NCBI GenBank assembly: GCA_004295015.1
Contig: SHNE01000044.1
Coordinates: 129,998 to 193,997 of the forward strand
Direction: 5' to 3'
DNA length: 64,000 nt
From: Bacteroidota bacterium
GTDB lineage: Bacteria; Bacteroidota; Bacteroidia; AKYH767-A; 2013-40CM-41-45
The translations under genes and the position numbers were made by a program. Positions within the stretch are counted from its first letter, which is position 1. The number at the start of each line of letters is the position of its first letter. The notes under the pieces were generated by a model, which saw only the letters and a list, made by a program, of their open reading frames with translations, had not been told where the DNA came from and ran no database searches. Below are positions 1 through 64,000 of the stretch, piece after piece.

Positions 1-2
1 TT

Positions 3-2972
3 GGATTTGGTTACTCCGGAACAGTAAGTAATAATATGCTTGCAACAGCATTAAACGCTTCTCCTCATAATTACAATTCCGATTTGTTTAAGGTTTTGAC
101 AAATAACAGTACCTATAAGCGTTATTTCATTAATCGCTATGCTGATCTTATCAACACTACTTTCCAGCCGTCAAATGTTGAGGCAATGATAAATCTGTTT
201 CGCGATTCGATAAAGCATGATATGCACTTTCAATGGGAAGCCTGGGGTGGAGATTCAGCTAACTGGGTAAGTAAAATCAACAGTATGTTGACATTTACAA
301 GTCAACGACCGGCGTACGCACGAAACTTTGTGCAAAGTTCATTTGGGCTGTCATCGCAAGTTACGCTTACAATCCAGGCCCAGCCTGCAGAAGCTGGGAG
401 AATCCAGATCAGTACAATAACGCCGGGGACACTTCCATGGACAGGTGTGTATTTTAACGGAAATCCTGTTACAATTACGGCAATACCAAATCCGGGTTAT
501 TCTTTTGATCACTGGAAATCCAATGTGGTAATTAATCAGAATAATTATAATCAAAGTACAACTATCAACTTTACTGCCAATGACGTTATTACTTGCTATT
601 TCTCCGGTTCAGCAGCTGCTCTGGATATTGCAATCACTGAAATTAATTACAACAGTAAAAGCGATTCAGATGCGGGCGACTGGATTGAATTGAAGAATAG
701 TGCTGCTTATACGCTTAATCTTTCCGGTTGGAAATTTAAGGACGAAGACGACAGGCATATATTTGAATTTCCTACCGGAACTGTACTAGCTCCCGGAGCG
801 TACATTGTTCTTGCTTCTGATCTTGTTAAATTTGGTCAGAAATTTCCCGCTGTTCAAAATGTTGTCGGAAATTTCGGTTTTGATTTTAGTAATGGAGGCG
901 AGGATTTGCGGTTGTTTAATCATGAGAATTCCTTAATAACTTCAGTCTATTATCAGGATCAATCTCCTTGGCCTTTACAAGCTGATGGGCAAGGCTATAC
1001 GCTGGAGAGAAAAGACTTCAATATGAGTGCAGGAATTGGGTCAAACTGGTTTGCAGGATGTTTGGGTGGTTCTCCCGGTGGCCCCTATATGGCTCCGGCT
1101 GTTTCAGTATCATCTGCCGGTTTAGTATCATTTTGTCAGGGAGATAGTCTTTCACTCATGGCTACTGCTGTGAGCAGTGCCACCTTTCAATGGAGAAAAA
1201 ATGGTCAGGATATTGCATCGGCAACGGAGGATGTGTACAAACTTTTTGATTCCGGTACCTATCAGGTTATGGTGAGTGCAAATGGTTGTTCTGCGCTTTC
1301 AGACACAGTCCGGGTAAATGTATTGGCCATTGAAGAGATTATTTCAACTTCGTCTGCCCAACGTTGCGATACAGGTAGCCTGCAACTCAGTGCGATTTCA
1401 ACTTCAGGATCAAGATGGTTTGATCGTGCAACAGGAGGAACAGAATTGTTTGTGGGATCCACATTTACCACGCCGACATTAAATCAGACTAGCACATATT
1501 TTGTACAGGCAAGCGGCGCTTGTTTTGGACCAAGGCTTGCAGTCGATGCGATTGTATTGCCGGTAAATTCAGTTCCGCAATCTCAGGATGTTGAACGATG
1601 CGGCCCCGGGTCAATCACATTGATAGCAAGTGACAGCTCCGGAATTCGATGGTATGATAGTGAGGTCGGAGGGAATTTGCTTTATTCAGGAAGTGATTAT
1701 TCCATTGCCTCTCTTCAGCAATCAGCGCAATTTTATGTGGAGGCCGGGGATGTTTGCCCATCGGCAAGACTTGCGGTTCAAGCCAATATACTTCCTGTAT
1801 CATTGGCACCCCAGGTGTCAAATGTAAGACATTGCGGATCCGGAGCCATTACACTTTTTGCGATTGACACCTCGTCGATTCGCTGGTATGATGTTATTTC
1901 CGGTGGAAATTTAATACAAAGCGGAAATACGTATACAACACCTGTTATAACTCAGTCAACAACTTATTATGTGGAGGCAGGTGATATTTGTCCGAGCAAC
2001 CGGGTTCCCATAGAAGCAATCATAGATGCCATTTCTTCTGATCCGATAGTTACTGACGTGCCTCGTTGTGGGGCAGGTACGATCAATCTGACCGCAACAA
2101 GTAACGATCCTTTAAATTGGTATGATGCCCCGGGAGGAAACTTGTTATTTTCAGGAAATATATTTACCACTCCTGTACTCAATCAGAGCACAAACTATTA
2201 TGTGCAAGCCGGAGCGAATTGTCCAAGTGCCATTGTAGCAATTCAGGCAATCATTGATCCCATCACCGCAGATCCTTTGGTAAGTAATGCAGAGCATTGC
2301 GGTCCTGCTTCAGTGTCACTGACAGCAAGTTCATCATCCAATATTACATGGTATGAAAGTCCGGGTGGAACAGTACTCAATAGCGGCCCCACATTTAATA
2401 CACCTTTACTCAGTCAGGATGCAATCTATTTTGTGCGTGCCGGCGATCAATGTCCAAGTGACTTCGTTCCGGTAAGCATAACTATTCATGCACTTCCGGT
2501 TCCAAATTTAGGACCTGATAGCAGCATTGCATCCGGCCGGCAAATTATACTTGACCCGGGTCAGAATTTTACCGGTTATCTGTGGTCTGATGGAAGTACC
2601 GGGTCTACACTGAGCGTGAACACAGACGGCGTATATTTCGTTTCTGTAACTGACAATCATTCTTGCACGGCTACGGATTCAATTTTAATAAGTCTGAATC
2701 TAAATACAAGCATGGCAACGAAGAACCAAACTCCGGCTTTTATTATTTATCCAAATCCTGCCGGCTCTGTATTGTATATTCAATTTGAAAAAAGTAATGA
2801 TACCGGACTGATTAGGCTGTTGGATATCTCAGGACGGACTGTGAGAGAAATGGTTATTTCCGAAAATGATGCGTTCATAAGAATGAATACAGAAGGCCTT
2901 GCTTCCGGATTATATCAGCTACAGGCTGTTTACGAAAAGGAGATTGTCAACAAGACGGTGATCTTGCGCTGA
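3..2972 (+). CDS. CotH-like / lamin-tail T9SS-secreted surface protein (5' partial)
   Basis: The reading frame is open to the left edge, so the start lies outside the window. The first ~110 residues look like the tail of a CotH-kinase-type domain. They are followed by a lamin-tail domain (around residues 210-330, with ITEINYNS and GDWIELKN motifs), an Ig-like domain, and five repeats of about 78 residues. Each repeat carries a conserved RCG/HCG near its start, a WYD/WYE core and a YYVEAGD...CPS ending. A last Ig-like segment precedes a type A T9SS sorting domain (IIYPNPAGSVLYI ... GLASGLYQLQA). The protein is therefore predicted to cross the outer membrane by T9SS and be anchored at or released from the surface. 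The CotH assignment rests on a short remnant and context; the lamin-tail, repeat and sorting domains are clear. It converges on radA with a 16-base gap. Confidence 0.8.
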   Translation, partial: GFGYSGTVSNNMLATALNASPHNYNSDLFKVLTNNSTYKRYFINRYADLINTTFQPSNVEAMINLFRDSIKHDMHFQWEAWGGDSANWVSKINSMLTFTSQRPAYARNFVQSSFGLSSQVTLTIQAQPAEAGRIQISTITPGTLPWTGVYFNGNPVTITAIPNPGYSFDHWKSNVVINQNNYNQSTTINFTANDVITCYFSGSAAALDIAITEINYNSKSDSDAGDWIELKNSAAYTLNLSGWKFKDEDDRHIFEFPTGTVLAPGAYIVLASDLVKFGQKFPAVQNVVGNFGFDFSNGGEDLRLFNHENSLITSVYYQDQSPWPLQADGQGYTLERKDFNMSAGIGSNWFAGCLGGSPGGPYMAPAVSVSSAGLVSFCQGDSLSLMATAVSSATFQWRKNGQDIASATEDVYKLFDSGTYQVMVSANGCSALSDTVRVNVLAIEEIISTSSAQRCDTGSLQLSAISTSGSRWFDRATGGTELFVGSTFTTPTLNQTSTYFVQASGACFGPRLAVDAIVLPVNSVPQSQDVERCGPGSITLIASDSSGIRWYDSEVGGNLLYSGSDYSIASLQQSAQFYVEAGDVCPSARLAVQANILPVSLAPQVSNVRHCGSGAITLFAIDTSSIRWYDVISGGNLIQSGNTYTTPVITQSTTYYVEAGDICPSNRVPIEAIIDAISSDPIVTDVPRCGAGTINLTATSNDPLNWYDAPGGNLLFSGNIFTTPVLNQSTNYYVQAGANCPSAIVAIQAIIDPITADPLVSNAEHCGPASVSLTASSSSNITWYESPGGTVLNSGPTFNTPLLSQDAIYFVRAGDQCPSDFVPVSITIHALPVPNLGPDSSIASGRQIILDPGQNFTGYLWSDGSTGSTLSVNTDGVYFVSVTDNHSCTATDSILISLNLNTSMATKNQTPAFIIYPNPAGSVLYIQFEKSNDTGLIRLLDISGRTVREMVISENDAFIRMNTEGLASGLYQLQAVYEKEIVNKTVILR

Positions 2973-2988
2973 TAAAAGGGGATCAGAC

Positions 2989-4362
2989 TCATGCGAAGAG
3001 AATTGAAAATACTTCTTCGACTTTTGAGACTGCGACTACTTCGATTGATTTAAAGCGGGATTTATCTAATCCTTTCAGATTGTATTTACTTATGACAATC
3101 TGGCTAAAGCCCATTTTTTCTGCTTCGCTGATTCTGTTTTCAATTCGTGTGACCGGACGAATTTCCCCACTTAATCCGACTTCACCAGAAAATGCAATTT
3201 TTGGATTGATACCAATATCTTCATTTGAGGAAAGGATAGCGCAGATGACAGCGAGATCAATTGCAGGATCTTCGACTTTGATTCCTCCGGCAATATTGAG
3301 AAAGACATCTTTAGCACCAAGTTTAAAGCCGCATCGTTTTTCTAATACTGCCAATAACATGCTGAGTCTTCGCAGATCAAATCCTGTTGAAGATCGCTGG
3401 GGTGTACCATAAACTGCAGAACTAACGAGGGCCTGAGTTTCAATGAGAAGTGGACGCACACCTTCCATGGTCGCAGCAATTGCAACGCCACTGAGAATTT
3501 CTTCTCTTTGAGCTATTAATATTTCGGAAGGATTGCTTACTTCACGCAAACCTGCACCTTGCATTTCATAAATGCCAAGTTCGGCTGTTGAGCCAAAACG
3601 ATTTTTGATTGCTCGTAACACGCGATATACATGGTGCCTGTCTCCTTCAAATTGAAGAACAGTATCTACCATGTGTTCGAGAATTTTGGGTCCTGCAATC
3701 ATTCCGTCTTTAGTTATATGACCAATCAAAAAGACCGGAGTGGAAGATTCTTTGGCAAAGCGTAACAGTTCAGCGGTGCTTTCCCTTATCTGGGAAACAC
3801 TACCCGGTGAAGATTCAATTTTACTGCTGAAAATAGTTTGAATGGAATCTATGATAAGCAGGTCAGGATTTAACTCAGAAATCTGATGAAAAATATTTTC
3901 AAGTGACGTTTCAGTCAGAATGAAAAATTGTTCGTTTTTTAAATTGACGCGATCAGCACGCATTTTTATCTGAAGTTCACTTTCTTCACCGCTCACATAC
4001 AGAACCTTTTTATTTTTTAATTGGAGTGCCAATTGAAGCAGGAGTGTTGATTTTCCAATCCCCGGTTCTCCCCCCATTAATACTAATGATCCGGGTACAA
4101 GTCCGCCACCCAGAACCCGGTGAAGTTCTTTATCAGGTATGTCGATTCTTCTTTCTGTATTTTCTGAAATTTCCTGAAGCAATACCGGTTTAGCAGTTTT
4201 ATCTTTTTTCCCGCCGGGTTTTTTCCAGATTAATTTTTCTTCTTTAGCTACAATTTCTTCAACAAAAGTATTCCATTGACCACAGGATGGACAACGCCCA
4301 ACCCATTTTGATGATTGAACACCACAATTTTGACAGAAGAAACTTGTTTTAACCTTAGACAT
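2989..4362 (-). CDS. radA: DNA repair protein RadA
   Basis: 457 residues, the normal RadA/Sms length. RadA is a RecA-like branch-migration ATPase acting in recombinational repair in the cytoplasm. In order I see a C4 zinc finger (C10, C13, C24, C27), a RecA-type ATPase with Walker A GGEPGIGKST (97-106) and Walker B LLIIDS (168-173), the RadA-specific KNRFG motif (253-257), and a C-terminal Lon-protease-like domain lacking protease function (about 290-457). ATG start preceded by AT-rich DNA without an SD. No partner gene is nearby: it converges with the T9SS protein to its left, and 242 bases separate it from the lipoprotein gene on its other side. Confidence 0.97.
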   Translation of the reverse strand: MSKVKTSFFCQNCGVQSSKWVGRCPSCGQWNTFVEEIVAKEEKLIWKKPGGKKDKTAKPVLLQEISENTERRIDIPDKELHRVLGGGLVPGSLVLMGGEPGIGKSTLLLQLALQLKNKKVLYVSGEESELQIKMRADRVNLKNEQFFILTETSLENIFHQISELNPDLLIIDSIQTIFSSKIESSPGSVSQIRESTAELLRFAKESSTPVFLIGHITKDGMIAGPKILEHMVDTVLQFEGDRHHVYRVLRAIKNRFGSTAELGIYEMQGAGLREVSNPSEILIAQREEILSGVAIAATMEGVRPLLIETQALVSSAVYGTPQRSSTGFDLRRLSMLLAVLEKRCGFKLGAKDVFLNIAGGIKVEDPAIDLAVICAILSSNEDIGINPKIAFSGEVGLSGEIRPVTRIENRISEAEKMGFSQIVISKYNLKGLDKSRFKSIEVVAVSKVEEVFSILFA

Positions 4363-4604
4363 AATATTTATTCAGGGCATGAAATTAGGAATTATCCGGA
4401 AAGAAATTAAGCTTCAGAAAAAATCCGCTTATATGATAGGAAGCTTGTGAGATTATCAATGTCAATCAGGCAAGAGTGAATAGGGTTGAATGAAGTCAAT
4501 GATGCTGATGTTAGATGCAGTTTCAATGTATTATAAGAGGAAACACAGAAAATATTGTAAAGGGATGTTTTATTGCAATCCGACCGGGAAAAATGTTTCG
4601 CGAA

Positions 4605-5030
4605 TTACTTCCTCTTTTGGAATTCCCTCTGTAATATTCCGGAAGTGCCATCGTGATCAGTGGCAATCACTAAAAAGTCATCATCAAGAGAAACCACCTG
4701 CCAGGTACCATTCAGTTCATCTAACAATACTTTAAAGTTGTCAATTTTAATTTCAACTTTAAGCATGCTTGTATTTACGGTAAAAGTTGCGGTGTCATAG
4801 GGTACCGGTTCGGTATTATAGCTTGGAGCCTTTTGGCGAACAATAGAGGCATCAGAAAAGATCCAGGTTTCAGGTGGATTGGTACGAGGAATTGGAATGA
4901 GGTTCCAGCTTCCCAGCAGCTGTTCTTTTATCTTGCTTTCAGACTTGAAATATTCAGTCTTACTGCAAGACCATGATCCGATAAGCAATGCTACCGTAAT
5001 CATCCATGATAGAATTGGTTTGGTTTTCAT
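4605..5030 (-). CDS. small lipoprotein, lipocalin-like
   Basis: The start at 5030 is chosen because the 141-residue product then begins MKTKPILSWM, a typical lipoprotein signal peptide ending in a lipobox (IGSWSC, Cys about residue 22). A longer frame upstream would overlap rfaE2. The mature part begins with a helical stretch, KIKEQLLGSWNL, followed by alternating strands with TWIF, LNGTWQVVSL and FLVIATD motifs. This resembles the lipocalin-like domains common in Bacteroidota lipoproteins, but that is a fold guess. The predicted location is the periplasmic face of the inner or outer membrane. The gene sits 49 bases downstream of rfaE2 on the same strand and may be transcribed with it. Function unknown. 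Confidence 0.7.
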   Translation of the reverse strand: MKTKPILSWMITVALLIGSWSCSKTEYFKSESKIKEQLLGSWNLIPIPRTNPPETWIFSDASIVRQKAPSYNTEPVPYDTATFTVNTSMLKVEIKIDNFKVLLDELNGTWQVVSLDDDFLVIATDHDGTSGILQREFQKRK

Positions 5031-5079
5031 GGAGGGCTTTTTGTAAAGATAAAAGAAATTCACTTTCAACGACTGCCAA

Positions 5080-5577
5080 TCATGAATTTTTCTGAACATT
5101 CCGGATTTTTTGTTCGATCAAAGTGGTCGAATAGCCCGGTAAATAGTCCAAAGTCATTATTTTTCCACCTTTAGCCTTAACAATATCTGCTCCAACAATG
5201 TCTTCAGGCTTATAGTCAGCACCTTTTACTAAAACATCCGGTTGTACGGTTTTAATGAGCTCATAAGGGGTGGCTTCTTCGAAAATAATCACTCTGTCAA
5301 CAAAATGAAGTGAAGCCATGACGAGGGATCTTTGCTTTTCGTCGTTGATTGGACGATTCGGGCCTTTGATGTTTGAGACAGATTGATCGCTATTAATGCC
5401 AATAATCAGTACATCACCTAATTCGGCAGCCTTGCATAAGTAATCAATATGTCCAAGGTGTAATATATCAAAACACCCATTTGTAAACACGATTTTCTTA
5501 TCCATAAACCTCCATAAACCTAATTGATGGTTTAATGTAGAGTGATCCAACACTTTTTTCTGAATGATCTCAAACAT
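5080..5577 (-). CDS. rfaE2: D-glycero-beta-D-manno-heptose 1-phosphate adenylyltransferase (RfaE domain II)
   Basis: A 165-residue nucleotidyltransferase of the cytidylyltransferase-like superfamily. It has the ATP-binding FTNGCFDILHLGH segment (HxGH at 40-43) and DVLVKGADY, typical of the second domain of RfaE/HldE. That enzyme activates heptose-1-phosphate with ATP to ADP-heptose for lipopolysaccharide inner core. Here the domain stands alone, without the kinase domain, as is usual in Bacteroidota. The ATG at 5577 is preferred over an in-frame TTG at 5586; it overlaps the end of the upstream membrane-protein gene by 8 bases, implying translational coupling. Substrate specificity within the family cannot be proven from sequence alone. 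Confidence 0.88.
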   Translation of the reverse strand: MFEIIQKKVLDHSTLNHQLGLWRFMDKKIVFTNGCFDILHLGHIDYLCKAAELGDVLIIGINSDQSVSNIKGPNRPINDEKQRSLVMASLHFVDRVIIFEEATPYELIKTVQPDVLVKGADYKPEDIVGADIVKAKGGKIMTLDYLPGYSTTLIEQKIRNVQKNS

Positions 5578-6592
5578 GTTTTTCAACTTTCTTACGTTGT
5601 GAAAGGGTCAACAAAAGAAACGCCAGCCCACCGAACAAAATTACGGTTAATGTTTGAGAAGTGTGCATCAAAGTTGCAAATGCGAGTCCATGCTCATAGC
5701 TGATGCCATACAATAGCAATCCCTGCGATACAAGTAAGTGGTATGCTCCAATGCCACCTTGTACCGGGGCAGACATTCCCATTCCACCTACAACCAATAC
5801 AAAGAGACCTGCTTCCAGACTTAATCCGGCCGTAGCAGGCAGGGCGTAGAAACAAATATATGACATCAGGAAATACATTAACCAAATCAGTACGGTATGA
5901 AACAAAAATGCCACCGGATTTTTTAGTTTGCGAATGGATCTTAATCCTTCAAGAATACCTTTTAGCATTGATGAAATTTTTCCGCCCAGGCCTTTCTTTT
6001 CCTTAGTTGTTTCGATTTTCTTCTTATTCATTCGATAAATAATGAACAGAACGAGAAGAATTAGGATGACGACATAAAAGGCAGGCGAGTACAGCAGCAA
6101 TTGTAATTTTTCACCTAAGGGTTTAAACAAATTATCGTTCAGAAAATTTCCAAGACGATCATAGGTAATCGCTGCAGTCAGTAAAACACATAGAAGCAGA
6201 CAGATCACGTCCAAAGCCCTCTCTACAATTACTGTTCCGAGAAGGAGGTCGAATGGAATTTTTTCAGACTTACTTAAAGTTCCGCAACGGGTTACTTCGC
6301 CTAGTCTGGGTATAGCCAGGTTAGCAAGATATCCAATCATTAAAGCGATGGAAGTTTTATAAAGAGTTGGAGAATAACCGGAGGGTTTAATCAGCATATT
6401 CCAGCGATGTGCACGACTGGTAAATGCTATGAGTGATGCAAGTACTGAAAGCAATACCCAGAACATGTTAGTTTCGCGGAGTTCATTCAAGGTAGAGCGA
6501 ATGTCGACGCCACGAAAGGCAAGCCATAACAGAGCAATGCCAAGACACAGAAGAAAAATGTATTTTACACTATTATAAATTCCAGCTTTCAA
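5570..6592 (-). CDS. flippase-like integral membrane protein (YbhN/UPF0104, LPG-synthase TM family)
   Basis: 340 residues, mostly hydrophobic, with roughly eight membrane segments and a charged loop around 190-210 (MNKKKIETTKEKKG). It matches the lysylphosphatidylglycerol synthase transmembrane-domain/UPF0104 family, seen in the LNELRETNMFWVLLSVL N-terminal segment, the RWNMLIKPSG loop, the IPRLGEVTRC motif (NLAIPRLGE) and the GGIGAYH motif near the C-terminus (APVQGGIGAYHLL). Members are thought to move or modify lipids; no catalytic aminoacyl-transferase domain is attached here. The only start consistent with the N-terminus is TTG at 6592. It overlaps rfaE2, so an envelope-lipid role is plausible but inferred. 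Confidence 0.85.
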   Translation of the reverse strand: MKAGIYNSVKYIFLLCLGIALLWLAFRGVDIRSTLNELRETNMFWVLLSVLASLIAFTSRAHRWNMLIKPSGYSPTLYKTSIALMIGYLANLAIPRLGEVTRCGTLSKSEKIPFDLLLGTVIVERALDVICLLLCVLLTAAITYDRLGNFLNDNLFKPLGEKLQLLLYSPAFYVVILILLVLFIIYRMNKKKIETTKEKKGLGGKISSMLKGILEGLRSIRKLKNPVAFLFHTVLIWLMYFLMSYICFYALPATAGLSLEAGLFVLVVGGMGMSAPVQGGIGAYHLLVSQGLLLYGISYEHGLAFATLMHTSQTLTVILFGGLAFLLLTLSQRKKVEKHV

Positions 6593-6696
6593 TTGAAATA
6601 GAATTATTGATCAATAGCTTTTGATCCGGTAACACGCGAACCTATTATTTGGCTTATACCTATACAAATTAAGAAGGTTCTGAATCTCCTCTTGAT

Positions 6697-7293
6697 TTAC
6701 TGTGGACCTTCTTTGAGTTCTGTTACTCCGCCGGAAATAATAAATTTCATCATATCTGTACCTGAAGCGTCCAGGGGACGGATATTTTCACGTGGCAGGA
6801 TTATCAGTTCACCGGCAAAACTATATGAGAAAGGCAGATACACGGCGACCATTTCTTTTTCCAGGCCTATTTCTCCCAGATCTTCCTGTGTGATAAAGCC
6901 AATCCGGTTAATATCGCTTCCTTTTTCGAGACGAACGAGAACCGGTTTGTTGAAACGGCGTTTCTCGCCTACGAAAGCTTCAACCAGATCCTTTACCGAA
7001 CCATAGATCAATTTAACCAACGGAGCTTTGTCGATGATCAGTTCAAGATAGGAGAACAGCGGGTTTCGAATATACCTGACACCGATGAAACCAATGAGTG
7101 TGATAACAATGAAAATGGTAAGTAAACCCAAGCCTGGAATTTCCAACTGTGGGAAACCGGGCATTTTGATGGGTATTTGAAAAGGGAGGAGGCTATCGAC
7201 CCATAGTATAGTTTTAATTAGCACCCAGACAGTTACAGTTACAGGGACGACGAAGAGTAATCCTTGAAGGAAGAAATTTAGCGCTTTTTTCAT
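6697..7293 (-). CDS. DUF502 family membrane protein
   Basis: 198 residues with two membrane helices (about 9-30 and 52-74) followed by a soluble domain. The GLLFVVPVTVTVWV N-terminus, NPLFSYLELIIDKAPLVKLIYGSVKDLVEAF and VYLPFSYSFAGELIILPREN segments are characteristic of DUF502, a widespread family of unknown function found near envelope or translation genes. ATG start. It is separated by 104 bases from the flippase-like gene downstream and may form the first gene of that minus-strand series. No catalytic residues can be named. Confidence 0.88.
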   Translation of the reverse strand: MKKALNFFLQGLLFVVPVTVTVWVLIKTILWVDSLLPFQIPIKMPGFPQLEIPGLGLLTIFIVITLIGFIGVRYIRNPLFSYLELIIDKAPLVKLIYGSVKDLVEAFVGEKRRFNKPVLVRLEKGSDINRIGFITQEDLGEIGLEKEMVAVYLPFSYSFAGELIILPRENIRPLDASGTDMMKFIISGGVTELKEGPQ

Positions 7294-7414
7294 TTGGTTA
7301 TTTTATCCGGTCAAAGATCGACATTAAGGAGAGCAGTATTAAGATGATTTTGGCAATTATTAAACAATTATAATAGTGTGTCATTTTGAATCCGGTGTCG
7401 TTTAATGGCAGGAA

Positions 7415-7443
7415 TTGATTTTTTTTCTACGGAACCATCTTTG
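7415..7443 (+). promoter_or_regulatory. candidate Bacteroidota-type promoter for the SPOR protein
   Basis: TTG (7415-7417), 18 bases, then CATCTTTG (7436-7443), one mismatch from the Bacteroidota -7 consensus TAnnTTTG. It would give a leader of about 50 bases before the ATG at 7501. Confidence 0.4.
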
Positions 7444-7500
7444 ATTATCTTTTTAAGGATGAAAGGATAATTGTTTAATTTTACGCTAAGATTAAAGGCC

Positions 7501-7917
7501 ATGCAAAAGATATTTTTTTTCGTAATACTTATTTATATCACCGGAATTTGTCATGCACAGAAAATGATTAAATCATTTGAAAATGATAGTTGCCTCATCA
7601 TCAACAAAGATTCACGGCTTGACGATTTGATGAAAAGGCAGAAGCAGGAAAACCTTGAAAAGCAAAGTATGCCTGGTTACCGGGTTCAGATTTATTTCGG
7701 AGGAAACAGGCAGAAAGCTTCAGAGATCAAAATGGAGTTTAACAACCAGCATCCTGAAGTGGCGGCATATCTAAGCTATCAACAGCCAAACTATAAGGTG
7801 AGGGTAGGGGATTTCCGTTCACGATTTGATGCAAGAAAAATATTTTTAGAACTGGAAGGTAAATACCCAACAACATTCATCGTTCCTGATGAGGTCAGGC
7901 TTCCTCCACTGAAATAA
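7501..7917 (+). CDS. secreted SPOR-domain-containing protein
   Basis: 138 residues from the ATG at 7501, preferred over an in-frame TTG at 7471 because it places a signal peptide (MQKIFFFVILIYITGICHAQ, cleavage after HAQ) at the very N-terminus. A linker rich in Lys/Gln precedes a compact SPOR fold: GYRVQIYFGGNRQKASEIK, PNYKVRVGDFRSRFDARKI. SPOR domains bind denuded peptidoglycan glycan strands in the periplasm. The protein has nothing else, so it is probably a small periplasmic peptidoglycan-binding protein. It stands alone on the plus strand between two minus-strand groups and ends just before a bidirectional terminator. Confidence 0.85.
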   Translation: MQKIFFFVILIYITGICHAQKMIKSFENDSCLIINKDSRLDDLMKRQKQENLEKQSMPGYRVQIYFGGNRQKASEIKMEFNNQHPEVAAYLSYQQPNYKVRVGDFRSRFDARKIFLELEGKYPTTFIVPDEVRLPPLK

Positions 7918-7944
7918 TTTCCGTTTATACCAAGGTCGTAAAAG

Positions 7945-7988
7945 AAAATGCGCCCGGACCAAATTTTCATTGGTGCTGAGCGCATTTT
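7945..7988. terminator. bidirectional intrinsic terminator between SPOR gene and infB
   Basis: A 9-bp outer stem (7945-7953 AAAATGCGC with 7980-7988) encloses an inner 5-bp stem (7958-7962 with 7970-7974). The plus reading ends in TTTT and the minus reading in TTTTCTTTT, which suits the two convergent genes. Confidence 0.75.
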
Positions 7989-8025
7989 AAAACCCTGATG
8001 GGTAGATTCAGAACTTGAACAAATC

Positions 8026-11001
8026 TTAAGCCAAGGTTCGTTTAACTTCTACATGTTCGTATCCTTCGATAATATCGTTGACTTTAATATCGTTGAAGTT
8101 GGTGAGGCTTAATCCGCACTCGTAACCGAAAGACACATCTTTAACATCATCTTTGAATCGTTTCAGAGATGCAAGTTCTCCACTAAAGACTACGATACCA
8201 TCTCTAACAACCCTTACTTTGGTATTGCGTGAAATTTTTCCGTCAAGCACCATACATCCTGCGATGGTACCGACTTTCGGAATCTTGAATATCTCACGGA
8301 TCTCGATATTTCCAACAATCTTCTCCTGAAATTCCGGAGCAAGCATTCCTTCCATAGCTTGTTTCAGCTCGTTGATGGCGTTGTAAATAATTGAATAAAG
8401 TCTGATTTCAATTTGTTCTGTTTCTGCGAGCTTTCTTGCGTTAATTGACGGACGAACCTGGAAACCAATAATGATGGCATTGGATGCAGAGGCAAGCAAT
8501 ACATCAGATTCAGTAATTTGACCAACGGACTTATGAATGATGTTGATCTGAATTTCCGGTGTCGATAATTTTAATAAAGAATCGGCAAGTGCTTCGATTG
8601 ATCCGTCTACGTCACCTTTAACAATTACATTCAATTCTTTGAAGTTTCCTATAGCCAAACGACGTCCGATCTCATCGAGCGTAATGTGCTTATGCGTACG
8701 GATTCCCTGCTCACGTTGCAGTTGTAAACGTTTATTGGCGATGTCACGAGCTTCTCGTTCGTCTTCCATTACATTGAACAAATCTCCGGCCTGAGGTGCG
8801 CCGGTCATTCCAAGAACCTGTGCAGGATATGATGGGCCTGCTTCTTTAATCCTGAATCCTCGTTCGTTATAAAGAGCTTTTACACGTCCGCTATAACACC
8901 CTGCCAAAAGTACGTCACCTACCCGTAAGGTTCCGGTCTGTACCAATACGGTCATCACATAGCCACGCCCTTTGTCAAGCATAGATTCAATGACAGTACC
9001 GTTCGCCCGTCTGTTCGGGTTGGCTTTTAATTCCAGTAATTCTGCTTCGAGCAATACTTTTTCAAGAAGCGCATCTATATTCAATCCTTTTTTCGCTGAG
9101 ATTTCCTGGCACTGGTATTTGCCACCCCAATCTTCAACAAGGATATTCATTTTTGCAAGTTGTTCTTTAATTCGCTCCGGATTCGCTCCGTCTTTATCAA
9201 CTTTATTAATAGCGAATACCATAGGTACATTCGCCGCCTGGGCATGATTGATAGCCTCAACAGTTTGTGGCATGACATTATCATCCGCAGATATTACGAT
9301 GATGGCTATATCGGTAACTTTCGCTCCTCTGGCACGCATGGCAGTAAATGCTTCGTGTCCCGGTGTATCCAGGAAAGTCATTTGTTTGCCATGCTCTAAC
9401 TGAACTGCATAAGCACCTATGTGCTGTGTGATTCCTCCGGCCTCTCCGGCAATTACATTTGCTTTACGGATATGATCCAGCAAAGAAGTTTTACCGTGAT
9501 CGACGTGTCCCATTACCGTTACAATTGGTGCACGGGCAATAAGATCTTCAGGAAGATCTTCTTCAGTATTGATAGTCTCAGCTACATCGGCTGAAACGAA
9601 TTCAACTTCGAATCCGAATTCTTCGGCTACTACTTTCAATGCTTCCGCATCAAGCCTTTGATTGATGGAAACAAACATACCCAAAGACATGAATGTGGAG
9701 ATTACTTCTGTCACGGAGACATCCATCATCTTTGCTAATTCATTCGCAGTTACGAACTCAGTAACTTTTATAGTCTTTTGTCCTGATTGTTCTTCAGCTG
9801 CCAGTTCACGTTGCTCTTCAGCTCTTTCTTCACGACGCGCTTTGCGCATCTTGGAAGACTTCGATTTTCCACCACCACTTAATCGGGCAAGAGTAGCTTT
9901 AATCTGATCTTGAATTTCTTTTTCGGTAGGCTCCGCTTTAGGAGCGCTGGGTGTAAAGCCACCACGTCCTCGTGGCGGACTGGCCGGACGAGCTGCATCT
10001 CTCTTGTCCTGTGGAACCGGCTGAGCACCGCTTTTGCGGTCGGTACGCTTACGTTTTTTCTTGCCTCTTTCTTCTACAGCACCTGAAGAAGAAGCTACCG
10101 GTTTGCGTTTTGCAGGTGCCGATGGCAAGTCAATTTTTCCTAAGACTGTAGGTCCAGATAATTGCTTGAAACTAACTCTATGAATTTCCTCTTTTGGAGA
10201 ATCCGGAGAAACATCGGGTGTTACTTCCGGAGAAACTTCCGGTGGAGTTACCGGTTCTTCAGTTGGACCTGTATCCGGAGAATCAGATTGAGAAGGTGGT
10301 TCAGGAGCAAGTACTTCAGGAACCTCCACTTGTGCTACCGGAGTTTCAACTTCCGTAACCGGAGATTCGGCAAGCGGCGAGGCAACAGTATCTTCCACCT
10401 CGCTTTTTTTCTTCGTTGTTTTCTTGGCCGGTTTTTCTGCTTTTGCTTTTTCTTCTAAAGCTTCATCAGCTTTTTTCTTTGCTGCTGCTTTTTTCTTTGC
10501 AACACCTTTTGCCGAAGTATCTTCAATATCAATTTTCCCAACAAGTTTTATCCCTTCAACTTTATCGGCCTTAGCTTTGATTACTTCCTTATCTTTTTCT
10601 TTGGCTTTCTCTTTGGCTTTAGGTTCAGCTTTGGAAACTGTTTTCTTTTTGGCGGGTTTTTCTTCTTTCAACATATCAGCGACGCTGATATTTTTAATGA
10701 GAATTTCATTGTTCTCATCATCTTTTGGTCCACCGGTTTTTTTACCGTCCTCAGCATCAAGAACTACAGCCACGTCCTTGCGGAATTTGGTCTGAGCCAG
10801 CTGTTGAGCTTCCTCCTTCGCCACCTTGTCTCCTTGAAATTCCTTCAAAAGCAAGGCATAGGCGTCTTCAGGCAACTTCGTGTTCGGGTTGCTTTCAACG
10901 TCGATTCCTTCATTCTTAAGGAAATCAACAATGTGATCAAGGCTAAGGTTAAACTCCTTAATCGCTTTGCTTAAACGGATTGACTTTGTTGTTTCTGCCA
11001 T
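8026..11001 (-). CDS. infB: translation initiation factor IF-2
   Basis: 991 residues. IF-2 is the GTPase that brings initiator tRNA to the 30S subunit and promotes subunit joining. An IF2_N helical domain sits at about 5-60. It is followed by a very long Lys/Glu/Ala/Pro-rich low-complexity stretch (about 90-410), a second IF2_N-like domain (about 410-475), and the GTPase with G1 GHVDHGKT (about 497-504), G3 DTPGHEAF and G4 NKVDK. Domains II, III and the C-terminal fMet-tRNA-binding domain ([15 protein letters not shown]) complete the canonical fold. Extended N-termini are usual in Bacteroidota. It is the third gene of the rimP-nusA-infB operon, 102 bases after nusA, and ends at a bidirectional terminator. 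Confidence 0.98.
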
Positions 11002-11103
11002 AAATTTTAATCAGCCTTTCAGGTATAAGCGATATAGCTCCTGCAAGGTAAGAATTATTATTGTTGACGCAGGGTCGTTTACAACCGAAGCATCGCTGTA
11101 TTA

Positions 11104-12360
11104 TTATTCAAATTCAGATTTCAGGATGCGGATAACTTCTTTAATTGTTTCCTCCTCTAAATCTGTGCGTTTTACGAGGTCTTCTATTGGGAGTTCAAGA
11201 ACGCTTTTTGCGGTATCGCAACCAATGTTCTTAAGCTCATCCAGAATCCATGGCTCGATTTCGTCAGAAAACTCATCGATGTCCACATCCTCACTGTCTT
11301 CATCTGTATCACGATACACATCAATTTCATAACCTGTAAGTCGCCCTGCAAGCTTGATGTTGTTTCCGCCTTTACCGATGGCTAATGAGACCTGGTCAGG
11401 TTTTAAGAATACTGATGCTCGTTTTTTCTCCTCATCCAATTTAATGGTCGTAATCTTGGCAGGAGCCAATGCACGCGAGATGAAAAGTGGATTATTGGTA
11501 GTATAATTAATTACATCTATGTTTTCATTGCGAAGTTCTCGAACAATTCCGTGGATGCGGGAACCTTTCATTCCAACACAAGCACCTACCGGATCAATAC
11601 GGTCATCGTAACTTTCAACGGCAACCTTAGCGCGCTCACCCGGTTCGCGCACGATCTTTTTGAGGGTGATAAGTCCGTCAAATACTTCCGGAACTTCCAG
11701 TTCAAATAATTTCTCAAGGAAGAGGGGAGATGTACGGGAAAGAATAATTTTAGGAGTACCATTGATCATTTCCACCCGCAATACAACGGCTCTAACGCTA
11801 TCACCTTTTTTGAAGAAATCACTAGGAATTTGTTCGTTCTTCGGCAGGATAAGTTCGTTACTATCATCATCCATTACCAAAGTTTCTTTCTTCCAGGTTT
11901 GATACACTTCTCCTGTGATGATTTCTCCTACACGGTCTTTGTATTTTTTGAAAATTCCTTCCTTCTCTAATTCCTGTACACGAGCCATCAGATTTTGGCG
12001 GGCTGCAAGAACAGCGCGACGGCCGAAATCAGAGAAACGGATCTTTTCAGAAAAATCTTCGCCAACCTCAAAATCAGGTTCAACTTTGATGGCTTCTGAA
12101 TAAGAGATCTGTGTTGACTCGTCTTCTACTTGTCCGTCTTCGACAATCAGGCGATTGCGGAAGGCCTCGAGGTCACCTTTGTCGGTGTTGATCACGATGT
12201 CAAAGTTGTCGGCCGTGCCGTACTTTTTCTTGATCATATTTTTAAAAACATCTTCCAGTATGCTCATCATGCTGGCACGATCGATGTTTTTAAGTTCTTT
12301 AAATTCCGAGAAGGCGTCAACCAATTCTGCGTTCTCGTCTTTTTCCAGTGTTTTTTTCAT
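11104..12360 (-). CDS. nusA: transcription termination/antitermination factor NusA
   Basis: 418 residues. NusA binds RNA polymerase and nascent RNA, promoting pausing, intrinsic termination and antitermination. The N-terminal polymerase-binding domain (about 1-130) is followed by an S1 domain (about 135-200, beginning GEIITGEVYQ), then two KH domains with the signatures VGACVGMKGSRIHGIVREL and SLAIGKGGNNIKLA. The C-terminus has an acidic linker (DTDEDSEDVDIDEF) and a short helical repeat (CDTAKSVLELPIEDL) instead of the two long acidic repeats of E. coli. It is 4 bases downstream of rimP, so the two are translated together. Regulation may act through the hairpin in the rimP leader. Confidence 0.98.
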   Translation of the reverse strand: MKKTLEKDENAELVDAFSEFKELKNIDRASMMSILEDVFKNMIKKKYGTADNFDIVINTDKGDLEAFRNRLIVEDGQVEDESTQISYSEAIKVEPDFEVGEDFSEKIRFSDFGRRAVLAARQNLMARVQELEKEGIFKKYKDRVGEIITGEVYQTWKKETLVMDDDSNELILPKNEQIPSDFFKKGDSVRAVVLRVEMINGTPKIILSRTSPLFLEKLFELEVPEVFDGLITLKKIVREPGERAKVAVESYDDRIDPVGACVGMKGSRIHGIVRELRNENIDVINYTTNNPLFISRALAPAKITTIKLDEEKKRASVFLKPDQVSLAIGKGGNNIKLAGRLTGYEIDVYRDTDEDSEDVDIDEFSDEIEPWILDELKNIGCDTAKSVLELPIEDLVKRTDLEEETIKEVIRILKSEFE

Positions 12361-12364
12361 TGAT

Positions 12365-12838
12365 TCAAATGATTTTATCGAATGAGAAGTTAACTTTTGT
12401 TTCTTTTATTTGATCGAAAGGTATTTCTACCCTGCTTTTTTGAATTTCTTTTTTCTTGCCGGTCTTCACACTTACTTCTTCTTCCAGCATGAGTAATTTT
12501 TCATCTGCGCCAAGAAGTGTACCCGTTCTTTTTAATCCATCAAAGGTAAGTACACTCACCTTTTGACCAATGCGTTTATGGAACTGTTTTAAAACTTTCA
12601 AGGGCTCTTCCATTCCCGGGGAGCCCACTTCTAATTCGTGCTTCACGAATACATCAGTGTTTTCCAGTTCCTGTTGTAAAAAGCGATTAATGGATACACA
12701 ATCATCCAGCTTCATACCTTTTGGATTGTCAAGACTTACGATAATTTTTGATGGGCTTACTTTTACCTCAACCAAAAAATTTTCAGTCCCTTCCAGCTTA
12801 CTGCTCACTAAATCAACTATTTGTTCCTTCAGATTCAT
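12365..12838 (-). CDS. rimP: ribosome maturation factor RimP
   Basis: 157 residues, the usual RimP size. RimP assists 30S subunit assembly. The N-terminal alpha/beta domain contains SLDNPKGMKLDDCVSINRFL and the diagnostic HELEVGSPGMEEPLK (normally VSSPGxxRPL; here the conserved Arg is Glu). A C-terminal Sm-like domain carries LTFDGLKRTGTLLGADEKLLML. It is first in the rimP-nusA-infB operon. The ATG at 12838 is only about 12 bases after a terminator-like hairpin and follows a good Bacteroidota promoter, as described in the two regulatory entries. Confidence 0.95.
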   Translation of the reverse strand: MNLKEQIVDLVSSKLEGTENFLVEVKVSPSKIIVSLDNPKGMKLDDCVSINRFLQQELENTDVFVKHELEVGSPGMEEPLKVLKQFHKRIGQKVSVLTFDGLKRTGTLLGADEKLLMLEEEVSVKTGKKKEIQKSRVEIPFDQIKETKVNFSFDKII

Positions 12839-12849
12839 TGTTTGTTAAT

Positions 12850-12872
12850 AAAAAAGGGACCTGTGGTCCCTT
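12850..12872 (-). terminator. terminator-like hairpin in the rimP leader (possible attenuator)
   Basis: On the minus strand AAGGGACC (12872-12865) pairs with GGTCCCTT (12861-12854) around an ACA loop, followed by a run of Ts to 12850. This is a well-formed intrinsic terminator of 8 bp. It lies downstream of the predicted rimP promoter and only 12 bases before the rimP ATG, so it would be inside the operon's own leader. Confidence 0.65.
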
Positions 12873-12895
12873 CTCTAATCCTTCTTAAATCCTGA

Positions 12896-12925
12896 CAAAG
12901 ATAGAAAAAAAATGTGGCTCCCCAA
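12896..12925 (-). promoter_or_regulatory. Bacteroidota-type promoter of rimP-nusA-infB
   Basis: Read on the minus strand: TTG (12925-12923), 19 bases, then TATCTTTG (12903-12896), an exact TAnnTTTG -7 box at ideal spacing. Transcription would start near 12890, about 50 bases before rimP, with the leader hairpin between. Confidence 0.65.
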
Positions 12926-12939
12926 TTGCTGAGGGGGAG
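12904..12939 (-). terminator. intrinsic terminator of metG, overlapping the rimP promoter
   Basis: On the minus strand a 6-bp all-GC stem CTCCCC (12939-12934) / GGGGAG (12923-12918) with a 10-base loop is followed after CCACA by eight Ts (12912-12905). It should end metG transcription and overlaps the spacer of the rimP promoter. Confidence 0.65.
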
Positions 12940-13105
12940 GATTTTTATAAAAAAATTAATGAGTTTTTCGGACTCCCAAAAGCTCGTTTTTCGGCAAAAT
13001 TAGGCGTTTTATAATATTCAATCATTGCTCTTTTATTAGCAGGCTATAATCTATTATATAGGTTCAATCTACAATGGAATATTTGGCAGAGTAAATTGGA
13101 GCGAT

Positions 13106-15151
13106 TTACCGGATAGTTCCGCCGTTTTCTATGCTTTTTGTCGGAGCCACAAAGGCCAGTTCACCTTTTGCATTTTCCGCCATCAGAATCATTCCCTGTG
13201 ATTCGATTCCTTTGATTTTCCTTGGTTCGAGATTGATAAGGATGCTCACCTGTTGCCCGATGATATTTTCCGGTTTATAGTCAGCAGCTATTCCTGACAC
13301 GACGGTTCTTTTATCAAGACCGGTATCGATGACCAGCTTTAAAAGTTTATCTGTTTTAGGGACCCGCTCAGCCGTAATAATAGTGCCTACCCGGATATCC
13401 ATTTTTTGAAAATCATCAAAGCTTGTGCTGTCTTTAGCCGGTGCCGGACCATTATTCCTTGCCTCATTTTCGGCTTTGCTGACAGCGAGTTTGTCGATCT
13501 GCTTTTGAATTTCTGCATCTTCAATTTTTTCAAAAAGCAAACTAGCCTCTGCCAGTTGATGACCTTTTGTCAATAATGGTTTATCAATTAATTCTTTCCA
13601 GGATTTAGAAGAAATGTTTAGCATTTTCAACAGCTTCTTCGCCGTAAAGGGAAGGAAAGGTTCCATCAGGTAGGCGAGGGCTGCTGTTATCTCCAATGAA
13701 ACAGATAAAATCGTAGCTACGCGTTCAGGATTTGTTGCATGTATCTTCCAGGGTTCCTGATCTGCCAAGTATTTATTTCCTGCACGGGCAAGATTCATCA
13801 ATTCAAAAAGGGCATCCCGAAATCGAAATTTTAATATATTTTCTTCAATGCGTTTAGGGCTTTCTTTGATCAATTCAAGGCAAGCCTGATCCTCATTAGT
13901 TAGAGAAGATGCAGATGGCACTTTCCCTTCGAAATATTTTTGAGTGAGGACAAGCGTTCGGTTTACAAAATTACCGAGCACAGCAACGAGTTCATTATTA
14001 TTTCTTGCCTGAAAATCTTTCCATGTAAAATCATTGTCTTTGTTTTCAGGCGCTGTTGCGCAAAGAGTATAGCGCAACACATCCTGCTTGCCCGGGAATT
14101 CTTCCAGGTATTCATTCAGCCAAACTGCCCAGTTGCGTGAAGTGGATATTTTTTCTCCTTCAAGATTTAAAAACTCATTGGCAGGAATATTTTCAGGAAG
14201 AATAAATTCTCCATGCGCCTTTAGCATTGCCGGGAAAATGATGCAATGGAAAACGATATTATCTTTTCCTATAAAATGAAGAAGCCGGGTGTCTTTGTCT
14301 TTCCAATATGGCTCCCAGCCCTCAGGGTTAGAAGTATTTTCGAAAAGAGCTTTTGTTGCCGAGATGTATCCGATAGGTGCATCAAACCAAACGTAAAGCA
14401 CTTTGCCTTCAGCTTCCTTGAGCGGTACCGGAACTCCCCAGTCAAGGTCGCGTGTTACTGCCCTTGGCTGTAATCCCTGATCAAGCCAGGATTTGCACTG
14501 TCCGTATGCATTATTTTTCCAGTCTTTTTCATGACTCTTAATCCACTCTTCCAGCCATTCTTTTTGAAAACGATCTAAGGGTAAATACCAATGTTTGGTT
14601 TGGCGAAGAATAGGTTTCTTACCGCTCAATTGTGAGTGAGGATTAATTAATTCCGAAGGAGATAAGCTCTTCCCGCACTTTTCACATTGGTCGCCATAGG
14701 CGTTTGGATTGCTGCAATTAGGACAAGTTCCGGTTATATAACGATCAGCTAAAAAAGTTTTTGCCTCCTCGTCATAATATTGTTCCGTGGTTTCTTCAGT
14801 GAATATTTTTTTATCGTAAAGAGTGCTAAAAAAAACAGACGCCGTTTGATGATGTACAGGCGATGAAGTGCGGTGGTAAATATCAAAACTGATCCCAAAA
14901 TCTTCAAAACTCTTTTTGATGATTCCATGATACTTGTCTACGACTTGTTGTGGTGTGATACCTTCTTTGCGAGCTCTCAAAGTGATCGGAACTCCATGTT
15001 CGTCGGAACCACAGATGAATTTTACATCGGATTCAATGGCCCGCATAAAGCGTACATAAATATCAGAGGGTAAATAGGCTCCTGCAAGATGACCAATATG
15101 TACAGGTCCGTTTGCATAAGGTAATGCAGCTGTTACGAGGGTACGTTTCAT
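13106..15151 (-). CDS. metG: methionine--tRNA ligase
   Basis: 681 residues from the ATG at 15151, preferred over an in-frame TTG two codons earlier because [15 protein letters not shown] is the classic N-terminus. It charges tRNA-Met with methionine using ATP. The HIGH signature is HIGH itself (18-21), the knuckle zinc site is CPNC...CEKC (about 144-160), and the KMSKS loop is KISTS (about 334). The anticodon-binding helical domain follows, then an acidic/Lys-rich linker and a C-terminal EMAP-type tRNA-binding domain ([14 protein letters not shown]). The gene is divergent from the LD-carboxypeptidase gene with 113 bases between and ends in its own terminator. Confidence 0.98.
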
Positions 15152-15251
15152 AATCAATTTTATATTCCGTGAGAATCAGCTTATAATAAGGTTAATGATC
15201 TATCATCACTCATTGAGCTTTCAGCCACGACAAAATTCAATAACTTCGCGG

Positions 15252-15259
15252 CAAAGATA
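15252..15259 (-). promoter_or_regulatory. candidate -7 box for metG
   Basis: TATCTTTG on the minus strand is an exact TAnnTTTG match and would give a leader of about 95 bases. I see no TTG at the -33 position. The box lies just before the ATG (15265) of the divergent LD-carboxypeptidase gene, for which TAACTTCG (15241-15248, plus) is a weaker -7 candidate. Confidence 0.42.
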
Positions 15260-15264
15260 AGAAT

Positions 15265-16176
15265 ATGATTCGACCGCCCTATTTGAAAGCAGGTGATTCT
15301 GTAACGATTGTATCAACCGCCAGAAAAGTTTCTAAAGCAGAATTAAAGATGGCTGCAGATACACTTCAGTCCTGGGGTCTGGATGTGAAATACGGAAAAA
15401 ACTTATTCAAAGCAGACAGGCAGTTTGCCGGAACGGATGAAGAGCGAAGAGCTGATTTTCAGTCGGCTTTGAACAGTAAGTCAGCTGCCATATTATTTGC
15501 CCGCGGAGGTTATGGCACAGTGCGTATCATTGACCGGATTGATTGGAAAAGATTTCAGAAGAATCCTAAATGGCTGATTGGGTTTAGCGATATCACAGCC
15601 ATTCATTCTCATTCGAATAAAATTGTAGAAGTGGAAACCCTGCACGCACCGATGGGACTTACACTGTCTAAAGTGAATACAAACTGCCTGAGTGTAATTA
15701 AAGATGCTCTTTTCGGTCAGCGTCTACGTTATACTGTTTCAAAGCAAGCAGCTGCGATGGAAAAACTCAACAGGGCAGGTTCGGCAAGAGGGCAGCTCGT
15801 AGGCGGGAATCTATCGATGCTTCATACCTTGAGTGGAACCCCTTCTGATATTGATTGTAGCGGGAAGATTCTTTTTTTGGAAGACCTGGATGAATACCTA
15901 TATCATATCGACAGAATGATGATGCAATTAAAGCGCAGTGGTAAACTGGCTTCATTGGCAGGCCTTGTGATTGGTGGAATGACAGATATGAAAGACAATG
16001 ATATTCCATTTGGAAAAACTGCTGAGGAAATCATTGCGGAGGCGGTAGCTGAATATAATTATCCGGTCTTTTTTGGATTTCCTGCAGGTCATATTCCGAA
16101 CAACTACCCATTAATTTTTGGCAGAGATGTAACACTTAAAGTTTCGGATAAAATGTCCCTTACTTTTCATTCCTGA
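15265..16176 (+). CDS. LD-carboxypeptidase (peptidase family S66)
   Basis: 303 residues, the family length. S66 enzymes such as LdcA remove the terminal D-Ala from tetrapeptide stems during cytoplasmic murein recycling. I see the N-terminal Rossmann-like start (KAGDSVTIVSTA), the FARGGYG motif (79-84), the nucleophile in GFSDITAIH (Ser108), the conserved glutamate in LFLEDLDE (about 203-206) and the catalytic His in PAGHIPNNYPL (about 276). All catalytic elements are therefore present. There is no signal peptide, so the protein is cytoplasmic. Its TGA overlaps the ATG of yraN (TGATG), which implies translational coupling. Confidence 0.93.
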   Translation: MIRPPYLKAGDSVTIVSTARKVSKAELKMAADTLQSWGLDVKYGKNLFKADRQFAGTDEERRADFQSALNSKSAAILFARGGYGTVRIIDRIDWKRFQKNPKWLIGFSDITAIHSHSNKIVEVETLHAPMGLTLSKVNTNCLSVIKDALFGQRLRYTVSKQAAAMEKLNRAGSARGQLVGGNLSMLHTLSGTPSDIDCSGKILFLEDLDEYLYHIDRMMMQLKRSGKLASLAGLVIGGMTDMKDNDIPFGKTAEEIIAEAVAEYNYPVFFGFPAGHIPNNYPLIFGRDVTLKVSDKMSLTFHS

Positions 16177-16535
16177 TGACTTCCAAGGAGCTCGGTCGAA
16201 TCGGTGAGGCAATGGCGGCAAAGCATTTGCTGGAAATGGCATACACGATTCATTCAAAAAATTATATTTACGATCGGGCCGAAGTTGACATAATTGCCGA
16301 GCATAAAGGGATGCTTGTTTTTGTAGAAGTGAAAACCAGAATGTCGGCCTACCTCAGTGATCCTTCGTTATTAATTTCCAGAAAAAAGCAAAATCAGATC
16401 ATCAAAGCAGCTGATAATTACGCACGGGAGTTTCATCCGGAAAAGGAATCCCGTTTCGATATTATTGTGATAATAACGAATGATAAGTATACATCATTAG
16501 AGCACATCGTTGATGCCTTCTATCCTATGATATAA
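16176..16535 (+). CDS. yraN: UPF0102 family protein YraN (endonuclease-like)
   Basis: 119 residues. YraN/UPF0102 proteins have a PD-(D/E)XK nuclease fold; their role is not established. The family features are GRIGEAMAAKHLLE near the N-terminus, the RAEVDII strand (Glu36, Asp38) and the FVEVKTR strand (Glu51, Lys53), which together form the putative metal site. The start codon shares one base with the stop of the LD-carboxypeptidase gene. The GxxExxY cassette begins only 8 bases after the stop, so that cassette has inserted or persists right behind this gene. Confidence 0.93.
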   Translation: MTSKELGRIGEAMAAKHLLEMAYTIHSKNYIYDRAEVDIIAEHKGMLVFVEVKTRMSAYLSDPSLLISRKKQNQIIKAADNYAREFHPEKESRFDIIVIITNDKYTSLEHIVDAFYPMI

Positions 16536-16542
16536 ATGTGAT

Positions 16543-16568
16543 GGAATAGAAATTTATGGAACGCAGAT
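16543..16568 (+). repeat. left inverted repeat of GxxExxY cassette
   Basis: GGAATAGAA, 8 bases, AACGCAGAT. The same outer and inner 9-mers recur inverted at 17164-17188. Confidence 0.6.
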
Positions 16569-16698
16569 TGGTCCGAATGTTGAATGCAATAAGACAGGCG
16601 GGAGACGCAGATCTTTAACGATAATTTAAGATTTATAGGGTATTTCTATTGGTTTTTAAGAAAATATTGATCCTTAACGATTAAAATTTTAAAGATTG

Positions 16699-17088
16699 AT
16701 GAAATCTTTTACTAATTACAAGCACACAGAAATAACAAACAAAATGCTTCAGGCATTTTACAAGGTTTATAATACACTCGGTTATGGTTTTTTGGAAAAA
16801 GTGTATGAAAATGCTTTGTTTTTTGAACTATGTTCTTTAGGATTTCACGTGGAAAGACAAAAAGAGATTGATGTTTACTATGAGAAGAAACTGGTTGGTA
16901 AGTATTTTGCTGACTTGGTTATCGATCACTGCGTGATAGTTGAACTTAAAGCATCGGACAAATTACGTGAGGAAAACGAATACCAACTTGTAAATTATCT
17001 CAAAGCGACGAGTTTTGAGGTCGGTTTACTCTTGAATTTTGGCAAGAAACCTCAAGTCAAACGAAAGGTCTTTTCAAACCATAAATGA
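16699..17088 (+). CDS. GxxExxY family protein (PD-(D/E)XK nuclease-like)
   Basis: 129 residues from the ATG at 16699 (a TTG lies one codon earlier). The motif that names the family is GFLEKVY (Gly30, Glu33, Tyr36). Downstream, ADLVID (Asp72) and VIVELKA (Glu82, Lys84) form the D...ExK arrangement of the PD-(D/E)XK nuclease superfamily. GxxExxY proteins are known as a family occurring in many copies in environmental genomes; their function is not known to me. The gene is an orphan between yraN and the pseudouridine synthase, and it is enclosed by the inverted repeats described separately. Nuclease activity and mobility are inference. Confidence 0.88.
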   Translation: MKSFTNYKHTEITNKMLQAFYKVYNTLGYGFLEKVYENALFFELCSLGFHVERQKEIDVYYEKKLVGKYFADLVIDHCVIVELKASDKLREENEYQLVNYLKATSFEVGLLLNFGKKPQVKRKVFSNHK

Positions 17089-17163
17089 TTCGAATTTATT
17101 GTTTGTAATTGGTATGATAGATTCTATGCAATCAAAATTATTCTTTCTGTGCCAATCATAAAA

Positions 17164-17188
17164 ATCTGCGTTATCTGTGTTCTATTCC
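17164..17188 (-). repeat. right inverted repeat of GxxExxY cassette
   Basis: Reverse complement reads GGAATAGAA, 7 bases, AACGCAGAT, mirroring 16543-16568. Confidence 0.6.
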
Positions 17189-17352
17189 TTCGTCAGCTAT
17201 ATGGGCAATTCTAATAAACAGTTTAAATTTTCTGCGATAGTCATAAAGGTCTACTTCATTCGCCTGTCTCATTGAATTCGAAATTCGGACACATCGGTGT
17301 TCCATCAGTCAAAGCTTCAAAAATAAACCACGCAAATCCCCTATAAATTCCT

Positions 17353-17360
17353 TATTTTTG
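17353..17360 (+). promoter_or_regulatory. candidate -7 box of pseudouridine synthase gene
   Basis: TATTTTTG matches TAnnTTTG exactly and is 19 bases before the ATG at 17380, implying a very short leader. No clear TTG at -33. Confidence 0.4.
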
Positions 17361-17379
17361 CCACTTACAACAAATATTC

Positions 17380-18903
17380 ATGGGAAAGTTTAGGAAAGCA
17401 GCTCCTGGAGGCCGAAAAGGCGGTACGGGTAAGAAATCGGTGGGAGCTAAATCAGGCACACGTAAGCCAAGCAAAGGAACAGGGCGTGGGAAAGGACAGT
17501 CAAAATCCTATATTCCTGAAAAGACCAATCCTGTAATCGGAAGAGGTACAAAGCGCAAAAAAACTGCAGGGAAGCCGGATAGTAGAGAGAGAGAAGAAAG
17601 AACCTTTTCACCAAGAAGAGAAGGTGCAGATAGAGGCAGTGAAAGAAAGTCAGGAGGCGGATTATATCAACGCAGAGAAGCCGGTGGACGTCCGGATAGT
17701 CGCCCTTTTGATGATAAATCACGTGGTCGAGATTTAGAAAGACCGGATAAAGCAAGAGGAACAGGGAAGCCTTTTCCAAGACGGGATGATTCGGATAAGC
17801 CTGTCAGAAAAAGTTATTCAAAGGAATCGGGTAGTTCCCGAGGGGAAGAGCGCCGTCCTTTTTCAGGAAGGAATTCAGAGCGTAGTGCACGACCTTACGA
17901 CAAAAAAGAAAGTTCAGATCGACCAAGAAAAGGTCGTAGCGAAGGTAAATTTTTCAGGCCGGGTGAAGACGATACAACAGAAAAGCGAAAGCGCATAGGA
18001 CAGGACGATAACTATAAACGCTCAGAGCCCGGTAAGTACGACAAAGCACCTCGTGAAGAAGGAGAGAAGAAATGGAATCGTAAAGAGTCTCACGAATTAT
18101 ACGGCGACCGTAAAAAAGGCATAGCTCCATTTCCGAAGAAGGAGAAAGTGAAGTATGATCCTGCAGAGGCGGAGGAAGGCACGCGACTGAATAAATTTAT
18201 TGCTAACGCAGGAATTTGTTCACGGAGAGAAGCAGATGAGATGATCAAGGCAGGCGTGATTTCTGTGAATGGAGAAGTCATCACTGAAATGGGTCATAAG
18301 GTTCAGCAAGGCGATGTCGTTAAATACAATAATGAAACCTTGCGAGGCGAACGACTTGTCTACATCCTTCTTAATAAACCCAAAGATTTTATCACTACAA
18401 CTGATGATCCGGAGGAGCGCAAAACCGTGATGAATCTTATCGTGAAAGCCTGCAAGGAACGAGTCTATCCTGTAGGTCGTCTCGACAGAAATACCACCGG
18501 TGTATTATTATTTACGAACGACGGAGATATAGCCCGTAAATTAACTCATCCGAGTTTTGAAGTTCATAAAATATATCAGGTAGAATTAGACAAGGCATTA
18601 AAAAAAGAGGATATGGAAGCGATCACCAAAGGAATTACTTTGGAAGATGGCCCTATAAAAGTTGATGAAATTGCATACGCTACTGAGTCAAGAGATGTTG
18701 TTGGTGTGGAAATACACAGTGGACGCAACAGGATCGTGCGACGAATTTTTGAACATCTTGAATACAAGGTAAAGAAACTCGACCGTGTCGTATTCGCCGG
18801 ATTAACGAAGAAAGATTTGCCTCGTGGACGTTGGAGATTTCTGACAGAGATGGAAGTGGCGAATTTGAAAATGATAACCGGGAAGAAGAAGAAAGCTTTT
18901 TAA
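17380..18903 (+). CDS. rRNA pseudouridine synthase (RsuA/RluB family) with long basic N-terminal extension
   Basis: 507 residues, roughly twice the catalytic core. Residues 1-265 are a Lys/Arg/Gly/Ser/Glu-rich low-complexity tail (repeated RP, SGG and KRKR patches), presumably disordered and RNA-binding. The S4 domain follows (TRLNKFIANAGICSRREADE, about 267-320). Next is the RsuA-type synthase, with the catalytic Asp369 in GRLDRNTTG, the VHKIYQVEL strand and GRNRIVRRIFE. The family isomerises specific uridines in 16S or 23S rRNA; which one here cannot be read from sequence. Transcribed alone on the plus strand. Confidence 0.93.
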   Translation: MGKFRKAAPGGRKGGTGKKSVGAKSGTRKPSKGTGRGKGQSKSYIPEKTNPVIGRGTKRKKTAGKPDSREREERTFSPRREGADRGSERKSGGGLYQRREAGGRPDSRPFDDKSRGRDLERPDKARGTGKPFPRRDDSDKPVRKSYSKESGSSRGEERRPFSGRNSERSARPYDKKESSDRPRKGRSEGKFFRPGEDDTTEKRKRIGQDDNYKRSEPGKYDKAPREEGEKKWNRKESHELYGDRKKGIAPFPKKEKVKYDPAEAEEGTRLNKFIANAGICSRREADEMIKAGVISVNGEVITEMGHKVQQGDVVKYNNETLRGERLVYILLNKPKDFITTTDDPEERKTVMNLIVKACKERVYPVGRLDRNTTGVLLFTNDGDIARKLTHPSFEVHKIYQVELDKALKKEDMEAITKGITLEDGPIKVDEIAYATESRDVVGVEIHSGRNRIVRRIFEHLEYKVKKLDRVVFAGLTKKDLPRGRWRFLTEMEVANLKMITGKKKKAF

Positions 18904-19051
18904 TTTTGTGAGTGCTGCGCAGTTTATCATACCTTTTTTAGCATTCCCCGGGAATCGCATTTTTCATGTATATTCTCGCTTGAATGGGTAGATTTTGATT
19001 TAGTGGATATTTAATTAGCTTGCAGACCCAAACTAATTAAATTTATTCCTC

Positions 19052-20692
19052 ATGAGATGTATTTCTAGCTTCTTAATTTTTTTACTTGTTCTAAATACTT
19101 ACTCAAGTGCTCAAAGCCCACTGGATAAACTTACATATACTGTAGGCAGACCTTACCCTGTAGTTGATGCCGTTGAGAAATTATATTTCACGCATGGAAC
19201 CGAAATGATGTCCATTAAATGGACAAGGAAGGAGATCATTGTGCAGAAATTTAATTTAAAAACAATGGCTCAGACTGGTACCAAATCATTCAAACCAACA
19301 CCTGCAGGAGGTGCTCCAGAAACATTTTATCAAATAAAGGATAAATTTTATTATTTCTATTCGACATACAAGAAATCTGAGAATATTACTGAATTGAAAG
19401 CAAAGGAGATAGATTTTAAAACCGGCTCCATTTCTGAGACTGAACGATTGGTTCTGTCAATCCCGGGTGGCGCCAATTCCATGAATAGTATCTTTAATTC
19501 GGTTACACGTTTTAGGTTTACGACTTCTTATGATTCAACAAAAGTTTTGATTCGCTATGAAAAGGGAGAGCATCAAATTAACGAGGCAGGATTCATGGGA
19601 AAGGAATTTAATATGACCTCAGTTGGTCTTTGTATAATGAATCCTGATTTGACAGAAATGTGGAAGCAAGAGGTTGAAATGCCGGGTTCCGACAAGAAGA
19701 GAAGGGTTGAAATTATGAGTTATACCTTGAGTAATGAAGGACAGGTTTTTATTTTATCGAGAGTTTTTGAAGATGAATCGGGTAAAATTAAAAAAGGGAA
19801 GAATGAGGCAGCAAATTATCACCTGGAAGTTTGGATGGCAAAATCCGGATCAAATACTTTTGTGCAAAACTCAATCAACGTTGCAGATAACCATATCACC
19901 AGAGCCAGACTATTTGGTGTGCAGGATGGTGTTGTTGGAGCAGGCTTTTATTGTAAAGTGATTAATATGGATAATAAGCGTGGGATAGGCGAACAAAATG
20001 CAGACGGGATTTATGCATTCAAAGCTGATAAGTCAGGAAAATTGGAGAACATGGTGTATCATGAAATCCCACTTGAAATATTGAATATGTATTCAAGCAA
20101 ATCGGACCAGCAAAAAAATAATAAGGAGAATAAAAATGCAGAATTTGAAAACATGGAACTTGATAGATTGCATGTAGCTGCTGATGGAAGTATTACTCTT
20201 ATAGGAGAGCAGATTAGTTCTGTAAGTACTTATCAGTCTCAAGGTGGTTATACCAGCACAAATTATTTCTGTAAGGATATTTTAGTTTCAAAAATTAATG
20301 CTGATGGTTCATTGGCCTGGATGAAAAGATTACCTAAGCGACAAGAAGGAACTAATCTGGCATTAATGTCATATTTTTATGATTATAATAGTGCAACTTC
20401 TTCGCATATTCTGCTTTTTCTGGACAATGAAAAGAATAAGACATTGGAAGTTGATAAAGTACCAAGCACTCTGAATGCAACCGGAGGAGGATACCTTACA
20501 GCCTATAGCGTGAATGAAGAAAGTGGAGAAATTAGTAAAAAGTATTTATTCGATGTTCGCAATGTAAAAGGGATTGTTGCAGCACAGTTTTCTACCGACC
20601 GTATCGAAGCTTCTGGTAATGACGATTATGTCATAGAGGTTTATAAGAAAGATAAGGAAGATGTTTTGATTAAATTGTCAATGAAGAATTAG
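19052..20692 (+). CDS. unnamed secreted family, paralogue A
   Basis: 546 residues with a signal peptide (MRCISSFLIFLLVLNTYSSAQ). I do not recognise the family. The same family occurs again at 36693-38300: shared blocks include YPV(V/I)DA near the N-terminus, QKFNL, YYFYS, (K/R)EIDFK, NYHLE, EIP.EILNMY.SK, LPKRQ, DNEKNKTL, GGGYL.(A/S)YSVN and VEVYKKDK at the C-terminus. The alternating strands and acidic turn motifs (DGS, NADGSLAWM) suggest an all-beta, propeller-like protein in the periplasm or on the surface, although there is no T9SS sorting domain. It opens the accessory surface block and stands alone, 81 bases before the next gene. Confidence 0.8.
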   Translation: MRCISSFLIFLLVLNTYSSAQSPLDKLTYTVGRPYPVVDAVEKLYFTHGTEMMSIKWTRKEIIVQKFNLKTMAQTGTKSFKPTPAGGAPETFYQIKDKFYYFYSTYKKSENITELKAKEIDFKTGSISETERLVLSIPGGANSMNSIFNSVTRFRFTTSYDSTKVLIRYEKGEHQINEAGFMGKEFNMTSVGLCIMNPDLTEMWKQEVEMPGSDKKRRVEIMSYTLSNEGQVFILSRVFEDESGKIKKGKNEAANYHLEVWMAKSGSNTFVQNSINVADNHITRARLFGVQDGVVGAGFYCKVINMDNKRGIGEQNADGIYAFKADKSGKLENMVYHEIPLEILNMYSSKSDQQKNNKENKNAEFENMELDRLHVAADGSITLIGEQISSVSTYQSQGGYTSTNYFCKDILVSKINADGSLAWMKRLPKRQEGTNLALMSYFYDYNSATSSHILLFLDNEKNKTLEVDKVPSTLNATGGGYLTAYSVNEESGEISKKYLFDVRNVKGIVAAQFSTDRIEASGNDDYVIEVYKKDKEDVLIKLSMKN

Positions 20693-20773
20693 ATCGAGAA
20701 TTCAGATTTGTCTTCGCGACGATAACTCTCAGGACGGTACGTTTGTCTATATTCACAAAAAATATTTATCCTT

Positions 20774-21850
20774 ATGAAGAAAATCACCTTTTTAGCCATC
20801 ATCTTTATTTCATCGATTAATGGTTTTTCTCAAACCTATAGCAGTCCTGAAAGCCTGGAGTTTGACTATAGTAATGATCGATGGTTGATTTCTAACAAAT
20901 CTGCAAACAATATTTTGGCAAGAAGTAGCAGTACCGGCGACCTTACAATTTTTGCCAGCGGAATCTCGAGTCCACATGGAATTGAAATAGCAAATGATAC
21001 GGTTTATGTTTGTTCAGGTGGCTCACTAAGAGCATTTGAGTTAAGTACCGGAAATAGTGTTTTTACCATTAATCTTGGAGCATCCTATTTAAATGGCATT
21101 ACCCATGATAGCACGTATTTGTACATCACAGATTTTTCTGCGAAGAATATATATCGTTTTAACATGCAAACGAGAGACTATTCTATTTTCGTTCCGGGTT
21201 TAGCAAAAACTCCGAACGGAATTATTTTCGATCAGGCAAATAATCGTTGTGTATTTGTAACATGGGGATCAAATGCTCCAATCATGGCCTTTTATGTCAC
21301 AACGGGAGTAGTCTCAACGCTCATTTCCACATCACTGAGTAATTGCGATGGCATCGCAATTGACGGACCGGGTGATTTTTATGTCAGCTCATGGGGCTTG
21401 AATGGGATAACAAAGTTTGATCAGGATTTCATTGCACCACCGGTAAACGTAGTGACCGGCCTTACTAGTCCGGCTGACATCTTTTACAATGTCCTATCCG
21501 ATACCTTAGGCGTAGCCAATTCGGGATCCTTGAGTAATACGACGTATCATTTTTTAGGCACCACGACAGGGACAAATAAAATAATTAACAGCTCAGCCGA
21601 ATTCTCCGTCTTTCCTAATCCTTTAAGAAGTTCTTCTGAAATACGATATACTTTGAACAAGAAGTGCATCGTGAAGATCTCAATTGTCAGCATGAGCGGA
21701 GAAATAATTGATGTTTTGGTTGACAATATTTTCAATGCCGGCATTTACAATTTAAGTCTACTTAGAAAAAATCTCCCTGCTGGAAATTATCTTATCGATT
21801 TCAATTGCGATGGTCATAGCCAGTCTAAGAAAATTGTTTTTCTGGATTAG
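20774..21850 (+). CDS. secreted NHL/SMP-30-like beta-propeller with T9SS type A sorting domain
   Basis: 358 residues. A signal peptide (MKKITFLAIIFISSINGFSQ) is followed by repeated strands of the NHL/SMP-30 kind (SPHGIEIANDTVYVCSG, YLNGITHDSTYLYITDF, TPNGIIFDQANNRCVFV, NCDGIAIDGPGDFYVSS), about 40 residues apart. This indicates a six-bladed propeller. The C-terminal ~80 residues (SVFPNPLRSSSEIRY ... NLPAGNYLIDFN) are a T9SS type A sorting domain. The propeller may bind or hydrolyse a ligand, but I cannot name one. It is 17 bases before the membrane-protein gene that follows and may be cotranscribed with it. Confidence 0.85.
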   Translation: MKKITFLAIIFISSINGFSQTYSSPESLEFDYSNDRWLISNKSANNILARSSSTGDLTIFASGISSPHGIEIANDTVYVCSGGSLRAFELSTGNSVFTINLGASYLNGITHDSTYLYITDFSAKNIYRFNMQTRDYSIFVPGLAKTPNGIIFDQANNRCVFVTWGSNAPIMAFYVTTGVVSTLISTSLSNCDGIAIDGPGDFYVSSWGLNGITKFDQDFIAPPVNVVTGLTSPADIFYNVLSDTLGVANSGSLSNTTYHFLGTTTGTNKIINSSAEFSVFPNPLRSSSEIRYTLNKKCIVKISIVSMSGEIIDVLVDNIFNAGIYNLSLLRKNLPAGNYLIDFNCDGHSQSKKIVFLD

Positions 21851-21867
21851 AATAAATTCTTACTTCC

Positions 21868-22905
21868 TTGAAAAGGATATATTTTCTTTTAAGAAATCAT
21901 CTGCTAAATGGCTTCTATGCTTATGCAATTTTTGGTTTTTATGCTCTGACTGTCTCGCCGATTGTCACCGAATTCATTGACCTGGAGTCACAAAGTTTAT
22001 TCGTAGCCATTTTTGGATTTACGATGCTTTTCGCTGAGTTTTTTGCATTAAATTTTAAACTTAAGATTATCAGAATTCGTGCTGAAGAGAGACGAATTGA
22101 TCATAGGAATTTAACCGGTGAGGATATTATTCCCAGACCTGGGAAGTTCGTAGCTTTTGGATTATTTGTCAGAATGATTGCACGCCTTGGGATAATCATG
22201 ATTTCAATGACTGCTTTGGGTTATCCTGCCACCGAAGAGGAAATGTCACCACAAGGGGTTATTGTCTTATTATTTGGTTTTTTCATTGACATGTGTGGCT
22301 TAATATACATTTATTTGAAATCCGGATTTTACAGAGATGTTATAGAGGATGTAACTGAATTTAAAAAGGAAGAAATCGAAATTCAAAAATGGAATAAGAT
22401 TAACCTGCCTCTTGCCTCTTCAATTAGGTATTATTGGTATGAAGTAATTTCGGATATTATTCTGCATGTATATGCTATCATGTTGTATACTGCGTTGTGG
22501 AAATACCTAAACGAATATAGTATCGATCGGCTTTATACAATTGTCAGGGAGGGTGGATCTGCATTTGCAGCTTTTGTTGATTTATTCCCGATGTTGCTGG
22601 CACTCTCCTTATTCATTTTAATGCCTCTTCGAATCGCTTATTGGCTTGAAGATTCCATGATGGCGTTTTCCAGCAAAGAAAAACGGGGAATTATAGCCGT
22701 TTTTATTATAGTTTCTGTTTTTAGTTTTGCTCCAACCATAGTTGAATTTCTTTCAGTATATAAAATTAAACCACAATCGGGTTCTCACTTTTTTTATTCT
22801 ATGAATTTCAATGTGATTCTAACATGCGTGTATGTTATTTCAATATTTATTGTCAAAATATTAACCTCCGAAGGCAAGAACACAGAAAAGAGAGTTGTAT
22901 CCTAA
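21868..22905 (+). CDS. polytopic membrane protein of unknown function
   Basis: 345 residues, with about eight predicted membrane segments (for example FYAYAIFGFYALTVSPIV, LFVAIFGFTMLFAEFFAL, VIVLLFGFFIDMCGLIYI, PMLLALSLFILMPLRIAYWL) and a charged loop near 165-180 (TEFKKEEIEIQKWNK). No recognised transporter signature. The only start giving a full first segment is TTG at 21868, so the N-terminus is a little uncertain. It follows the T9SS propeller gene by 17 bases. Confidence 0.7.
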   Translation: MKRIYFLLRNHLLNGFYAYAIFGFYALTVSPIVTEFIDLESQSLFVAIFGFTMLFAEFFALNFKLKIIRIRAEERRIDHRNLTGEDIIPRPGKFVAFGLFVRMIARLGIIMISMTALGYPATEEEMSPQGVIVLLFGFFIDMCGLIYIYLKSGFYRDVIEDVTEFKKEEIEIQKWNKINLPLASSIRYYWYEVISDIILHVYAIMLYTALWKYLNEYSIDRLYTIVREGGSAFAAFVDLFPMLLALSLFILMPLRIAYWLEDSMMAFSSKEKRGIIAVFIIVSVFSFAPTIVEFLSVYKIKPQSGSHFFYSMNFNVILTCVYVISIFIVKILTSEGKNTEKRVVS

Positions 22906-23350
22906 TAAATTGACCATTTATATTTGTACGTAATTCAGCATATTGTCTGATATGTTCAAGAATTTTATTTTTTTACTTGACTGCTTTTCCAAAACATTAG
23001 TTATTCTGCGGTTTTTAAGCATTGGCTTCATAAGACTTGAAATTTTCGCTTATTTGATATATCCTTGGCCAAAAAATATTTTGAATATTATTGGCATTGC
23101 ATATATTAGTTGCCTCATTATTGATCGGTTTGATTAGCCATCAATTAGTATGAACACAAAATTTTAAGTTTAGTATTTCATTTTTCTTGATAATTTGACA
23201 GGCTGTCATCAACTGCCTGAGTGATTTTTCTTAAATTTACATCAGACACCTAAAGATTGATTCTTATTTTGAATCGAATGGAATTGTAATTTATCCTGAT
23301 GCGAAATTTGATTGACCTCATTCAATAATAAATTTTTTAAGAGAAGATCC
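22906..23350. other. AT-rich intergenic region with a possible small ORF
   Basis: 445 bases separating the membrane-protein gene from the M43 protease gene. It holds only the weak small ORF at 22952-23137. A 5-bp stem CAGGC/GCCTG near 23199-23219, followed by TTTTTC, might be a weak terminator. No promoter consensus is evident. Confidence 0.4.
22952..23137 (+). CDS. possible small hydrophobic protein (doubtful)
   Basis: A 61-residue ORF from the ATG at 22952 with two hydrophobic stretches (FIFLLDCFSKTLVILRFL and ILNIIGIAYISCLII). Such stretches arise easily by chance in AT-rich DNA. There is no convincing promoter, and I recognise no homologous family. Listed because it is the only candidate gene in this gap. 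Confidence 0.2.
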   Translation: MFKNFIFLLDCFSKTLVILRFLSIGFIRLEIFAYLIYPWPKNILNIIGIAYISCLIIDRFD

Positions 23351-26300
23351 ATGAAAAAGTTTCTGTTGCTAAATTGTTTTGCTTTATTTTCTTTAGCCGG
23401 TCATACTCAGGATACCAATCCTGTTCCTCACAGAGACTGTGCCTCAGATATAATCCAGGAAAAGCTGGTTAAGTCTGACTCAATTTACAGAGCGAACTAT
23501 GAGGATATGGAAAGACAGGTTCAATACATCATTCAGGAAAATCGAATGAAAAGGCAATCAGGTCCCCCTGTGAGTAATGTTACTTCAGGGGTGGTTTACA
23601 CTATACCTGTCGTTGTTCACGTCATTCATTTAGGGGAACCCGTTGGTACAGGGACAAATGTTTCGGACGCAGTTATTCAAGGTGCTATCAATGGTGCGAA
23701 TGATCGTTTTCGAAATCTGCTACTCAATGGTAATGACGTTGAAATTCAGTTTTGTCTTGCCACTAAAGATCCGGCAGGCAATAGTACCAATGGTATTGTA
23801 AGAGTGAATGGTAGCAGTCTTACTAATTATTCATCTGAAGGAGTAGATTTTAGTTCTTCATGCGCAACAAGTGCCAATGAAGTTTCTCTTAAAAATCTAA
23901 GCAAATGGCCCAATACCGATTATTATAATATTTGGATTGTAAAAAGTGTATGCAATGGTTCCTGGGGTGGATATGCGTATTTTCCCGGAGCTTCGGCTAC
24001 TTATGATGGCGCGGTCATCGTTTACAATCAATTATCCTACAATGATCACACCACAGCGCATGAGTTAGGGCATGCCTTTAATTTGTATCACACATTTAGT
24101 GGTGATGCAAGTAATACAACATGTCCGGCAAACACTAGCTGTACGACTGATGGAGACAGGTTATGCGATACACCTCCTCATAAACAAAGTGATTGTGGTT
24201 CAAGTAATCCATGCACCGCAGCAGGGATATGGGATAATTCACACTTTAATTACATGAGCTATTGCTATTATGGTTGGTCCTCACCAAATGTAAGTGCAGG
24301 CAGATTTTCCCCTGACCAGATCACAAGAATGAGAGCTACGCTTTCAGTGAGCCCACGATCCGCTTTGTTAAGCTCAACAGGATGCAGTTTGGGATGTTTA
24401 GCTCCTTCCAATGATCTCTGTGATGATGCTATTACACTCACCGTTGGTTCTTCTTGCAGCTATACAAGCGGAACTACCTGTGCAGCTACAGCAAGCTCCC
24501 CCGGAACAGGATTGACAACTTGTGTTCTCACACCTGCAACAGCGGAAGACGTATGGTATAAATTTGTCGCCACACAAACGACTGCTACCATTAAAGTTCA
24601 GGGTGATGTGGACTTCGATCCTGTCTTCCAGCTTTTGTCAGACGTAATATGTTCAAGTTCATATACCGAGTTGGAATGCGTTAATAGTACAGGTGTTGCC
24701 GGATTGGAGTCTGTCTCAGTATCAGGTTTGTCAATTGGCAACACCTATTGGATTCGTGTTTATAATAATTCCGGGTTAATCGGTACTGATTTTCAAATTT
24801 GTGTGACTGAGTGTAATCCACCTGCACAGCCCGGAACTATTTCAGGAAATGCAAGTCCATGTCAGGGTTCAACTTCTACTTATTCTATTAGTGCAGTTTC
24901 TGGTGCAACATCATACAACTGGTCTGCAAGTAATGGAAGCGTTTCGGGCTCAGGGACCTCGGTCAGTGTCACCTGGGGTACAGGAACAAGCGCAAGTATC
25001 CAGGTTTCTGCAACAGGGATTTGTGGGACTGGTACTAACAGAACATTGAATATAACTTTCCAAAATGCACCAGCCCAACCGGGAGCCATTACCGGAAATA
25101 GTTTGCCCTGTCAAAGTTCTTCTAATTCATACAGTATTGCAGCTGTATCAGGAGCTACTTCCTATAACTGGCAAGCAACCAATGGTTCTGTGTCAGGGAC
25201 AGGTACTTCTGTTAGCGTAACTTGGGGAACAGGTACAAGTGGAAGCATTGAAGTCTCTGCTACCGGTGCATGCGGTACAAGTAGTAACAGTACTCTTTCT
25301 GTTACTTTCTCAAACGCACCCACACAACCCGGTGCTATAACAGGCAGCTCGACTCCGTGTGAATCTTCCAACTCCACATATAGTATTGCAGCCGTTGCAG
25401 GTGCAACATCTTATAATTGGTCGGCAAGTAACGGGACTGTTACAGGTTCAGGAACTTCTGTGAGTGTTAATTGGGGGACCGGAACAAGCGGTAGCATCCA
25501 GGTCAATGCACAGAATGCCTGTGGTACAAGCACGAATTCAACGCTCAATGTTACGTTTAGTACAGTTCCTAATCAACCGGGTTCAATTTCAGGAAACGCT
25601 AATTTATGTTCGGGTGCTACTGGGACATATTCTATTCTTGCTGTTTCCGGAGCAACATCTTATAATTGGTCTGCAAATAACGGGACGGTATCGGGTTCAG
25701 GTACATCAGTGAGTGTAACATGGGGAAGCGGCACCAGCGGTACTATTTTTGTTTCTTCCCAAGGGACATGTGGTGCGAGTGCAAACACTTCATTAGGTAT
25801 TACATTAATTCCCGGGCCAAATCAGCCGGGTGCAATCTCCGGATCATCGAGTTTGTGTGCCGGGGCAAGCAGCACATATTCTATTGCTCCTGTTTCTGGT
25901 GCAGTTTCCTATAACTGGAGTGCAAGCAATGGAACAATTTCCGGAACAGGAACATCGGTAACTGTGTCCTGGGGAAGTGGAAGCAGTGGCACCATTCAGG
26001 TTGCTGCTCAAGGCAGTTGTGGTGTCAGTAGTAATTCAACATTGAATGTTACTTTGAATAATTCACCACCTCAACCCGGGACAATTACAGGAAATACATC
26101 GCCTTGTGCCGGAACATCTTCAACTTATTCAATACTTGCAGTGGTAGGTGCAACTTCATATAATTGGTCTGCAACTAACGGTACGGTTAGTGGAAGTGGC
26201 ACCTCTGTTAGTATTGCATGGGGCACCGGAAGTTCAGGAACTGTCCATGTGACTGCTCAAGGTACCTGTGGTACAAGTGCAGACAGAAGTTTGAATATTA

Positions 26301-27853
26301 ATTTAAATAATATACCTGCTCAACCGGGTTCAATTACAGGCAGCAATTCACTCTGTGAAGGAAGCACCTCGACTTATAGTATTTCACCTGTCTCCGGCGC
26401 TACTTCTTACAGTTGGTCTGCAACAAATGGAACCGTTAGTGGCTCGGGTACATCGGTGAGTGTGACTTGGGGAAATAGTAGTAGCGGTGTAGTGCGGGTA
26501 GCTTCTGTTGGACTTTGCGGTACGAGTTCTATGCGAACAATGAATGTTAGTTTAATAGATATACCTGGTCAGCCTGGAGTAATTTCAGGATCGCCGGCAC
26601 CATGTGAAGGATCAACAGAAACGTATTCCATAACACCTGTTCCGGGAGCTTCATTCTATGACTGGACAATATCGAATGGAGTACTTTCGGGCTCAGGCAC
26701 TACTGTTTCGGTTACCTGGAATAATGGTAGTTCAGGTATAGTACGGGTAGCTGCCGAAAATTCATGTGGAACCAGTGCGAACTCTACTTTGAATGTTAGT
26801 TTGGCAAGCCCTCCGCCTCAACCCGGTTCGATTTCGGGAAATACTAATCCATGTGCCGGTACCACGCTTACCTATTCCATTGCACCGGTTGTTGGAGTTA
26901 ATAATTATTCATGGATGTGTACAGGTGGAACTGTTTCAGGAAATGGTACATCAGCAAGTGTAACCTGGCTGAATGGTGGAAGTGGAAATATTCGGGTTGC
27001 TTCAATAGGAGCATGTGGGGCAGGGGCCTTTACCATATTAAATGTTACTGTCAACACTGCACCAAACCAACCTGGTATAATTACAGGTGATGATACTGTT
27101 TGTACAGGCACTACTTCAGTCTATTCCATCAGTCCGGTTGTTGGAGCTAATTCTTATATATGGATTGCTCCGAACGGAACAGTGAGTGGTTCGGGTACAA
27201 CCGTAAGCATTACCTGGGCAAGTGGTTCCAACAGTTCGGTCCAGGTTGCTGCCGATGGAGACTGCGGTTTGAGCTCCGGTAGTATTTTAAATGTGGAGGT
27301 AAATGATTTTCCGGAAGCTCCTGTGGCAATAAGCGGAGATTCGATGCCTTGTGAGGGAGATACAGTTCTGTATAACGTAATTCCGGTGGCCGGAGCAAGT
27401 ACGTATTATTGGGTTGTGGGATCCGGACAACTAATTGGCAGCAACACCGGTTCGGGTGTTTTGGTTTATTGGCCGGGTCAGGGAAATACACTTATTCAAG
27501 TTGCTGCAATTAATTCCTGTGGACAAGGACAAGCATTTAACGATCCAATCAATATTCGGTCGAGCTCGAGTTGCATTACAAAAGTCGACGCAATAACATC
27601 TCAGCTACCATACAGCATTTACCCGAATCCTGTTAACGATATCCTGTTTATAAGAGGAGATTTTTCTGAAGTTTCCCTGCCGGATATTAGTATTATAAAT
27701 AGTCTTGGACAAAAGATTCAAACTCAGTCATTACTCGCCGGAATAAATCATCAGGAATTGCAAATGAATTTGAATCAACTCACAGCGGGTCTTTATTTAT
27801 TCATCATCACTTCTGAAGACTCACGGGAGATTATTAAATTTGAGAAGCACTAA
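23351..27853 (+). CDS. M43-family zinc metalloprotease with 11 Ig/PKD-like repeats and T9SS sorting domain
   Basis: 1500 residues from the ATG at 23351, chosen over an upstream TTG because the signal peptide (MKKFLLLNCFALFSLAGHTQ) then comes first. The peptidase has HELGHAFNLYH (zinc ligands His237, His241, His247, catalytic Glu238) and a Met-turn NYMSYC (about 300), as in pappalysin/cytophagalysin M43. Next comes a prepeptidase-like beta domain (about 350-490). It is followed by ten repeats of 83 residues plus one divergent copy (491-1403), each with QPG.I(S/T)G, YSI, SYNWSA.NGTVSGSGTSV and CGTS. A T9SS type A domain ends it (YSIYPNPVNDILFI). Secreted endopeptidase on a long stalk; substrate unknown. 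The OMP gene follows after 32 bases. Confidence 0.93.
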   Translation: MKKFLLLNCFALFSLAGHTQDTNPVPHRDCASDIIQEKLVKSDSIYRANYEDMERQVQYIIQENRMKRQSGPPVSNVTSGVVYTIPVVVHVIHLGEPVGTGTNVSDAVIQGAINGANDRFRNLLLNGNDVEIQFCLATKDPAGNSTNGIVRVNGSSLTNYSSEGVDFSSSCATSANEVSLKNLSKWPNTDYYNIWIVKSVCNGSWGGYAYFPGASATYDGAVIVYNQLSYNDHTTAHELGHAFNLYHTFSGDASNTTCPANTSCTTDGDRLCDTPPHKQSDCGSSNPCTAAGIWDNSHFNYMSYCYYGWSSPNVSAGRFSPDQITRMRATLSVSPRSALLSSTGCSLGCLAPSNDLCDDAITLTVGSSCSYTSGTTCAATASSPGTGLTTCVLTPATAEDVWYKFVATQTTATIKVQGDVDFDPVFQLLSDVICSSSYTELECVNSTGVAGLESVSVSGLSIGNTYWIRVYNNSGLIGTDFQICVTECNPPAQPGTISGNASPCQGSTSTYSISAVSGATSYNWSASNGSVSGSGTSVSVTWGTGTSASIQVSATGICGTGTNRTLNITFQNAPAQPGAITGNSLPCQSSSNSYSIAAVSGATSYNWQATNGSVSGTGTSVSVTWGTGTSGSIEVSATGACGTSSNSTLSVTFSNAPTQPGAITGSSTPCESSNSTYSIAAVAGATSYNWSASNGTVTGSGTSVSVNWGTGTSGSIQVNAQNACGTSTNSTLNVTFSTVPNQPGSISGNANLCSGATGTYSILAVSGATSYNWSANNGTVSGSGTSVSVTWGSGTSGTIFVSSQGTCGASANTSLGITLIPGPNQPGAISGSSSLCAGASSTYSIAPVSGAVSYNWSASNGTISGTGTSVTVSWGSGSSGTIQVAAQGSCGVSSNSTLNVTLNNSPPQPGTITGNTSPCAGTSSTYSILAVVGATSYNWSATNGTVSGSGTSVSIAWGTGSSGTVHVTAQGTCGTSADRSLNINLNNIPAQPGSITGSNSLCEGSTSTYSISPVSGATSYSWSATNGTVSGSGTSVSVTWGNSSSGVVRVASVGLCGTSSMRTMNVSLIDIPGQPGVISGSPAPCEGSTETYSITPVPGASFYDWTISNGVLSGSGTTVSVTWNNGSSGIVRVAAENSCGTSANSTLNVSLASPPPQPGSISGNTNPCAGTTLTYSIAPVVGVNNYSWMCTGGTVSGNGTSASVTWLNGGSGNIRVASIGACGAGAFTILNVTVNTAPNQPGIITGDDTVCTGTTSVYSISPVVGANSYIWIAPNGTVSGSGTTVSITWASGSNSSVQVAADGDCGLSSGSILNVEVNDFPEAPVAISGDSMPCEGDTVLYNVIPVAGASTYYWVVGSGQLIGSNTGSGVLVYWPGQGNTLIQVAAINSCGQGQAFNDPINIRSSSSCITKVDAITSQLPYSIYPNPVNDILFIRGDFSEVSLPDISIINSLGQKIQTQSLLAGINHQELQMNLNQLTAGLYLFIITSEDSREIIKFEKH
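24821..27560 (+). repeat. eleven in-gene tandem repeats, 249-base period
   Basis: Each unit of about 249 bases encodes one 83-residue Ig/PKD-like domain of the M43 protease. Copies 1-7 are most alike; copies 8-11 diverge progressively, the last losing the QPG start. Confidence 0.9.
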
Positions 27854-27885
27854 TATCTTTCTCATTATTTTCTTATATTTAGAGA

Positions 27886-28815
27886 ATGATAAGAAAAATA
27901 TTTTTTGCTATTTGTATATTGACTTTGCAATCTCAAATTTCTAGTTCGCAAGGATGTAGTGATGCCGGTTTTTGTACTGTAGGCACATTAAGTCCCATGA
28001 ACCCTCTTGATAGCTCTTTTCAACATAGTGCCAGGATAACATTTAGTTATGGTGCCGGAGAACAATCCACGAGGCATATTCACATTATACCTGAACTGAA
28101 GCTTGGCTTGATCAGAAATAATGAAGTTCAGATTAAAATTCCGTACATCTATGTTGATGGGGATCTTGGAACCAATAGCGGTGTTGGTGATTTGAGCTTA
28201 AGCACAAGTCAGGTTCTGCATAGTGCGGAAAGGTCAAGTTTTTCCGCCACAGTTGGCTTTAAGATACCTACCGGTTCAACAAATAAATCCTTGAACAATC
28301 TCTCACTTGCCATGCCTTACCAAACCGGTCTTGGTACATTCGATCTGATCCTCGGAGCTTCCTATTGGTATAGAAACTGGCGGCTTAGTGTCGGCTATCA
28401 AACAATTCTCGACGACAGCAATATTAACAGCTACCTGAATTCAAACGGACGAACCGAAAGTGAAAGGTCATATTTTAATTCTAATATGCTGAAAAGAGGA
28501 GATGATGCTTTATTGAGGGTAGAAAGAAATTTTGAATGGAAGAATTTAAATCTTTCAATTGGCTTGTTATCCATTTATCGTCTTCAAAAAGATGAAATAA
28601 TAAATGCAACAGGTTTGAGTGAAGCACTGAAAGGTTCTGATGGTTTAACCTTGAATCTTACTGCCGGAATCGATTACGAACTATCTGACAAATCCGCATT
28701 AGGTTTACTTTTCGGTTCTCCCCTGATCGTTCGGGATGTTCGTTCAGACGGATTAACACGAGCCTATGTGGTCAGTTTCAGTTATCAATATCGATTTGCC
28801 AAACAGAAGAACTGA
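27886..28815 (+). CDS. outer-membrane beta-barrel-like protein
   Basis: 309 residues with a signal peptide (MIRKIFFAICILTLQSQ; cleavage near SSSQ-GC) and a region rich in amphipathic strands, ending in the aromatic C-terminal strand VVSFSYQYRFAKQKN. The segments HIIPELKLGLIRNNEVQIKIP, FSATVGFKIPTGS and LGTFDLILGASYWYRNWRLS resemble the transporter-like outer-membrane barrel group, but I cannot assign a named family. The N-terminal Cys-containing segment (GCSDAGFCTVG) is unusual. It is 32 bases after the M43 protease gene and 31 bases before the uracil-DNA-glycosylase-like gene, so these three may share a transcript. Confidence 0.75.
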   Translation: MIRKIFFAICILTLQSQISSSQGCSDAGFCTVGTLSPMNPLDSSFQHSARITFSYGAGEQSTRHIHIIPELKLGLIRNNEVQIKIPYIYVDGDLGTNSGVGDLSLSTSQVLHSAERSSFSATVGFKIPTGSTNKSLNNLSLAMPYQTGLGTFDLILGASYWYRNWRLSVGYQTILDDSNINSYLNSNGRTESERSYFNSNMLKRGDDALLRVERNFEWKNLNLSIGLLSIYRLQKDEIINATGLSEALKGSDGLTLNLTAGIDYELSDKSALGLLFGSPLIVRDVRSDGLTRAYVVSFSYQYRFAKQKN

Positions 28816-28846
28816 TTGAAAGCAAGAACCAATCCCGAACATAGTA

Positions 28847-29416
28847 ATGAATTCTCTGCTACAGGAAATCAGGAAATGCAAAGTGTGCGAGGAATACCTT
28901 GAGCATGGCGCTAATCCGGTTTTATCAGCGAGTACAAGTAGTAAGCTACTGATAATAGGTCAGGCACCGGGACGGATCGTTCATGAGAGCGGAATTCCCT
29001 GGGACGATAAAAGCGGGGACAACCTAAGGTTATGGTTGGGGATTGAGAAATCAACTTTTTACGATCCGGATTTGGTAGCCTTGATGCCTATGGGCTTTTG
29101 TTATCCTGGCACAGGGCTTAGTGGTGATAATGCACCGAGACCGGAATGTGCTCCATTGTGGCATAACAGACTTTTGGCAAAAATGCCTGATGTAAAATTG
29201 ATTCTTCTTATCGGGCTTTATGCTCAACGCTATTATCTGGGAAACAAAACGAAAGAAACATTAACGGAAACGGTACGTAATTTTAATAATTATCTCCCGC
29301 TTTATTTCCCCCTTCCTCATCCTTCTCCACGAAATAATATATGGCAAGCCAGAAATAAATGGTTTGAGGAACTTGTGCTTCCGGATTTGAGGCTTCGAGT
29401 AAAAGCGGTCTTGTAG
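28847..29416 (+). CDS. uracil-DNA-glycosylase-superfamily protein with 4Fe-4S cysteines
   Basis: 189 residues. Motif 1 is LLIIGQAPGRIVHE (about 35-46) and motif 2 is HPSPRN (about 158), as in the uracil-DNA glycosylase superfamily. Cys11 and Cys14 (CKVC) plus Cys85 and Cys101 (spacing C-x15-C) match the four-cysteine pattern of family 4 and UdgX-like 4Fe-4S enzymes. The family 4 motif GEAPG is GQAPG here, a Glu to Gln change, which may alter activity. It would act in base-excision repair in the cytoplasm. It is an unusual neighbour of secreted proteins and stands at the end of a possible three-gene run. Confidence 0.8.
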   Translation: MNSLLQEIRKCKVCEEYLEHGANPVLSASTSSKLLIIGQAPGRIVHESGIPWDDKSGDNLRLWLGIEKSTFYDPDLVALMPMGFCYPGTGLSGDNAPRPECAPLWHNRLLAKMPDVKLILLIGLYAQRYYLGNKTKETLTETVRNFNNYLPLYFPLPHPSPRNNIWQARNKWFEELVLPDLRLRVKAVL

Positions 29417-29660
29417 AATATTAGGTGTGTCTAATTCTCGGCATCAGATTTCACATTATCAAATACGCAGTAAAATTTCGTAAGAGTTGTTAAACATAAC
29501 TTCGTCACACAAATTGAAATCGTTGCATAAGTATTGTCATCACCTCTTGGTTAGGACTTATATTTTTTAATTAAATCATGTGGCATTTTAGAGGATTGAA
29601 TATGAAAAAAAAGTGCTACAAACTTGGTATAATAAATTCAGAATAAAAATTGAAAACATC

Positions 29661-32600
29661 TTACCTAATCAGAGTAACAGATCCTTTGAATTCATGTTGC
29701 AAGCCTTTGTAGTCAGTAACTTTAGCCAGGTATACATACACTCCTTCATGACTAGCCAGGTTTCCTTTTTTATTTAGTCCGTCCCATGAAACTGAGAGGC
29801 CGGAAGAGTTAAATATTTCAGTTCCCCAACGGTTAAAAATTTGTAGTTCAAGTTGGTTGATCCCTTCTCCGTATGGTCTGAAATAATCATTCACATTATC
29901 TCCATTCGGACTGAAAGCATTCGGAAAATAGACTGTAAAATATGGTTCAATATATATTTTTCCGTAAGTGGTATCATAACAATTAAAAGGGTTCATCAAT
30001 ATCAATTGTACACTAAAGGTTCCGGTATCACCATAACTATAATATGGGTTCCTTAAATCGGAAGTCCCTTTACCATCTCCAAAATCCCAGTGATAAACAA
30101 GTCCACCAGTACTAGAATTAAAGAACTGAACGGAAGGCTCCAATATGCTTATTTCTTCAGGGTGTGAAACGAAACCGGCTTCTGGCAAAGGAAATACGGC
30201 AACCTCATCAAGCTTTTTTGTACTAGCTACACAACCGCTGTCGGAAGTCACCGTAAGCGTTATATCATAGTAGCCAGGATGCTTGTATGCATGGAATGGA
30301 TTTTGAGTAAAATCATAGCCACCATCTCCAAATTCCCAAAACCATTTACTGACTACTCCGGGTACGACAGAGGAGAGATCATTGTAAGAGCCCGGTTGTA
30401 ATGCACACCTACTTTGTGTTTCAAAATCTACCTGAGGTAAGTTATTTACCGTGAACATGTAATTTGTACTATCTATACAGCCATTCGCAGCAGTAGCTAT
30501 TAGCCTTACATCGTAAATCCCGGGATTAATATAAGTATGAGTTCCATTTACATCATTGGAATTAATTCCATCACCAAAATCCCAATGGTTAAGTATGATG
30601 GAACCATTTACAATCGAAGAATAGTTTATAAAAGTTTGAGGATAATTGGCACAAGCCTGAGAAGGGGCGCTAAAAAGTACGATAGGTTTCTGATTTATAA
30701 ATACCGTAACTGTATCGCTATTCATACAGCCATCCACACTAACTACATCTACAATATAATTTGTTTGGATAGAGGGAGAAACGCTAATGGAAGAGCTGGT
30801 ACTTGCGCCCGGATTCCACTGATACGTTTGACCACCGGAGGCAGTTAATATCGCTGAAGTACCAGGACAGATATATGCGTCAATCCCGGCATTCGCCAAA
30901 GGCAATTGATAAACTGTCACAAATACACTGTCATTTTTAATACAACCATTTCCATCAGTAACCTGGACCACAAAATCTTGGCTGGAATCAGGCGAAACAA
31001 CCAGGGAAGATCCCTGGCTCAAATTTGCAAGCCATAGGTATGATACACCTCCTGATGCAGTGAGTGTAGCATTAAGCTCTCTACATATTGCCACATCAGG
31101 CCCAGCATATGCAAAAGGTAATGGATTTACATTTACGTGAAAGGTATCTATGATAAGACATCCAAGATCAGTGGTAACTTGGACAGCAATATCTGTAGAA
31201 GTTTGTAGTGAAACGGTGATTGTACTGTCCGTGCTTCCACCGGTATCCCAAAGATAAGATACGCCGGTAGATGCTAATAAAGTAAAAGGTTCACCTTGGC
31301 AAACAGTTCTGCTGCTTGTTGAACCTGTAATGAATGGATGAACAGTTACATAGACGCTATCAAAATTTTCGCATCCATTTGCATCGGTAACTTTTACAAT
31401 ATAATTTGTTGAGGAGGCCGGTGATATTTGAATCGAACTCGCCGATTGGTTTCCCGGACTCCATAGATAAGTCGTTCCGCCACTTGCTGAAAGAGTAATT
31501 GGAGAAGCATTACAGGTTATTTGATCAGGCCCGGCATTTGCATTAGGTAAGGAATTAACAACAACCGCAACAGTATCATTATCCGTACAGCCTATGGAAT
31601 CAGACACAAGAAGAATATAATTGGTTGTTGAATTGGGTGTGACTATAATGCTTCCTGTGGTGCTTCCTCCATTTGACCATTGATAAAAAGTGCCACCGGA
31701 AGCATTCAATGTTGCCGCTGCACCTATGCAAATTGACTGATCTTGCCCGGCATTGGCATTTAAAGCCGGATAAACAATAACACTCACGGTATCACTGTTC
31801 CCACATCCATTGGTATCAGTTACAAAAACGATGTAATTTGATGTGGCTTGCGGCGAAATTGAAATTGTCCCTGTTGTTGCCCCTCCCGGACTCCAGAGAT
31901 AGGATGCCCCGCCTGTAGCAGTGAGTGTCGTTGTAGATCCAAAACAGATGGATTGATTAGCACCTCCATTGGCCACAGGCAATGGTAGTGAAAGTACATT
32001 GATGAATATGCTATCGTATACTGAAGGAGCACATCCATTTGGCGAAGATACAGTGAGATAATACCACATACTAACCGAGGCAGTTACAACCGGGTTTGCA
32101 CTGTTTGGGTCACTCAATCCGGTGATGGGTGTCCAGGAATAATTATAGGAAGAGGATGCCGGTAAGGTTGTTGAGGTCAATTGTACTAGTTGATTCTGAC
32201 AGGCTGTTAACGCAGAGGAGGACACTGAAAGCGTTGGTGGTATAGGAACCTCTACTTCGAAATAAAAACTAGTTGGACAACCTGAAAGATATTCGTCACC
32301 ATGTTGAATATATATATCAGGGACAATAGGTGAAGTAAGTGTGAGGATGGGGCCGGTTGCAATTGTATCATCGGGCAGAGTATTCGTTGACCACCAGGAT
32401 CCAAATAAAGTCGTTGATGTTCCTAATTGAATGGTATCGGAAGTGCATAGAAACGAATCAACCTGGATTGGCTTAAGCTTACTAAAGGAGCCTACCGAAT
32501 ACGCATAACTTTCAGCAGAACCTGTACCATATGCATAAGCTGTGAAGCCGCTATCAGCTTTAAGTGTGTGGCTACCTTGAGTCAGCGACAATTGGGCATA

Positions 32601-33836
32601 CGAAATGTTACTGCAGGAAGTTAATGGTGTAAATGAACTTGCAGGTACATTCACACCATCAAGTTTCAGTTGGTTAATGTGAGATGAATTTATTATCACG
32701 TTAACATTATGTTGCGTAATGACTGTAGAAGTAACTGTGCTGAATGTTACCTGATCAATTTTCTGTTCTTGTGCATTGAGATACATCATTGAGGGATCTC
32801 CTGCAGCAGCACATGTTACGCCCTGCATGTATTGTGCAACACAAAGTGGTTGATTCGCTGTTATACATTGTGTGCCGGTAATATTATTAATTTCTGTGAA
32901 TTGCCCGGCATTCAATATGGTTGCATGTCCTCCGTTGATTGAGTAGGAAGTATTATTTTTATCTGCTAAAACTCTTATAGTATATTTGGTCGCAAATGAA
33001 AATGGAACCGCAAAATATGTTTTCCCCCAATTTGGGACAGGAATTGCCTGTTCATACAGGACATCGCAAGCCGCGCAACCTGAAGGTATATTTACACAGG
33101 TGGAGCCTGAAAAAACTGCGAAAGGACGACAAGAACCACTGGTGTCGGTAGCCTCTATGACAGTACCAGTTAAATCAAGATTGTAAGCAGAAGCAAGCAC
33201 TTGATACGACTGGCCTGCATCTAAATTCACAGTAAAAGGAATACCTGCTGCGTGCCCGCCTAAGGTAGAACATGCCGGGGTAATCTTTACCTGCGTTCCG
33301 TCTTCCGTTGAAACAATTAACAATTCAGAACTTAGGTCAGGAAAGCCGGCCATTGGCAATCCCTGATAGTTGCAGGTACGATATTCAATACCTAAAGATT
33401 GTTTTGGATAAACCACTGCAGCATCTGCTGAATAATCCTGAAACGAAATTGCAAACACGCTAATCGTATCAATTGAGGTTATATTGACGCCTCTATTCTC
33501 TATTACCTCTGAGGTTGTATGTTGTACAATTCCAACAGGCAATGATATCGTTGTTGTCTGATTGGCAGTTACAATAAAATTTTGAGTCCAGCCAAGGCGA
33601 GGGACGCTAACTGTACCGGTGGTATTTATTTCAGAAGTTATAAAAACCTCACACCGCTCAGAGTTCGATCCTACAGGTACTATTAATGGAAACCCTACCC
33701 AGAAATCTTTTCCTTTTGTAGGGATCACTCCTTGAGAATGTACAGATGAAACATAGCTCGAAACAAAAAGAAATAGGAGTATCGTTCGGAACAAATTTCT
33801 CTTTGAAATTCTTAAATTCACAGATGCAAGCTGCAT
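29661..33836 (-). CDS. IgGFc-binding-like secreted protein with Ig/PKD repeats and type B T9SS (CHU_C) sorting domain
   Basis: 1391 residues from the ATG at 33836; the longer frame from a TTG at 33893 would spoil the signal peptide (TILLFLFVSSYVSSVHSQ). The N-terminal domain (KGKDFWVGFPLIV, FAISFQDYSADAAVVYPKQSLG) is an IgGFc-binding-type domain. An Ig-like segment and six repeats of about 72 residues follow (ANAGPDQ.IC, TLTASGG, YLWSPGG). Next are three PKD domains (HWDFGDG, FWEFGDG, YHWDFGDG). The C-terminal ~90 residues (FPNAFSPNGDNVNDYF ... GVYVYLAKVTD) are the CHU_C type B sorting domain. A surface adhesin-like role is inferred. Single gene on the minus strand, divergent from the sugar-dehydrogenase-like gene. 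Confidence 0.93.
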   Translation of the reverse strand: MQLASVNLRISKRNLFRTILLFLFVSSYVSSVHSQGVIPTKGKDFWVGFPLIVPVGSNSERCEVFITSEINTTGTVSVPRLGWTQNFIVTANQTTTISLPVGIVQHTTSEVIENRGVNITSIDTISVFAISFQDYSADAAVVYPKQSLGIEYRTCNYQGLPMAGFPDLSSELLIVSTEDGTQVKITPACSTLGGHAAGIPFTVNLDAGQSYQVLASAYNLDLTGTVIEATDTSGSCRPFAVFSGSTCVNIPSGCAACDVLYEQAIPVPNWGKTYFAVPFSFATKYTIRVLADKNNTSYSINGGHATILNAGQFTEINNITGTQCITANQPLCVAQYMQGVTCAAAGDPSMMYLNAQEQKIDQVTFSTVTSTVITQHNVNVIINSSHINQLKLDGVNVPASSFTPLTSCSNISYAQLSLTQGSHTLKADSGFTAYAYGTGSAESYAYSVGSFSKLKPIQVDSFLCTSDTIQLGTSTTLFGSWWSTNTLPDDTIATGPILTLTSPIVPDIYIQHGDEYLSGCPTSFYFEVEVPIPPTLSVSSSALTACQNQLVQLTSTTLPASSSYNYSWTPITGLSDPNSANPVVTASVSMWYYLTVSSPNGCAPSVYDSIFINVLSLPLPVANGGANQSICFGSTTTLTATGGASYLWSPGGATTGTISISPQATSNYIVFVTDTNGCGNSDTVSVIVYPALNANAGQDQSICIGAAATLNASGGTFYQWSNGGSTTGSIIVTPNSTTNYILLVSDSIGCTDNDTVAVVVNSLPNANAGPDQITCNASPITLSASGGTTYLWSPGNQSASSIQISPASSTNYIVKVTDANGCENFDSVYVTVHPFITGSTSSRTVCQGEPFTLLASTGVSYLWDTGGSTDSTITVSLQTSTDIAVQVTTDLGCLIIDTFHVNVNPLPFAYAGPDVAICRELNATLTASGGVSYLWLANLSQGSSLVVSPDSSQDFVVQVTDGNGCIKNDSVFVTVYQLPLANAGIDAYICPGTSAILTASGGQTYQWNPGASTSSSISVSPSIQTNYIVDVVSVDGCMNSDTVTVFINQKPIVLFSAPSQACANYPQTFINYSSIVNGSIILNHWDFGDGINSNDVNGTHTYINPGIYDVRLIATAANGCIDSTNYMFTVNNLPQVDFETQSRCALQPGSYNDLSSVVPGVVSKWFWEFGDGGYDFTQNPFHAYKHPGYYDITLTVTSDSGCVASTKKLDEVAVFPLPEAGFVSHPEEISILEPSVQFFNSSTGGLVYHWDFGDGKGTSDLRNPYYSYGDTGTFSVQLILMNPFNCYDTTYGKIYIEPYFTVYFPNAFSPNGDNVNDYFRPYGEGINQLELQIFNRWGTEIFNSSGLSVSWDGLNKKGNLASHEGVYVYLAKVTDYKGLQHEFKGSVTLIR

Positions 33837-34160
33837 GTGATTAATTTGGCTGAGGAAATTGTAAAATGCGATCAAGAGAAAGTCTATAAACAAAAACTAA
33901 ATGTATAAAATAAATTCCAGCCAAACTAATTAAATTCAATAGTCTAAAAGGGGCATAGACGCTTAGAGTGATTGTTAATTTCGTGGAATTTCCTATTAAA
34001 TTTATAATATTCGAATTATTGGGAAAAATAAATAATTGGTACGGCTATGTGAATTAATGTTAATTTAGCAAAGAATATGTCAGACTACCTAAAGCCTGTA
34101 GCTCATTTTCAAGAGGTTTAGAAGCCTTATTTTTTAACAACTTATTTTTAATTAAATATT
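33837..34160. other. divergent intergenic region
   Basis: 324 AT-rich bases between two divergent secreted-protein genes. Both promoters should lie here, but I find no full TAnnTTTG box at a usable distance; no hairpin or ORF is convincing. Confidence 0.4.
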
Positions 34161-36368
34161 ATGAAAATGGGAACCTCAGTATTGAACAAAGTCCAATCAT
34201 TAATGATTATTGGATTGATTATTTGTTTTAATGTAACCTCTTTTTCTCAAAGTAATCCTCAGGCATTGAAGCCTGGAATCCAGATCCAACGATTATTAAC
34301 TGTTCAAAACGGAGCTATTCGCCTCGTAATGGATTCAGTGGAGAATAATATTCTTTACGCAACTACCAATGGAAATATTTATAAAGTAATTGCTCCTTCC
34401 GGATCAGCGGCATATGATTCGTTGATTTTTACCACTGCTGACCATGGAGTTCAGTATCTCCAGGGAATGGATATTCATGATAGTACATTATACATTTCAG
34501 GAAATAATGATTCCAACACTCCCATGACAACAGGAATTATTGTGCGTGGAAAGCTGTCAACAGGAGGAAGCCGAGTGTGGTCCCAGGTCATGATAACTGA
34601 TCCTTATGAAACAGGTGACTACTTTGATCATTTGTTCAGTGGTATGATCGTTTCTCCGCAGGGTGACAGCATTTATATATGTAGCGGTGCAAGGGGTGAC
34701 CACGGCGAAGTTCAGGATCGATATGGCTTGTATCCGGATTTGCGCAATTTGCCACTGACAACAAATATTTACATAGTCCCAACGAATGACCCGGCCGTTA
34801 TTGTATTGAAAAATGATTCTGTATGGCATGATACAAGTGTATATGTTTATTGTAAGGGTATCAGAAATACATTCGACATGGCTTTTGATCCATCCGGAAA
34901 TTTATTTGGAGTGGAAAATTCGGGAGATCGTGATCATCATGAAGAAATGAATTGGTTGCGACGTGGCTACCACTATGGTTTTCCATGGATAATGGGAGAC
35001 ACAGACAACCCACAACAATTTCCATCCTATGTTCCTGCTAATGATATTATGATTAGTCACTACAGCAGATCGTGGCGTACAGGTTTCTGGAATAATGATC
35101 CCACTTTTCCCATCCCGCCTTCCGGAGTGACGTTTCAAGAACCAATTCAAAACTACGGACCGGACTGTGATAAATTTCGTGATTCAATTACCGGGAATGT
35201 AGTTGACGCCAGTGATATCGGAATGCACATTGGAACATTCACAGCACATCGTTCTCCACTTGGATTAGTTTTTGATAGAAATAATTTATTGCACCAAACG
35301 TATCGTGGAGATGCATTTATGTTAAGTTGGTCGGAAGGCCTTGATAGCTGTGGTTGTAAAGCCTTACCCGATTCAGGTATTGGCCCATTTGTAGACCCCA
35401 GCCAGGATCTCGTTCATCTTGAATTGGCTTTTGATTCAACCATCGATAATTTTCGATTGAATGCGCATAGAATAGTGGAGTCTTTCAGCCATCCTGTTGA
35501 CGCTGCTATTAGCACTAATAGAATTTATGTATTGGAAAATGGGTATGGTGGCACTTCCGGTTTGTACTCCGTCGATTTGCCAATTCCACAGCCTTGTCAG
35601 ATACAATTCGAGGTTGAATACTCTGATTCATGTTTCTTGATGCCTGCATGGTTAAGCATTGAGAATATGGGAATAGATTCATTGGATATTAATTTATTTG
35701 ATTCAGGTGGTTCTCTGTTAAATACCTGGTCAGATTTTATTGGAACTGATTCAATTTCTATTGACAGCGCCGGCGTGTATTATTTTTTGAGCAGTAATTC
35801 ATTTGGTTGTTCTGATTCCATTTCACTAATGCTCAACGAAAGTTTAATGTTAACTATTGATTCGACCCGGGCTGCTTCCTGCATTGGTTGTACAGACGGA
35901 ACAATATATTTTCATGTTGAAAATGGTATTGGTGCTCTATCCTATTCTTCCACACCTACAGTAGGAGTCTTTTCATCAGATTCATTATCATCTGTTCCGG
36001 CAGGCAGTTATTTAATATGCATTACTGATTCGAATTCTTGTCAGAAGTGTGATTCTGCGACAGTAATTGAGCCGCCAAATGCCATTAAAAATGCTAACAA
36101 ACCCATCAATAATTTTTCTTTACATCCAAATCCTGCAAGCGATAAATTAATTATTGCTTTCGATAATCCTTCTAAAAAAGATTATACTATCGCCATCACA
36201 GATCTTCTGGGAAAACGAATCCCTTTTAGCTTTTTGGAAAGGATTAACCACAACGGCAGGGAGCAAGTCAGTATCGACACTAATTCATTGAGCAAGGGCA
36301 TCTATGTGCTGACAATTTTCACAGTAGATCAATCAACCCACACTGAAAGATTTACCATTAGAAGATAG
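34161..36368 (+). CDS. secreted glucose/sorbosone-dehydrogenase-like protein with T9SS sorting domain
   Basis: 735 residues with a signal peptide (SLMIIGLIICFNVTSFSQ). The first ~450 residues follow the quinoprotein glucose/sorbosone dehydrogenase propeller pattern: LYISGNND, SIYICSGARGDHGE, YCKGIRNTFDMAFDPSGNLFG, ENSGDRDHHEEMNWLRRG (cofactor/calcium-type loop), SPLGLVFDRNN. Two further beta segments (about 450-650) precede a T9SS type A domain (LHPNPASDKLIIAFD ... LSKGIYVLTIF). An extracellular sugar or polyol oxidase using PQQ is possible; the cofactor residues were not checked against a structure. Single gene. Confidence 0.8.
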   Translation: MKMGTSVLNKVQSLMIIGLIICFNVTSFSQSNPQALKPGIQIQRLLTVQNGAIRLVMDSVENNILYATTNGNIYKVIAPSGSAAYDSLIFTTADHGVQYLQGMDIHDSTLYISGNNDSNTPMTTGIIVRGKLSTGGSRVWSQVMITDPYETGDYFDHLFSGMIVSPQGDSIYICSGARGDHGEVQDRYGLYPDLRNLPLTTNIYIVPTNDPAVIVLKNDSVWHDTSVYVYCKGIRNTFDMAFDPSGNLFGVENSGDRDHHEEMNWLRRGYHYGFPWIMGDTDNPQQFPSYVPANDIMISHYSRSWRTGFWNNDPTFPIPPSGVTFQEPIQNYGPDCDKFRDSITGNVVDASDIGMHIGTFTAHRSPLGLVFDRNNLLHQTYRGDAFMLSWSEGLDSCGCKALPDSGIGPFVDPSQDLVHLELAFDSTIDNFRLNAHRIVESFSHPVDAAISTNRIYVLENGYGGTSGLYSVDLPIPQPCQIQFEVEYSDSCFLMPAWLSIENMGIDSLDINLFDSGGSLLNTWSDFIGTDSISIDSAGVYYFLSSNSFGCSDSISLMLNESLMLTIDSTRAASCIGCTDGTIYFHVENGIGALSYSSTPTVGVFSSDSLSSVPAGSYLICITDSNSCQKCDSATVIEPPNAIKNANKPINNFSLHPNPASDKLIIAFDNPSKKDYTIAITDLLGKRIPFSFLERINHNGREQVSIDTNSLSKGIYVLTIFTVDQSTHTERFTIRR

Positions 36369-36692
36369 CCGGAATTTTTGTAAGTTGAGTTATCGCTCTT
36401 TATGGCAAGGGATGTACATATTGTATTTGAAAGGATAATAGTCTTTAATGCTTGGCTATTTGAATCAAGTGAGTTTTGCGTACTAAACCTTGTTCATCAT
36501 CTGAATGTAATTAAGTGAACCAAAATGCATGAATTAATAATGTGAAAATTTTAGATGGCAATAAGCCACTTACCCTTTGAAGCTTTATAATAATTGTTTA
36601 AGCATCCATTATGCTTTAGAAGTATTAATTGTTTCTCTTTCGGTAAGATTCCTTAACTTTCACATGGTATTTTAACATCTTATATAATAATT
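36369..36692. other. intergenic region before paralogue B
   Basis: 324 AT-rich bases. A weak promoter-like TTG...TAACTTTC arrangement lies about 45 bases before the ATG at 36693, but the spacing (22) and final base are imperfect. No ORF or hairpin of note. Confidence 0.35.
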
Positions 36693-38300
36693 ATGAAACT
36701 ATTTTCCGGACTAATTATTTCGCTATTGATTTTTAGCCATTCTGTCCTTTCTCAAAGCAATGATCAAACACAGGTTTATGAAGTAGGTCAACCTTATCCC
36801 GTCATCGATGCAAGAGATAAAAGTTATTTTTCAGAAGATGATGAATTAATGACTGTTAAAATTACCGGAAAAACAGTTTACATTCAAAAGTTTAATCTAA
36901 ATACACTTAGTTATATTGGTGAACAGAGCTATGAAGATTTTCCGGAAAAGTTTGAACCGGAACTTATAGAACAAATTAAGGGTAAGTACTATTATTTTTA
37001 TTCTTGGACTGATCTGAAGGCTAAACATGAAAAGTTATATGTACGGGAGATTGACTTTAAACGCGGCCAGTTTGTCGGAGATGCATTGCTTTTACTCGAC
37101 ATAGACAAGAAAATCCTGGGTTCGAAATTGTGGAAAACGGAAGATTATGTAAAATTCCATTTTAATTTTTCGTTCAGCAGATCAAGAATTGCCATCCGAT
37201 ATTACAGAAAACCTGAAATTAAGGATGACAGCAAAAGTTTTAACATCATGACTGTTTGTTTGTTTGATTCGGCTCTAAAGGAATTATCAGTTCAGGATAT
37301 TACCATGCCTTTCACGGAGAAGAAAATGGACAATCTGGATGCAGGTATTGACAATGACGGTAATCTGTTCATTTTGGCAAGAGTCTTTAATGATGACACA
37401 CGGAATAAGGCAACATCCAAAAAGGATGATAAGCCTAATTATCATTTGGAAACGATGAAAGTTGCTGCCGGAACCAATACGATTGTCCAAAGAGAAATTG
37501 AAATGGATGGGAAGTATCTCACTCAGGTAAAAATTTACGGCAATGATGATAAAATGTATTGTGCCGGATATTATTCAAAGCATTATTACAGCAATGCAGC
37601 TGATGGAGTTTTTACCATGCAACTATCAAGAGAAGGCGTATTGGAATCAAAAAACTTTTACGAGATTCCTACTGAAATTCTGAATATGTATGCGAGTAAA
37701 AAGGAGGTCAAGCATAACGAAAAGGAAGATCAAGACAATGATGCTGATTTTGATGCGCTTAAATTGGATACCTGGTTTATGGCAGAGAATGGTAGCATCG
37801 TGTTGGTTGGAGAACAAATTTGGGTTGAAACACGACGATCATCCAGTGCAAAAACTGTGACTTATATTTATCATTATGATGATATTCTCGTCACGAAGAT
37901 TGCACCCGATGGAAAGTTAGCCTGGATGAGAAAATTACCTAAAAGACAAATGGCGGGTTTAGGTGCTCCCGGAATGTCTTTCTATTATCACTTCAATGAG
38001 AAGATAGGTTCACATTATATGATCTATATCGATAATGAGAAAAACAAGACACTTAGCATTGATGAGAAACCTGCTCCTTTTGTCGGAGGATGGGGTGGAG
38101 GTTATTTGGCTTCCTATAGTGTAAATGATAATTCAGGCTTAGTAAGCAAGTCTTATTTTTTTGATATGAAGAATGTTAATGGAATGCCTGTGAGTCAATT
38201 GTATGTGAATCGTATTGTTGGAACGGACGATGGTAATTATATTGTTGAAGTTTATAAAAAAGATAAACAGGATATATTGATACGTTTGTTCGCCAAGTAA
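36693..38300 (+). CDS. unnamed secreted family, paralogue B
   Basis: 535 residues with a signal peptide (MKLFSGLIISLLIFSHSVLSQ). It is homologous over its whole length to the protein at 19052-20692 (shared GQPYPVIDA/GRPYPVVDA, QKFNL, YYFYS, REIDFK, NYHLE, EIP.EILNMY, DNEKNKTL, EVYKKDKQD). It differs in a middle insert, HNEKEDQDNDADF, against KNNKENKNAEF in paralogue A. Beta-propeller-like by repeated strand patterns but without a sorting domain. Function unknown. 66 bases upstream of the small membrane-protein gene. Confidence 0.8.
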   Translation: MKLFSGLIISLLIFSHSVLSQSNDQTQVYEVGQPYPVIDARDKSYFSEDDELMTVKITGKTVYIQKFNLNTLSYIGEQSYEDFPEKFEPELIEQIKGKYYYFYSWTDLKAKHEKLYVREIDFKRGQFVGDALLLLDIDKKILGSKLWKTEDYVKFHFNFSFSRSRIAIRYYRKPEIKDDSKSFNIMTVCLFDSALKELSVQDITMPFTEKKMDNLDAGIDNDGNLFILARVFNDDTRNKATSKKDDKPNYHLETMKVAAGTNTIVQREIEMDGKYLTQVKIYGNDDKMYCAGYYSKHYYSNAADGVFTMQLSREGVLESKNFYEIPTEILNMYASKKEVKHNEKEDQDNDADFDALKLDTWFMAENGSIVLVGEQIWVETRRSSSAKTVTYIYHYDDILVTKIAPDGKLAWMRKLPKRQMAGLGAPGMSFYYHFNEKIGSHYMIYIDNEKNKTLSIDEKPAPFVGGWGGGYLASYSVNDNSGLVSKSYFFDMKNVNGMPVSQLYVNRIVGTDDGNYIVEVYKKDKQDILIRLFAK

Positions 38301-38366
38301 TAGTGATTAGCTCTGTTGTATGGATAATTACCCGAAACCCGGACCTGTTCATTTAGCACATGTTCT

Positions 38367-39299
38367 ATGAAACAATTGTTTAAGCCAATTTCATTATTGT
38401 TTTATTTGCTGGCTATAATTGTATTCTTTTTTTTGGGAGCTTTTTTCGCCGGCATCACTGATGCTGCAGAAGGACAAGGTTTGGCCGGTGGAGCTATCGT
38501 GTTTTGGTATGGATTGAATTTTTCTTTCGGCGCTTTGGTATTGTCTTTAATTACTGTTTACCATTCTTCGACCAAATTTATCATTAAAGTGAACAAGATT
38601 CTGGCGATCATTTTTGTTCTGCTTTTTAGCGTATTGATCTACCTCTTTTTTTCAAAGAAAAATGCCAATGCAGGTATATCACGGGAAATACTGTCGTTTA
38701 AAAATAGTAATGTTAATAAGGAACAATTAATTGATTCGCTTGTCGGCCTTGGTTTTTTTTCTCCTGATTTTGTCAATTCAAACGCATTCTATTTTTACGG
38801 AAATCCATTTACAGAGAAATCGTCTACAGGAACTTCAGCAATTGACAGTCTTGTTTTTATTAAATCGAAACAAGCGGGTTTTGAAATTTATTATGCACCG
38901 GCATGGTTCAAGCCGGAGCTTGTTAAAATGGACTATGACATTTTACTGATCAAAATTCTTTCAATGACTAAAGATTTTGTTGAAGTAATAGTTAATACCT
39001 CGACAGGTAAGACAGTATTTGTAAAAAAAAGTGAAGGAACAATCAGATTTTGGCCTGAGTTTCTGCTGACCATTCATTCAGTCGAATTTCTTTCAGAAAC
39101 AGAACACCCGGTTTTTGTGAAGCCGGTTGACTATGCCGCTGAGGTAAATTATAAATATGAGATAATGCATCCTGTTATGATTAATGATACCTGGATGCAA
39201 GTGGAACTTTTGGATGAAGAGTATAAGTTTTTAGGAAAAGGTTGGATCCGTTGGAGGGAAGGTGAAAAATTACTGATCAGGTATAATCTACTAAGCTAG
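38367..39299 (+). CDS. membrane protein with soluble C-terminal domain, unknown function
   Basis: 310 residues. Three hydrophobic segments occupy about 5-105 (LLFYLLAIIVFFFLGAFFAG, IVFWYGLNFSFGALVLSLITVY, ILAIIFVLLFSVLIYLFFS). A soluble part follows from about 110 that ends in YKFLGKGWIRWREGEKLLIRY. I recognise no family. It is 66 bases after paralogue B and may share its transcript, then converges on dnaG with 13 bases between. Confidence 0.7.
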   Translation: MKQLFKPISLLFYLLAIIVFFFLGAFFAGITDAAEGQGLAGGAIVFWYGLNFSFGALVLSLITVYHSSTKFIIKVNKILAIIFVLLFSVLIYLFFSKKNANAGISREILSFKNSNVNKEQLIDSLVGLGFFSPDFVNSNAFYFYGNPFTEKSSTGTSAIDSLVFIKSKQAGFEIYYAPAWFKPELVKMDYDILLIKILSMTKDFVEVIVNTSTGKTVFVKKSEGTIRFWPEFLLTIHSVEFLSETEHPVFVKPVDYAAEVNYKYEIMHPVMINDTWMQVELLDEEYKFLGKGWIRWREGEKLLIRYNLLS

Positions 39300-39312
39300 A
39301 AAAACGATTTGA

Positions 39313-41331
39313 TTATTTTAAAATGTCAATTCCAAGAATTTTTGAAATCTCCATTTTTACACTTTCCAGCATTTTGTGCATTTCCATCAGTTCGGTAAAA
39401 TCTTTTCCATCCTTATGTGCCTGCTGAATTTTTTTCTGGTTTTCTTCAAGCATGCGTAATACTTTTTTATTCTTGAGGTGGATAACAGCTTTCTCAACCG
39501 AATCTCTAAGTAAACTTTCTTCTACGGGAACAATAATTTTATGCATTTGTTCCCATTCTTCACTCAACACATAGCGGCTTGATAAAAGTTCAACAGCAAT
39601 CTCCTGAAAATTTGGGTTTTCTGAATTCAGAAAATGCTGAGGGTCGGGAGTATCGCCGTTTTTGAGGATAATAGCGTACTCTTTTAAAATGTCGTCATAT
39701 GCACGATTCTCAAATTCTATGTCATCATTTGCTATTTCATCTACAATAAATTTAGCTACGCTCACTTGAAAGGATACGGTTTCTTTCTTTGTCGGATCTA
39801 ATAGATTTTCTTCTTCTTCAAAAAATGTTATTTCATGACTCCCAAAATTTAGCAAAAGCCGGATAATATTTCTCTCCTGCATTTCCGAACTAAATTCTGT
39901 CGAAGTCTGATCATGAGGAAGCAGTGTAACCGGCATCAACTCTTCCGCATCATTGGCAGGAATTACTTTTTTGAGTTGTTGCCTGCGCATTTTGTTTAAC
40001 TCAGCCACGAGTACCGGTTCCTCTATCTCCAGCATTACACTGCACTGTCGTGTATACATGGTACGTAAAATCGGATCCGGAATTTTGGCGATCGTATCAA
40101 CGATATCCCTGATCAGGCCGGCTTTACGGACAGGATCATTTTGTACTTCCCCAAGCAATAAACCGGTTTTGAATACGACAAAGTCTTTTGCATTTGCTGT
40201 AATAAAATCCAGCGTCTCAGCATAACTGTGTTTCTTACTGTAGGAATCCGGATCGTCTCCGTCAGGGAACAATACTACACGGACATTTAAACCCTCTTCA
40301 AGGATTAAATCGATACCGCGCATTGATGCCTTTATTCCGGCTGCATCTCCGTCAAACAGCACGGTTATATTTTTTGAATATCGTCCTATTAATCGAATCT
40401 GATCAACAGTTAAAGATGTTCCGGAAGAGGATACAACATTTTCTATTCCTGCCTGATGCAATGAAATTACATCGGTATAACCTTCTACCAGATAGCAATT
40501 GTCGCGTTGAACAATACTTTTCTTTGCGAAAAATATTCCATAAAGTGAACGGCTCTTGTGGTAAATTTCTGATTCAGGGGAGTTGACGTATTTAGCAGTC
40601 TTCTCATCTTTTTTTAAAACTCTTCCCCCGAATCCAATAACCCTTCCACTCATGTTGTGGATCGGAAACATTACCCTTCCACGAAAGCGGTCATATAAAC
40701 TTATCGGCTTTGTATTGTCTCCATCGGTTTCCGTAGTCTCGCTTCCGGTTTTTTTGGATTCTCGAACAATTCCTAGTCCGGTTTTAACTAAAAACTCAGG
40801 TTGATATCCATCCTTAATTGCCAAATCGGAAAAAGAACTCCATTCGCTTAAAGCATAGCCGAGTTGAAATTTTCGGATGGTGTCTTCGCTAAAACCACGT
40901 TCCTTAAAATAACTCAATCCTACTGATCGGCCTTCTTCAGTTTCAAAAACCTGTTCTGAAAAAATTCGTTGAGCGTAGGTGTTTAGTACAAACAGACTTT
41001 CCTTTTCATCTTGAATATGTAAATCTTTCGGATCAGGAATTGTTTCTTCTATAGCAATATCATACTTGCGGGCAATGTATCGCAAGGCTTCGGGATAGCT
41101 GTACTGCTCGTGTTCCATAACGAAATTTACGGCATTGCCACCTTTTCCACAGCCAAAACACTTGTAAATATTTCTTACAGGATTTACATTAAAGGAAGGT
41201 GTCTTCTCATTGTGAAATGGACATAATCCCAGTAAGTTTGTACCACGTTTTTTAAGTGTAACAAAGTCGCCGACTACCTCCTCTATCCGGGCAGTATCAA
41301 ATATCCTGTCTATCGTCTCTTTGCTTATCAT
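39313..41331 (-). CDS. dnaG: DNA primase
   Basis: 672 residues. DnaG synthesises RNA primers for replication forks. The N-terminal CHC2-type zinc finger has Cys37, His40, Cys58 and Cys61 (LCPFHNEKTPSF and YKCFGCGKGG). The TOPRIM domain has VEGYTDV (about 277-283) and LFDGDAAG, DGDDPDSY (about 324-365), which carry the catalytic acidic residues. The C-terminal ~200 residues, which recruit the helicase DnaB, are helical and charged. The start overlaps the end of the alpha/beta-hydrolase-like gene upstream by 35 bases, so its translation is likely coupled to that gene. Confidence 0.97.
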   Translation of the reverse strand: MISKETIDRIFDTARIEEVVGDFVTLKKRGTNLLGLCPFHNEKTPSFNVNPVRNIYKCFGCGKGGNAVNFVMEHEQYSYPEALRYIARKYDIAIEETIPDPKDLHIQDEKESLFVLNTYAQRIFSEQVFETEEGRSVGLSYFKERGFSEDTIRKFQLGYALSEWSSFSDLAIKDGYQPEFLVKTGLGIVRESKKTGSETTETDGDNTKPISLYDRFRGRVMFPIHNMSGRVIGFGGRVLKKDEKTAKYVNSPESEIYHKSRSLYGIFFAKKSIVQRDNCYLVEGYTDVISLHQAGIENVVSSSGTSLTVDQIRLIGRYSKNITVLFDGDAAGIKASMRGIDLILEEGLNVRVVLFPDGDDPDSYSKKHSYAETLDFITANAKDFVVFKTGLLLGEVQNDPVRKAGLIRDIVDTIAKIPDPILRTMYTRQCSVMLEIEEPVLVAELNKMRRQQLKKVIPANDAEELMPVTLLPHDQTSTEFSSEMQERNIIRLLLNFGSHEITFFEEEENLLDPTKKETVSFQVSVAKFIVDEIANDDIEFENRAYDDILKEYAIILKNGDTPDPQHFLNSENPNFQEIAVELLSSRYVLSEEWEQMHKIIVPVEESLLRDSVEKAVIHLKNKKVLRMLEENQKKIQQAHKDGKDFTELMEMHKMLESVKMEISKILGIDILK

Positions 41332-42334
41332 TAAAAGTTAATCTTTTATATCGGGTAGACTTTGGCTTTCTTGGTAAAGATATATTGATGAATTCTGTGA
41401 TGCGATTATAATATGCAGCTCCTGCCACCTCTTCCATCGTAGATCTGGTGGCTTCCTTCACCAAAAATAATGATTTTCTTCGAGCGCTCGATGAATCATA
41501 GATAGCCAGAATTTCCGTTGTAAAACTGATATTATCTTCTGCGGCTGTAATAAACAGAGTGGGTGTTTTACAGTATCGGGCAATCACCGACAGGTCAAGT
41601 TCTCTTATACTGAATTGAAGCAAATCTTCTACTTTTCTTTTAAAAACCGGGTACCATAAAAACTGCATAAAGCCCCATTTTCTATAGGCATATCTGTCCA
41701 AATATGTACCAAGATTATTTGAAGGACTTTGAAGAATAACCACATCACATCGTCCATCATAGGCCGCAATTTGCATAGCTATTGCAGAACTCAATCCAAA
41801 ACCCATAATGATTAGATGGTTGGTTTCCGGTGTTAATAATAGTTGGTCGATCACCATTTTTATATCAAGAATGGCTGGAAGTCCGGGTGTAAATTCCATT
41901 CCGTCACTGGAGCCATGTGCCCGTAAATCTATAGCACAGACATTTAATCCCCGGTCGCGGAATTGTTTAATATGATCCAGTAAATTAATTTTACTTTGAT
42001 TCAGGTCGTGCAAAAGAATAATTGTGTTTGCCGGCGTGTCGGGTGCTGCAACATACCATCCTCGTAAAATCAGGTTGTCAAGAGTCTTTACATTGAATTC
42101 AGAATACTCCAATCCCAGGGAGGCAGGATTGTACAGACGTATTACATCCTCAAAGTTTGTTTCAGGAGGGAGTAAGCCTTCTTCAGGTAATTTATCATGA
42201 AGGCTCACATAGCTGGAGTCGATCCGAAGCGGATATATAAAATCTGTTGTTACAACAACCGGAGAAAAATAGATAAACGCAGCAAGAAAAGCGAGGAGCG
42301 AAGAAATAAGATAATATATTTTATTCAGACTCAT
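41297..42334 (-). CDS. alpha/beta-hydrolase-fold protein with a degenerate catalytic triad
   Basis: 345 residues. One N-terminal membrane anchor (about 8-26) is followed by an alpha/beta hydrolase fold: ILLHDLNQS (oxyanion strand), CAIDLRAHGSSDG, the nucleophile elbow and TPTLFITAAEDN. The elbow reads MGFGLSSA, so the usual G-x-S-x-G Ser is Gly180 and the Gly is Ser182. The His of the triad is Arg297 in KEATRSTM, while the Asp (D267) is kept. So hydrolase activity is doubtful; a binding or structural role is an inference. It lies between the prenyl synthase (6-base gap) and dnaG (35-base overlap). Confidence 0.8.
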   Translation of the reverse strand: MSLNKIYYLISSLLAFLAAFIYFSPVVVTTDFIYPLRIDSSYVSLHDKLPEEGLLPPETNFEDVIRLYNPASLGLEYSEFNVKTLDNLILRGWYVAAPDTPANTIILLHDLNQSKINLLDHIKQFRDRGLNVCAIDLRAHGSSDGMEFTPGLPAILDIKMVIDQLLLTPETNHLIIMGFGLSSAIAMQIAAYDGRCDVVILQSPSNNLGTYLDRYAYRKWGFMQFLWYPVFKRKVEDLLQFSIRELDLSVIARYCKTPTLFITAAEDNISFTTEILAIYDSSSARRKSLFLVKEATRSTMEEVAGAAYYNRITEFINISLPRKPKSTRYKRLTFNDKQRDDRQDI

Positions 42335-42340
42335 CGGAAA

Positions 42341-43318
42341 TTAATGGTTTCGTTCGGTGGTAAAGCGAACCAGTTCTTTTAGTGATGTCTTATACTGGGA
42401 ATCCTGAAATTCGTCCAGCAGAACAAAGGCTTTCTCCTTGTATTCATTCATTTTGGTTTCGGCATACTCAATTCCTCCTGATGCCTTCACAAAGGCAATT
42501 ACTTCTTTGACTTTTTTGTCTTCCGTATTGTGATTTTTAATGATGTTGACAATCTTCTTTTTCTCTGCGTAGGGTGCTTTCGCCAGTGCATAAATCAATG
42601 GCAAAGTCATTTTACTTTCTTTAATATCGATACCGGTGGGTTTTCCGATAATTCCTCCCGGACCGTAATCGAAAAGGTCGTCTTTAATTTGAAATGCAAT
42701 TCCTATCGCTTCGCCAAATTGGTGCATTAATTTTACAGTCGACTCCGGTGCTCCGGCCGAGCTTGCTCCACCTGCACAACAGGATGCAATCAAGGAGGCA
42801 GTCTTTTGTCTGATAATTTCAAAATAAATCTCTTCACTAATGTCAAGTCTTCTTGCTTTTTCAATCTGCATCAGTTCACCTTCACTCATCACCCTTACTG
42901 CTTCTGATACAATCCGAAGCAAATCAAAATCCTTGTGTTCAACGGATAGCAATAATCCTTTGCTTAACAGATAATCGCCGACTAAAACCGCAATCTTGTT
43001 TTTCCATAATGCATTCAAAGAAAAAAAACCTCTGCGCTCATTGGATTCGTCAACAACATCATCATGCACTAAGGTAGCGGTATGAAGCAGTTCAATAAGA
43101 GTAGCTGCTCTGTGACTGGTTTCGTTCAGGTTTCCGCAGAGTCCAGCCGAAAGAAATACAAACATCGGCCGCATCTGTTTCCCTTTTCTTTTTACAATAT
43201 AATAGGTGATCCGATCCAGAAGAGGCACAGAACTTTTCATAGAGTTCCTGAACTTTCGTTCAAACTCATCCATCACTTTGGCGATAGGCTCCTTTATTTG
43301 ATTTAAACTTTGTGACAT
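42341..43318 (-). CDS. polyprenyl diphosphate synthase
   Basis: 325 residues from the ATG at 43318; an upstream TTG frame is not needed. The trans-prenyltransferase extends isoprenoid chains from IPP, here probably for the menaquinone tail. The first aspartate-rich motif is HDDVVDE (Asp86, Asp87, Asp90), the second is IKDDLFDY (Asp213, Asp214, Asp217), and GKQMRPMF and GEAIGIAFQIKDD are standard. Chain length cannot be predicted here. It starts a tight three-gene minus-strand group with the hydrolase-like gene and dnaG. Its own promoter is not obvious, although TATTTTCG, a 7/8 match to the -7 box, is near 43330 on the minus strand. Confidence 0.93.
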   Translation of the reverse strand: MSQSLNQIKEPIAKVMDEFERKFRNSMKSSVPLLDRITYYIVKRKGKQMRPMFVFLSAGLCGNLNETSHRAATLIELLHTATLVHDDVVDESNERRGFFSLNALWKNKIAVLVGDYLLSKGLLLSVEHKDFDLLRIVSEAVRVMSEGELMQIEKARRLDISEEIYFEIIRQKTASLIASCCAGGASSAGAPESTVKLMHQFGEAIGIAFQIKDDLFDYGPGGIIGKPTGIDIKESKMTLPLIYALAKAPYAEKKKIVNIIKNHNTEDKKVKEVIAFVKASGGIEYAETKMNEYKEKAFVLLDEFQDSQYKTSLKELVRFTTERNH

Positions 43319-43474
43319 TTGGGCTACGAAAATACGGCAAATCGTCGAATGAAAGGCCACTCAGGCTAATCTCTCCTTCCTTGCAAGTCAGATAGTTAAT
43401 GGAATTTTGTAAATATTAAATGCCTTCCGGATTCAAAAAGATTTTATACTTATTTTAACCTCTTTAAATTTCAA

Positions 43475-43512
43475 TTCAAGTGCTTAGGATACCATATCTG
43501 CCGGCACTTGAT
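43475..43512 (-). terminator. stem-loop directly after rlmN
   Basis: CAAGTGC (43477-43483 plus strand) pairs with GCACTTG (43504-43510), and a further inner 4-bp GATA/TATC is possible. The stem begins right behind the rlmN stop. There is no T run, so it may only protect the transcript end. Confidence 0.35.
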
Positions 43513-44586
43513 TTAAACTTTCTTGAGCTTTACCACAGCATGCTCGTTTTTATTGGCTAGTTGTCCGCATGCAGCATCAATATCTTTTCCCCGGCTTCTT
43601 CTCACATTCACAATAACACCGTGTTCTTCCAGATAATTTTTAAACTTCTCGATCTTATCTTCAGATGCATTGATATACTGCCCACCATCAATCGGATTAT
43701 ACTCAATAAGGTTGACCTTTGCCTTTACTCTTCTGCAGAAGGCCAGTAATTCTTTCGCATCTATCAACTCATCGTTAAATCCATTAAACACGATGTATTC
43801 AAACGTAACTCTGGTTCCGGTTTTGGAATAAAAATAGTTCAATGCTTCTGCCAGTGACTCAAGTGTATTGTGCTCATTAATTGGCATAATCTTGTTTCGC
43901 TTCTCATCATTGGCAGCGTGTAGGGATAAGGCCAGATTAAATCGTACCTCATCATCTCCCAGTTTTTTTATCATCTTTGATATGCCGGCAGTACTTACTG
44001 TGATTCGCTGAGCCGACATATTGAGTCCATCAGGAGAGGTAATGCGGTCAATACTATGTAACACATTGGCATAGTTGAGTAAGGGCTCACCCATGCCCAT
44101 GTACACGATATTGCTTAATGGGATTCCGTAATGTTTTTGTGACTGTTCCCTGATGAGCGCAACCTGATCGTAAATTTCATCTGCTTCAAGATTGCGCAGC
44201 CTTTCGAGACGACCGGTAGCACAGAAAGTACAGCTAAGACTGCACCCAACCTGAGAAGAAACACAAGCTGTCATTCTGGAATCTGTCGGTATCAGCACGC
44301 CTTCAACAATATTCCCATCATAGAGGCTGAATGCATTTTTTATAGTTCTGTCCTTGCTTACCTGAAATGTATCGATGGAAACGGCATGGAAGTCAAAATT
44401 TTCTTTAAGCTTTTCGCGTAATTCTTTCGATAAATTGCTCATCTCGTCAAAGTTCCTCGCACTTTTTGCCCAGCACCATTCCCAGACCTGCTTGGCCCGG
44501 AATGACTGTTCGCCTGACTCTGTGAACCATTGTTTTAGCTCATCCAGACTCAGACTGCGAATGTTTATTTTCTTTGACTCTTTCAC
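43513..44586 (-). CDS. rlmN: 23S rRNA (adenine2503-C2)-methyltransferase RlmN
   Basis: 357 residues. The radical-SAM enzyme methylates A2503 of 23S rRNA (and A37 of some tRNAs). The cluster motif is GCSLSCTFC (Cys115, Cys119, Cys122). The RlmN-specific loops include MGMGEPLLNY, SAQRITVSTAG and the second methyl-carrying Cys in DAACGQLA near the C-terminus. The best N-terminus starts with GTG at 44586 (no ATG fits before IRSLSLDELKQW). A TACCTTTG -7 box lies at 44601-44594, so the transcript may be leaderless or nearly so. Divergent from the amidohydrolase gene. Confidence 0.95.
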   Translation of the reverse strand: MKESKKINIRSLSLDELKQWFTESGEQSFRAKQVWEWCWAKSARNFDEMSNLSKELREKLKENFDFHAVSIDTFQVSKDRTIKNAFSLYDGNIVEGVLIPTDSRMTACVSSQVGCSLSCTFCATGRLERLRNLEADEIYDQVALIREQSQKHYGIPLSNIVYMGMGEPLLNYANVLHSIDRITSPDGLNMSAQRITVSTAGISKMIKKLGDDEVRFNLALSLHAANDEKRNKIMPINEHNTLESLAEALNYFYSKTGTRVTFEYIVFNGFNDELIDAKELLAFCRRVKAKVNLIEYNPIDGGQYINASEDKIEKFKNYLEEHGVIVNVRRSRGKDIDAACGQLANKNEHAVVKLKKV

Positions 44587-44593
44587 CTTCCGG

Positions 44594-44601
44594 CAAAGGT
44601 A
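44594..44601 (-). promoter_or_regulatory. candidate -7 box for rlmN
   Basis: TACCTTTG on the minus strand matches TAnnTTTG and ends 7 bases before the GTG start codon. No TTG at -33. Confidence 0.4.
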
Positions 44602-44672
44602 AGGAATCCAAAGCGTAATTAAGCTTCTGTACTTGGGATAGCATGTAGCAAGAAATCAGGTATTTTTGCAGA

Positions 44673-45857
44673 ATGAGGTTGTTGACTGCAGATTATATAT
44701 ATCCTGTTTCCGCTGCACCGATGAGAGGTGCTTATCTTTTGATTGATGATGATGGAACCGTTCTGGATCTTCTCAGAGATACAATTGATGTGTCGGTTGA
44801 TATTAAACCTGAATATCACCATGGCTTGATTTGTCCGGGATTTGTAAATGCACATTGTCACCTGGAGTTATCTTTCTTAAAAAGCAAAATAACAGAAGGG
44901 AGAGGACTTGCAGCTTTTATCAAGGAACTTGTTCCGGCAAGACGGGCATCCGAAGAAGAGATTTTCAATGCTGCTAAAGACGCAGATGCAGAGATGATTG
45001 CCAATGGAATTGTGATGGTTGGTGATATTTCTAACAATGATAGCAGTGTTGAAATAAAAAAAGCAAGTCGAATTCATTATCATTCCTTCATCGAGATATA
45101 CGACCTCAATCCTGACAAGGCATTTGAGTCCTTTGATGCCGGAATAAAGCTTTGGAAGAAGTTTAAAGCAGAAGGGTTGAGTGCCTCAATTAGTCCTCAT
45201 GCTTCCTATTCCGTGAGTGCAAAATTGCTAAAACTTATAGGAGATTTTGCTTACGAGAATGATTCTCTGCTCAGCATACACAATCAGGAAAGCAGTGGAG
45301 AAAATGACATGTTTATTAATGGCACCGGCGGTTTTGTTGAGGAGCTGAATAAAATTTCAGGTGCATACACGAATTGGAAAGCTACCGGATTCAGAAGCCT
45401 GCCTTCCGTATTCGTTCATCTTCCAAAATGTAATAAGATTGAGTTTGTTCATAATACATACTCAACTAAGGATGATGTGCGATGGGCGCATTTGTACAAT
45501 TTATTTGTGTGGTGGTGCATTTGTCCGAATGCCAATATGTATATAGAAAATCGTTTGCCTGACCTGGAGATGTTCAGGAATGAAGTGGCTAAAATCTGCA
45601 TTGGAACCGATAGTTACGCATCCAATAAAAGCCTTTCGGTGTTGGACGAGTTGAAATGTATTCAAATGCAGTATAATAATATTCCTACTCATGAACTGAT
45701 TCAATGGGCAACCAGGAACGGTGCTGATTTTTTTGGTTTGCAGAAACAATTCGGAAGCTTTGAAAAGGGAAAGCGACCTGGAATAAATGTTATTGCTAAT
45801 GTCAATTCCGAGACGCAGGCATTGAGTGATTCTTCTTACGTAATTCCTCTAATTTGA
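44673..45857 (+). CDS. amidohydrolase / deaminase family protein
   Basis: 394 residues of the TRZ/ATZ-type amidohydrolase superfamily. The metal-binding set is visible: VNAHCHLEL (HxH, about 69-74), HNQESSG (about 203-209), VHNTYSTKD and IGTDSYASN (the late Asp). These enzymes deaminate cytosine, guanine, adenosine-like bases or aminodeoxyfutalosine, and specificity is not readable from the motifs. Because some Bacteroidota make menaquinone by the futalosine route, an aminodeoxyfutalosine-deaminase-like role is possible, but that is speculation. ATG start; it is divergent from rlmN with 86 bases between. Confidence 0.85.
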   Translation: MRLLTADYIYPVSAAPMRGAYLLIDDDGTVLDLLRDTIDVSVDIKPEYHHGLICPGFVNAHCHLELSFLKSKITEGRGLAAFIKELVPARRASEEEIFNAAKDADAEMIANGIVMVGDISNNDSSVEIKKASRIHYHSFIEIYDLNPDKAFESFDAGIKLWKKFKAEGLSASISPHASYSVSAKLLKLIGDFAYENDSLLSIHNQESSGENDMFINGTGGFVEELNKISGAYTNWKATGFRSLPSVFVHLPKCNKIEFVHNTYSTKDDVRWAHLYNLFVWWCICPNANMYIENRLPDLEMFRNEVAKICIGTDSYASNKSLSVLDELKCIQMQYNNIPTHELIQWATRNGADFFGLQKQFGSFEKGKRPGINVIANVNSETQALSDSSYVIPLI

Positions 45858-46420
45858 GGCATTTTGACCTGATTTCGTAGTATTTTGATGGATTTCTTTT
45901 TTCTGAGATTGTAAAATTTACTCCTTCATGGGAGGTATTCCTTCACAACATTCACTAATTAATTTCTTACACACAGGTAGGGATTCCTAAAAAACCATAG
46001 ATCGTTTGTTTACCGAAATTCAATCTTGCAAATTGGTAGTATCGATGCTTCTCAGCTTGTTTTGAGAAAGGGAGACAATGATTTTCTTTCCGTCTGAGAA
46101 TGCATCATTTGGCATTTCAAATACAGGCATGCAGGAGATCAATTCTTAAATCCCTCTGCATCAGGCATTCCCAATTCTTCCCCGGATACTCATCAGATTA
46201 ACAGAAAATTTTTGTAAGATTGCCTGTCTTTTTTTTATGAATTTTTAATTAAATTCTTTTTATTTCGTTAGATATTAGGGGTTATTTGGCAACGTTTTTC
46301 AGAGTATTCAGTATACTTAATCACTGGATTCACTGAGGATTTGTCAGCTTTCACCAATATTTGGTTGACATTCAGGACAGAGGGGCTTATATTATATTAA
46401 TTAGATTGCAAAAAATACTG
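45858..46420. other. 563-base gap with a sigma70-like promoter at its end
   Basis: AT-rich with no gene. Two features stand out: a TTTTTTTT run near 46228-46235, and at its right end a perfect-looking TTGACA-N17-TATATT at 46365-46393. I see no structured RNA that I could name, although GCATGCAGG and CTCTGCATCAGGCAT near 46126-46170 hint at local pairing. Confidence 0.4.
46365..46393 (+). promoter_or_regulatory. candidate sigma70-like promoter of the D,D-carboxypeptidase
   Basis: TTGACA (46365-46370), 17 bases, TATATT (46388-46393), 27 bases before the ATG at 46421. The Bacteroidota primary sigma prefers TAnnTTTG, so this match is unusual and may be chance. Confidence 0.35.
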
Positions 46421-47950
46421 ATGAAAAAGATCATTCGTCTTATGGGAAGACTTTTTACCATTTCAACAGGAATGGTACTAACACTGGTGGCTTTTTCGGG
46501 TCAGTCAACTGCTGAGGTGTTGAGCAGCGATACAAATTCGGCGGTAACCCTGATGAATAGCTATCGGCCTTTTCATATCCAGTCTGCCACTCCCATTCAG
46601 GTAAATGAATCGGAAGTGCGCGCAGGCTTGTTATATGATGTAGAGAACAAGAAAGTAATATGGCAGAAGAATATGCATAGTGCATATCCGATTGCATCTC
46701 TTACTAAAATGATGGTGGCCTTGCTTGCCGTGGAGGATATCCGGGATGGGAAGTTCACCTGGGACGATAAAATTCAATGGACACGCGTTCAGTACAGTGG
46801 CAGAGGCAAAAGCCGGAGAAAAATTAATGTTTCGGTGAATTATTCACTTCGTGATGTGTTCAAAGCCACTATGATCGCATCCAATAATGAATGTTCAGAG
46901 CAGCTTGCGCGTTACCTTGGAAACGGAGACCTGCCATCAACAATCCGTAGGATGAATGCCCGTGCAAGAGAATTGCAAATGCAAAATACTTTTTATGGAA
47001 ATCCCACAGGACTTCCGGCCTCCAGTTGGATGAATGATAATGCCTCAACTCCGACTGATCAGCTTTTACTTACACTTGAAATGTTGCAGTATGAGGAGAT
47101 ATTGGAGATTGCCGGAATGGGTTATGCTTCCATCGAAAATGGCAGGGCTGCCAGTGTCATCAAGAATCACAATAAGTTAACCATAGAGTACAGCGGAGAA
47201 GTAGACGGTTTAAAAACCGGCTATACACGTCGTGCCGGTTTCTGTTTAGTTGCAACAACGGCTAAATGCGAACACCGACTTATTGGTATTGTCTTCGGCT
47301 GTCGGGCGCCTCTAATTCGTAATGAAGTCGTGAAGGACATGTTCAATGACTATTACACTTCTATTGGACTGGACAAGCTAGGCCCATATTGCGAAAATCC
47401 GATGCTGGCCAAACAGTCATCTCCTAAAGGAATAAACGGGGAACTTGTTACTTTGAAAGAGTCTGTAAAAAAGACCCACCTGGTGCGTTCCGGCGAATCA
47501 TTATCGGCTATTGCTGCAAAATATCGTTGTACTGTTCCTGAGTTGAAACGATGGAATTCGAAGACCGTTCGTTCGAGTACGATTCATCCGGGCCAACACC
47601 TGACAATTTATGATCAGGCGGTTAAAAAAGTGTTTATTCAAAAGCCTGACAATGGTACTGAAGAAGAGGATGAGAATTCCATTGTCGAGAATTCAAATGT
47701 ACAAACGAAAGAGGCCACTGCTATTAAAAGTTCTTCTTCAACTGTAGCAAAGAAGACATCCACTGTTTCAAAAGCTGCTCCAAAAGAAACGAATTACGTT
47801 TTTTATACTGTGGTTCCGGGTGATACCTTAACCAGTATTGCACGGAAATATGAAGGAACCACTGTTGAACAATTGAAGTCCATCAACAGCATCAAAGATG
47901 CTAAGTCCATCAAACCCGGGATGAAGATTAAGGTTCTCGTTCAGAGTTGA
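46421..47950 (+). CDS. D-alanyl-D-alanine carboxypeptidase (S11) with two LysM domains
   Basis: 509 residues from the ATG at 46421, preferred over an upstream TTG. A signal anchor (about 1-30) precedes the penicillin-binding S11 domain: SLTK (Ser93, Lys96), SNN (154-156) and KTG (265-267), the complete catalytic set. It trims the terminal D-Ala from peptidoglycan pentapeptides. Two LysM domains follow (about 345-395, HLVRSGESLSAIAAKY; and about 450-508, YTVVPGDTLTSIARKY), separated by a Ser/Thr/Lys-rich linker; they hold the enzyme to glycan strands. LysM tails on S11 enzymes are uncommon but plausible. Periplasmic. Confidence 0.92.
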   Translation: MKKIIRLMGRLFTISTGMVLTLVAFSGQSTAEVLSSDTNSAVTLMNSYRPFHIQSATPIQVNESEVRAGLLYDVENKKVIWQKNMHSAYPIASLTKMMVALLAVEDIRDGKFTWDDKIQWTRVQYSGRGKSRRKINVSVNYSLRDVFKATMIASNNECSEQLARYLGNGDLPSTIRRMNARARELQMQNTFYGNPTGLPASSWMNDNASTPTDQLLLTLEMLQYEEILEIAGMGYASIENGRAASVIKNHNKLTIEYSGEVDGLKTGYTRRAGFCLVATTAKCEHRLIGIVFGCRAPLIRNEVVKDMFNDYYTSIGLDKLGPYCENPMLAKQSSPKGINGELVTLKESVKKTHLVRSGESLSAIAAKYRCTVPELKRWNSKTVRSSTIHPGQHLTIYDQAVKKVFIQKPDNGTEEEDENSIVENSNVQTKEATAIKSSSSTVAKKTSTVSKAAPKETNYVFYTVVPGDTLTSIARKYEGTTVEQLKSINSIKDAKSIKPGMKIKVLVQS

Positions 47951-47996
47951 TTCCTGATTTATTTTTTTCTCGTAGTTTTACCAAAAATTACGATAC

Positions 47997-48563
47997 ATGA
48001 AAAACCTTGGTTTAGCCATATTGCTTGCGCTTGCAATCAGCACCGGAACCCGAGCACAAGAGAATAATACGACAACTGCGGCACCAGTGCCGGTTGATCC
48101 GGTAACAAAAATGATCACCTATGAAGGAGTTGTTGAAGTTAAAGGAACTACTGCAAAGATTTTGTATCAGCGAACGCTGGAGTGGTTTAACAGCAACTAT
48201 AAGAATCCAACAGATGTTATCCGGGAAAATGACGAGGCGGGGAATAAAATTGTCGGCAAACACCGTTTTAAAATAAGCAATCCTCCCGATAAATCCGGAG
48301 TAAGAGGGGATGCCGGTTTGATTCAGTACACCCTTACCATTGCTTCAAGGGATGGGCGATTTAAGTACGAAATAACCGAATTCAGCTGGAAACAACTTTC
48401 TGTTTATGCCTGCGAAAGATGGCTTGACAAGTCGGCTCCGGGCTATTTGGAAGTTTATAATGATTACCTCATTCAAATTGATAAAGAAGTACAGATTCTC
48501 ATAGCTAATTTCAAAAATTACATTTCCCACGAGAAGCCTGTAAAGGACAAGGACGCCTGGTAA
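47997..48563 (+). CDS. secreted DUF4468 domain protein
   Basis: 188 residues with a signal peptide (MKNLGLAILLALAISTGTRAQ). The region ITYEGVVEVKGTTAKILYQRTLEWFNS and YTLTIASRDGRFKYEITEFSW is the DUF4468 family, TATA-binding-protein-like domains in Bacteroidota exported proteins. Function is unknown. It stands 46 bases after the carboxypeptidase gene and is followed by a strong terminator, so the two may share a transcript. Confidence 0.85.
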   Translation: MKNLGLAILLALAISTGTRAQENNTTTAAPVPVDPVTKMITYEGVVEVKGTTAKILYQRTLEWFNSNYKNPTDVIRENDEAGNKIVGKHRFKISNPPDKSGVRGDAGLIQYTLTIASRDGRFKYEITEFSWKQLSVYACERWLDKSAPGYLEVYNDYLIQIDKEVQILIANFKNYISHEKPVKDKDAW

Positions 48564-48604
48564 GTCAACCTCGAAGGGGCATATTTACTCCAATTTTATA
48601 CTGA

Positions 48605-48640
48605 AAAAGGCCTGTGCAATTTGTACAGGCCTTTTAGTTT
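48605..48640 (+). terminator. intrinsic terminator after DUF4468 gene
   Basis: A 13-bp stem (48605-48617 with 48623-48635, one GU) around AATTT, followed by TTTT AG TTTTT. It ends just before the SPFH gene. Confidence 0.85.
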
Positions 48641-48678
48641 TTGTAATTTCAGCAAAAATAATTTTAATCGTCTTTCTC

Positions 48679-49557
48679 ATGAGCCTTTCAACCCTTAGCC
48701 TTACCCCCATAATCATCGCAGTTCTTGTTTTTCTATTCTTGGGTATCCGCATCGTTCGACCAACGCACCGTGGCCTTATTGAACGGCTGGGAAAATATAA
48801 TCGTTTTGCCGCACCGGGATTTCATTGGATCATTCCTGTGATAGATAAAATGTATCAGGTGAATATTACCGAACAGATGATCAATGCGGAGAGACAGGAG
48901 ATCATCACTTATGATAATTTGAATGCAAGTGTAGATGCCCAAGTCTATTTTAAAATAAAGATGGATGAAGAGAGCGTTAAAAACTCTCAGTATAATGTAA
49001 ATAATATCGCTTATCAAATCGTCAACCTCGCACGTACCACTCTGAGAAATATCATCGGAACTATGACACTGAAATCTGCCAATAGCGAGCGTGGAAAAAT
49101 TAATAAGAGCCTGTACACAACCTTACTCGATGAAACGGTCGGATGGGGAATTGAAATTGTGCGTACAGAATTAAAGGAAATCGATCCGCCAAAAGATGTT
49201 CAGGAAACAATGAATAAAATTGTAAAGGCGGAGAACGAAAAAATGGCCGCAATTGATTTTGCAACAGCAGTGGAAACGAGAGCAGATGGTGAGAAGCGTT
49301 CGGAAATTAAAAAAGCTGAAGGTGTTCGTACCGCTAAAATTCTCGAAGCGGAAGGGGAGGCTCAGGCGATTGCTCTTGTAAATGAAGCAGCCGAAAAATA
49401 TTTCGTAGGTAATGCCCAGCTACTTAGAAGAATTCAAGCTGTCGAAACTGCTCTTTCAAATAATTCTAAAATTATTGTTCCTTCTGATAAGGAATTGATC
49501 AATGTTATCGGTGATATGGCTGGAATCCTGCCTGTTCCAAGGGCAAAATCATCATAG
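48679..49557 (+). CDS. SPFH/band-7 membrane protein (paraslipin, QmcA-like)
   Basis: 292 residues. One N-terminal membrane segment (IIAVLVFLFLGIRIVRP) is followed by the SPFH domain (RLGKYNRFAAPGFHWIIPVIDKMYQV, YFKIKMDEESV) and a coiled coil rich in Ala/Glu/Lys (about 180-245, EGVRTAKILEAEGEAQAIAL). SPFH proteins form membrane scaffolds that organise proteases and lipids. No NfeD or FtsH gene is adjacent, unlike many members. Single gene with an upstream terminator, so it has its own promoter, which I could not identify. Confidence 0.93.
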   Translation: MSLSTLSLTPIIIAVLVFLFLGIRIVRPTHRGLIERLGKYNRFAAPGFHWIIPVIDKMYQVNITEQMINAERQEIITYDNLNASVDAQVYFKIKMDEESVKNSQYNVNNIAYQIVNLARTTLRNIIGTMTLKSANSERGKINKSLYTTLLDETVGWGIEIVRTELKEIDPPKDVQETMNKIVKAENEKMAAIDFATAVETRADGEKRSEIKKAEGVRTAKILEAEGEAQAIALVNEAAEKYFVGNAQLLRRIQAVETALSNNSKIIVPSDKELINVIGDMAGILPVPRAKSS

Positions 49558-49678
49558 ATTTAGTCCGTTTGATGAAAATCCTATCGATAAATTGATGCGT
49601 CCTTAAATAGGAGATTTCCCATTGTGCTAAAATTAAGAAACCTGATTAGATGAGCTAAAATGATATTAGCAGAATTCA

Positions 49679-50350
49679 TCAGTAAATCTTAGAGCTAAGC
49701 GCTTCCGCCACAAGAAGGTCTTCCGGGAAGGTGATTTTTATATTCCACCTGTCGCCTTCTACAAGATGAATCTTGTGCCCTGCTTTTTCAAACAATGAGG
49801 TTTCATCCGTAAAACCGTTGTCAACGGTTTTTTCGAAAGCTGCCTTTATCAATGATGATTGAAAGCACTGCGGAGTTTGTACCTGAAAATATTCTGACCG
49901 GTTAACTGCTATTGAAAGATCATTTTCTTTTTTCCTTAGTGAGTCCACGGGTATGATGCCGGGACAGGCATTTCCGTGTTTTTCTGCCACATCAAAACAC
50001 CTTTTTATCAGAGCGGTACTCAGCATTGGCCGGACAGCATCATGAATGGCAACGAGGACATCCTTCGGAACTAAACTTAATCCTGATCTGCTAGAATCTG
50101 ATCGGGTATTTCCGCCCTTTGCAATAGTTATTGGGCAAGGTGGGGGATTTGCAATTACCAGGTCATTCCAGTATGACAATGAGCTTTCGGGAAGCACCAC
50201 AATGATCTTTATCTCCTTGTCGAAGTGATAGAAACGGTCAATTGTATGTGAAAGCACCGCTTTGCCTCCGAATGAAAGAAATTGTTTTGGAATCTCACTC
50301 TTCATCCTGCTACCACTACCGCCGGCAACAAGTATCACATATTTTTTCAT
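49679..50350 (-). CDS. ispD: 2-C-methyl-D-erythritol 4-phosphate cytidylyltransferase
   Basis: 223 residues. IspD couples CTP to methylerythritol phosphate in the non-mevalonate isoprenoid pathway. The nucleotide-binding loop VAGGSGSRMKSEIPKQF, the HDAVRP motif and QTPQCF, TDETSLFE and KITFPEDL are those of the family. The ATG at 50350 overlaps the stop of the upstream Wzz-like gene by 4 bases (ATGA), so translation is coupled. This neighbour raises the alternative that it supplies a CDP-polyol for glycan, as TarI-type homologues do; IspD is still the better reading. Confidence 0.88.
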   Translation of the reverse strand: MKKYVILVAGGSGSRMKSEIPKQFLSFGGKAVLSHTIDRFYHFDKEIKIIVVLPESSLSYWNDLVIANPPPCPITIAKGGNTRSDSSRSGLSLVPKDVLVAIHDAVRPMLSTALIKRCFDVAEKHGNACPGIIPVDSLRKKENDLSIAVNRSEYFQVQTPQCFQSSLIKAAFEKTVDNGFTDETSLFEKAGHKIHLVEGDRWNIKITFPEDLLVAEALSSKIY

Positions 50351-51369
50351 TTTGATGCCTTCTGTTTTTGTCTGAACTCAATTATAGGTTTATTGTTTGA
50401 CATCAAAACGTGCAAATAATTTTTATATCGCAATTTAAAATAAATGGAGTAAATAATTCCCGATAAAACCAATAACATGATCATTCCACAAATTAAAATT
50501 GATTGCCAACCGATGGAACGATGACTTGGCCTTGCTTTGATTACCACCACCACTGAAGGAAGATTTTTTTCCTTGATAGATTGTACTGCCAAAGAGTAAA
50601 ATACTTTCATACGAATCAATTCCTCCGTTGAACTTTCAACCCTTGAAATCAGTCCTCCAAGTCTTGATTGTAAATCCAGCAAAGCCATGGAATTTACCGG
50701 TTGTCTTTCAAGCCGGGTCATAACAGTATTCAGTTCGCTCATCTGTGCCTTAAAAAGCGCCGTCCTGGTGTCACTGTCTTCCTGTGCCTTTTTAAGCATC
50801 AAATCATAGAGTTCCAACTTTTGAGTCATGGAATTCATGATGTGTTTTTTGTTGGTTTCATCACAAAAACGGAGGATTTCGTTCGCCATCTCTGCCGCTA
50901 AATAGCGATGCTTGTCAGAAACAAATACAGCGATTTGATTAAAAGGAGTTTTTTTAATTACAATAGAACCGCTCAAGCGTGCTAAGGCAGATTCATAGTA
51001 AAATTCATTTGTTGTATCAATGCCATAATGCTTGATAAGATTGAATTTTTTAATCAGATGATCGTACAGCTGAGTGGAATTAACTAATTGATAGGCTCTG
51101 TTGAATTGCTCGTTAGCATTTATCCCACCATCAAAATTGTACTCCTTATTTTGTCCCACACTTGCACCGCCTGATCCTTCACTCATATAAAACGAAGCCT
51201 GCGATGTATAGGTAAAAAGCATATATTTAAGAACCCAGAAACTTAATGCGCCACTAATTAAAAGTATACTGAGATATAGCCACTTTCTTCTGCTTAATAC
51301 AGCCAGTATTTCATCTGTGCTTACGGATGAAGTACCTGTCGTTTTAGGTAAGTTTATATTTGACTCCAT
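50347..51369 (-). CDS. Wzz-like chain-length determinant protein
   Basis: 340 residues. Membrane segments near both ends (about 34-55, LYLSILLISGALSFWVLKY; and about 285-310, ILICGMIMLLVLSGIIYSIYF) enclose a coiled periplasmic domain (about 60-280, MTQKLELYDLMLKKAQED). The second segment follows VVVIKARPSHRSIGWQS, the Pro-containing segment typical of Wzz/polysaccharide copolymerases. They set polymer length in O-antigen or capsule export. It is divergent from the O-antigen-ligase gene, consistent with a shared locus, and overlaps ispD by 4 bases. No kinase domain. Confidence 0.85.
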   Translation of the reverse strand: MESNINLPKTTGTSSVSTDEILAVLSRRKWLYLSILLISGALSFWVLKYMLFTYTSQASFYMSEGSGGASVGQNKEYNFDGGINANEQFNRAYQLVNSTQLYDHLIKKFNLIKHYGIDTTNEFYYESALARLSGSIVIKKTPFNQIAVFVSDKHRYLAAEMANEILRFCDETNKKHIMNSMTQKLELYDLMLKKAQEDSDTRTALFKAQMSELNTVMTRLERQPVNSMALLDLQSRLGGLISRVESSTEELIRMKVFYSLAVQSIKEKNLPSVVVVIKARPSHRSIGWQSILICGMIMLLVLSGIIYSIYFKLRYKNYLHVLMSNNKPIIEFRQKQKASK

Positions 51370-51527
51370 GGCTGATTAAAGTTGACGGGTAATGTTAAGA
51401 AATATTCCGCTTCTAAAGCAAGGATTTTTGTAAACTGCATCCAATTATAAGTGAAGAAAACTGGTATAGTGATTAATCCGTATAATTATCCAAAATTTGA
51501 TTGAGATTTAATTGTTTTATTTGGCAA

Positions 51528-53618
51528 ATGAAATTTAAAAGACTTCAAACTTTTGCATTCGCTCTTTTTGCGGTAAACCTGTTTGTTGTATTGCCATTGA
51601 TCAATCTTCAAATTAGTCTTGATCCGGGATTGGCACTTCGTTTTCTGCTTTGTTCCTTGCTCACGGGAATGTTCTCCTTAATTTGGATTATTCGGCCCCC
51701 ACAATATATTTTTTTGTCGTCAAAATTTTTAGTGTTTCTTGGCTTGCTTTTATTTACATTGTTATGGATGACTGTATCCGGCTTTCAGTCCATTAATGCA
51801 GGAGATGCTCTTTGGGAGTTTATCCGGGTTACAATCCTCTTTTTATTTTGTATTTCCTTCTGTCTGCTCTTTCAGGATGTAGAAAATGGTGTTGAATATT
51901 TAGGCCGCTTTAGCATGGCTGCAATAGTCATTTTCAGTGCTTATGGTTTTTACCAATTGGGTACTGACTGGAATGCATCACACTCAAGCGGGAAATCATA
52001 TCAAATGAATTTGTTTATCGGTTCAAGTCTTGGAAACAAGAACTTTTTTGCAGAAGTGATGGTAATGCTCATTCCTTTGCAGGCCATTAACTTTTACAGA
52101 CAGAGAGGAACATGGAAATTTGTTTTCGCCTTTGGACTTATACTCTGTCTTCTATGGGTTATAATTCTCCAGTCATTTTCGAGCTGGCTGGCTTTATTAG
52201 TTGCAGGAATCATCGCCCCTTTATACACAGGTATTTTTAAGTTCAGAAAAAAACAGAGTCTTGAATCTGCTTATAGAAGGAAACCGTTTTTGTTTGCATT
52301 CCTGGTTTTGACCGGCCTTGTCATTGTATCCTTTGTGTTTGTAAGATCGGATGGGGTTCAGACTATCACGAACAAATCAAAACTGATTACTCAATACATA
52401 GATCATCCTGAATTAATTGACAGTACATCTGGAATTAATGATAACAGTGTATTCGAACGAATTTTGTCCTGGCGAAACAGTGTTCGTTTGATCAATGATC
52501 ACCCTTTTTTAGGTGCAGGTCTTAATAATTGGAAGTTATTGCATGCGCAATACGGTTTGGGAGGAACTCCTTTTATTAATACAGGGATGATTCATTTCGA
52601 GCATCCTCATAATGATTATTTACTCATTTGGTCAGAACAAGGTCCTGTCGGTCTTCTCTTGTATATAGCCTTTTTCTTTTTCTTGCTGCATACAGCAAGG
52701 AGCTCTATCCTGCTTGCTAAAGATAAAGAAACAAGAAACCTGATGTTCTGGATTGTCTTTGGACTTCTCTCTTTTGCGGTTTTGTCCTGCTTCGCATACC
52801 CGAGGTCGAGAATCTATGTGATGCTATTGTTAATGCTTTATACGGCACTTGTTCTGGTCTATACCCCATTCACCGGAAAGAAGTTTCTTGTGGATAATAG
52901 ACGTAGGTTATCTCTTGGCCTGATAGGTCTTTTTATTTCCTGCTTTGGAGTTTATGCCGCATGGGCAAGATTAAAAGGTGAAATCCACACGCAAGAATTG
53001 CTTAGAGCTCAGTATGCAAAAAACTATGCTCGCATGATTAAGGAAGCTTCGAAGGCAGAATCCTTCATGTATCCCATGGATCTCACAGGTACACCTATGT
53101 CCTGGTACAAAGGAATGGCCTGTTTTTACAGTGGAAAAATACAGGAGGCAATAAGTTATTATGAATCAGCTGAAAAAATTAATCCATACCACCTAAGAGT
53201 ATTGAATGATTTGGCAACAAGCTACGAGCAAGATGGGCAAGGACAAAAAGCAATTGAAAAATACGGAGCAGGGCTACGCATTGCGCCAAATTTCATTGAG
53301 GGATTACTGAATTTAAGTGCTACGTATTATAATACAGGTCAGCTTGATTCTGCTTTTGCAGTTATTAGTAGAATCCGTAAGTACAAGATATCTGTTCAGG
53401 ATGAACAGAACTACAAGCTTTTTCTAAATGCAATTCTTCTTTCTAAAGCCAGAATTCACCTGGATTCTCTTAATAAAAATGGAGCAATGGATAACAAGAA
53501 GATTATAGTTCCGGAAGATTTGGATCTCGAGGCTCTCTTTTTAAGTTCGGTGAAATACGGAAAGTCCTTCGAGGAGGAGATTGATGGCCAATTAAAGACT
53601 GAGTTGCAGAAACTATAG
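51528..53618 (+). CDS. O-antigen ligase family protein with TPR repeats
   Basis: 696 residues from the ATG at 51528. About twelve membrane segments contain the Wzy_C/ligase motifs LINDHPFLGAGLNNW and HPHNDYLLIWSEQGPVGLLL in the large periplasmic loop. After about residue 500 the chain becomes soluble with TPR-like repeats (WYKGMACFYSGKIQEAISYYE, ALYEKIN-like segments, YNTGQLDSAFAVI). The family joins O-antigen or other glycan chains to lipid A core or polymerises them; which of the two cannot be told. The C-terminal TPR tail is common in Bacteroidota. Divergent from the Wzz-like gene; overlaps the next convergent gene by 6 bases. Confidence 0.88.
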   Translation: MKFKRLQTFAFALFAVNLFVVLPLINLQISLDPGLALRFLLCSLLTGMFSLIWIIRPPQYIFLSSKFLVFLGLLLFTLLWMTVSGFQSINAGDALWEFIRVTILFLFCISFCLLFQDVENGVEYLGRFSMAAIVIFSAYGFYQLGTDWNASHSSGKSYQMNLFIGSSLGNKNFFAEVMVMLIPLQAINFYRQRGTWKFVFAFGLILCLLWVIILQSFSSWLALLVAGIIAPLYTGIFKFRKKQSLESAYRRKPFLFAFLVLTGLVIVSFVFVRSDGVQTITNKSKLITQYIDHPELIDSTSGINDNSVFERILSWRNSVRLINDHPFLGAGLNNWKLLHAQYGLGGTPFINTGMIHFEHPHNDYLLIWSEQGPVGLLLYIAFFFFLLHTARSSILLAKDKETRNLMFWIVFGLLSFAVLSCFAYPRSRIYVMLLLMLYTALVLVYTPFTGKKFLVDNRRRLSLGLIGLFISCFGVYAAWARLKGEIHTQELLRAQYAKNYARMIKEASKAESFMYPMDLTGTPMSWYKGMACFYSGKIQEAISYYESAEKINPYHLRVLNDLATSYEQDGQGQKAIEKYGAGLRIAPNFIEGLLNLSATYYNTGQLDSAFAVISRIRKYKISVQDEQNYKLFLNAILLSKARIHLDSLNKNGAMDNKKIIVPEDLDLEALFLSSVKYGKSFEEEIDGQLKTELQKL

Positions 53619-54017
53619 CATTGGAAGACATTTTGCCAGCAGGTGTATTCCGGTAGCAAAACTTAAAGAAATTAATGTAGAAAGAATAATTATTTCAAAC
53701 ACACGTCTGCGGTCTTTTTGTATGCATTCTCTGTTTTTCACTTCATCAAGACTTCCCAAATGACGGAAATTGTAAAGACTAAAAAAGCCAAACACTATGC
53801 AGAATTGGTACTTTATTTCCAAATAAAGAACTATTAATGAAAAGGAGGAGATTACAAGCAGAGACCAAAGGAGGAGGGAGTGGCAATAATAGAGACAAGT
53901 AATAGTGAAGAATATGGTTAAAGGCAGGAATAATTTGATAAATTTTTTCCTGATTTTTACTTCCTGTATTCCAATATTACACTTACCTGCTGTATATTGA
54001 TTTTTATTGTCTTCCAT
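53613..54017 (-). CDS. small membrane protein, unknown function
   Basis: 134 residues with about four membrane segments (LFLPLTIFFTITCLYYCH, LWSLLVISSFSLIVLYL, QFCIVFGFFSLYNF, IIILSTLISLSFATGI). A polar loop, RHLGSLDEVKNRECIQKDRR, lies between the last two. ATG start. No family recognised. It converges with the O-antigen ligase gene, overlapping it by 6 bases, and has no neighbours in the same direction. Confidence 0.6.
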   Translation of the reverse strand: MEDNKNQYTAGKCNIGIQEVKIRKKFIKLFLPLTIFFTITCLYYCHSLLLWSLLVISSFSLIVLYLEIKYQFCIVFGFFSLYNFRHLGSLDEVKNRECIQKDRRRVFEIIILSTLISLSFATGIHLLAKCLPML

Positions 54018-54169
54018 AATCGGCCGTCAAAGCAGAACAAGTTGCAAAGAAAAAAGTTTTTTTAAACAGAAATGAATAAAATCAATTTTTTTCATGCAAA
54101 ATATGCACATGTTCTGTACAATCTGCCTCCAAAAATTTTTATATACCAATCTGAAAGGATAATTTCGCG

Positions 54170-54230
54170 CTCCTGCTGAAAATTAACGGAATTCCTGAAT
54201 TGCTGATTCAGACCCGGTTTCAGGCAGGAG
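54170..54230 (+). other. nested stem-loop upstream of tRNA-Arg
   Basis: CTCCTGC-TGAAA (54170-54181) can pair with TTTCAGGCAGGAG (54218-54230) with one bulge, enclosing CTGAAT (54195-54200) / ATTCAG (54206-54211). It ends 42 bases before the tRNA. Function unknown. Confidence 0.35.
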
Positions 54231-54272
54231 TATCTATTTAAACTGATAATTGTAAATTCTGATTATATAGAT

Positions 54273-54344
54273 GGCCTCATAGTTCAACGGATAGAATAGA
54301 AGTTTCCTAAACTTTAGATCCCAGTTCGATTCTGGGTGAGGCTA
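54273..54344 (+). tRNA. tRNA-Arg (anticodon CCU)
   Basis: A 72-base cloverleaf. The acceptor is GGCCTCA with TGAGGCT (first pair GU), the D arm 54282-54297, the anticodon stem GAAGT/ACTTT with loop TTCCTAA and anticodon CCT at 54306-54308, a 4-base variable loop, and the T arm CCCAG/CTGGG with TTCGATT. The CCA end is not encoded (ACATATT follows). It reads AGG codons. Confidence 0.93.
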
Positions 54345-54348
54345 CATA

Positions 54349-54402
54349 TTTTACAATACACCGTTTACAGTTACAGTACAGAGTACACTTTTTACAATAC
54401 AC
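54349..54402 (+). repeat. direct repeat downstream of tRNA-Arg
   Basis: TTTTACAATACAC occurs at 54349-54361 and again at 54390-54402. Between them are further TACAG/TACAC copies. Confidence 0.5.
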
Positions 54403-54474
54403 ATTTTAAAGTATGCTTGAACTGTGAACGAGTTCTTTCCTGCCATTTTTGCACATAGCAGAAGAAACTATTTT

Positions 54475-54495
54475 AACTTATACCGTGTATAAGTT
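54475..54495. promoter_or_regulatory. perfect palindrome, possible operator
   Basis: Eight-base arms AACTTATA/TATAAGTT separated by CCGTG. It lies 79 bases before the ATG at 54555 and 34 bases before that gene's -7 box. There is no T run, so a protein-binding site is more likely than a terminator. Confidence 0.4.
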
Positions 54496-54529
54496 TTAGG
54501 TAGTATTTACTTTTTTAACTTTGGATGAA

Positions 54530-54537
54530 TATCTTTG
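54530..54537 (+). promoter_or_regulatory. candidate -7 box for the helical small protein
   Basis: TATCTTTG exactly fits TAnnTTTG, 17 bases before the ATG at 54555. No clear TTG at the -33 position. Confidence 0.45.
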
Positions 54538-54554
54538 TAACACAAACTTGATTC

Positions 54555-54914
54555 ATGCTAAACGTAATTCTTACTAACGAAGAACTTGAACTCATGAAAA
54601 AAATCTGTGCTATACAGATTGATTCTTTCAAGCGACTTCTCAATGGAGAATCATCAATTGATGTTCGACTTAAACTTGCACAGATCCATGTCTCAGAATC
54701 CGAGATGAATGAAATCAATCAGTTTATGATTCGGCAGTATACAATGATAGAACAGGATCCGGATTCCTTGTTCAAGGTCAATAAAGAGTTTCTTCAGAAC
54801 TTTAATTCTGTACTTGAACTATACAAGGAGGAATTGTCAGACTATAAAAATGCGGTTGATTCAGTATCGAAGCGAGTCGATTTAGCATTATTTGTCATGC
54901 AACATCTTAACTGA
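54555..54914 (+). CDS. small helical protein, unknown function
   Basis: 119 residues, almost entirely predicted helix (LTNEELELMKKICAIQIDSF, VRLKLAQIHVSESEMNEINQ, FNSVLELYKEELSDY), with no signal peptide or membrane segment. The family is not recognised. It has a good -7 box and an inverted repeat upstream, and a weak terminator follows it, so it is probably a single, regulated gene between the tRNA and the Moco operon. Confidence 0.65.
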   Translation: MLNVILTNEELELMKKICAIQIDSFKRLLNGESSIDVRLKLAQIHVSESEMNEINQFMIRQYTMIEQDPDSLFKVNKEFLQNFNSVLELYKEELSDYKNAVDSVSKRVDLALFVMQHLN

Positions 54915-54915
54915 T

Positions 54916-54940
54916 AGGCCGCAGAAATCACGGCTTTTTC
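54916..54940 (+). terminator. weak intrinsic terminator after the helical small protein
   Basis: AGGCCG (54916-54921) pairs with CGGCTT (54931-54936), followed by TTTTTC. It lies 2 bases after the stop of the preceding gene. Confidence 0.5.
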
Positions 54941-55150
54941 TTAACACCCTCTTTGTCAGGATAAAAGCCTGATTCTGTTACATTTTTAGAGGCATAAGGA
55001 ATAAAATTCGTGTTCCCTGGATTTTTACTTTCAAAAAAACGTTCTGATTTTCATCGGGGTCGTCGAAAATATTCTTAAATTTCAGATCAAATTAAAACGA
55101 TGGATTCCGGCCGGGATTGGCTTATCAGGAATCCTATTAACCTGAACATC

Positions 55151-55357
55151 ATGTTACAAAGCATACTCCTTGGAATGTTGGGAACGCCTGAAATAATCAT
55201 CATCGCAATTATCATTTTATTATTTTTCGGTGGTTCAAAATTGCCCAAACTCATGAAAGGGATCGGGCAAGGAATGAATGAATTCAAAAAAGGCATGCGG
55301 GAAGGCGCACCGGATTCAAAGGACGAAGAAAAAGATTCCAAGAACGATAAGAAATAG
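55151..55357 (+). CDS. tatA: Sec-independent protein translocase subunit TatA/TatE
   Basis: 68 residues from the ATG at 55151, which places the membrane helix (LGTPEIIIIAIIILLFFGG) at the N-terminus as in TatA. A longer frame from 55100 would add 17 residues and is less likely. The FFGGSKLPKLMKGIGQGMNEFKKG amphipathic part and the acidic/Lys C-terminus are typical. TatA forms the pore that carries folded, twin-arginine proteins across the inner membrane. It is 3 bases before moaA and heads the molybdenum-cofactor operon; tatC is not in the window. Confidence 0.9.
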   Translation: MLQSILLGMLGTPEIIIIAIIILLFFGGSKLPKLMKGIGQGMNEFKKGMREGAPDSKDEEKDSKNDKK

Positions 55358-55360
55358 CCC

Positions 55361-56341
55361 ATGTTGATCGATGGGTTTCAACGGGTTCATGATTATCTGC
55401 GAATTTCACTAACAGATAATTGTAACCTGCGCTGCAATTATTGTATGCCGGCTGATAAGAATGATTTTACTGCCCCGGCTAATTTAATGCAAGCCCATGA
55501 GATTTTTCAAATCGCAGAAATATTTTCCCAGCTTGGAATAAGAAAAATCAGGTTGACAGGCGGAGAGCCCCTCATCCGAAAAGATGCCGCAGAAATTATT
55601 GAAAGACTTTCTTCCTTACCAGTAGAACTCACTCTCAGCAGTAATGGAATATTGGCGGACAGGTTTATCAGCTGTTTTAAACAAGCAGGAATTAAGTCTC
55701 TGAACATTAGCCTTGATAGCTTGCATGCCGATAAGTTTGCACGTATTACTCACCGGGATTATTTTGCCAAAGTATTCTCAAACATCCAACTTTTACTGAA
55801 AGAAAATTTTCATGTGAAAGTGAATATGGTGGTGATGAAAGGGGTGAACGATGATGAGATTACTGAATTCGTCAATTTGACACGCGAGTATCCACTACAC
55901 ATCAGGTTTATTGAGTTCATGCCATTTACCGGTAATAAATGGAATTCTGATCAGCTCTTTTCTCATGAGGAAATTTTAAACAGGCTGAGTTCCACTTTCG
56001 ATTATATTAAATTAAAAGATGGCAAGCATGACACAACCAGGAAGTTTAAAGTGATAGGCTATGAAGGAACTTTTGCCCTCATTAGTACAATCACAGAACC
56101 ATTTTGTTCTGGTTGTAACAGACTTCGACTTACAGCTGATGGTAAAATGAAGAATTGCCTGTTCTCCAAAGGTGAAACTAATTTATTGGCTGCCTTTCGA
56201 AAGGGCGATGATATTATTCCACTCATTAAGGAAAATATTATTGCTAAAAAGGCGGAGAGAGGCGGGCAGTTTATTGAACCTGATGGCATCCGGGATCCGG
56301 CTTCAATCGTTAACCGAAGTATGGTTGCTATAGGAGGTTAA
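55361..56341 (+). CDS. moaA: GTP 3',8-cyclase MoaA
   Basis: 326 residues. The radical-SAM enzyme starts molybdopterin synthesis by converting GTP to 3',8-cyclo-dihydro-GTP. The N-terminal cluster is CNLRCNYC (Cys21, Cys25, Cys28) with TGGEPL. The second cluster is CSGCNRLRLTADGKMKNC near 247-264. The C-terminal Gly-Gly (VAIGG) needed for activity is present. It sits directly after tatA and 1 base before moeA, so the operon is translated as a unit. Confidence 0.96.
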   Translation: MLIDGFQRVHDYLRISLTDNCNLRCNYCMPADKNDFTAPANLMQAHEIFQIAEIFSQLGIRKIRLTGGEPLIRKDAAEIIERLSSLPVELTLSSNGILADRFISCFKQAGIKSLNISLDSLHADKFARITHRDYFAKVFSNIQLLLKENFHVKVNMVVMKGVNDDEITEFVNLTREYPLHIRFIEFMPFTGNKWNSDQLFSHEEILNRLSSTFDYIKLKDGKHDTTRKFKVIGYEGTFALISTITEPFCSGCNRLRLTADGKMKNCLFSKGETNLLAAFRKGDDIIPLIKENIIAKKAERGGQFIEPDGIRDPASIVNRSMVAIGG

Positions 56342-56342
56342 T

Positions 56343-57602
56343 ATGGCTGATGAAACATCTGTGCTCAGAAAACAAAAATCTCCCGATGGAAAATTGGGGG
56401 ATGAAAGGAATATGATTTCGGTTGATGATGCACATTCTCTGATTGAAGCACATTGTCATTGCCTTGAGTCAATTAAAATTCCTCTCGAAGATTCTACAGG
56501 ATTTGTACTGGCGGAGGATATTTATTCTCCAATCAATTTGCCGCCTTTTGCACAAGCTGCCATGGATGGTTATGCCTTACGTTTTTCAGACCTGTCGAAA
56601 AATGAAACATTGCTTGTCGAAGGAGAAATTGCTGCGGGAATGGTTTGGAAGCATCCCATAAAAAATGGCACCGCAGTCAGGATTTTTACCGGTGCACAGG
56701 TGCCGCCTGATGCAGATGTCGTCATAGAGCAGGAGCGTGTGGATAAGCAGGCCGATAGAATTTATATCAGCAAGGAAGGCCTCAATCCGGGAGCAAATAT
56801 CAGGAAACAATCTTCACAGATTGCAATTGACGATTTGGCAATGCAAAGTGGCGAAACAATCGGACCTGCGGCAGTAGGCTTCCTGGCCTCTATGGGTATA
56901 AGAACTGTGTCAGTATATAAAAAGCCTGAAATTGTTATCGTTGTTTCCGGTAATGAATTACAACAAGCCGGTTCCGATTTGAACGCAGCAAATATTTATG
57001 AGTCCAATTCTGTTATGTTAAAAGCGGCCTTGCAACAATGCGGATACGCTGTATCGAAGATCTGTCATGTCATGGACGATGATCAGGAAATTGAAAATGT
57101 TTTTAAAAAATATTCCGGCAAAGTTGATGCATTAATTTTTACAGGTGGTATTTCAGTCGGTGATTATGATCTGATTCGAAAAAAACTTGAGACAGATTCC
57201 TTCCAAAAGATTTTTTACAAGGTCAAACAGAAACCCGGAAAGCCTTTTTGGTTTGGCCTGTCCGGGAAAACAAGAATTTTCGCCTTACCTGGAAATCCGG
57301 CTGCAGTACTAACTTGTTTTTATCTGTACGTTTATACCGGACTACGGAAAATGTCAGGCTTCTCAGTAATTGATTTGGCATCTGAACAGATTCCTTTGTT
57401 GCATGATTATTCCAAGAAAGGAGGCCTTTCTCATTTTCTGAAAGGGTATAAAAATTCATTCGGTGTAAAGATTTTGGAGGGACAAGAGTCATTCAAGCTA
57501 CATTCCTTCTCTAAAGCAAATTGTATAGTTTATCTTCCGGAAGAGTTATGCGCAGTTTCTGAAGGAGAAAAGGTGAAAACATACCTCTTGCCTGGTATTT
57601 AA
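56343..57602 (+). CDS. moeA: molybdopterin molybdenumtransferase MoeA
   Basis: 419 residues. MoeA inserts molybdate into adenylated molybdopterin. I see the N-terminal part (LPPFAQAAMDGYALR), the GAxxP-type GAQVPPDADVV (about 120-130) and the MoCF-binding domain with FTGGISVGDYD and KPGKPFWFG, ALPGNPAAVL. The start at 56343 adds ~23 residues before MISVDDA, and the shorter start may be the real one. It begins 1 base after moaA. Length and motifs are those of the family. Confidence 0.95.
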   Translation: MADETSVLRKQKSPDGKLGDERNMISVDDAHSLIEAHCHCLESIKIPLEDSTGFVLAEDIYSPINLPPFAQAAMDGYALRFSDLSKNETLLVEGEIAAGMVWKHPIKNGTAVRIFTGAQVPPDADVVIEQERVDKQADRIYISKEGLNPGANIRKQSSQIAIDDLAMQSGETIGPAAVGFLASMGIRTVSVYKKPEIVIVVSGNELQQAGSDLNAANIYESNSVMLKAALQQCGYAVSKICHVMDDDQEIENVFKKYSGKVDALIFTGGISVGDYDLIRKKLETDSFQKIFYKVKQKPGKPFWFGLSGKTRIFALPGNPAAVLTCFYLYVYTGLRKMSGFSVIDLASEQIPLLHDYSKKGGLSHFLKGYKNSFGVKILEGQESFKLHSFSKANCIVYLPEELCAVSEGEKVKTYLLPGI

Positions 57603-57618
57603 TAAGCTGAAAAATTGT

Positions 57619-58356
57619 ATGTCTGATCAGTATTGGTTTATTCTGTTTCCTGCATTGTTCATTGTAGCCTTCATGTACTCTTCTGTAGGGCATGGTGGTG
57701 CTAGCGGCTACCTTGCACTCATGGCAATATTTGGTTTTCATCAAGCAGACATGAAGGCAACTGCATTGCTCTTGAATATCTTTGTATCATTGATTGCCTT
57801 CATCCGGTTTTATCGCGCCGGATATTTTAAGATGAAGCTTTTTCTACCTTTCGCCATAATGTCGGTTCCTGCTGCATTTCTTGGCGGAATGCTGGAAGTT
57901 GAACCTGATCTCTATAAAAAAATATTAGGTTGCTTGCTTTTATTTCCGGTGGCCAGACTTTTTGGTTTATTTGGACAGGAGTCTGACCGGATAAAAGAAG
58001 GAAACTTTTTTGTGTCATTGATCATCGGAGCCGGCATCGGATTTTTATCCGGATTGATTGGTATCGGTGGAGGAATTATTCTCAGCCCGATTATTCTGCT
58101 TTTTCATTGGGGTAGAATGAAAGAAACTGCAGCCGCTTCCGCTTTGTTTATCTTTGTAAATTCACTTTCAGGTTTGGGTGGCCAGTTTACCGGTGGAGTA
58201 AATTTTGATCCATCCATGTTTGCAATGCTGGCAATAGCATTAGCGGGTGGACTGGCCGGATCATATTATGGTGTACATAAATTTAATACCTTGTTTCTCC
58301 GCCGACTGTTGGCATTCGTTCTGTTAATCGCATCTGTTAAACTCTTAAGCATATGA
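57619..58356 (+). CDS. TSUP (TauE/SafE) family membrane transporter
   Basis: 245 residues, about seven membrane helices. The family marks are SSVGHGGASGYLALMAIFGF (N-terminal half) and IGIGGGIILSPIILLF (second half), the repeated GGG motif of TSUP. TSUP proteins export or import sulfur-containing anions (sulfite, sulfoacetate, thiosulfate). It lies inside the Moco operon between moeA and mobA, with its stop overlapping the mobA start (ATGA). A role in sulfur or oxyanion supply to cofactor making is suggested by context only. Confidence 0.85.
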   Translation: MSDQYWFILFPALFIVAFMYSSVGHGGASGYLALMAIFGFHQADMKATALLLNIFVSLIAFIRFYRAGYFKMKLFLPFAIMSVPAAFLGGMLEVEPDLYKKILGCLLLFPVARLFGLFGQESDRIKEGNFFVSLIIGAGIGFLSGLIGIGGGIILSPIILLFHWGRMKETAAASALFIFVNSLSGLGGQFTGGVNFDPSMFAMLAIALAGGLAGSYYGVHKFNTLFLRRLLAFVLLIASVKLLSI

Positions 58357-58946
58357 GTAGTGAAATTACGAATGTCTCAGGAGCAATTCTTGCAGGTGGC
58401 AAGAGTACAAGAATGAATCTCCCTAAAGGAATGATTCAAATAGATGGTAAAACATTGATAAGTAGTATCGCTTCGGTTTTACAAGCAGTAGTCAGCGACA
58501 CAATGTTGATTGCAAATGATCCGGTCTATGATCAATGCCAATTTCCGGTTTTCAAAGATATCATTCCTGATAAAGGTCCCGCCTCAGGTATCCATAGTGC
58601 ATTAGCAAATACAATAAATGAAAAGGTGGTAATTGTGAGCTGTGATGTCCCCTTTGTTTCCGGCGAATTATTTCAATATCTTTTAGATCGATCCGCAAAA
58701 AAGGAAATTGTAGTTCCGGTTCACTCAGGTAAAATGGAACCCCTGATCGGAGTTTATTCTAAATCGATTTTCAAGGACCTCGAGAAATATCTACTTAAAG
58801 GGGAGTATAAAATGCACGATTTGTTAAAAAAACTTGGTGCTGAATTTGTACAAATTCCCGGTGATTTGTTTTCAGAAAAGTTGTTCACCAATATTAACAC
58901 CCCGGAAGACTTGAGAAAAGCTTTTCCGCAATATGGTTCATTATGA
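58353..58946 (+). CDS. mobA: molybdenum cofactor guanylyltransferase MobA
   Basis: 197 residues. MobA attaches GMP from GTP to Mo-molybdopterin, giving the guanine dinucleotide cofactor for DMSO-reductase-family enzymes. The nucleotide loop is ILAGGKSTRMNLPKGM; KDIIPDKGPASGI and VSCDVPFVSGELF follow. The ATG overlaps the stop of the TSUP gene by four bases and the stop overlaps moaD by four, so three genes are coupled. Because mobA is present, the cofactor made is probably the bis-MGD type. Confidence 0.9.
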   Translation: MSSEITNVSGAILAGGKSTRMNLPKGMIQIDGKTLISSIASVLQAVVSDTMLIANDPVYDQCQFPVFKDIIPDKGPASGIHSALANTINEKVVIVSCDVPFVSGELFQYLLDRSAKKEIVVPVHSGKMEPLIGVYSKSIFKDLEKYLLKGEYKMHDLLKKLGAEFVQIPGDLFSEKLFTNINTPEDLRKAFPQYGSL

Positions 58947-59170
58947 AAGTAAAGGTATTTGGACGATTGATTGAAATCTGTGAGAGTAATTACGTGGAGA
59001 TTGATTTTGTCGATTCTGTGGAGTTACTCAAAAATAGTATGGAAACCCGGTTCCCGCTGTTAAAACAGCATAAATATTTTATTGCTATCGATAAAGTGAT
59101 TTCCGGCTCCAATGACTTGATAAAACCGGATTCGGAAATCGCATTCATGCCACCTTATTCAGGAGGATAA
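58943..59170 (+). CDS. moaD: molybdopterin synthase sulfur carrier subunit MoaD
   Basis: 75 residues of the ThiS/MoaD ubiquitin-like fold, ending in the essential Gly-Gly (MPPYSGG). MoeB adenylates this end and a sulfur donor converts it to a thiocarboxylate, which MoaE uses to make molybdopterin. The start overlaps mobA by 4 bases; moeB follows 1 base after the stop, so the carrier and its activating enzyme are adjacent. Confidence 0.93.
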   Translation: MKVKVFGRLIEICESNYVEIDFVDSVELLKNSMETRFPLLKQHKYFIAIDKVISGSNDLIKPDSEIAFMPPYSGG

Positions 59171-59171
59171 T

Positions 59172-60377
59172 ATGTTCAGCCCGGAAGAGAAGGAAAGATA
59201 TTCAAGACAAATTTTACTCGATTCATTCGGAGAGGATGGGCAGGTAAAATTGAAACAAGCAGCCGTTCTTGTAGTAGGAGCCGGTGGTTTAGCTTGTCCG
59301 GCTATGACTTATTTGGTTGCAGCCGGAATAGGACATATCGGCATTATGGATGATGATACTGTAGAAAGATCAAATCTTCAAAGACAAACTTTATATTCTA
59401 CAAATGATATTGGACGAAAAAAAGTTAATGCGGCTGCCGGAAGATTGCGTGCCCTTAACCCAAACGTCCGGGTTTCCGAATATGATTTTGTTTTAAGTAC
59501 AGAAAATGCATTAGACCTTATCGCACAATTTGATATTGTCATCGACGGAACTGATAATCTTGCTGCACGTTATCTGATCAATGATGCTTGTGCCTTGTTG
59601 AAAAAGCCATGGGTGTATGGAAGCGTGTATAAATTCGAAGGCCAGGTTGCATTGTTTAATTTTCCTTTGTCTGATAATTTGAGGAGCGCCGACTATCGCT
59701 CCCTGTTCCCTGAACCACCTCCTGCTTCTTCCTTAGCTACATGTAATGAAGTGGGAGTTGTGGGAGTTGTTCCGGGTTTGATAGGATTATTGCAGGCAAC
59801 GGAATGCATTAAGTATCTTACTAATGAAACTCCTGCTATTAATTCAAAACTTATTTGCTTTGATGCCTTGAACCTGAGTTTTGAAAGTTTTGAACTTTTA
59901 AGTAATTCATCGGACAAGGGAAGCCGCCCTCTAACGGCCACCGAATTTCATCAAAAAGATTACATGGAATATTGCCAAAGCAAAACAGATGGTTCTTGTG
60001 AAATTAATACAGAACAGTTTGAATCCATAATAAAGGACCGGGATTTTGAAATTATTGATATAAGGGAAGCTCATGAATTCTCGACATTCTCAGTGTTTAA
60101 AACCAGGCATCTTCCTTATAGTTCTATAAATATCGAACAATTCAGGAGCAATGGACATAATAAAATCGTTTTTATTTGTCGCAGAGGAATTCGCAGCAAA
60201 CTTTTGATAGAAAAGTTAAAATCTGAAAACGTAAACGGAGTATTTTTCAGTCTTATTGATGGTGCTGAGGGATGGAATAGATTAAGGGACAGTAATTTTT
60301 TTGAAAAGGGACATGTTAAATTCTCCGAGGGAGTTGATTTCTTGCCTGAAAATTTGAGTACAACAAAAAGGCAGTAA
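59172..60377 (+). CDS. moeB: MoeB-like MoaD adenylyltransferase fused to a rhodanese domain
   Basis: 401 residues. The N-terminal E1-like domain has VVGAGGLACPAMTYL (33-47), the Asp and Arg of DDTVERSNLQRQ, and DGTDNLAARYL. The presumed adenylate-thioester Cys lies in ATCNEVGVVG (about 190). MoeB normally binds zinc with two Cys pairs: CYRC before FPEPPP and CPVC further on. Here the first reads DYRS and I find no second pair, so the zinc site is missing. The C-terminal rhodanese (about 275-380) keeps its active-site CRRGIRS (Cys about 336), which can supply sulfur to MoaD. Between moaD and moaE; fused MoeB-rhodanese proteins are known elsewhere. Confidence 0.93.
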   Translation: MFSPEEKERYSRQILLDSFGEDGQVKLKQAAVLVVGAGGLACPAMTYLVAAGIGHIGIMDDDTVERSNLQRQTLYSTNDIGRKKVNAAAGRLRALNPNVRVSEYDFVLSTENALDLIAQFDIVIDGTDNLAARYLINDACALLKKPWVYGSVYKFEGQVALFNFPLSDNLRSADYRSLFPEPPPASSLATCNEVGVVGVVPGLIGLLQATECIKYLTNETPAINSKLICFDALNLSFESFELLSNSSDKGSRPLTATEFHQKDYMEYCQSKTDGSCEINTEQFESIIKDRDFEIIDIREAHEFSTFSVFKTRHLPYSSINIEQFRSNGHNKIVFICRRGIRSKLLIEKLKSENVNGVFFSLIDGAEGWNRLRDSNFFEKGHVKFSEGVDFLPENLSTTKRQ

Positions 60378-60391
60378 AAGTTTTTAGAAAA

Positions 60392-60859
60392 ATGGTAAAC
60401 AAAAAGCATAAAGTATTTATCGATGGACCTATTGATCCTGGATTTATATCTGAAGCCATTGCAAAACACAGCGGAAAGAAATCTATTGGCGCGCATAGTA
60501 TATTTTTAGGTCAGGTCCGGGAAGATGTTATAAACGAACAGAAGGTGGCAGCCATTGATTTCACTTCGTATGAAGAGATGGCTATGGAGCGCATCTTCGA
60601 AATTCGTGAAGAAATGTTTGAAAAGTATGAATTGACTTGTCTGCATATTTATCATAGTCTTGGCAGGGTTAGTTCAGGTGAAATTTGTTTGTTTGTATTC
60701 ACATCTGCCCCACACAGAAAAGCTGCCATTGATGCTTGCGAAGCAATTGTCGAAAGAGTCAAGGCAAATATTCCTATTTGGGGAAAAGAAATTTTGGAAG
60801 ATGATTCTGTTATTTGGAAAAAGGAAAATCAGGAATTAAGTTCAGGAGCACATGATTGA
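60392..60859 (+). CDS. moaE: molybdopterin synthase catalytic subunit MoaE
   Basis: 155 residues. MoaE and MoaD form the heterotetramer that adds the dithiolene sulfurs to precursor Z. The motifs GAHSIFLGQVR and DFTSYEEMAMERIFEI, together with HIYHSLGRV, FTSAPHRKAAIDACE and IWGKEIL (active-site Lys), are standard. ATG at 60392. The stop overlaps the moaCB start by 8 bases (ATGATTGA), so these are translated together. Confidence 0.95.
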   Translation: MVNKKHKVFIDGPIDPGFISEAIAKHSGKKSIGAHSIFLGQVREDVINEQKVAAIDFTSYEEMAMERIFEIREEMFEKYELTCLHIYHSLGRVSSGEICLFVFTSAPHRKAAIDACEAIVERVKANIPIWGKEILEDDSVIWKKENQELSSGAHD

Positions 60860-61772
60860 TATTACACATAAAAATTCTTCCTTAAGAAAAGCAATCGCAC
60901 AGGCTGTGGTTACACTCAGCAATCCGGCTGCTGAAAATGCAATCGCAAACAATACAGTCCCTAAAGGAAACGTATTTGAGATGTCAAAAACAGCAGCATT
61001 ATTTGCTATCAAACGTACAAGTGATGTCATTCCGGATTGTCATCCTTTACCTATTGAGTATTCTAAAGTTTGGTTCGAACAAGCAGGGCTCAGGATAAGC
61101 GTCTTTGTTGAAGTTCATACAATCTATAAAACAGGAGTAGAGGTGGAGGCCATGCATGGAGCATCTGTTGCGGCATTAACGATTTATGATATGCTGAAAC
61201 CTATTGATAAAGGAATTGAGATAGAGGCAATAAGGCTTTTAGAAAAATCAGGAGGGAAATCAGATTGGCTTTCAAATGAAAAATTAACATTGAAGACTGG
61301 CGTAATAGTTTGCTCTGATACAATATCTTCCGGGAAGAAGATGGATAAGGCCGGACTCGCAATTATTTCGAAACTGGAACAATGTGGGTTAAAGGTTGCA
61401 GACTATTCTATCATCCCGGATGAGGAGAAATTAATCCGGTCAAAATTGGATGAACTTCTCAAGCAGGATTTTGAGCTTCTAATTTTTACCGGTGGCACAG
61501 GCCTTTCAAGTCGTGATGTTACACCGGAAGCCTTAGGCCCCAAGCTCGATTATGAGATTCCCGGAATTATGGAAGCTGCCCGTGCATATGGTCAGAGCCG
61601 AACACCTTATGCTATGTTATCAAGAGGAATAGCCGGAATGATTTCTAATTGCCTTGTTCTGACTCTTCCCGGCTCTACAAAGGGCGCTATCGAATCCATG
61701 GATGCATTGTTTCCACACATTCTGCATATATTTGATGTGAGAAGGAATGCTGCAGCTCATAAGGCGCATTGA
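60852..61772 (+). CDS. moaCB: MoaC-MoaB fusion (cyclic pyranopterin monophosphate synthase / molybdopterin adenylyltransferase)
   Basis: 306 residues. The first ~145 residues are MoaC: KGNVFEMSKTAALFAIKRTSD, PDCHPLPIEY and VEVEAMHGASVAALTIYDMLK, with the usual catalytic His and Lys. From about 150 comes a MoaB/MogA-type domain (GVIVCSDTISSGKKMDKAG, LIFTGGTGLSSRDVTPEAL, SRGIAGMISNCLVLTLPGS). MoaC makes precursor Z after MoaA; MoaB adenylates molybdopterin before MoeA adds molybdenum. The fusion puts an early and a late step on one chain. It is the last gene of the operon; no terminator is clear behind it. Confidence 0.95.
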   Translation: MIDITHKNSSLRKAIAQAVVTLSNPAAENAIANNTVPKGNVFEMSKTAALFAIKRTSDVIPDCHPLPIEYSKVWFEQAGLRISVFVEVHTIYKTGVEVEAMHGASVAALTIYDMLKPIDKGIEIEAIRLLEKSGGKSDWLSNEKLTLKTGVIVCSDTISSGKKMDKAGLAIISKLEQCGLKVADYSIIPDEEKLIRSKLDELLKQDFELLIFTGGTGLSSRDVTPEALGPKLDYEIPGIMEAARAYGQSRTPYAMLSRGIAGMISNCLVLTLPGSTKGAIESMDALFPHILHIFDVRRNAAAHKAH

Positions 61773-61920
61773 TAATCCTCTCTTTTCTGAGTCTTAAACT
61801 ATCATCCGAAAAAATAATTAAGTTAATAAGTGTTAGCATGGTATATATCATGCAAAGAGACTGCGGTTTTTAAAAAATAAAATGCATTTTTACCCATTCA
61901 ATCAATAAATACAACACATG

Positions 61921-64000
61921 AAAAGAATTCTACTCCTGCTTACACTGATATTTTTCAGCGCTTATTCATTCTCTCAGAAAAAACAGGGAACAACAAGCGG
62001 CACTAAAGATCAATTGGAATCGTCAACATTCGATGGCCTAAGCTTTCGGCATCTTGGACCTGCTACTACCTCCGGGCGGATTGCTGACTTGGCGGTCAAT
62101 CCCAAAAATACAAAAGAATATTATGTGGCTGCAGCAGCAGGTGGCGTTTGGAAAACCAGTAATGGTGGAATCACTTATGATCCCATTTTTGATAATGAAG
62201 GCTCTTATTCCATAGGTTGCATAACAATAGATCCTACAAATTCAAATGTGGTGTGGGTCGGAAGCGGAGAAAATAATAATCAGCGCAGTGCTTCATACGG
62301 TGATGGCTTGTACAAATCCGAAGACGGTGGAAAGTCCTGGACGAATGTGGGATTGAAAAACTCCGAGCATATAGGTATGATAACCGTTGATCCAACAAAT
62401 CCGAATATAGTTTATGTTGCTGCCTACGGACCTCTATGGAGCCCGGGAGGTGACAGGGGAATTTATAAAACGATCGATGGAGGAAAGACCTGGAAGGCCA
62501 TTCTGACTGTTAGTGAAAACACCGGCTTCAATGAAATTCATATGGATCCCAGAGATAGTAAAGTTCTTTATGCAACGGCACATCAAAGACGCCGTCACGT
62601 ATTTACATACATCAATGGTGGACCTGAATCTGCCTTGTATAAAAGTACCGATGGCGGAGAAAGTTGGAATAAATTGTCTAATGGATTGCCAAAAGTTGAC
62701 ATGGGTCGGATTGGCATGGCAATTTCGCCGGTGAATCCTGATTATCTTTTTGCCATTATTGAAGCTGCCGATAAAAAAGGGGGAGTATATCGTTCGACGG
62801 ATCGTGGGGCCAGCTGGGAAAAACGAAGTGATAATACAAGCAGCGGAAATTATTATCAGGAAATTTTTTGTGACCCTGTAGATATTAATAAGGTCTTTTA
62901 CATGGATTTCTGGGTGATGATTTCGAAGGATGGAGGAAAATCTTTCGATAAAATTGGTGAGATGTATAAGCATGTGGATAATCATTGTTTATGGATTGAC
63001 CCTGCAGATACAGACCACCTTCTTGTTGGATGTGATGGAGGAATATATGAGACACGTGACTTTGGAGCCAACTGGCAATTCAAAACTAATCTTCCGGTCA
63101 CACAGTTTTATAAAGTGTCCGTTGACAATGCACTTCCGTTTTATCATGTATATGGAGGAACTCAGGATAACATGAGCTTATCGGCTCCTTCCCGCACTAC
63201 AAGTGCAAATGGAATAACTAATTCTGATTGGATCATCACACAGGAAGGTGATGGATTCGAATCTGTCAATGATCCTACTGATCCGAATATCGCTTATGTA
63301 CAGGCTCAGTATGGCGTTCTAACAAGATTTGACCGTAAGAGTGGCGAAGGTGTTGACATCAAACCTGTAGAGTTAGAAGGTGAACCTGCATTACGCTGGA
63401 ATTGGGATTCTCCGCTCTTACTCTCTCATCATAAGCATACAAGAATTTATTTCGGAGCAAATCGATTGTTTCGTAGCGACGACAGGGGAAATACCTGGAC
63501 TGCCATAAGCGGAGATTTGTCTCGACAGATAGATCGGAACAAATTACCTGTGATGGGAAAGGTTTGGAGTATGGATGCTATTTCAAAAAATGCTTCAACC
63601 GATATTTATGGTAATCTAGTAAGTATTGCGGAGTCAAATTTTGACGAGAATCATTTGGTGCTTGGTACTGATGATGGTTTAATTCAGGTTAGCAAGGATG
63701 GTGGTAAAACATGGACAAAGATTGATAATATTCCCGGCGTTCCTGAACGCACTTACGTAAATCAGATTATTGCATCTGCACACGAAGCAAATACGTTTTT
63801 CGTAGCATTCAATCACCACCGTTACGGAGACTTTCAGCCATACCTTTTCAAAAGCACAGATGGCGGTATGTCCTGGAACCCGATTCAAAATAATCTTCCT
63901 GCAAGAGGTAGTGTGTACTGCATTGCAGAAGACGGGGTAAATAAAAATTTGATTTTCGCCGGAACAGAGTTCGGTGTGTTTTTTACAATTGATGGTGGTA
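61921..64000 (+). CDS. BNR/VPS10-like repeat protein, secreted (3' partial)
   Basis: The frame opens at the ATG at 61921 and runs off the right edge, about 690 residues so far. A signal peptide (MKRILLLLTLIFFSAYSFSQ) is followed by repeated BNR/sortilin-type motifs (KTSNGG, KSEDGGKSW, KTIDGGKTW, KSTDGGESW, RSTDRGASW, VSKDGGKTW, KSTDGGMSW). They recur every 50-100 residues and indicate one or two large beta-propellers. SGRIADLAVNP near the start is the usual opening of this group. Proteins of this type in Bacteroidota are often secreted; a T9SS domain, if any, would lie outside the window. Function unknown; it has no operon partner visible. Confidence 0.88.

Follow-up and report, generated by a model that had tools for sequence, protein, structure and literature searches.

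A GxxExxY gene in the window (the whole stretch of 64,000 nucleotides analysed here) lies between two pairs of inverted repeat arrays, and the unit is probably a partly degraded, gene-bearing copy of a family of small mobile elements whose own PD-(D/E)XK nuclease would recognise the arrays. The evidence that the unit is mobile and bears conserved arrays at its ends is good. What was observed directly is this end structure, its correspondence with the protein clade, gene-less derivatives, empty sites, near-identical copies and the sense orientation of the gene; that GxxExxY recognises the arrays, cuts the DNA and drives movement is our best inference from these observations. The element would consist of two inverted heptamer-array ends (pitch about 9 nt) around one gene, GxxExxY, the product of which would bind the repeated heptamers with one protomer per repeat. 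By nicking or cutting the DNA at the element ends the protein may mobilise its own element and, in trans, gene-less palindromes.

Layout of the unit and structure of its ends

The inverted-repeat score across the GxxExxY gene (129 aa, 16699..17088, plus strand) was 54; the 302 other window positions scored 20 on average and 31 at most, and 1000 shuffles did not go beyond 33. The remaining 70 ORFs of the window never scored above 27, leaving GxxExxY as the only one of 71 with strong flanking repeats. The first-pass annotation had described GGAATAGAA (16543..16551, plus strand, the left copy of the terminal motif with a AATAGAAC-type end) and AACGCAGAT (16560-16568) in the left flank, and their inverted copies ATCTGCGTT (17163-17171) and TTCTATTCC (17180-17188) in the right flank. 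These repeats are present at those positions, as is an extra ACGCAGAT inside the unit (16605-16612), and the unit start at 16543 is indeed 8 bases behind the end of yraN (16176..16535, plus strand), which forms the left flank. Across the whole genome of origin there are exactly two occurrences of the composite GGAATAGAA-N(0,30)-AACGCAGAT, namely the two arms of the window unit. The octamer ACGCAGAT was found 4 times in the window where 1.3 are expected, and 5 of 100 shuffles reached 4; by itself the bare octamer is weak evidence.

The ends had initially been placed at 16543 and 17188. Repeats do occur there, but the strongest repeat pair, which had been overlooked, is 16556-16617 with 17244-17305 (62 nt, 77%), and because of this outer pair the insertion extends to about 17306. 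With a profile built on arms from other species three arms were detected in the window (16555-16579, plus strand; 17147-17186 and 17280-17306, both minus strand). The left arm (16555..16617, plus strand; 13.9 bits with the arm HMM) has a ATGGAACGCAGAT-type end followed by an array and is the partner of 17244-17305; an inner left array remnant, ACGCAGATC-TTTAACGAT-AATTTAAGAT (16604..16630, plus strand), pairs partly with 17159-17171. The best-preserved array is the right arm, AATAGAACACAGATAACGCAGATTTTTATGATTGGCACAG in minus-strand reading (17147..17188; 23.5 bits), and the outer right arm ATGGAACACCGATGTGTCCGAAT... (17244..17306, minus strand; 10.4 bits) is the partner of 16556-16617. In the simplest reading, the gene-bearing element is apparently nested in, or overlaps with, a second palindrome. 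The right flank is formed by a gene (17380..18903, plus strand) which we take to encode an RluB-like pseudouridine synthase; in relatives it directly follows yraN.

The flanks of the nearest homologues (78 loci, 54-70% protein identity) were analysed in Bacteroidota, Ignavibacteria, Cloacimonadota, Chloroflexi, Acidobacteria, Nitrospinota, proteobacteria, Methanoperedenaceae and Methanosarcinales. The median inverted-repeat score was 39 at these loci and 21 in shifted-position controls; 78% of the loci were above the 95th percentile of the controls and 74% above the 99th. For yraN, used as a gene-family control, the median was 20.5 and the maximum 26. From the outside towards the gene the arm consensus reads AATRGAACRCDGAT-GACRCDGAT-TNAACDGAT-TTNCRCDGAT, in which a heptamer recurs every 9 nt or so (best period 9 in 43 of 66 blocks and 10 in 14 of 66). 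Inverted heptamer arrays are an end structure that is conserved across phyla, archaea included. A lack of repeats around other GxxExxY genes had been set beforehand as a refuting test, and inverted arrays were found at most of these genes. The fixed 9-mer that had been proposed as the repeat did not hold; the arrays at the ends are degenerate, their repeats follow one another about every 9 nt, and the heptamer itself varies by protein clade. Among the ends of the GAT class the third base varies (ATGG or ATAG), and in 50 gene-less copies of this class G/A-mixed ends came in the order G.A in 16 and A.G in 7.

Among the window's relatives the other words are CRCAGAG, CGCAAAG, CACATAG, CATTAAG, CGCAGCG and ACAGGAT, and a further class has TGTCTGAA ends followed by TGGGAT or CTGATT-type words. 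The heptamer class follows the GxxExxY protein tree: on a tree of 53 rows the array class requires 11 changes, as opposed to 24.2 with shuffled labels (0 of 200 shuffles as low), and the GAT class of the window requires 2 as opposed to 18. The GAG, AAG and TAG words are mixed within a large sister clade, which counts against recognition of the arrays by the element's own protein. Within an element the two arms agreed at the variable positions of the units at 0.74, as compared to 0.47 after permutation (about 6 sd); for the spacers the values were 0.48 and 0.375 (about 3 sd), so that the spacers also co-vary somewhat. Mismatches between GxxExxY arms, read on the sense strand, showed no preference for G.U (79 G.U versus 87 A.C). 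The higher agreement in the units than in the spacers, together with the lack of a G.U excess, suggests that the repeated word is recognised, and not that an RNA stem is conserved.

The GxxExxY protein

The window protein is a clear member of TIGR04256 and PF13366 (PDDEXK_3), with 128 bits (cut-off 35) and 133 bits (cut-off 22), respectively. Residues D72, E82 and K84 are intact, as are E33, Q96 and Y100. In 44 diverse homologues D72 and K84 were invariant and E82 nearly so (at least 90%); E33, Y36 and Y100 were likewise invariant and Q96 nearly so. Judged from this alignment, the conserved residues are a PD-(D/E)XK core with a QxxxY motif, and the latter presumably likens GxxExxY to the RecB/Cas4/lambda-exonuclease group. 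The predicted structure is confident (pLDDT 91.6), and its top structural match was the Cas4-type SSO0001 (Z 9.4), followed by lambda-exonuclease-type nucleases; Z-scores in this middling range indicate the fold and not the function. The PD-(D/E)XK-like fold that had been suggested for the family is borne out by the confident model and the conserved catalytic residues, and it is from these intact residues that the unit may be called nuclease-guided, as was also proposed. A sequence search yielded no solved structure of a GxxExxY protein, and no assigned role was found for the family, which one paper mentions in passing.

The only Pfam match of the unit's only gene is PDDEXK_3, and a Y1 HUH transposase is therefore not encoded. 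A DDE transposase is also absent from the unit, its sole ORF being PD-(D/E)XK, which agrees with the first-pass annotation of a unit without transposase.

Empty sites, gene-less copies and orientation

The gene order ldc-yraN-rluB is kept in relatives, and no GxxExxY gene was found at the locus of any of these. A second gap, between radA and the gene of an FAD protein, came from a search across the class and is empty in G073 (35 bp), G113 (92 bp) and G405 (26 bp), all empty sites being resolved at the level of genes (for the radA-FAD gene gap, in these three Bacteroidia genomes). The same radA gap is filled by a CRCAGAG unit in Bacteroides finegoldii and by a GAT-type unit with a damaged gene in G177. 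The GxxExxY proteins of these two units are 52% identical despite radA neighbours that are about 81% identical, and two independent insertions are thus likely. The G177 gene appears to be frameshifted, that is, to have decayed after insertion. Alleles without the unit, which had been called for as a check, thus exist at yraN-rluB as well as at the radA-FAD gene gap, and together with the arrays around other GxxExxY genes they support the earlier suggestion of a mobile unit. As regards a conserved target of the homing type, the units sit in many unrelated gene pairs, and the radA gap holds two different ones. In two Flavobacterium species (L051 and L102) a unit lies between the same two genes, which suggests long vertical retention after insertion.

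A search in the genus of G042, for which a second species was obtained, gave no clean base-exact empty site, G048 is the sole member of its genus, and no empty site was found in plasmid relatives of L269 and L273. Among the empty sites found there was no unambiguous base-exact junction, which counts against the mobile, self-recognising element. Target duplications of 4-11 bp were not in excess at 52 solo palindromes, and for 3 bp the excess is unclear (3 seen, 1.4 expected). The target duplication that had been looked for is thus not present at a length above 2 bp, which likewise counts against this reading; a 2-bp AT duplication would look like the end itself.

In the genome of origin, copies that are 98-99% identical in the gene occur at loci whose flanks differ in part or altogether. 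This genome and most of those of the relatives are drafts or MAGs. In the former, the assembly is broken at near-identical GxxExxY copies whose arrays read TGTCTGAAC-TGGGAT (contigs C6, C17, C50 and C3), and several of these copies are truncated at contig ends.

A strict end pattern gave matches in 10 of 61 relatives and a reversed control pattern gave none. Many of the matches are palindromes of about 80-200 bp in which both ends are present and the gene is absent, and in one genome palindromes of its own element were matched at at least 40 places. All 10 genomes with a strict array hold GxxExxY, which is present in 39 of the 61 overall (chance about 0.007, calculated by hand); for mobilisation in trans, it is this co-occurrence that was seen. 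The elements were almost absent from phage and viral contig collections and few in plasmids. G042 has many near-identical copies of a composite palindrome that carries a CAGGAT array inside and ATACTACTAGACAAAATTGTC-like ends outside, and a pattern for the emptied form found no copy lacking the inner part.

Gene-bearing units between co-directional genes are strongly biased for the sense orientation (sense:antisense 56:3 and 11:1, 67:4 together), and they often begin inside the upstream stop codon or directly after it. Gene-less palindromes (n = 16) lay between co-directional genes in 6 cases, convergent genes in 6 and divergent genes in 4, with no comparable bias. Because the bias is confined to copies with a gene, its best explanation is that expression from the operon of the host is selected for, and a need for host transcription would most likely account for the orientation. 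A SAM riboswitch at one locus (L182, 90-232) is unrelated to the unit.

Related elements and alternative readings

GxxExxY elements share individual properties with known systems. Like the MITEs of DDE transposons, the family includes short copies without an ORF that share their ends with the gene-bearing element; it differs from these in having no DDE transposase, no target duplication above 2 bp (the duplication of a DDE insertion sequence was not seen at the 52 solo palindromes) and ends that are repeat arrays. REP/RAYT and IS200/IS605 systems combine dispersed palindromes with a small encoded protein, often without target duplication, but their protein is a Y1 HUH transposase and that of the GxxExxY unit a PD-(D/E)XK nuclease. 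Foldback transposons, which are eukaryotic and carry no PD-(D/E)XK gene, would resemble GxxExxY elements in their long inverted repeats made of short tandem repeats. The suggestion that the unit is intron-like found no support: the unit is intergenic, no catalytic RNA of a group I or II intron is present, its arms bear no sign of retention as an RNA stem, and Rfam returned no family, no intron match at 15000-18500 and no rRNA match (sub-threshold matches to a microRNA and DUF3800-VI were taken as chance).

The closest parallel is found in genes for S23, a four-helix-bundle protein (TIGR02436). In relatives, S23 genes outside rRNA (L207-L236) also lie between inverted arrays, the pitch of which is strictly 7 (autocorrelation excess of 0.39, 0.41 and 0.36 at lags 7, 14 and 21). 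The median inverted-repeat score at these loci was 39, as compared to 20, with a sense:antisense ratio of 20:3. No S23 arms were found in the genome of origin with the nuclease-type arm HMM, probably owing to the different pitch and word of S23 arrays. The 23S rRNA intervening sequences, which are regarded as selfish, resemble the GxxExxY unit in having one small ORF, inverted terminal repeats with short tandem repeats and no transposase. They differ in that they lie in 23S rRNA helices and have an S23 protein and heptameric repeats with a pitch of 7; the GxxExxY unit lies between mRNA genes and has a PD-(D/E)XK nuclease and a pitch of 9. Accordingly, the window unit has the terminal repeats with tandem repeats, but neither the location in 23S rRNA nor the S23 protein. 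The intervening sequence with an S23 ORF in the 23S rRNA of Coxiella burnetii is bounded by inverted repeats and carries tandem heptamers in 2-3 copies, depending on the strain (PMC4990558).

That the pitch goes with the encoded protein family (9 for GxxExxY, 7 for S23) favours binding of the protein to the array. As a tentative though serious possibility, GxxExxY and S23 elements may be two branches of an unrecognised class of inverted-array mobile elements, in which the protein sets the pitch and reads a clade-specific word with one protomer per repeat; the intervening sequences of rRNA would be members that landed in rRNA. S23 elements have this architecture as well although S23 is not a known nuclease, and the mobilising enzyme may thus be something other than the product of the element's gene.

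Among the alternatives, a selfish element that acts at the RNA level, much like an intervening sequence, is unlikely but survives best. The arms would fold in the operon transcript and be cut by RNase III, so that the insertion is tolerated, and the protein would be secondary. The sense orientation of gene-bearing copies in operons, the S23 elements of the same architecture with pitch 7 and the cleavage by RNase III of the terminal inverted repeats in the Coxiella intervening sequence with its S23 ORF and tandem heptamers (PMC4990558) are in line with this, but G.U mismatches are not in excess in either family (11 G.U versus 21 A.C in S23 arms), the spacers are less conserved between arms than the units, gene-less copies are convergent or divergent (10 of 16) more often than co-directional, and none of 20 scanned S23 loci was within rRNA. 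It is more doubtful still that a host enzyme or that of another transposon moves such ends, with GxxExxY or S23 as a passenger or array-binding regulator. GxxExxY and S23 elements encode no common enzyme and some genomes have more copies without the gene than with it, as a foreign mobiliser would allow; the heptamer and pitch that follow the encoded protein and the conserved nuclease residues argue against it. A defence or toxin-antitoxin islet, its nuclease directed against foreign DNA and its arrays serving as marks of self, would suit the Cas4/lambda-exonuclease-like PD-(D/E)XK fold and the patchy distribution, but is very improbable given that no fixed partner gene was present at the loci read and that gene-less palindromes are dispersed in the genome. 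An ordinary, vertically inherited intergenic gene with chance or terminator-like repeats, for which speak the commonness of the octamer alone and the few units at orthologous sites (as in Flavobacterium), is hardly credible in view of the controls and the empty sites, and is refuted by the conservation of the same ends across phyla at 54-70% protein identity.

No earlier description of array-ended GxxExxY elements was found by sequence search, in Rfam or in the open-access literature, and no paper was found that contains the array sequences; the family to which the window gene belongs is known, but the literature searched had nothing on its array-ended context. GxxExxY occurs in many copies in many genomes, and the palindromes around it are usually ignored; a mobile element with its own array-recognising nuclease, if true, would provide one explanation for both and would add a mobile element that encodes a nuclease and does without a transposase. 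One could then test how the intervening sequences of rRNA arose, and the family would offer a natural series of matched pairs of nuclease and DNA word.
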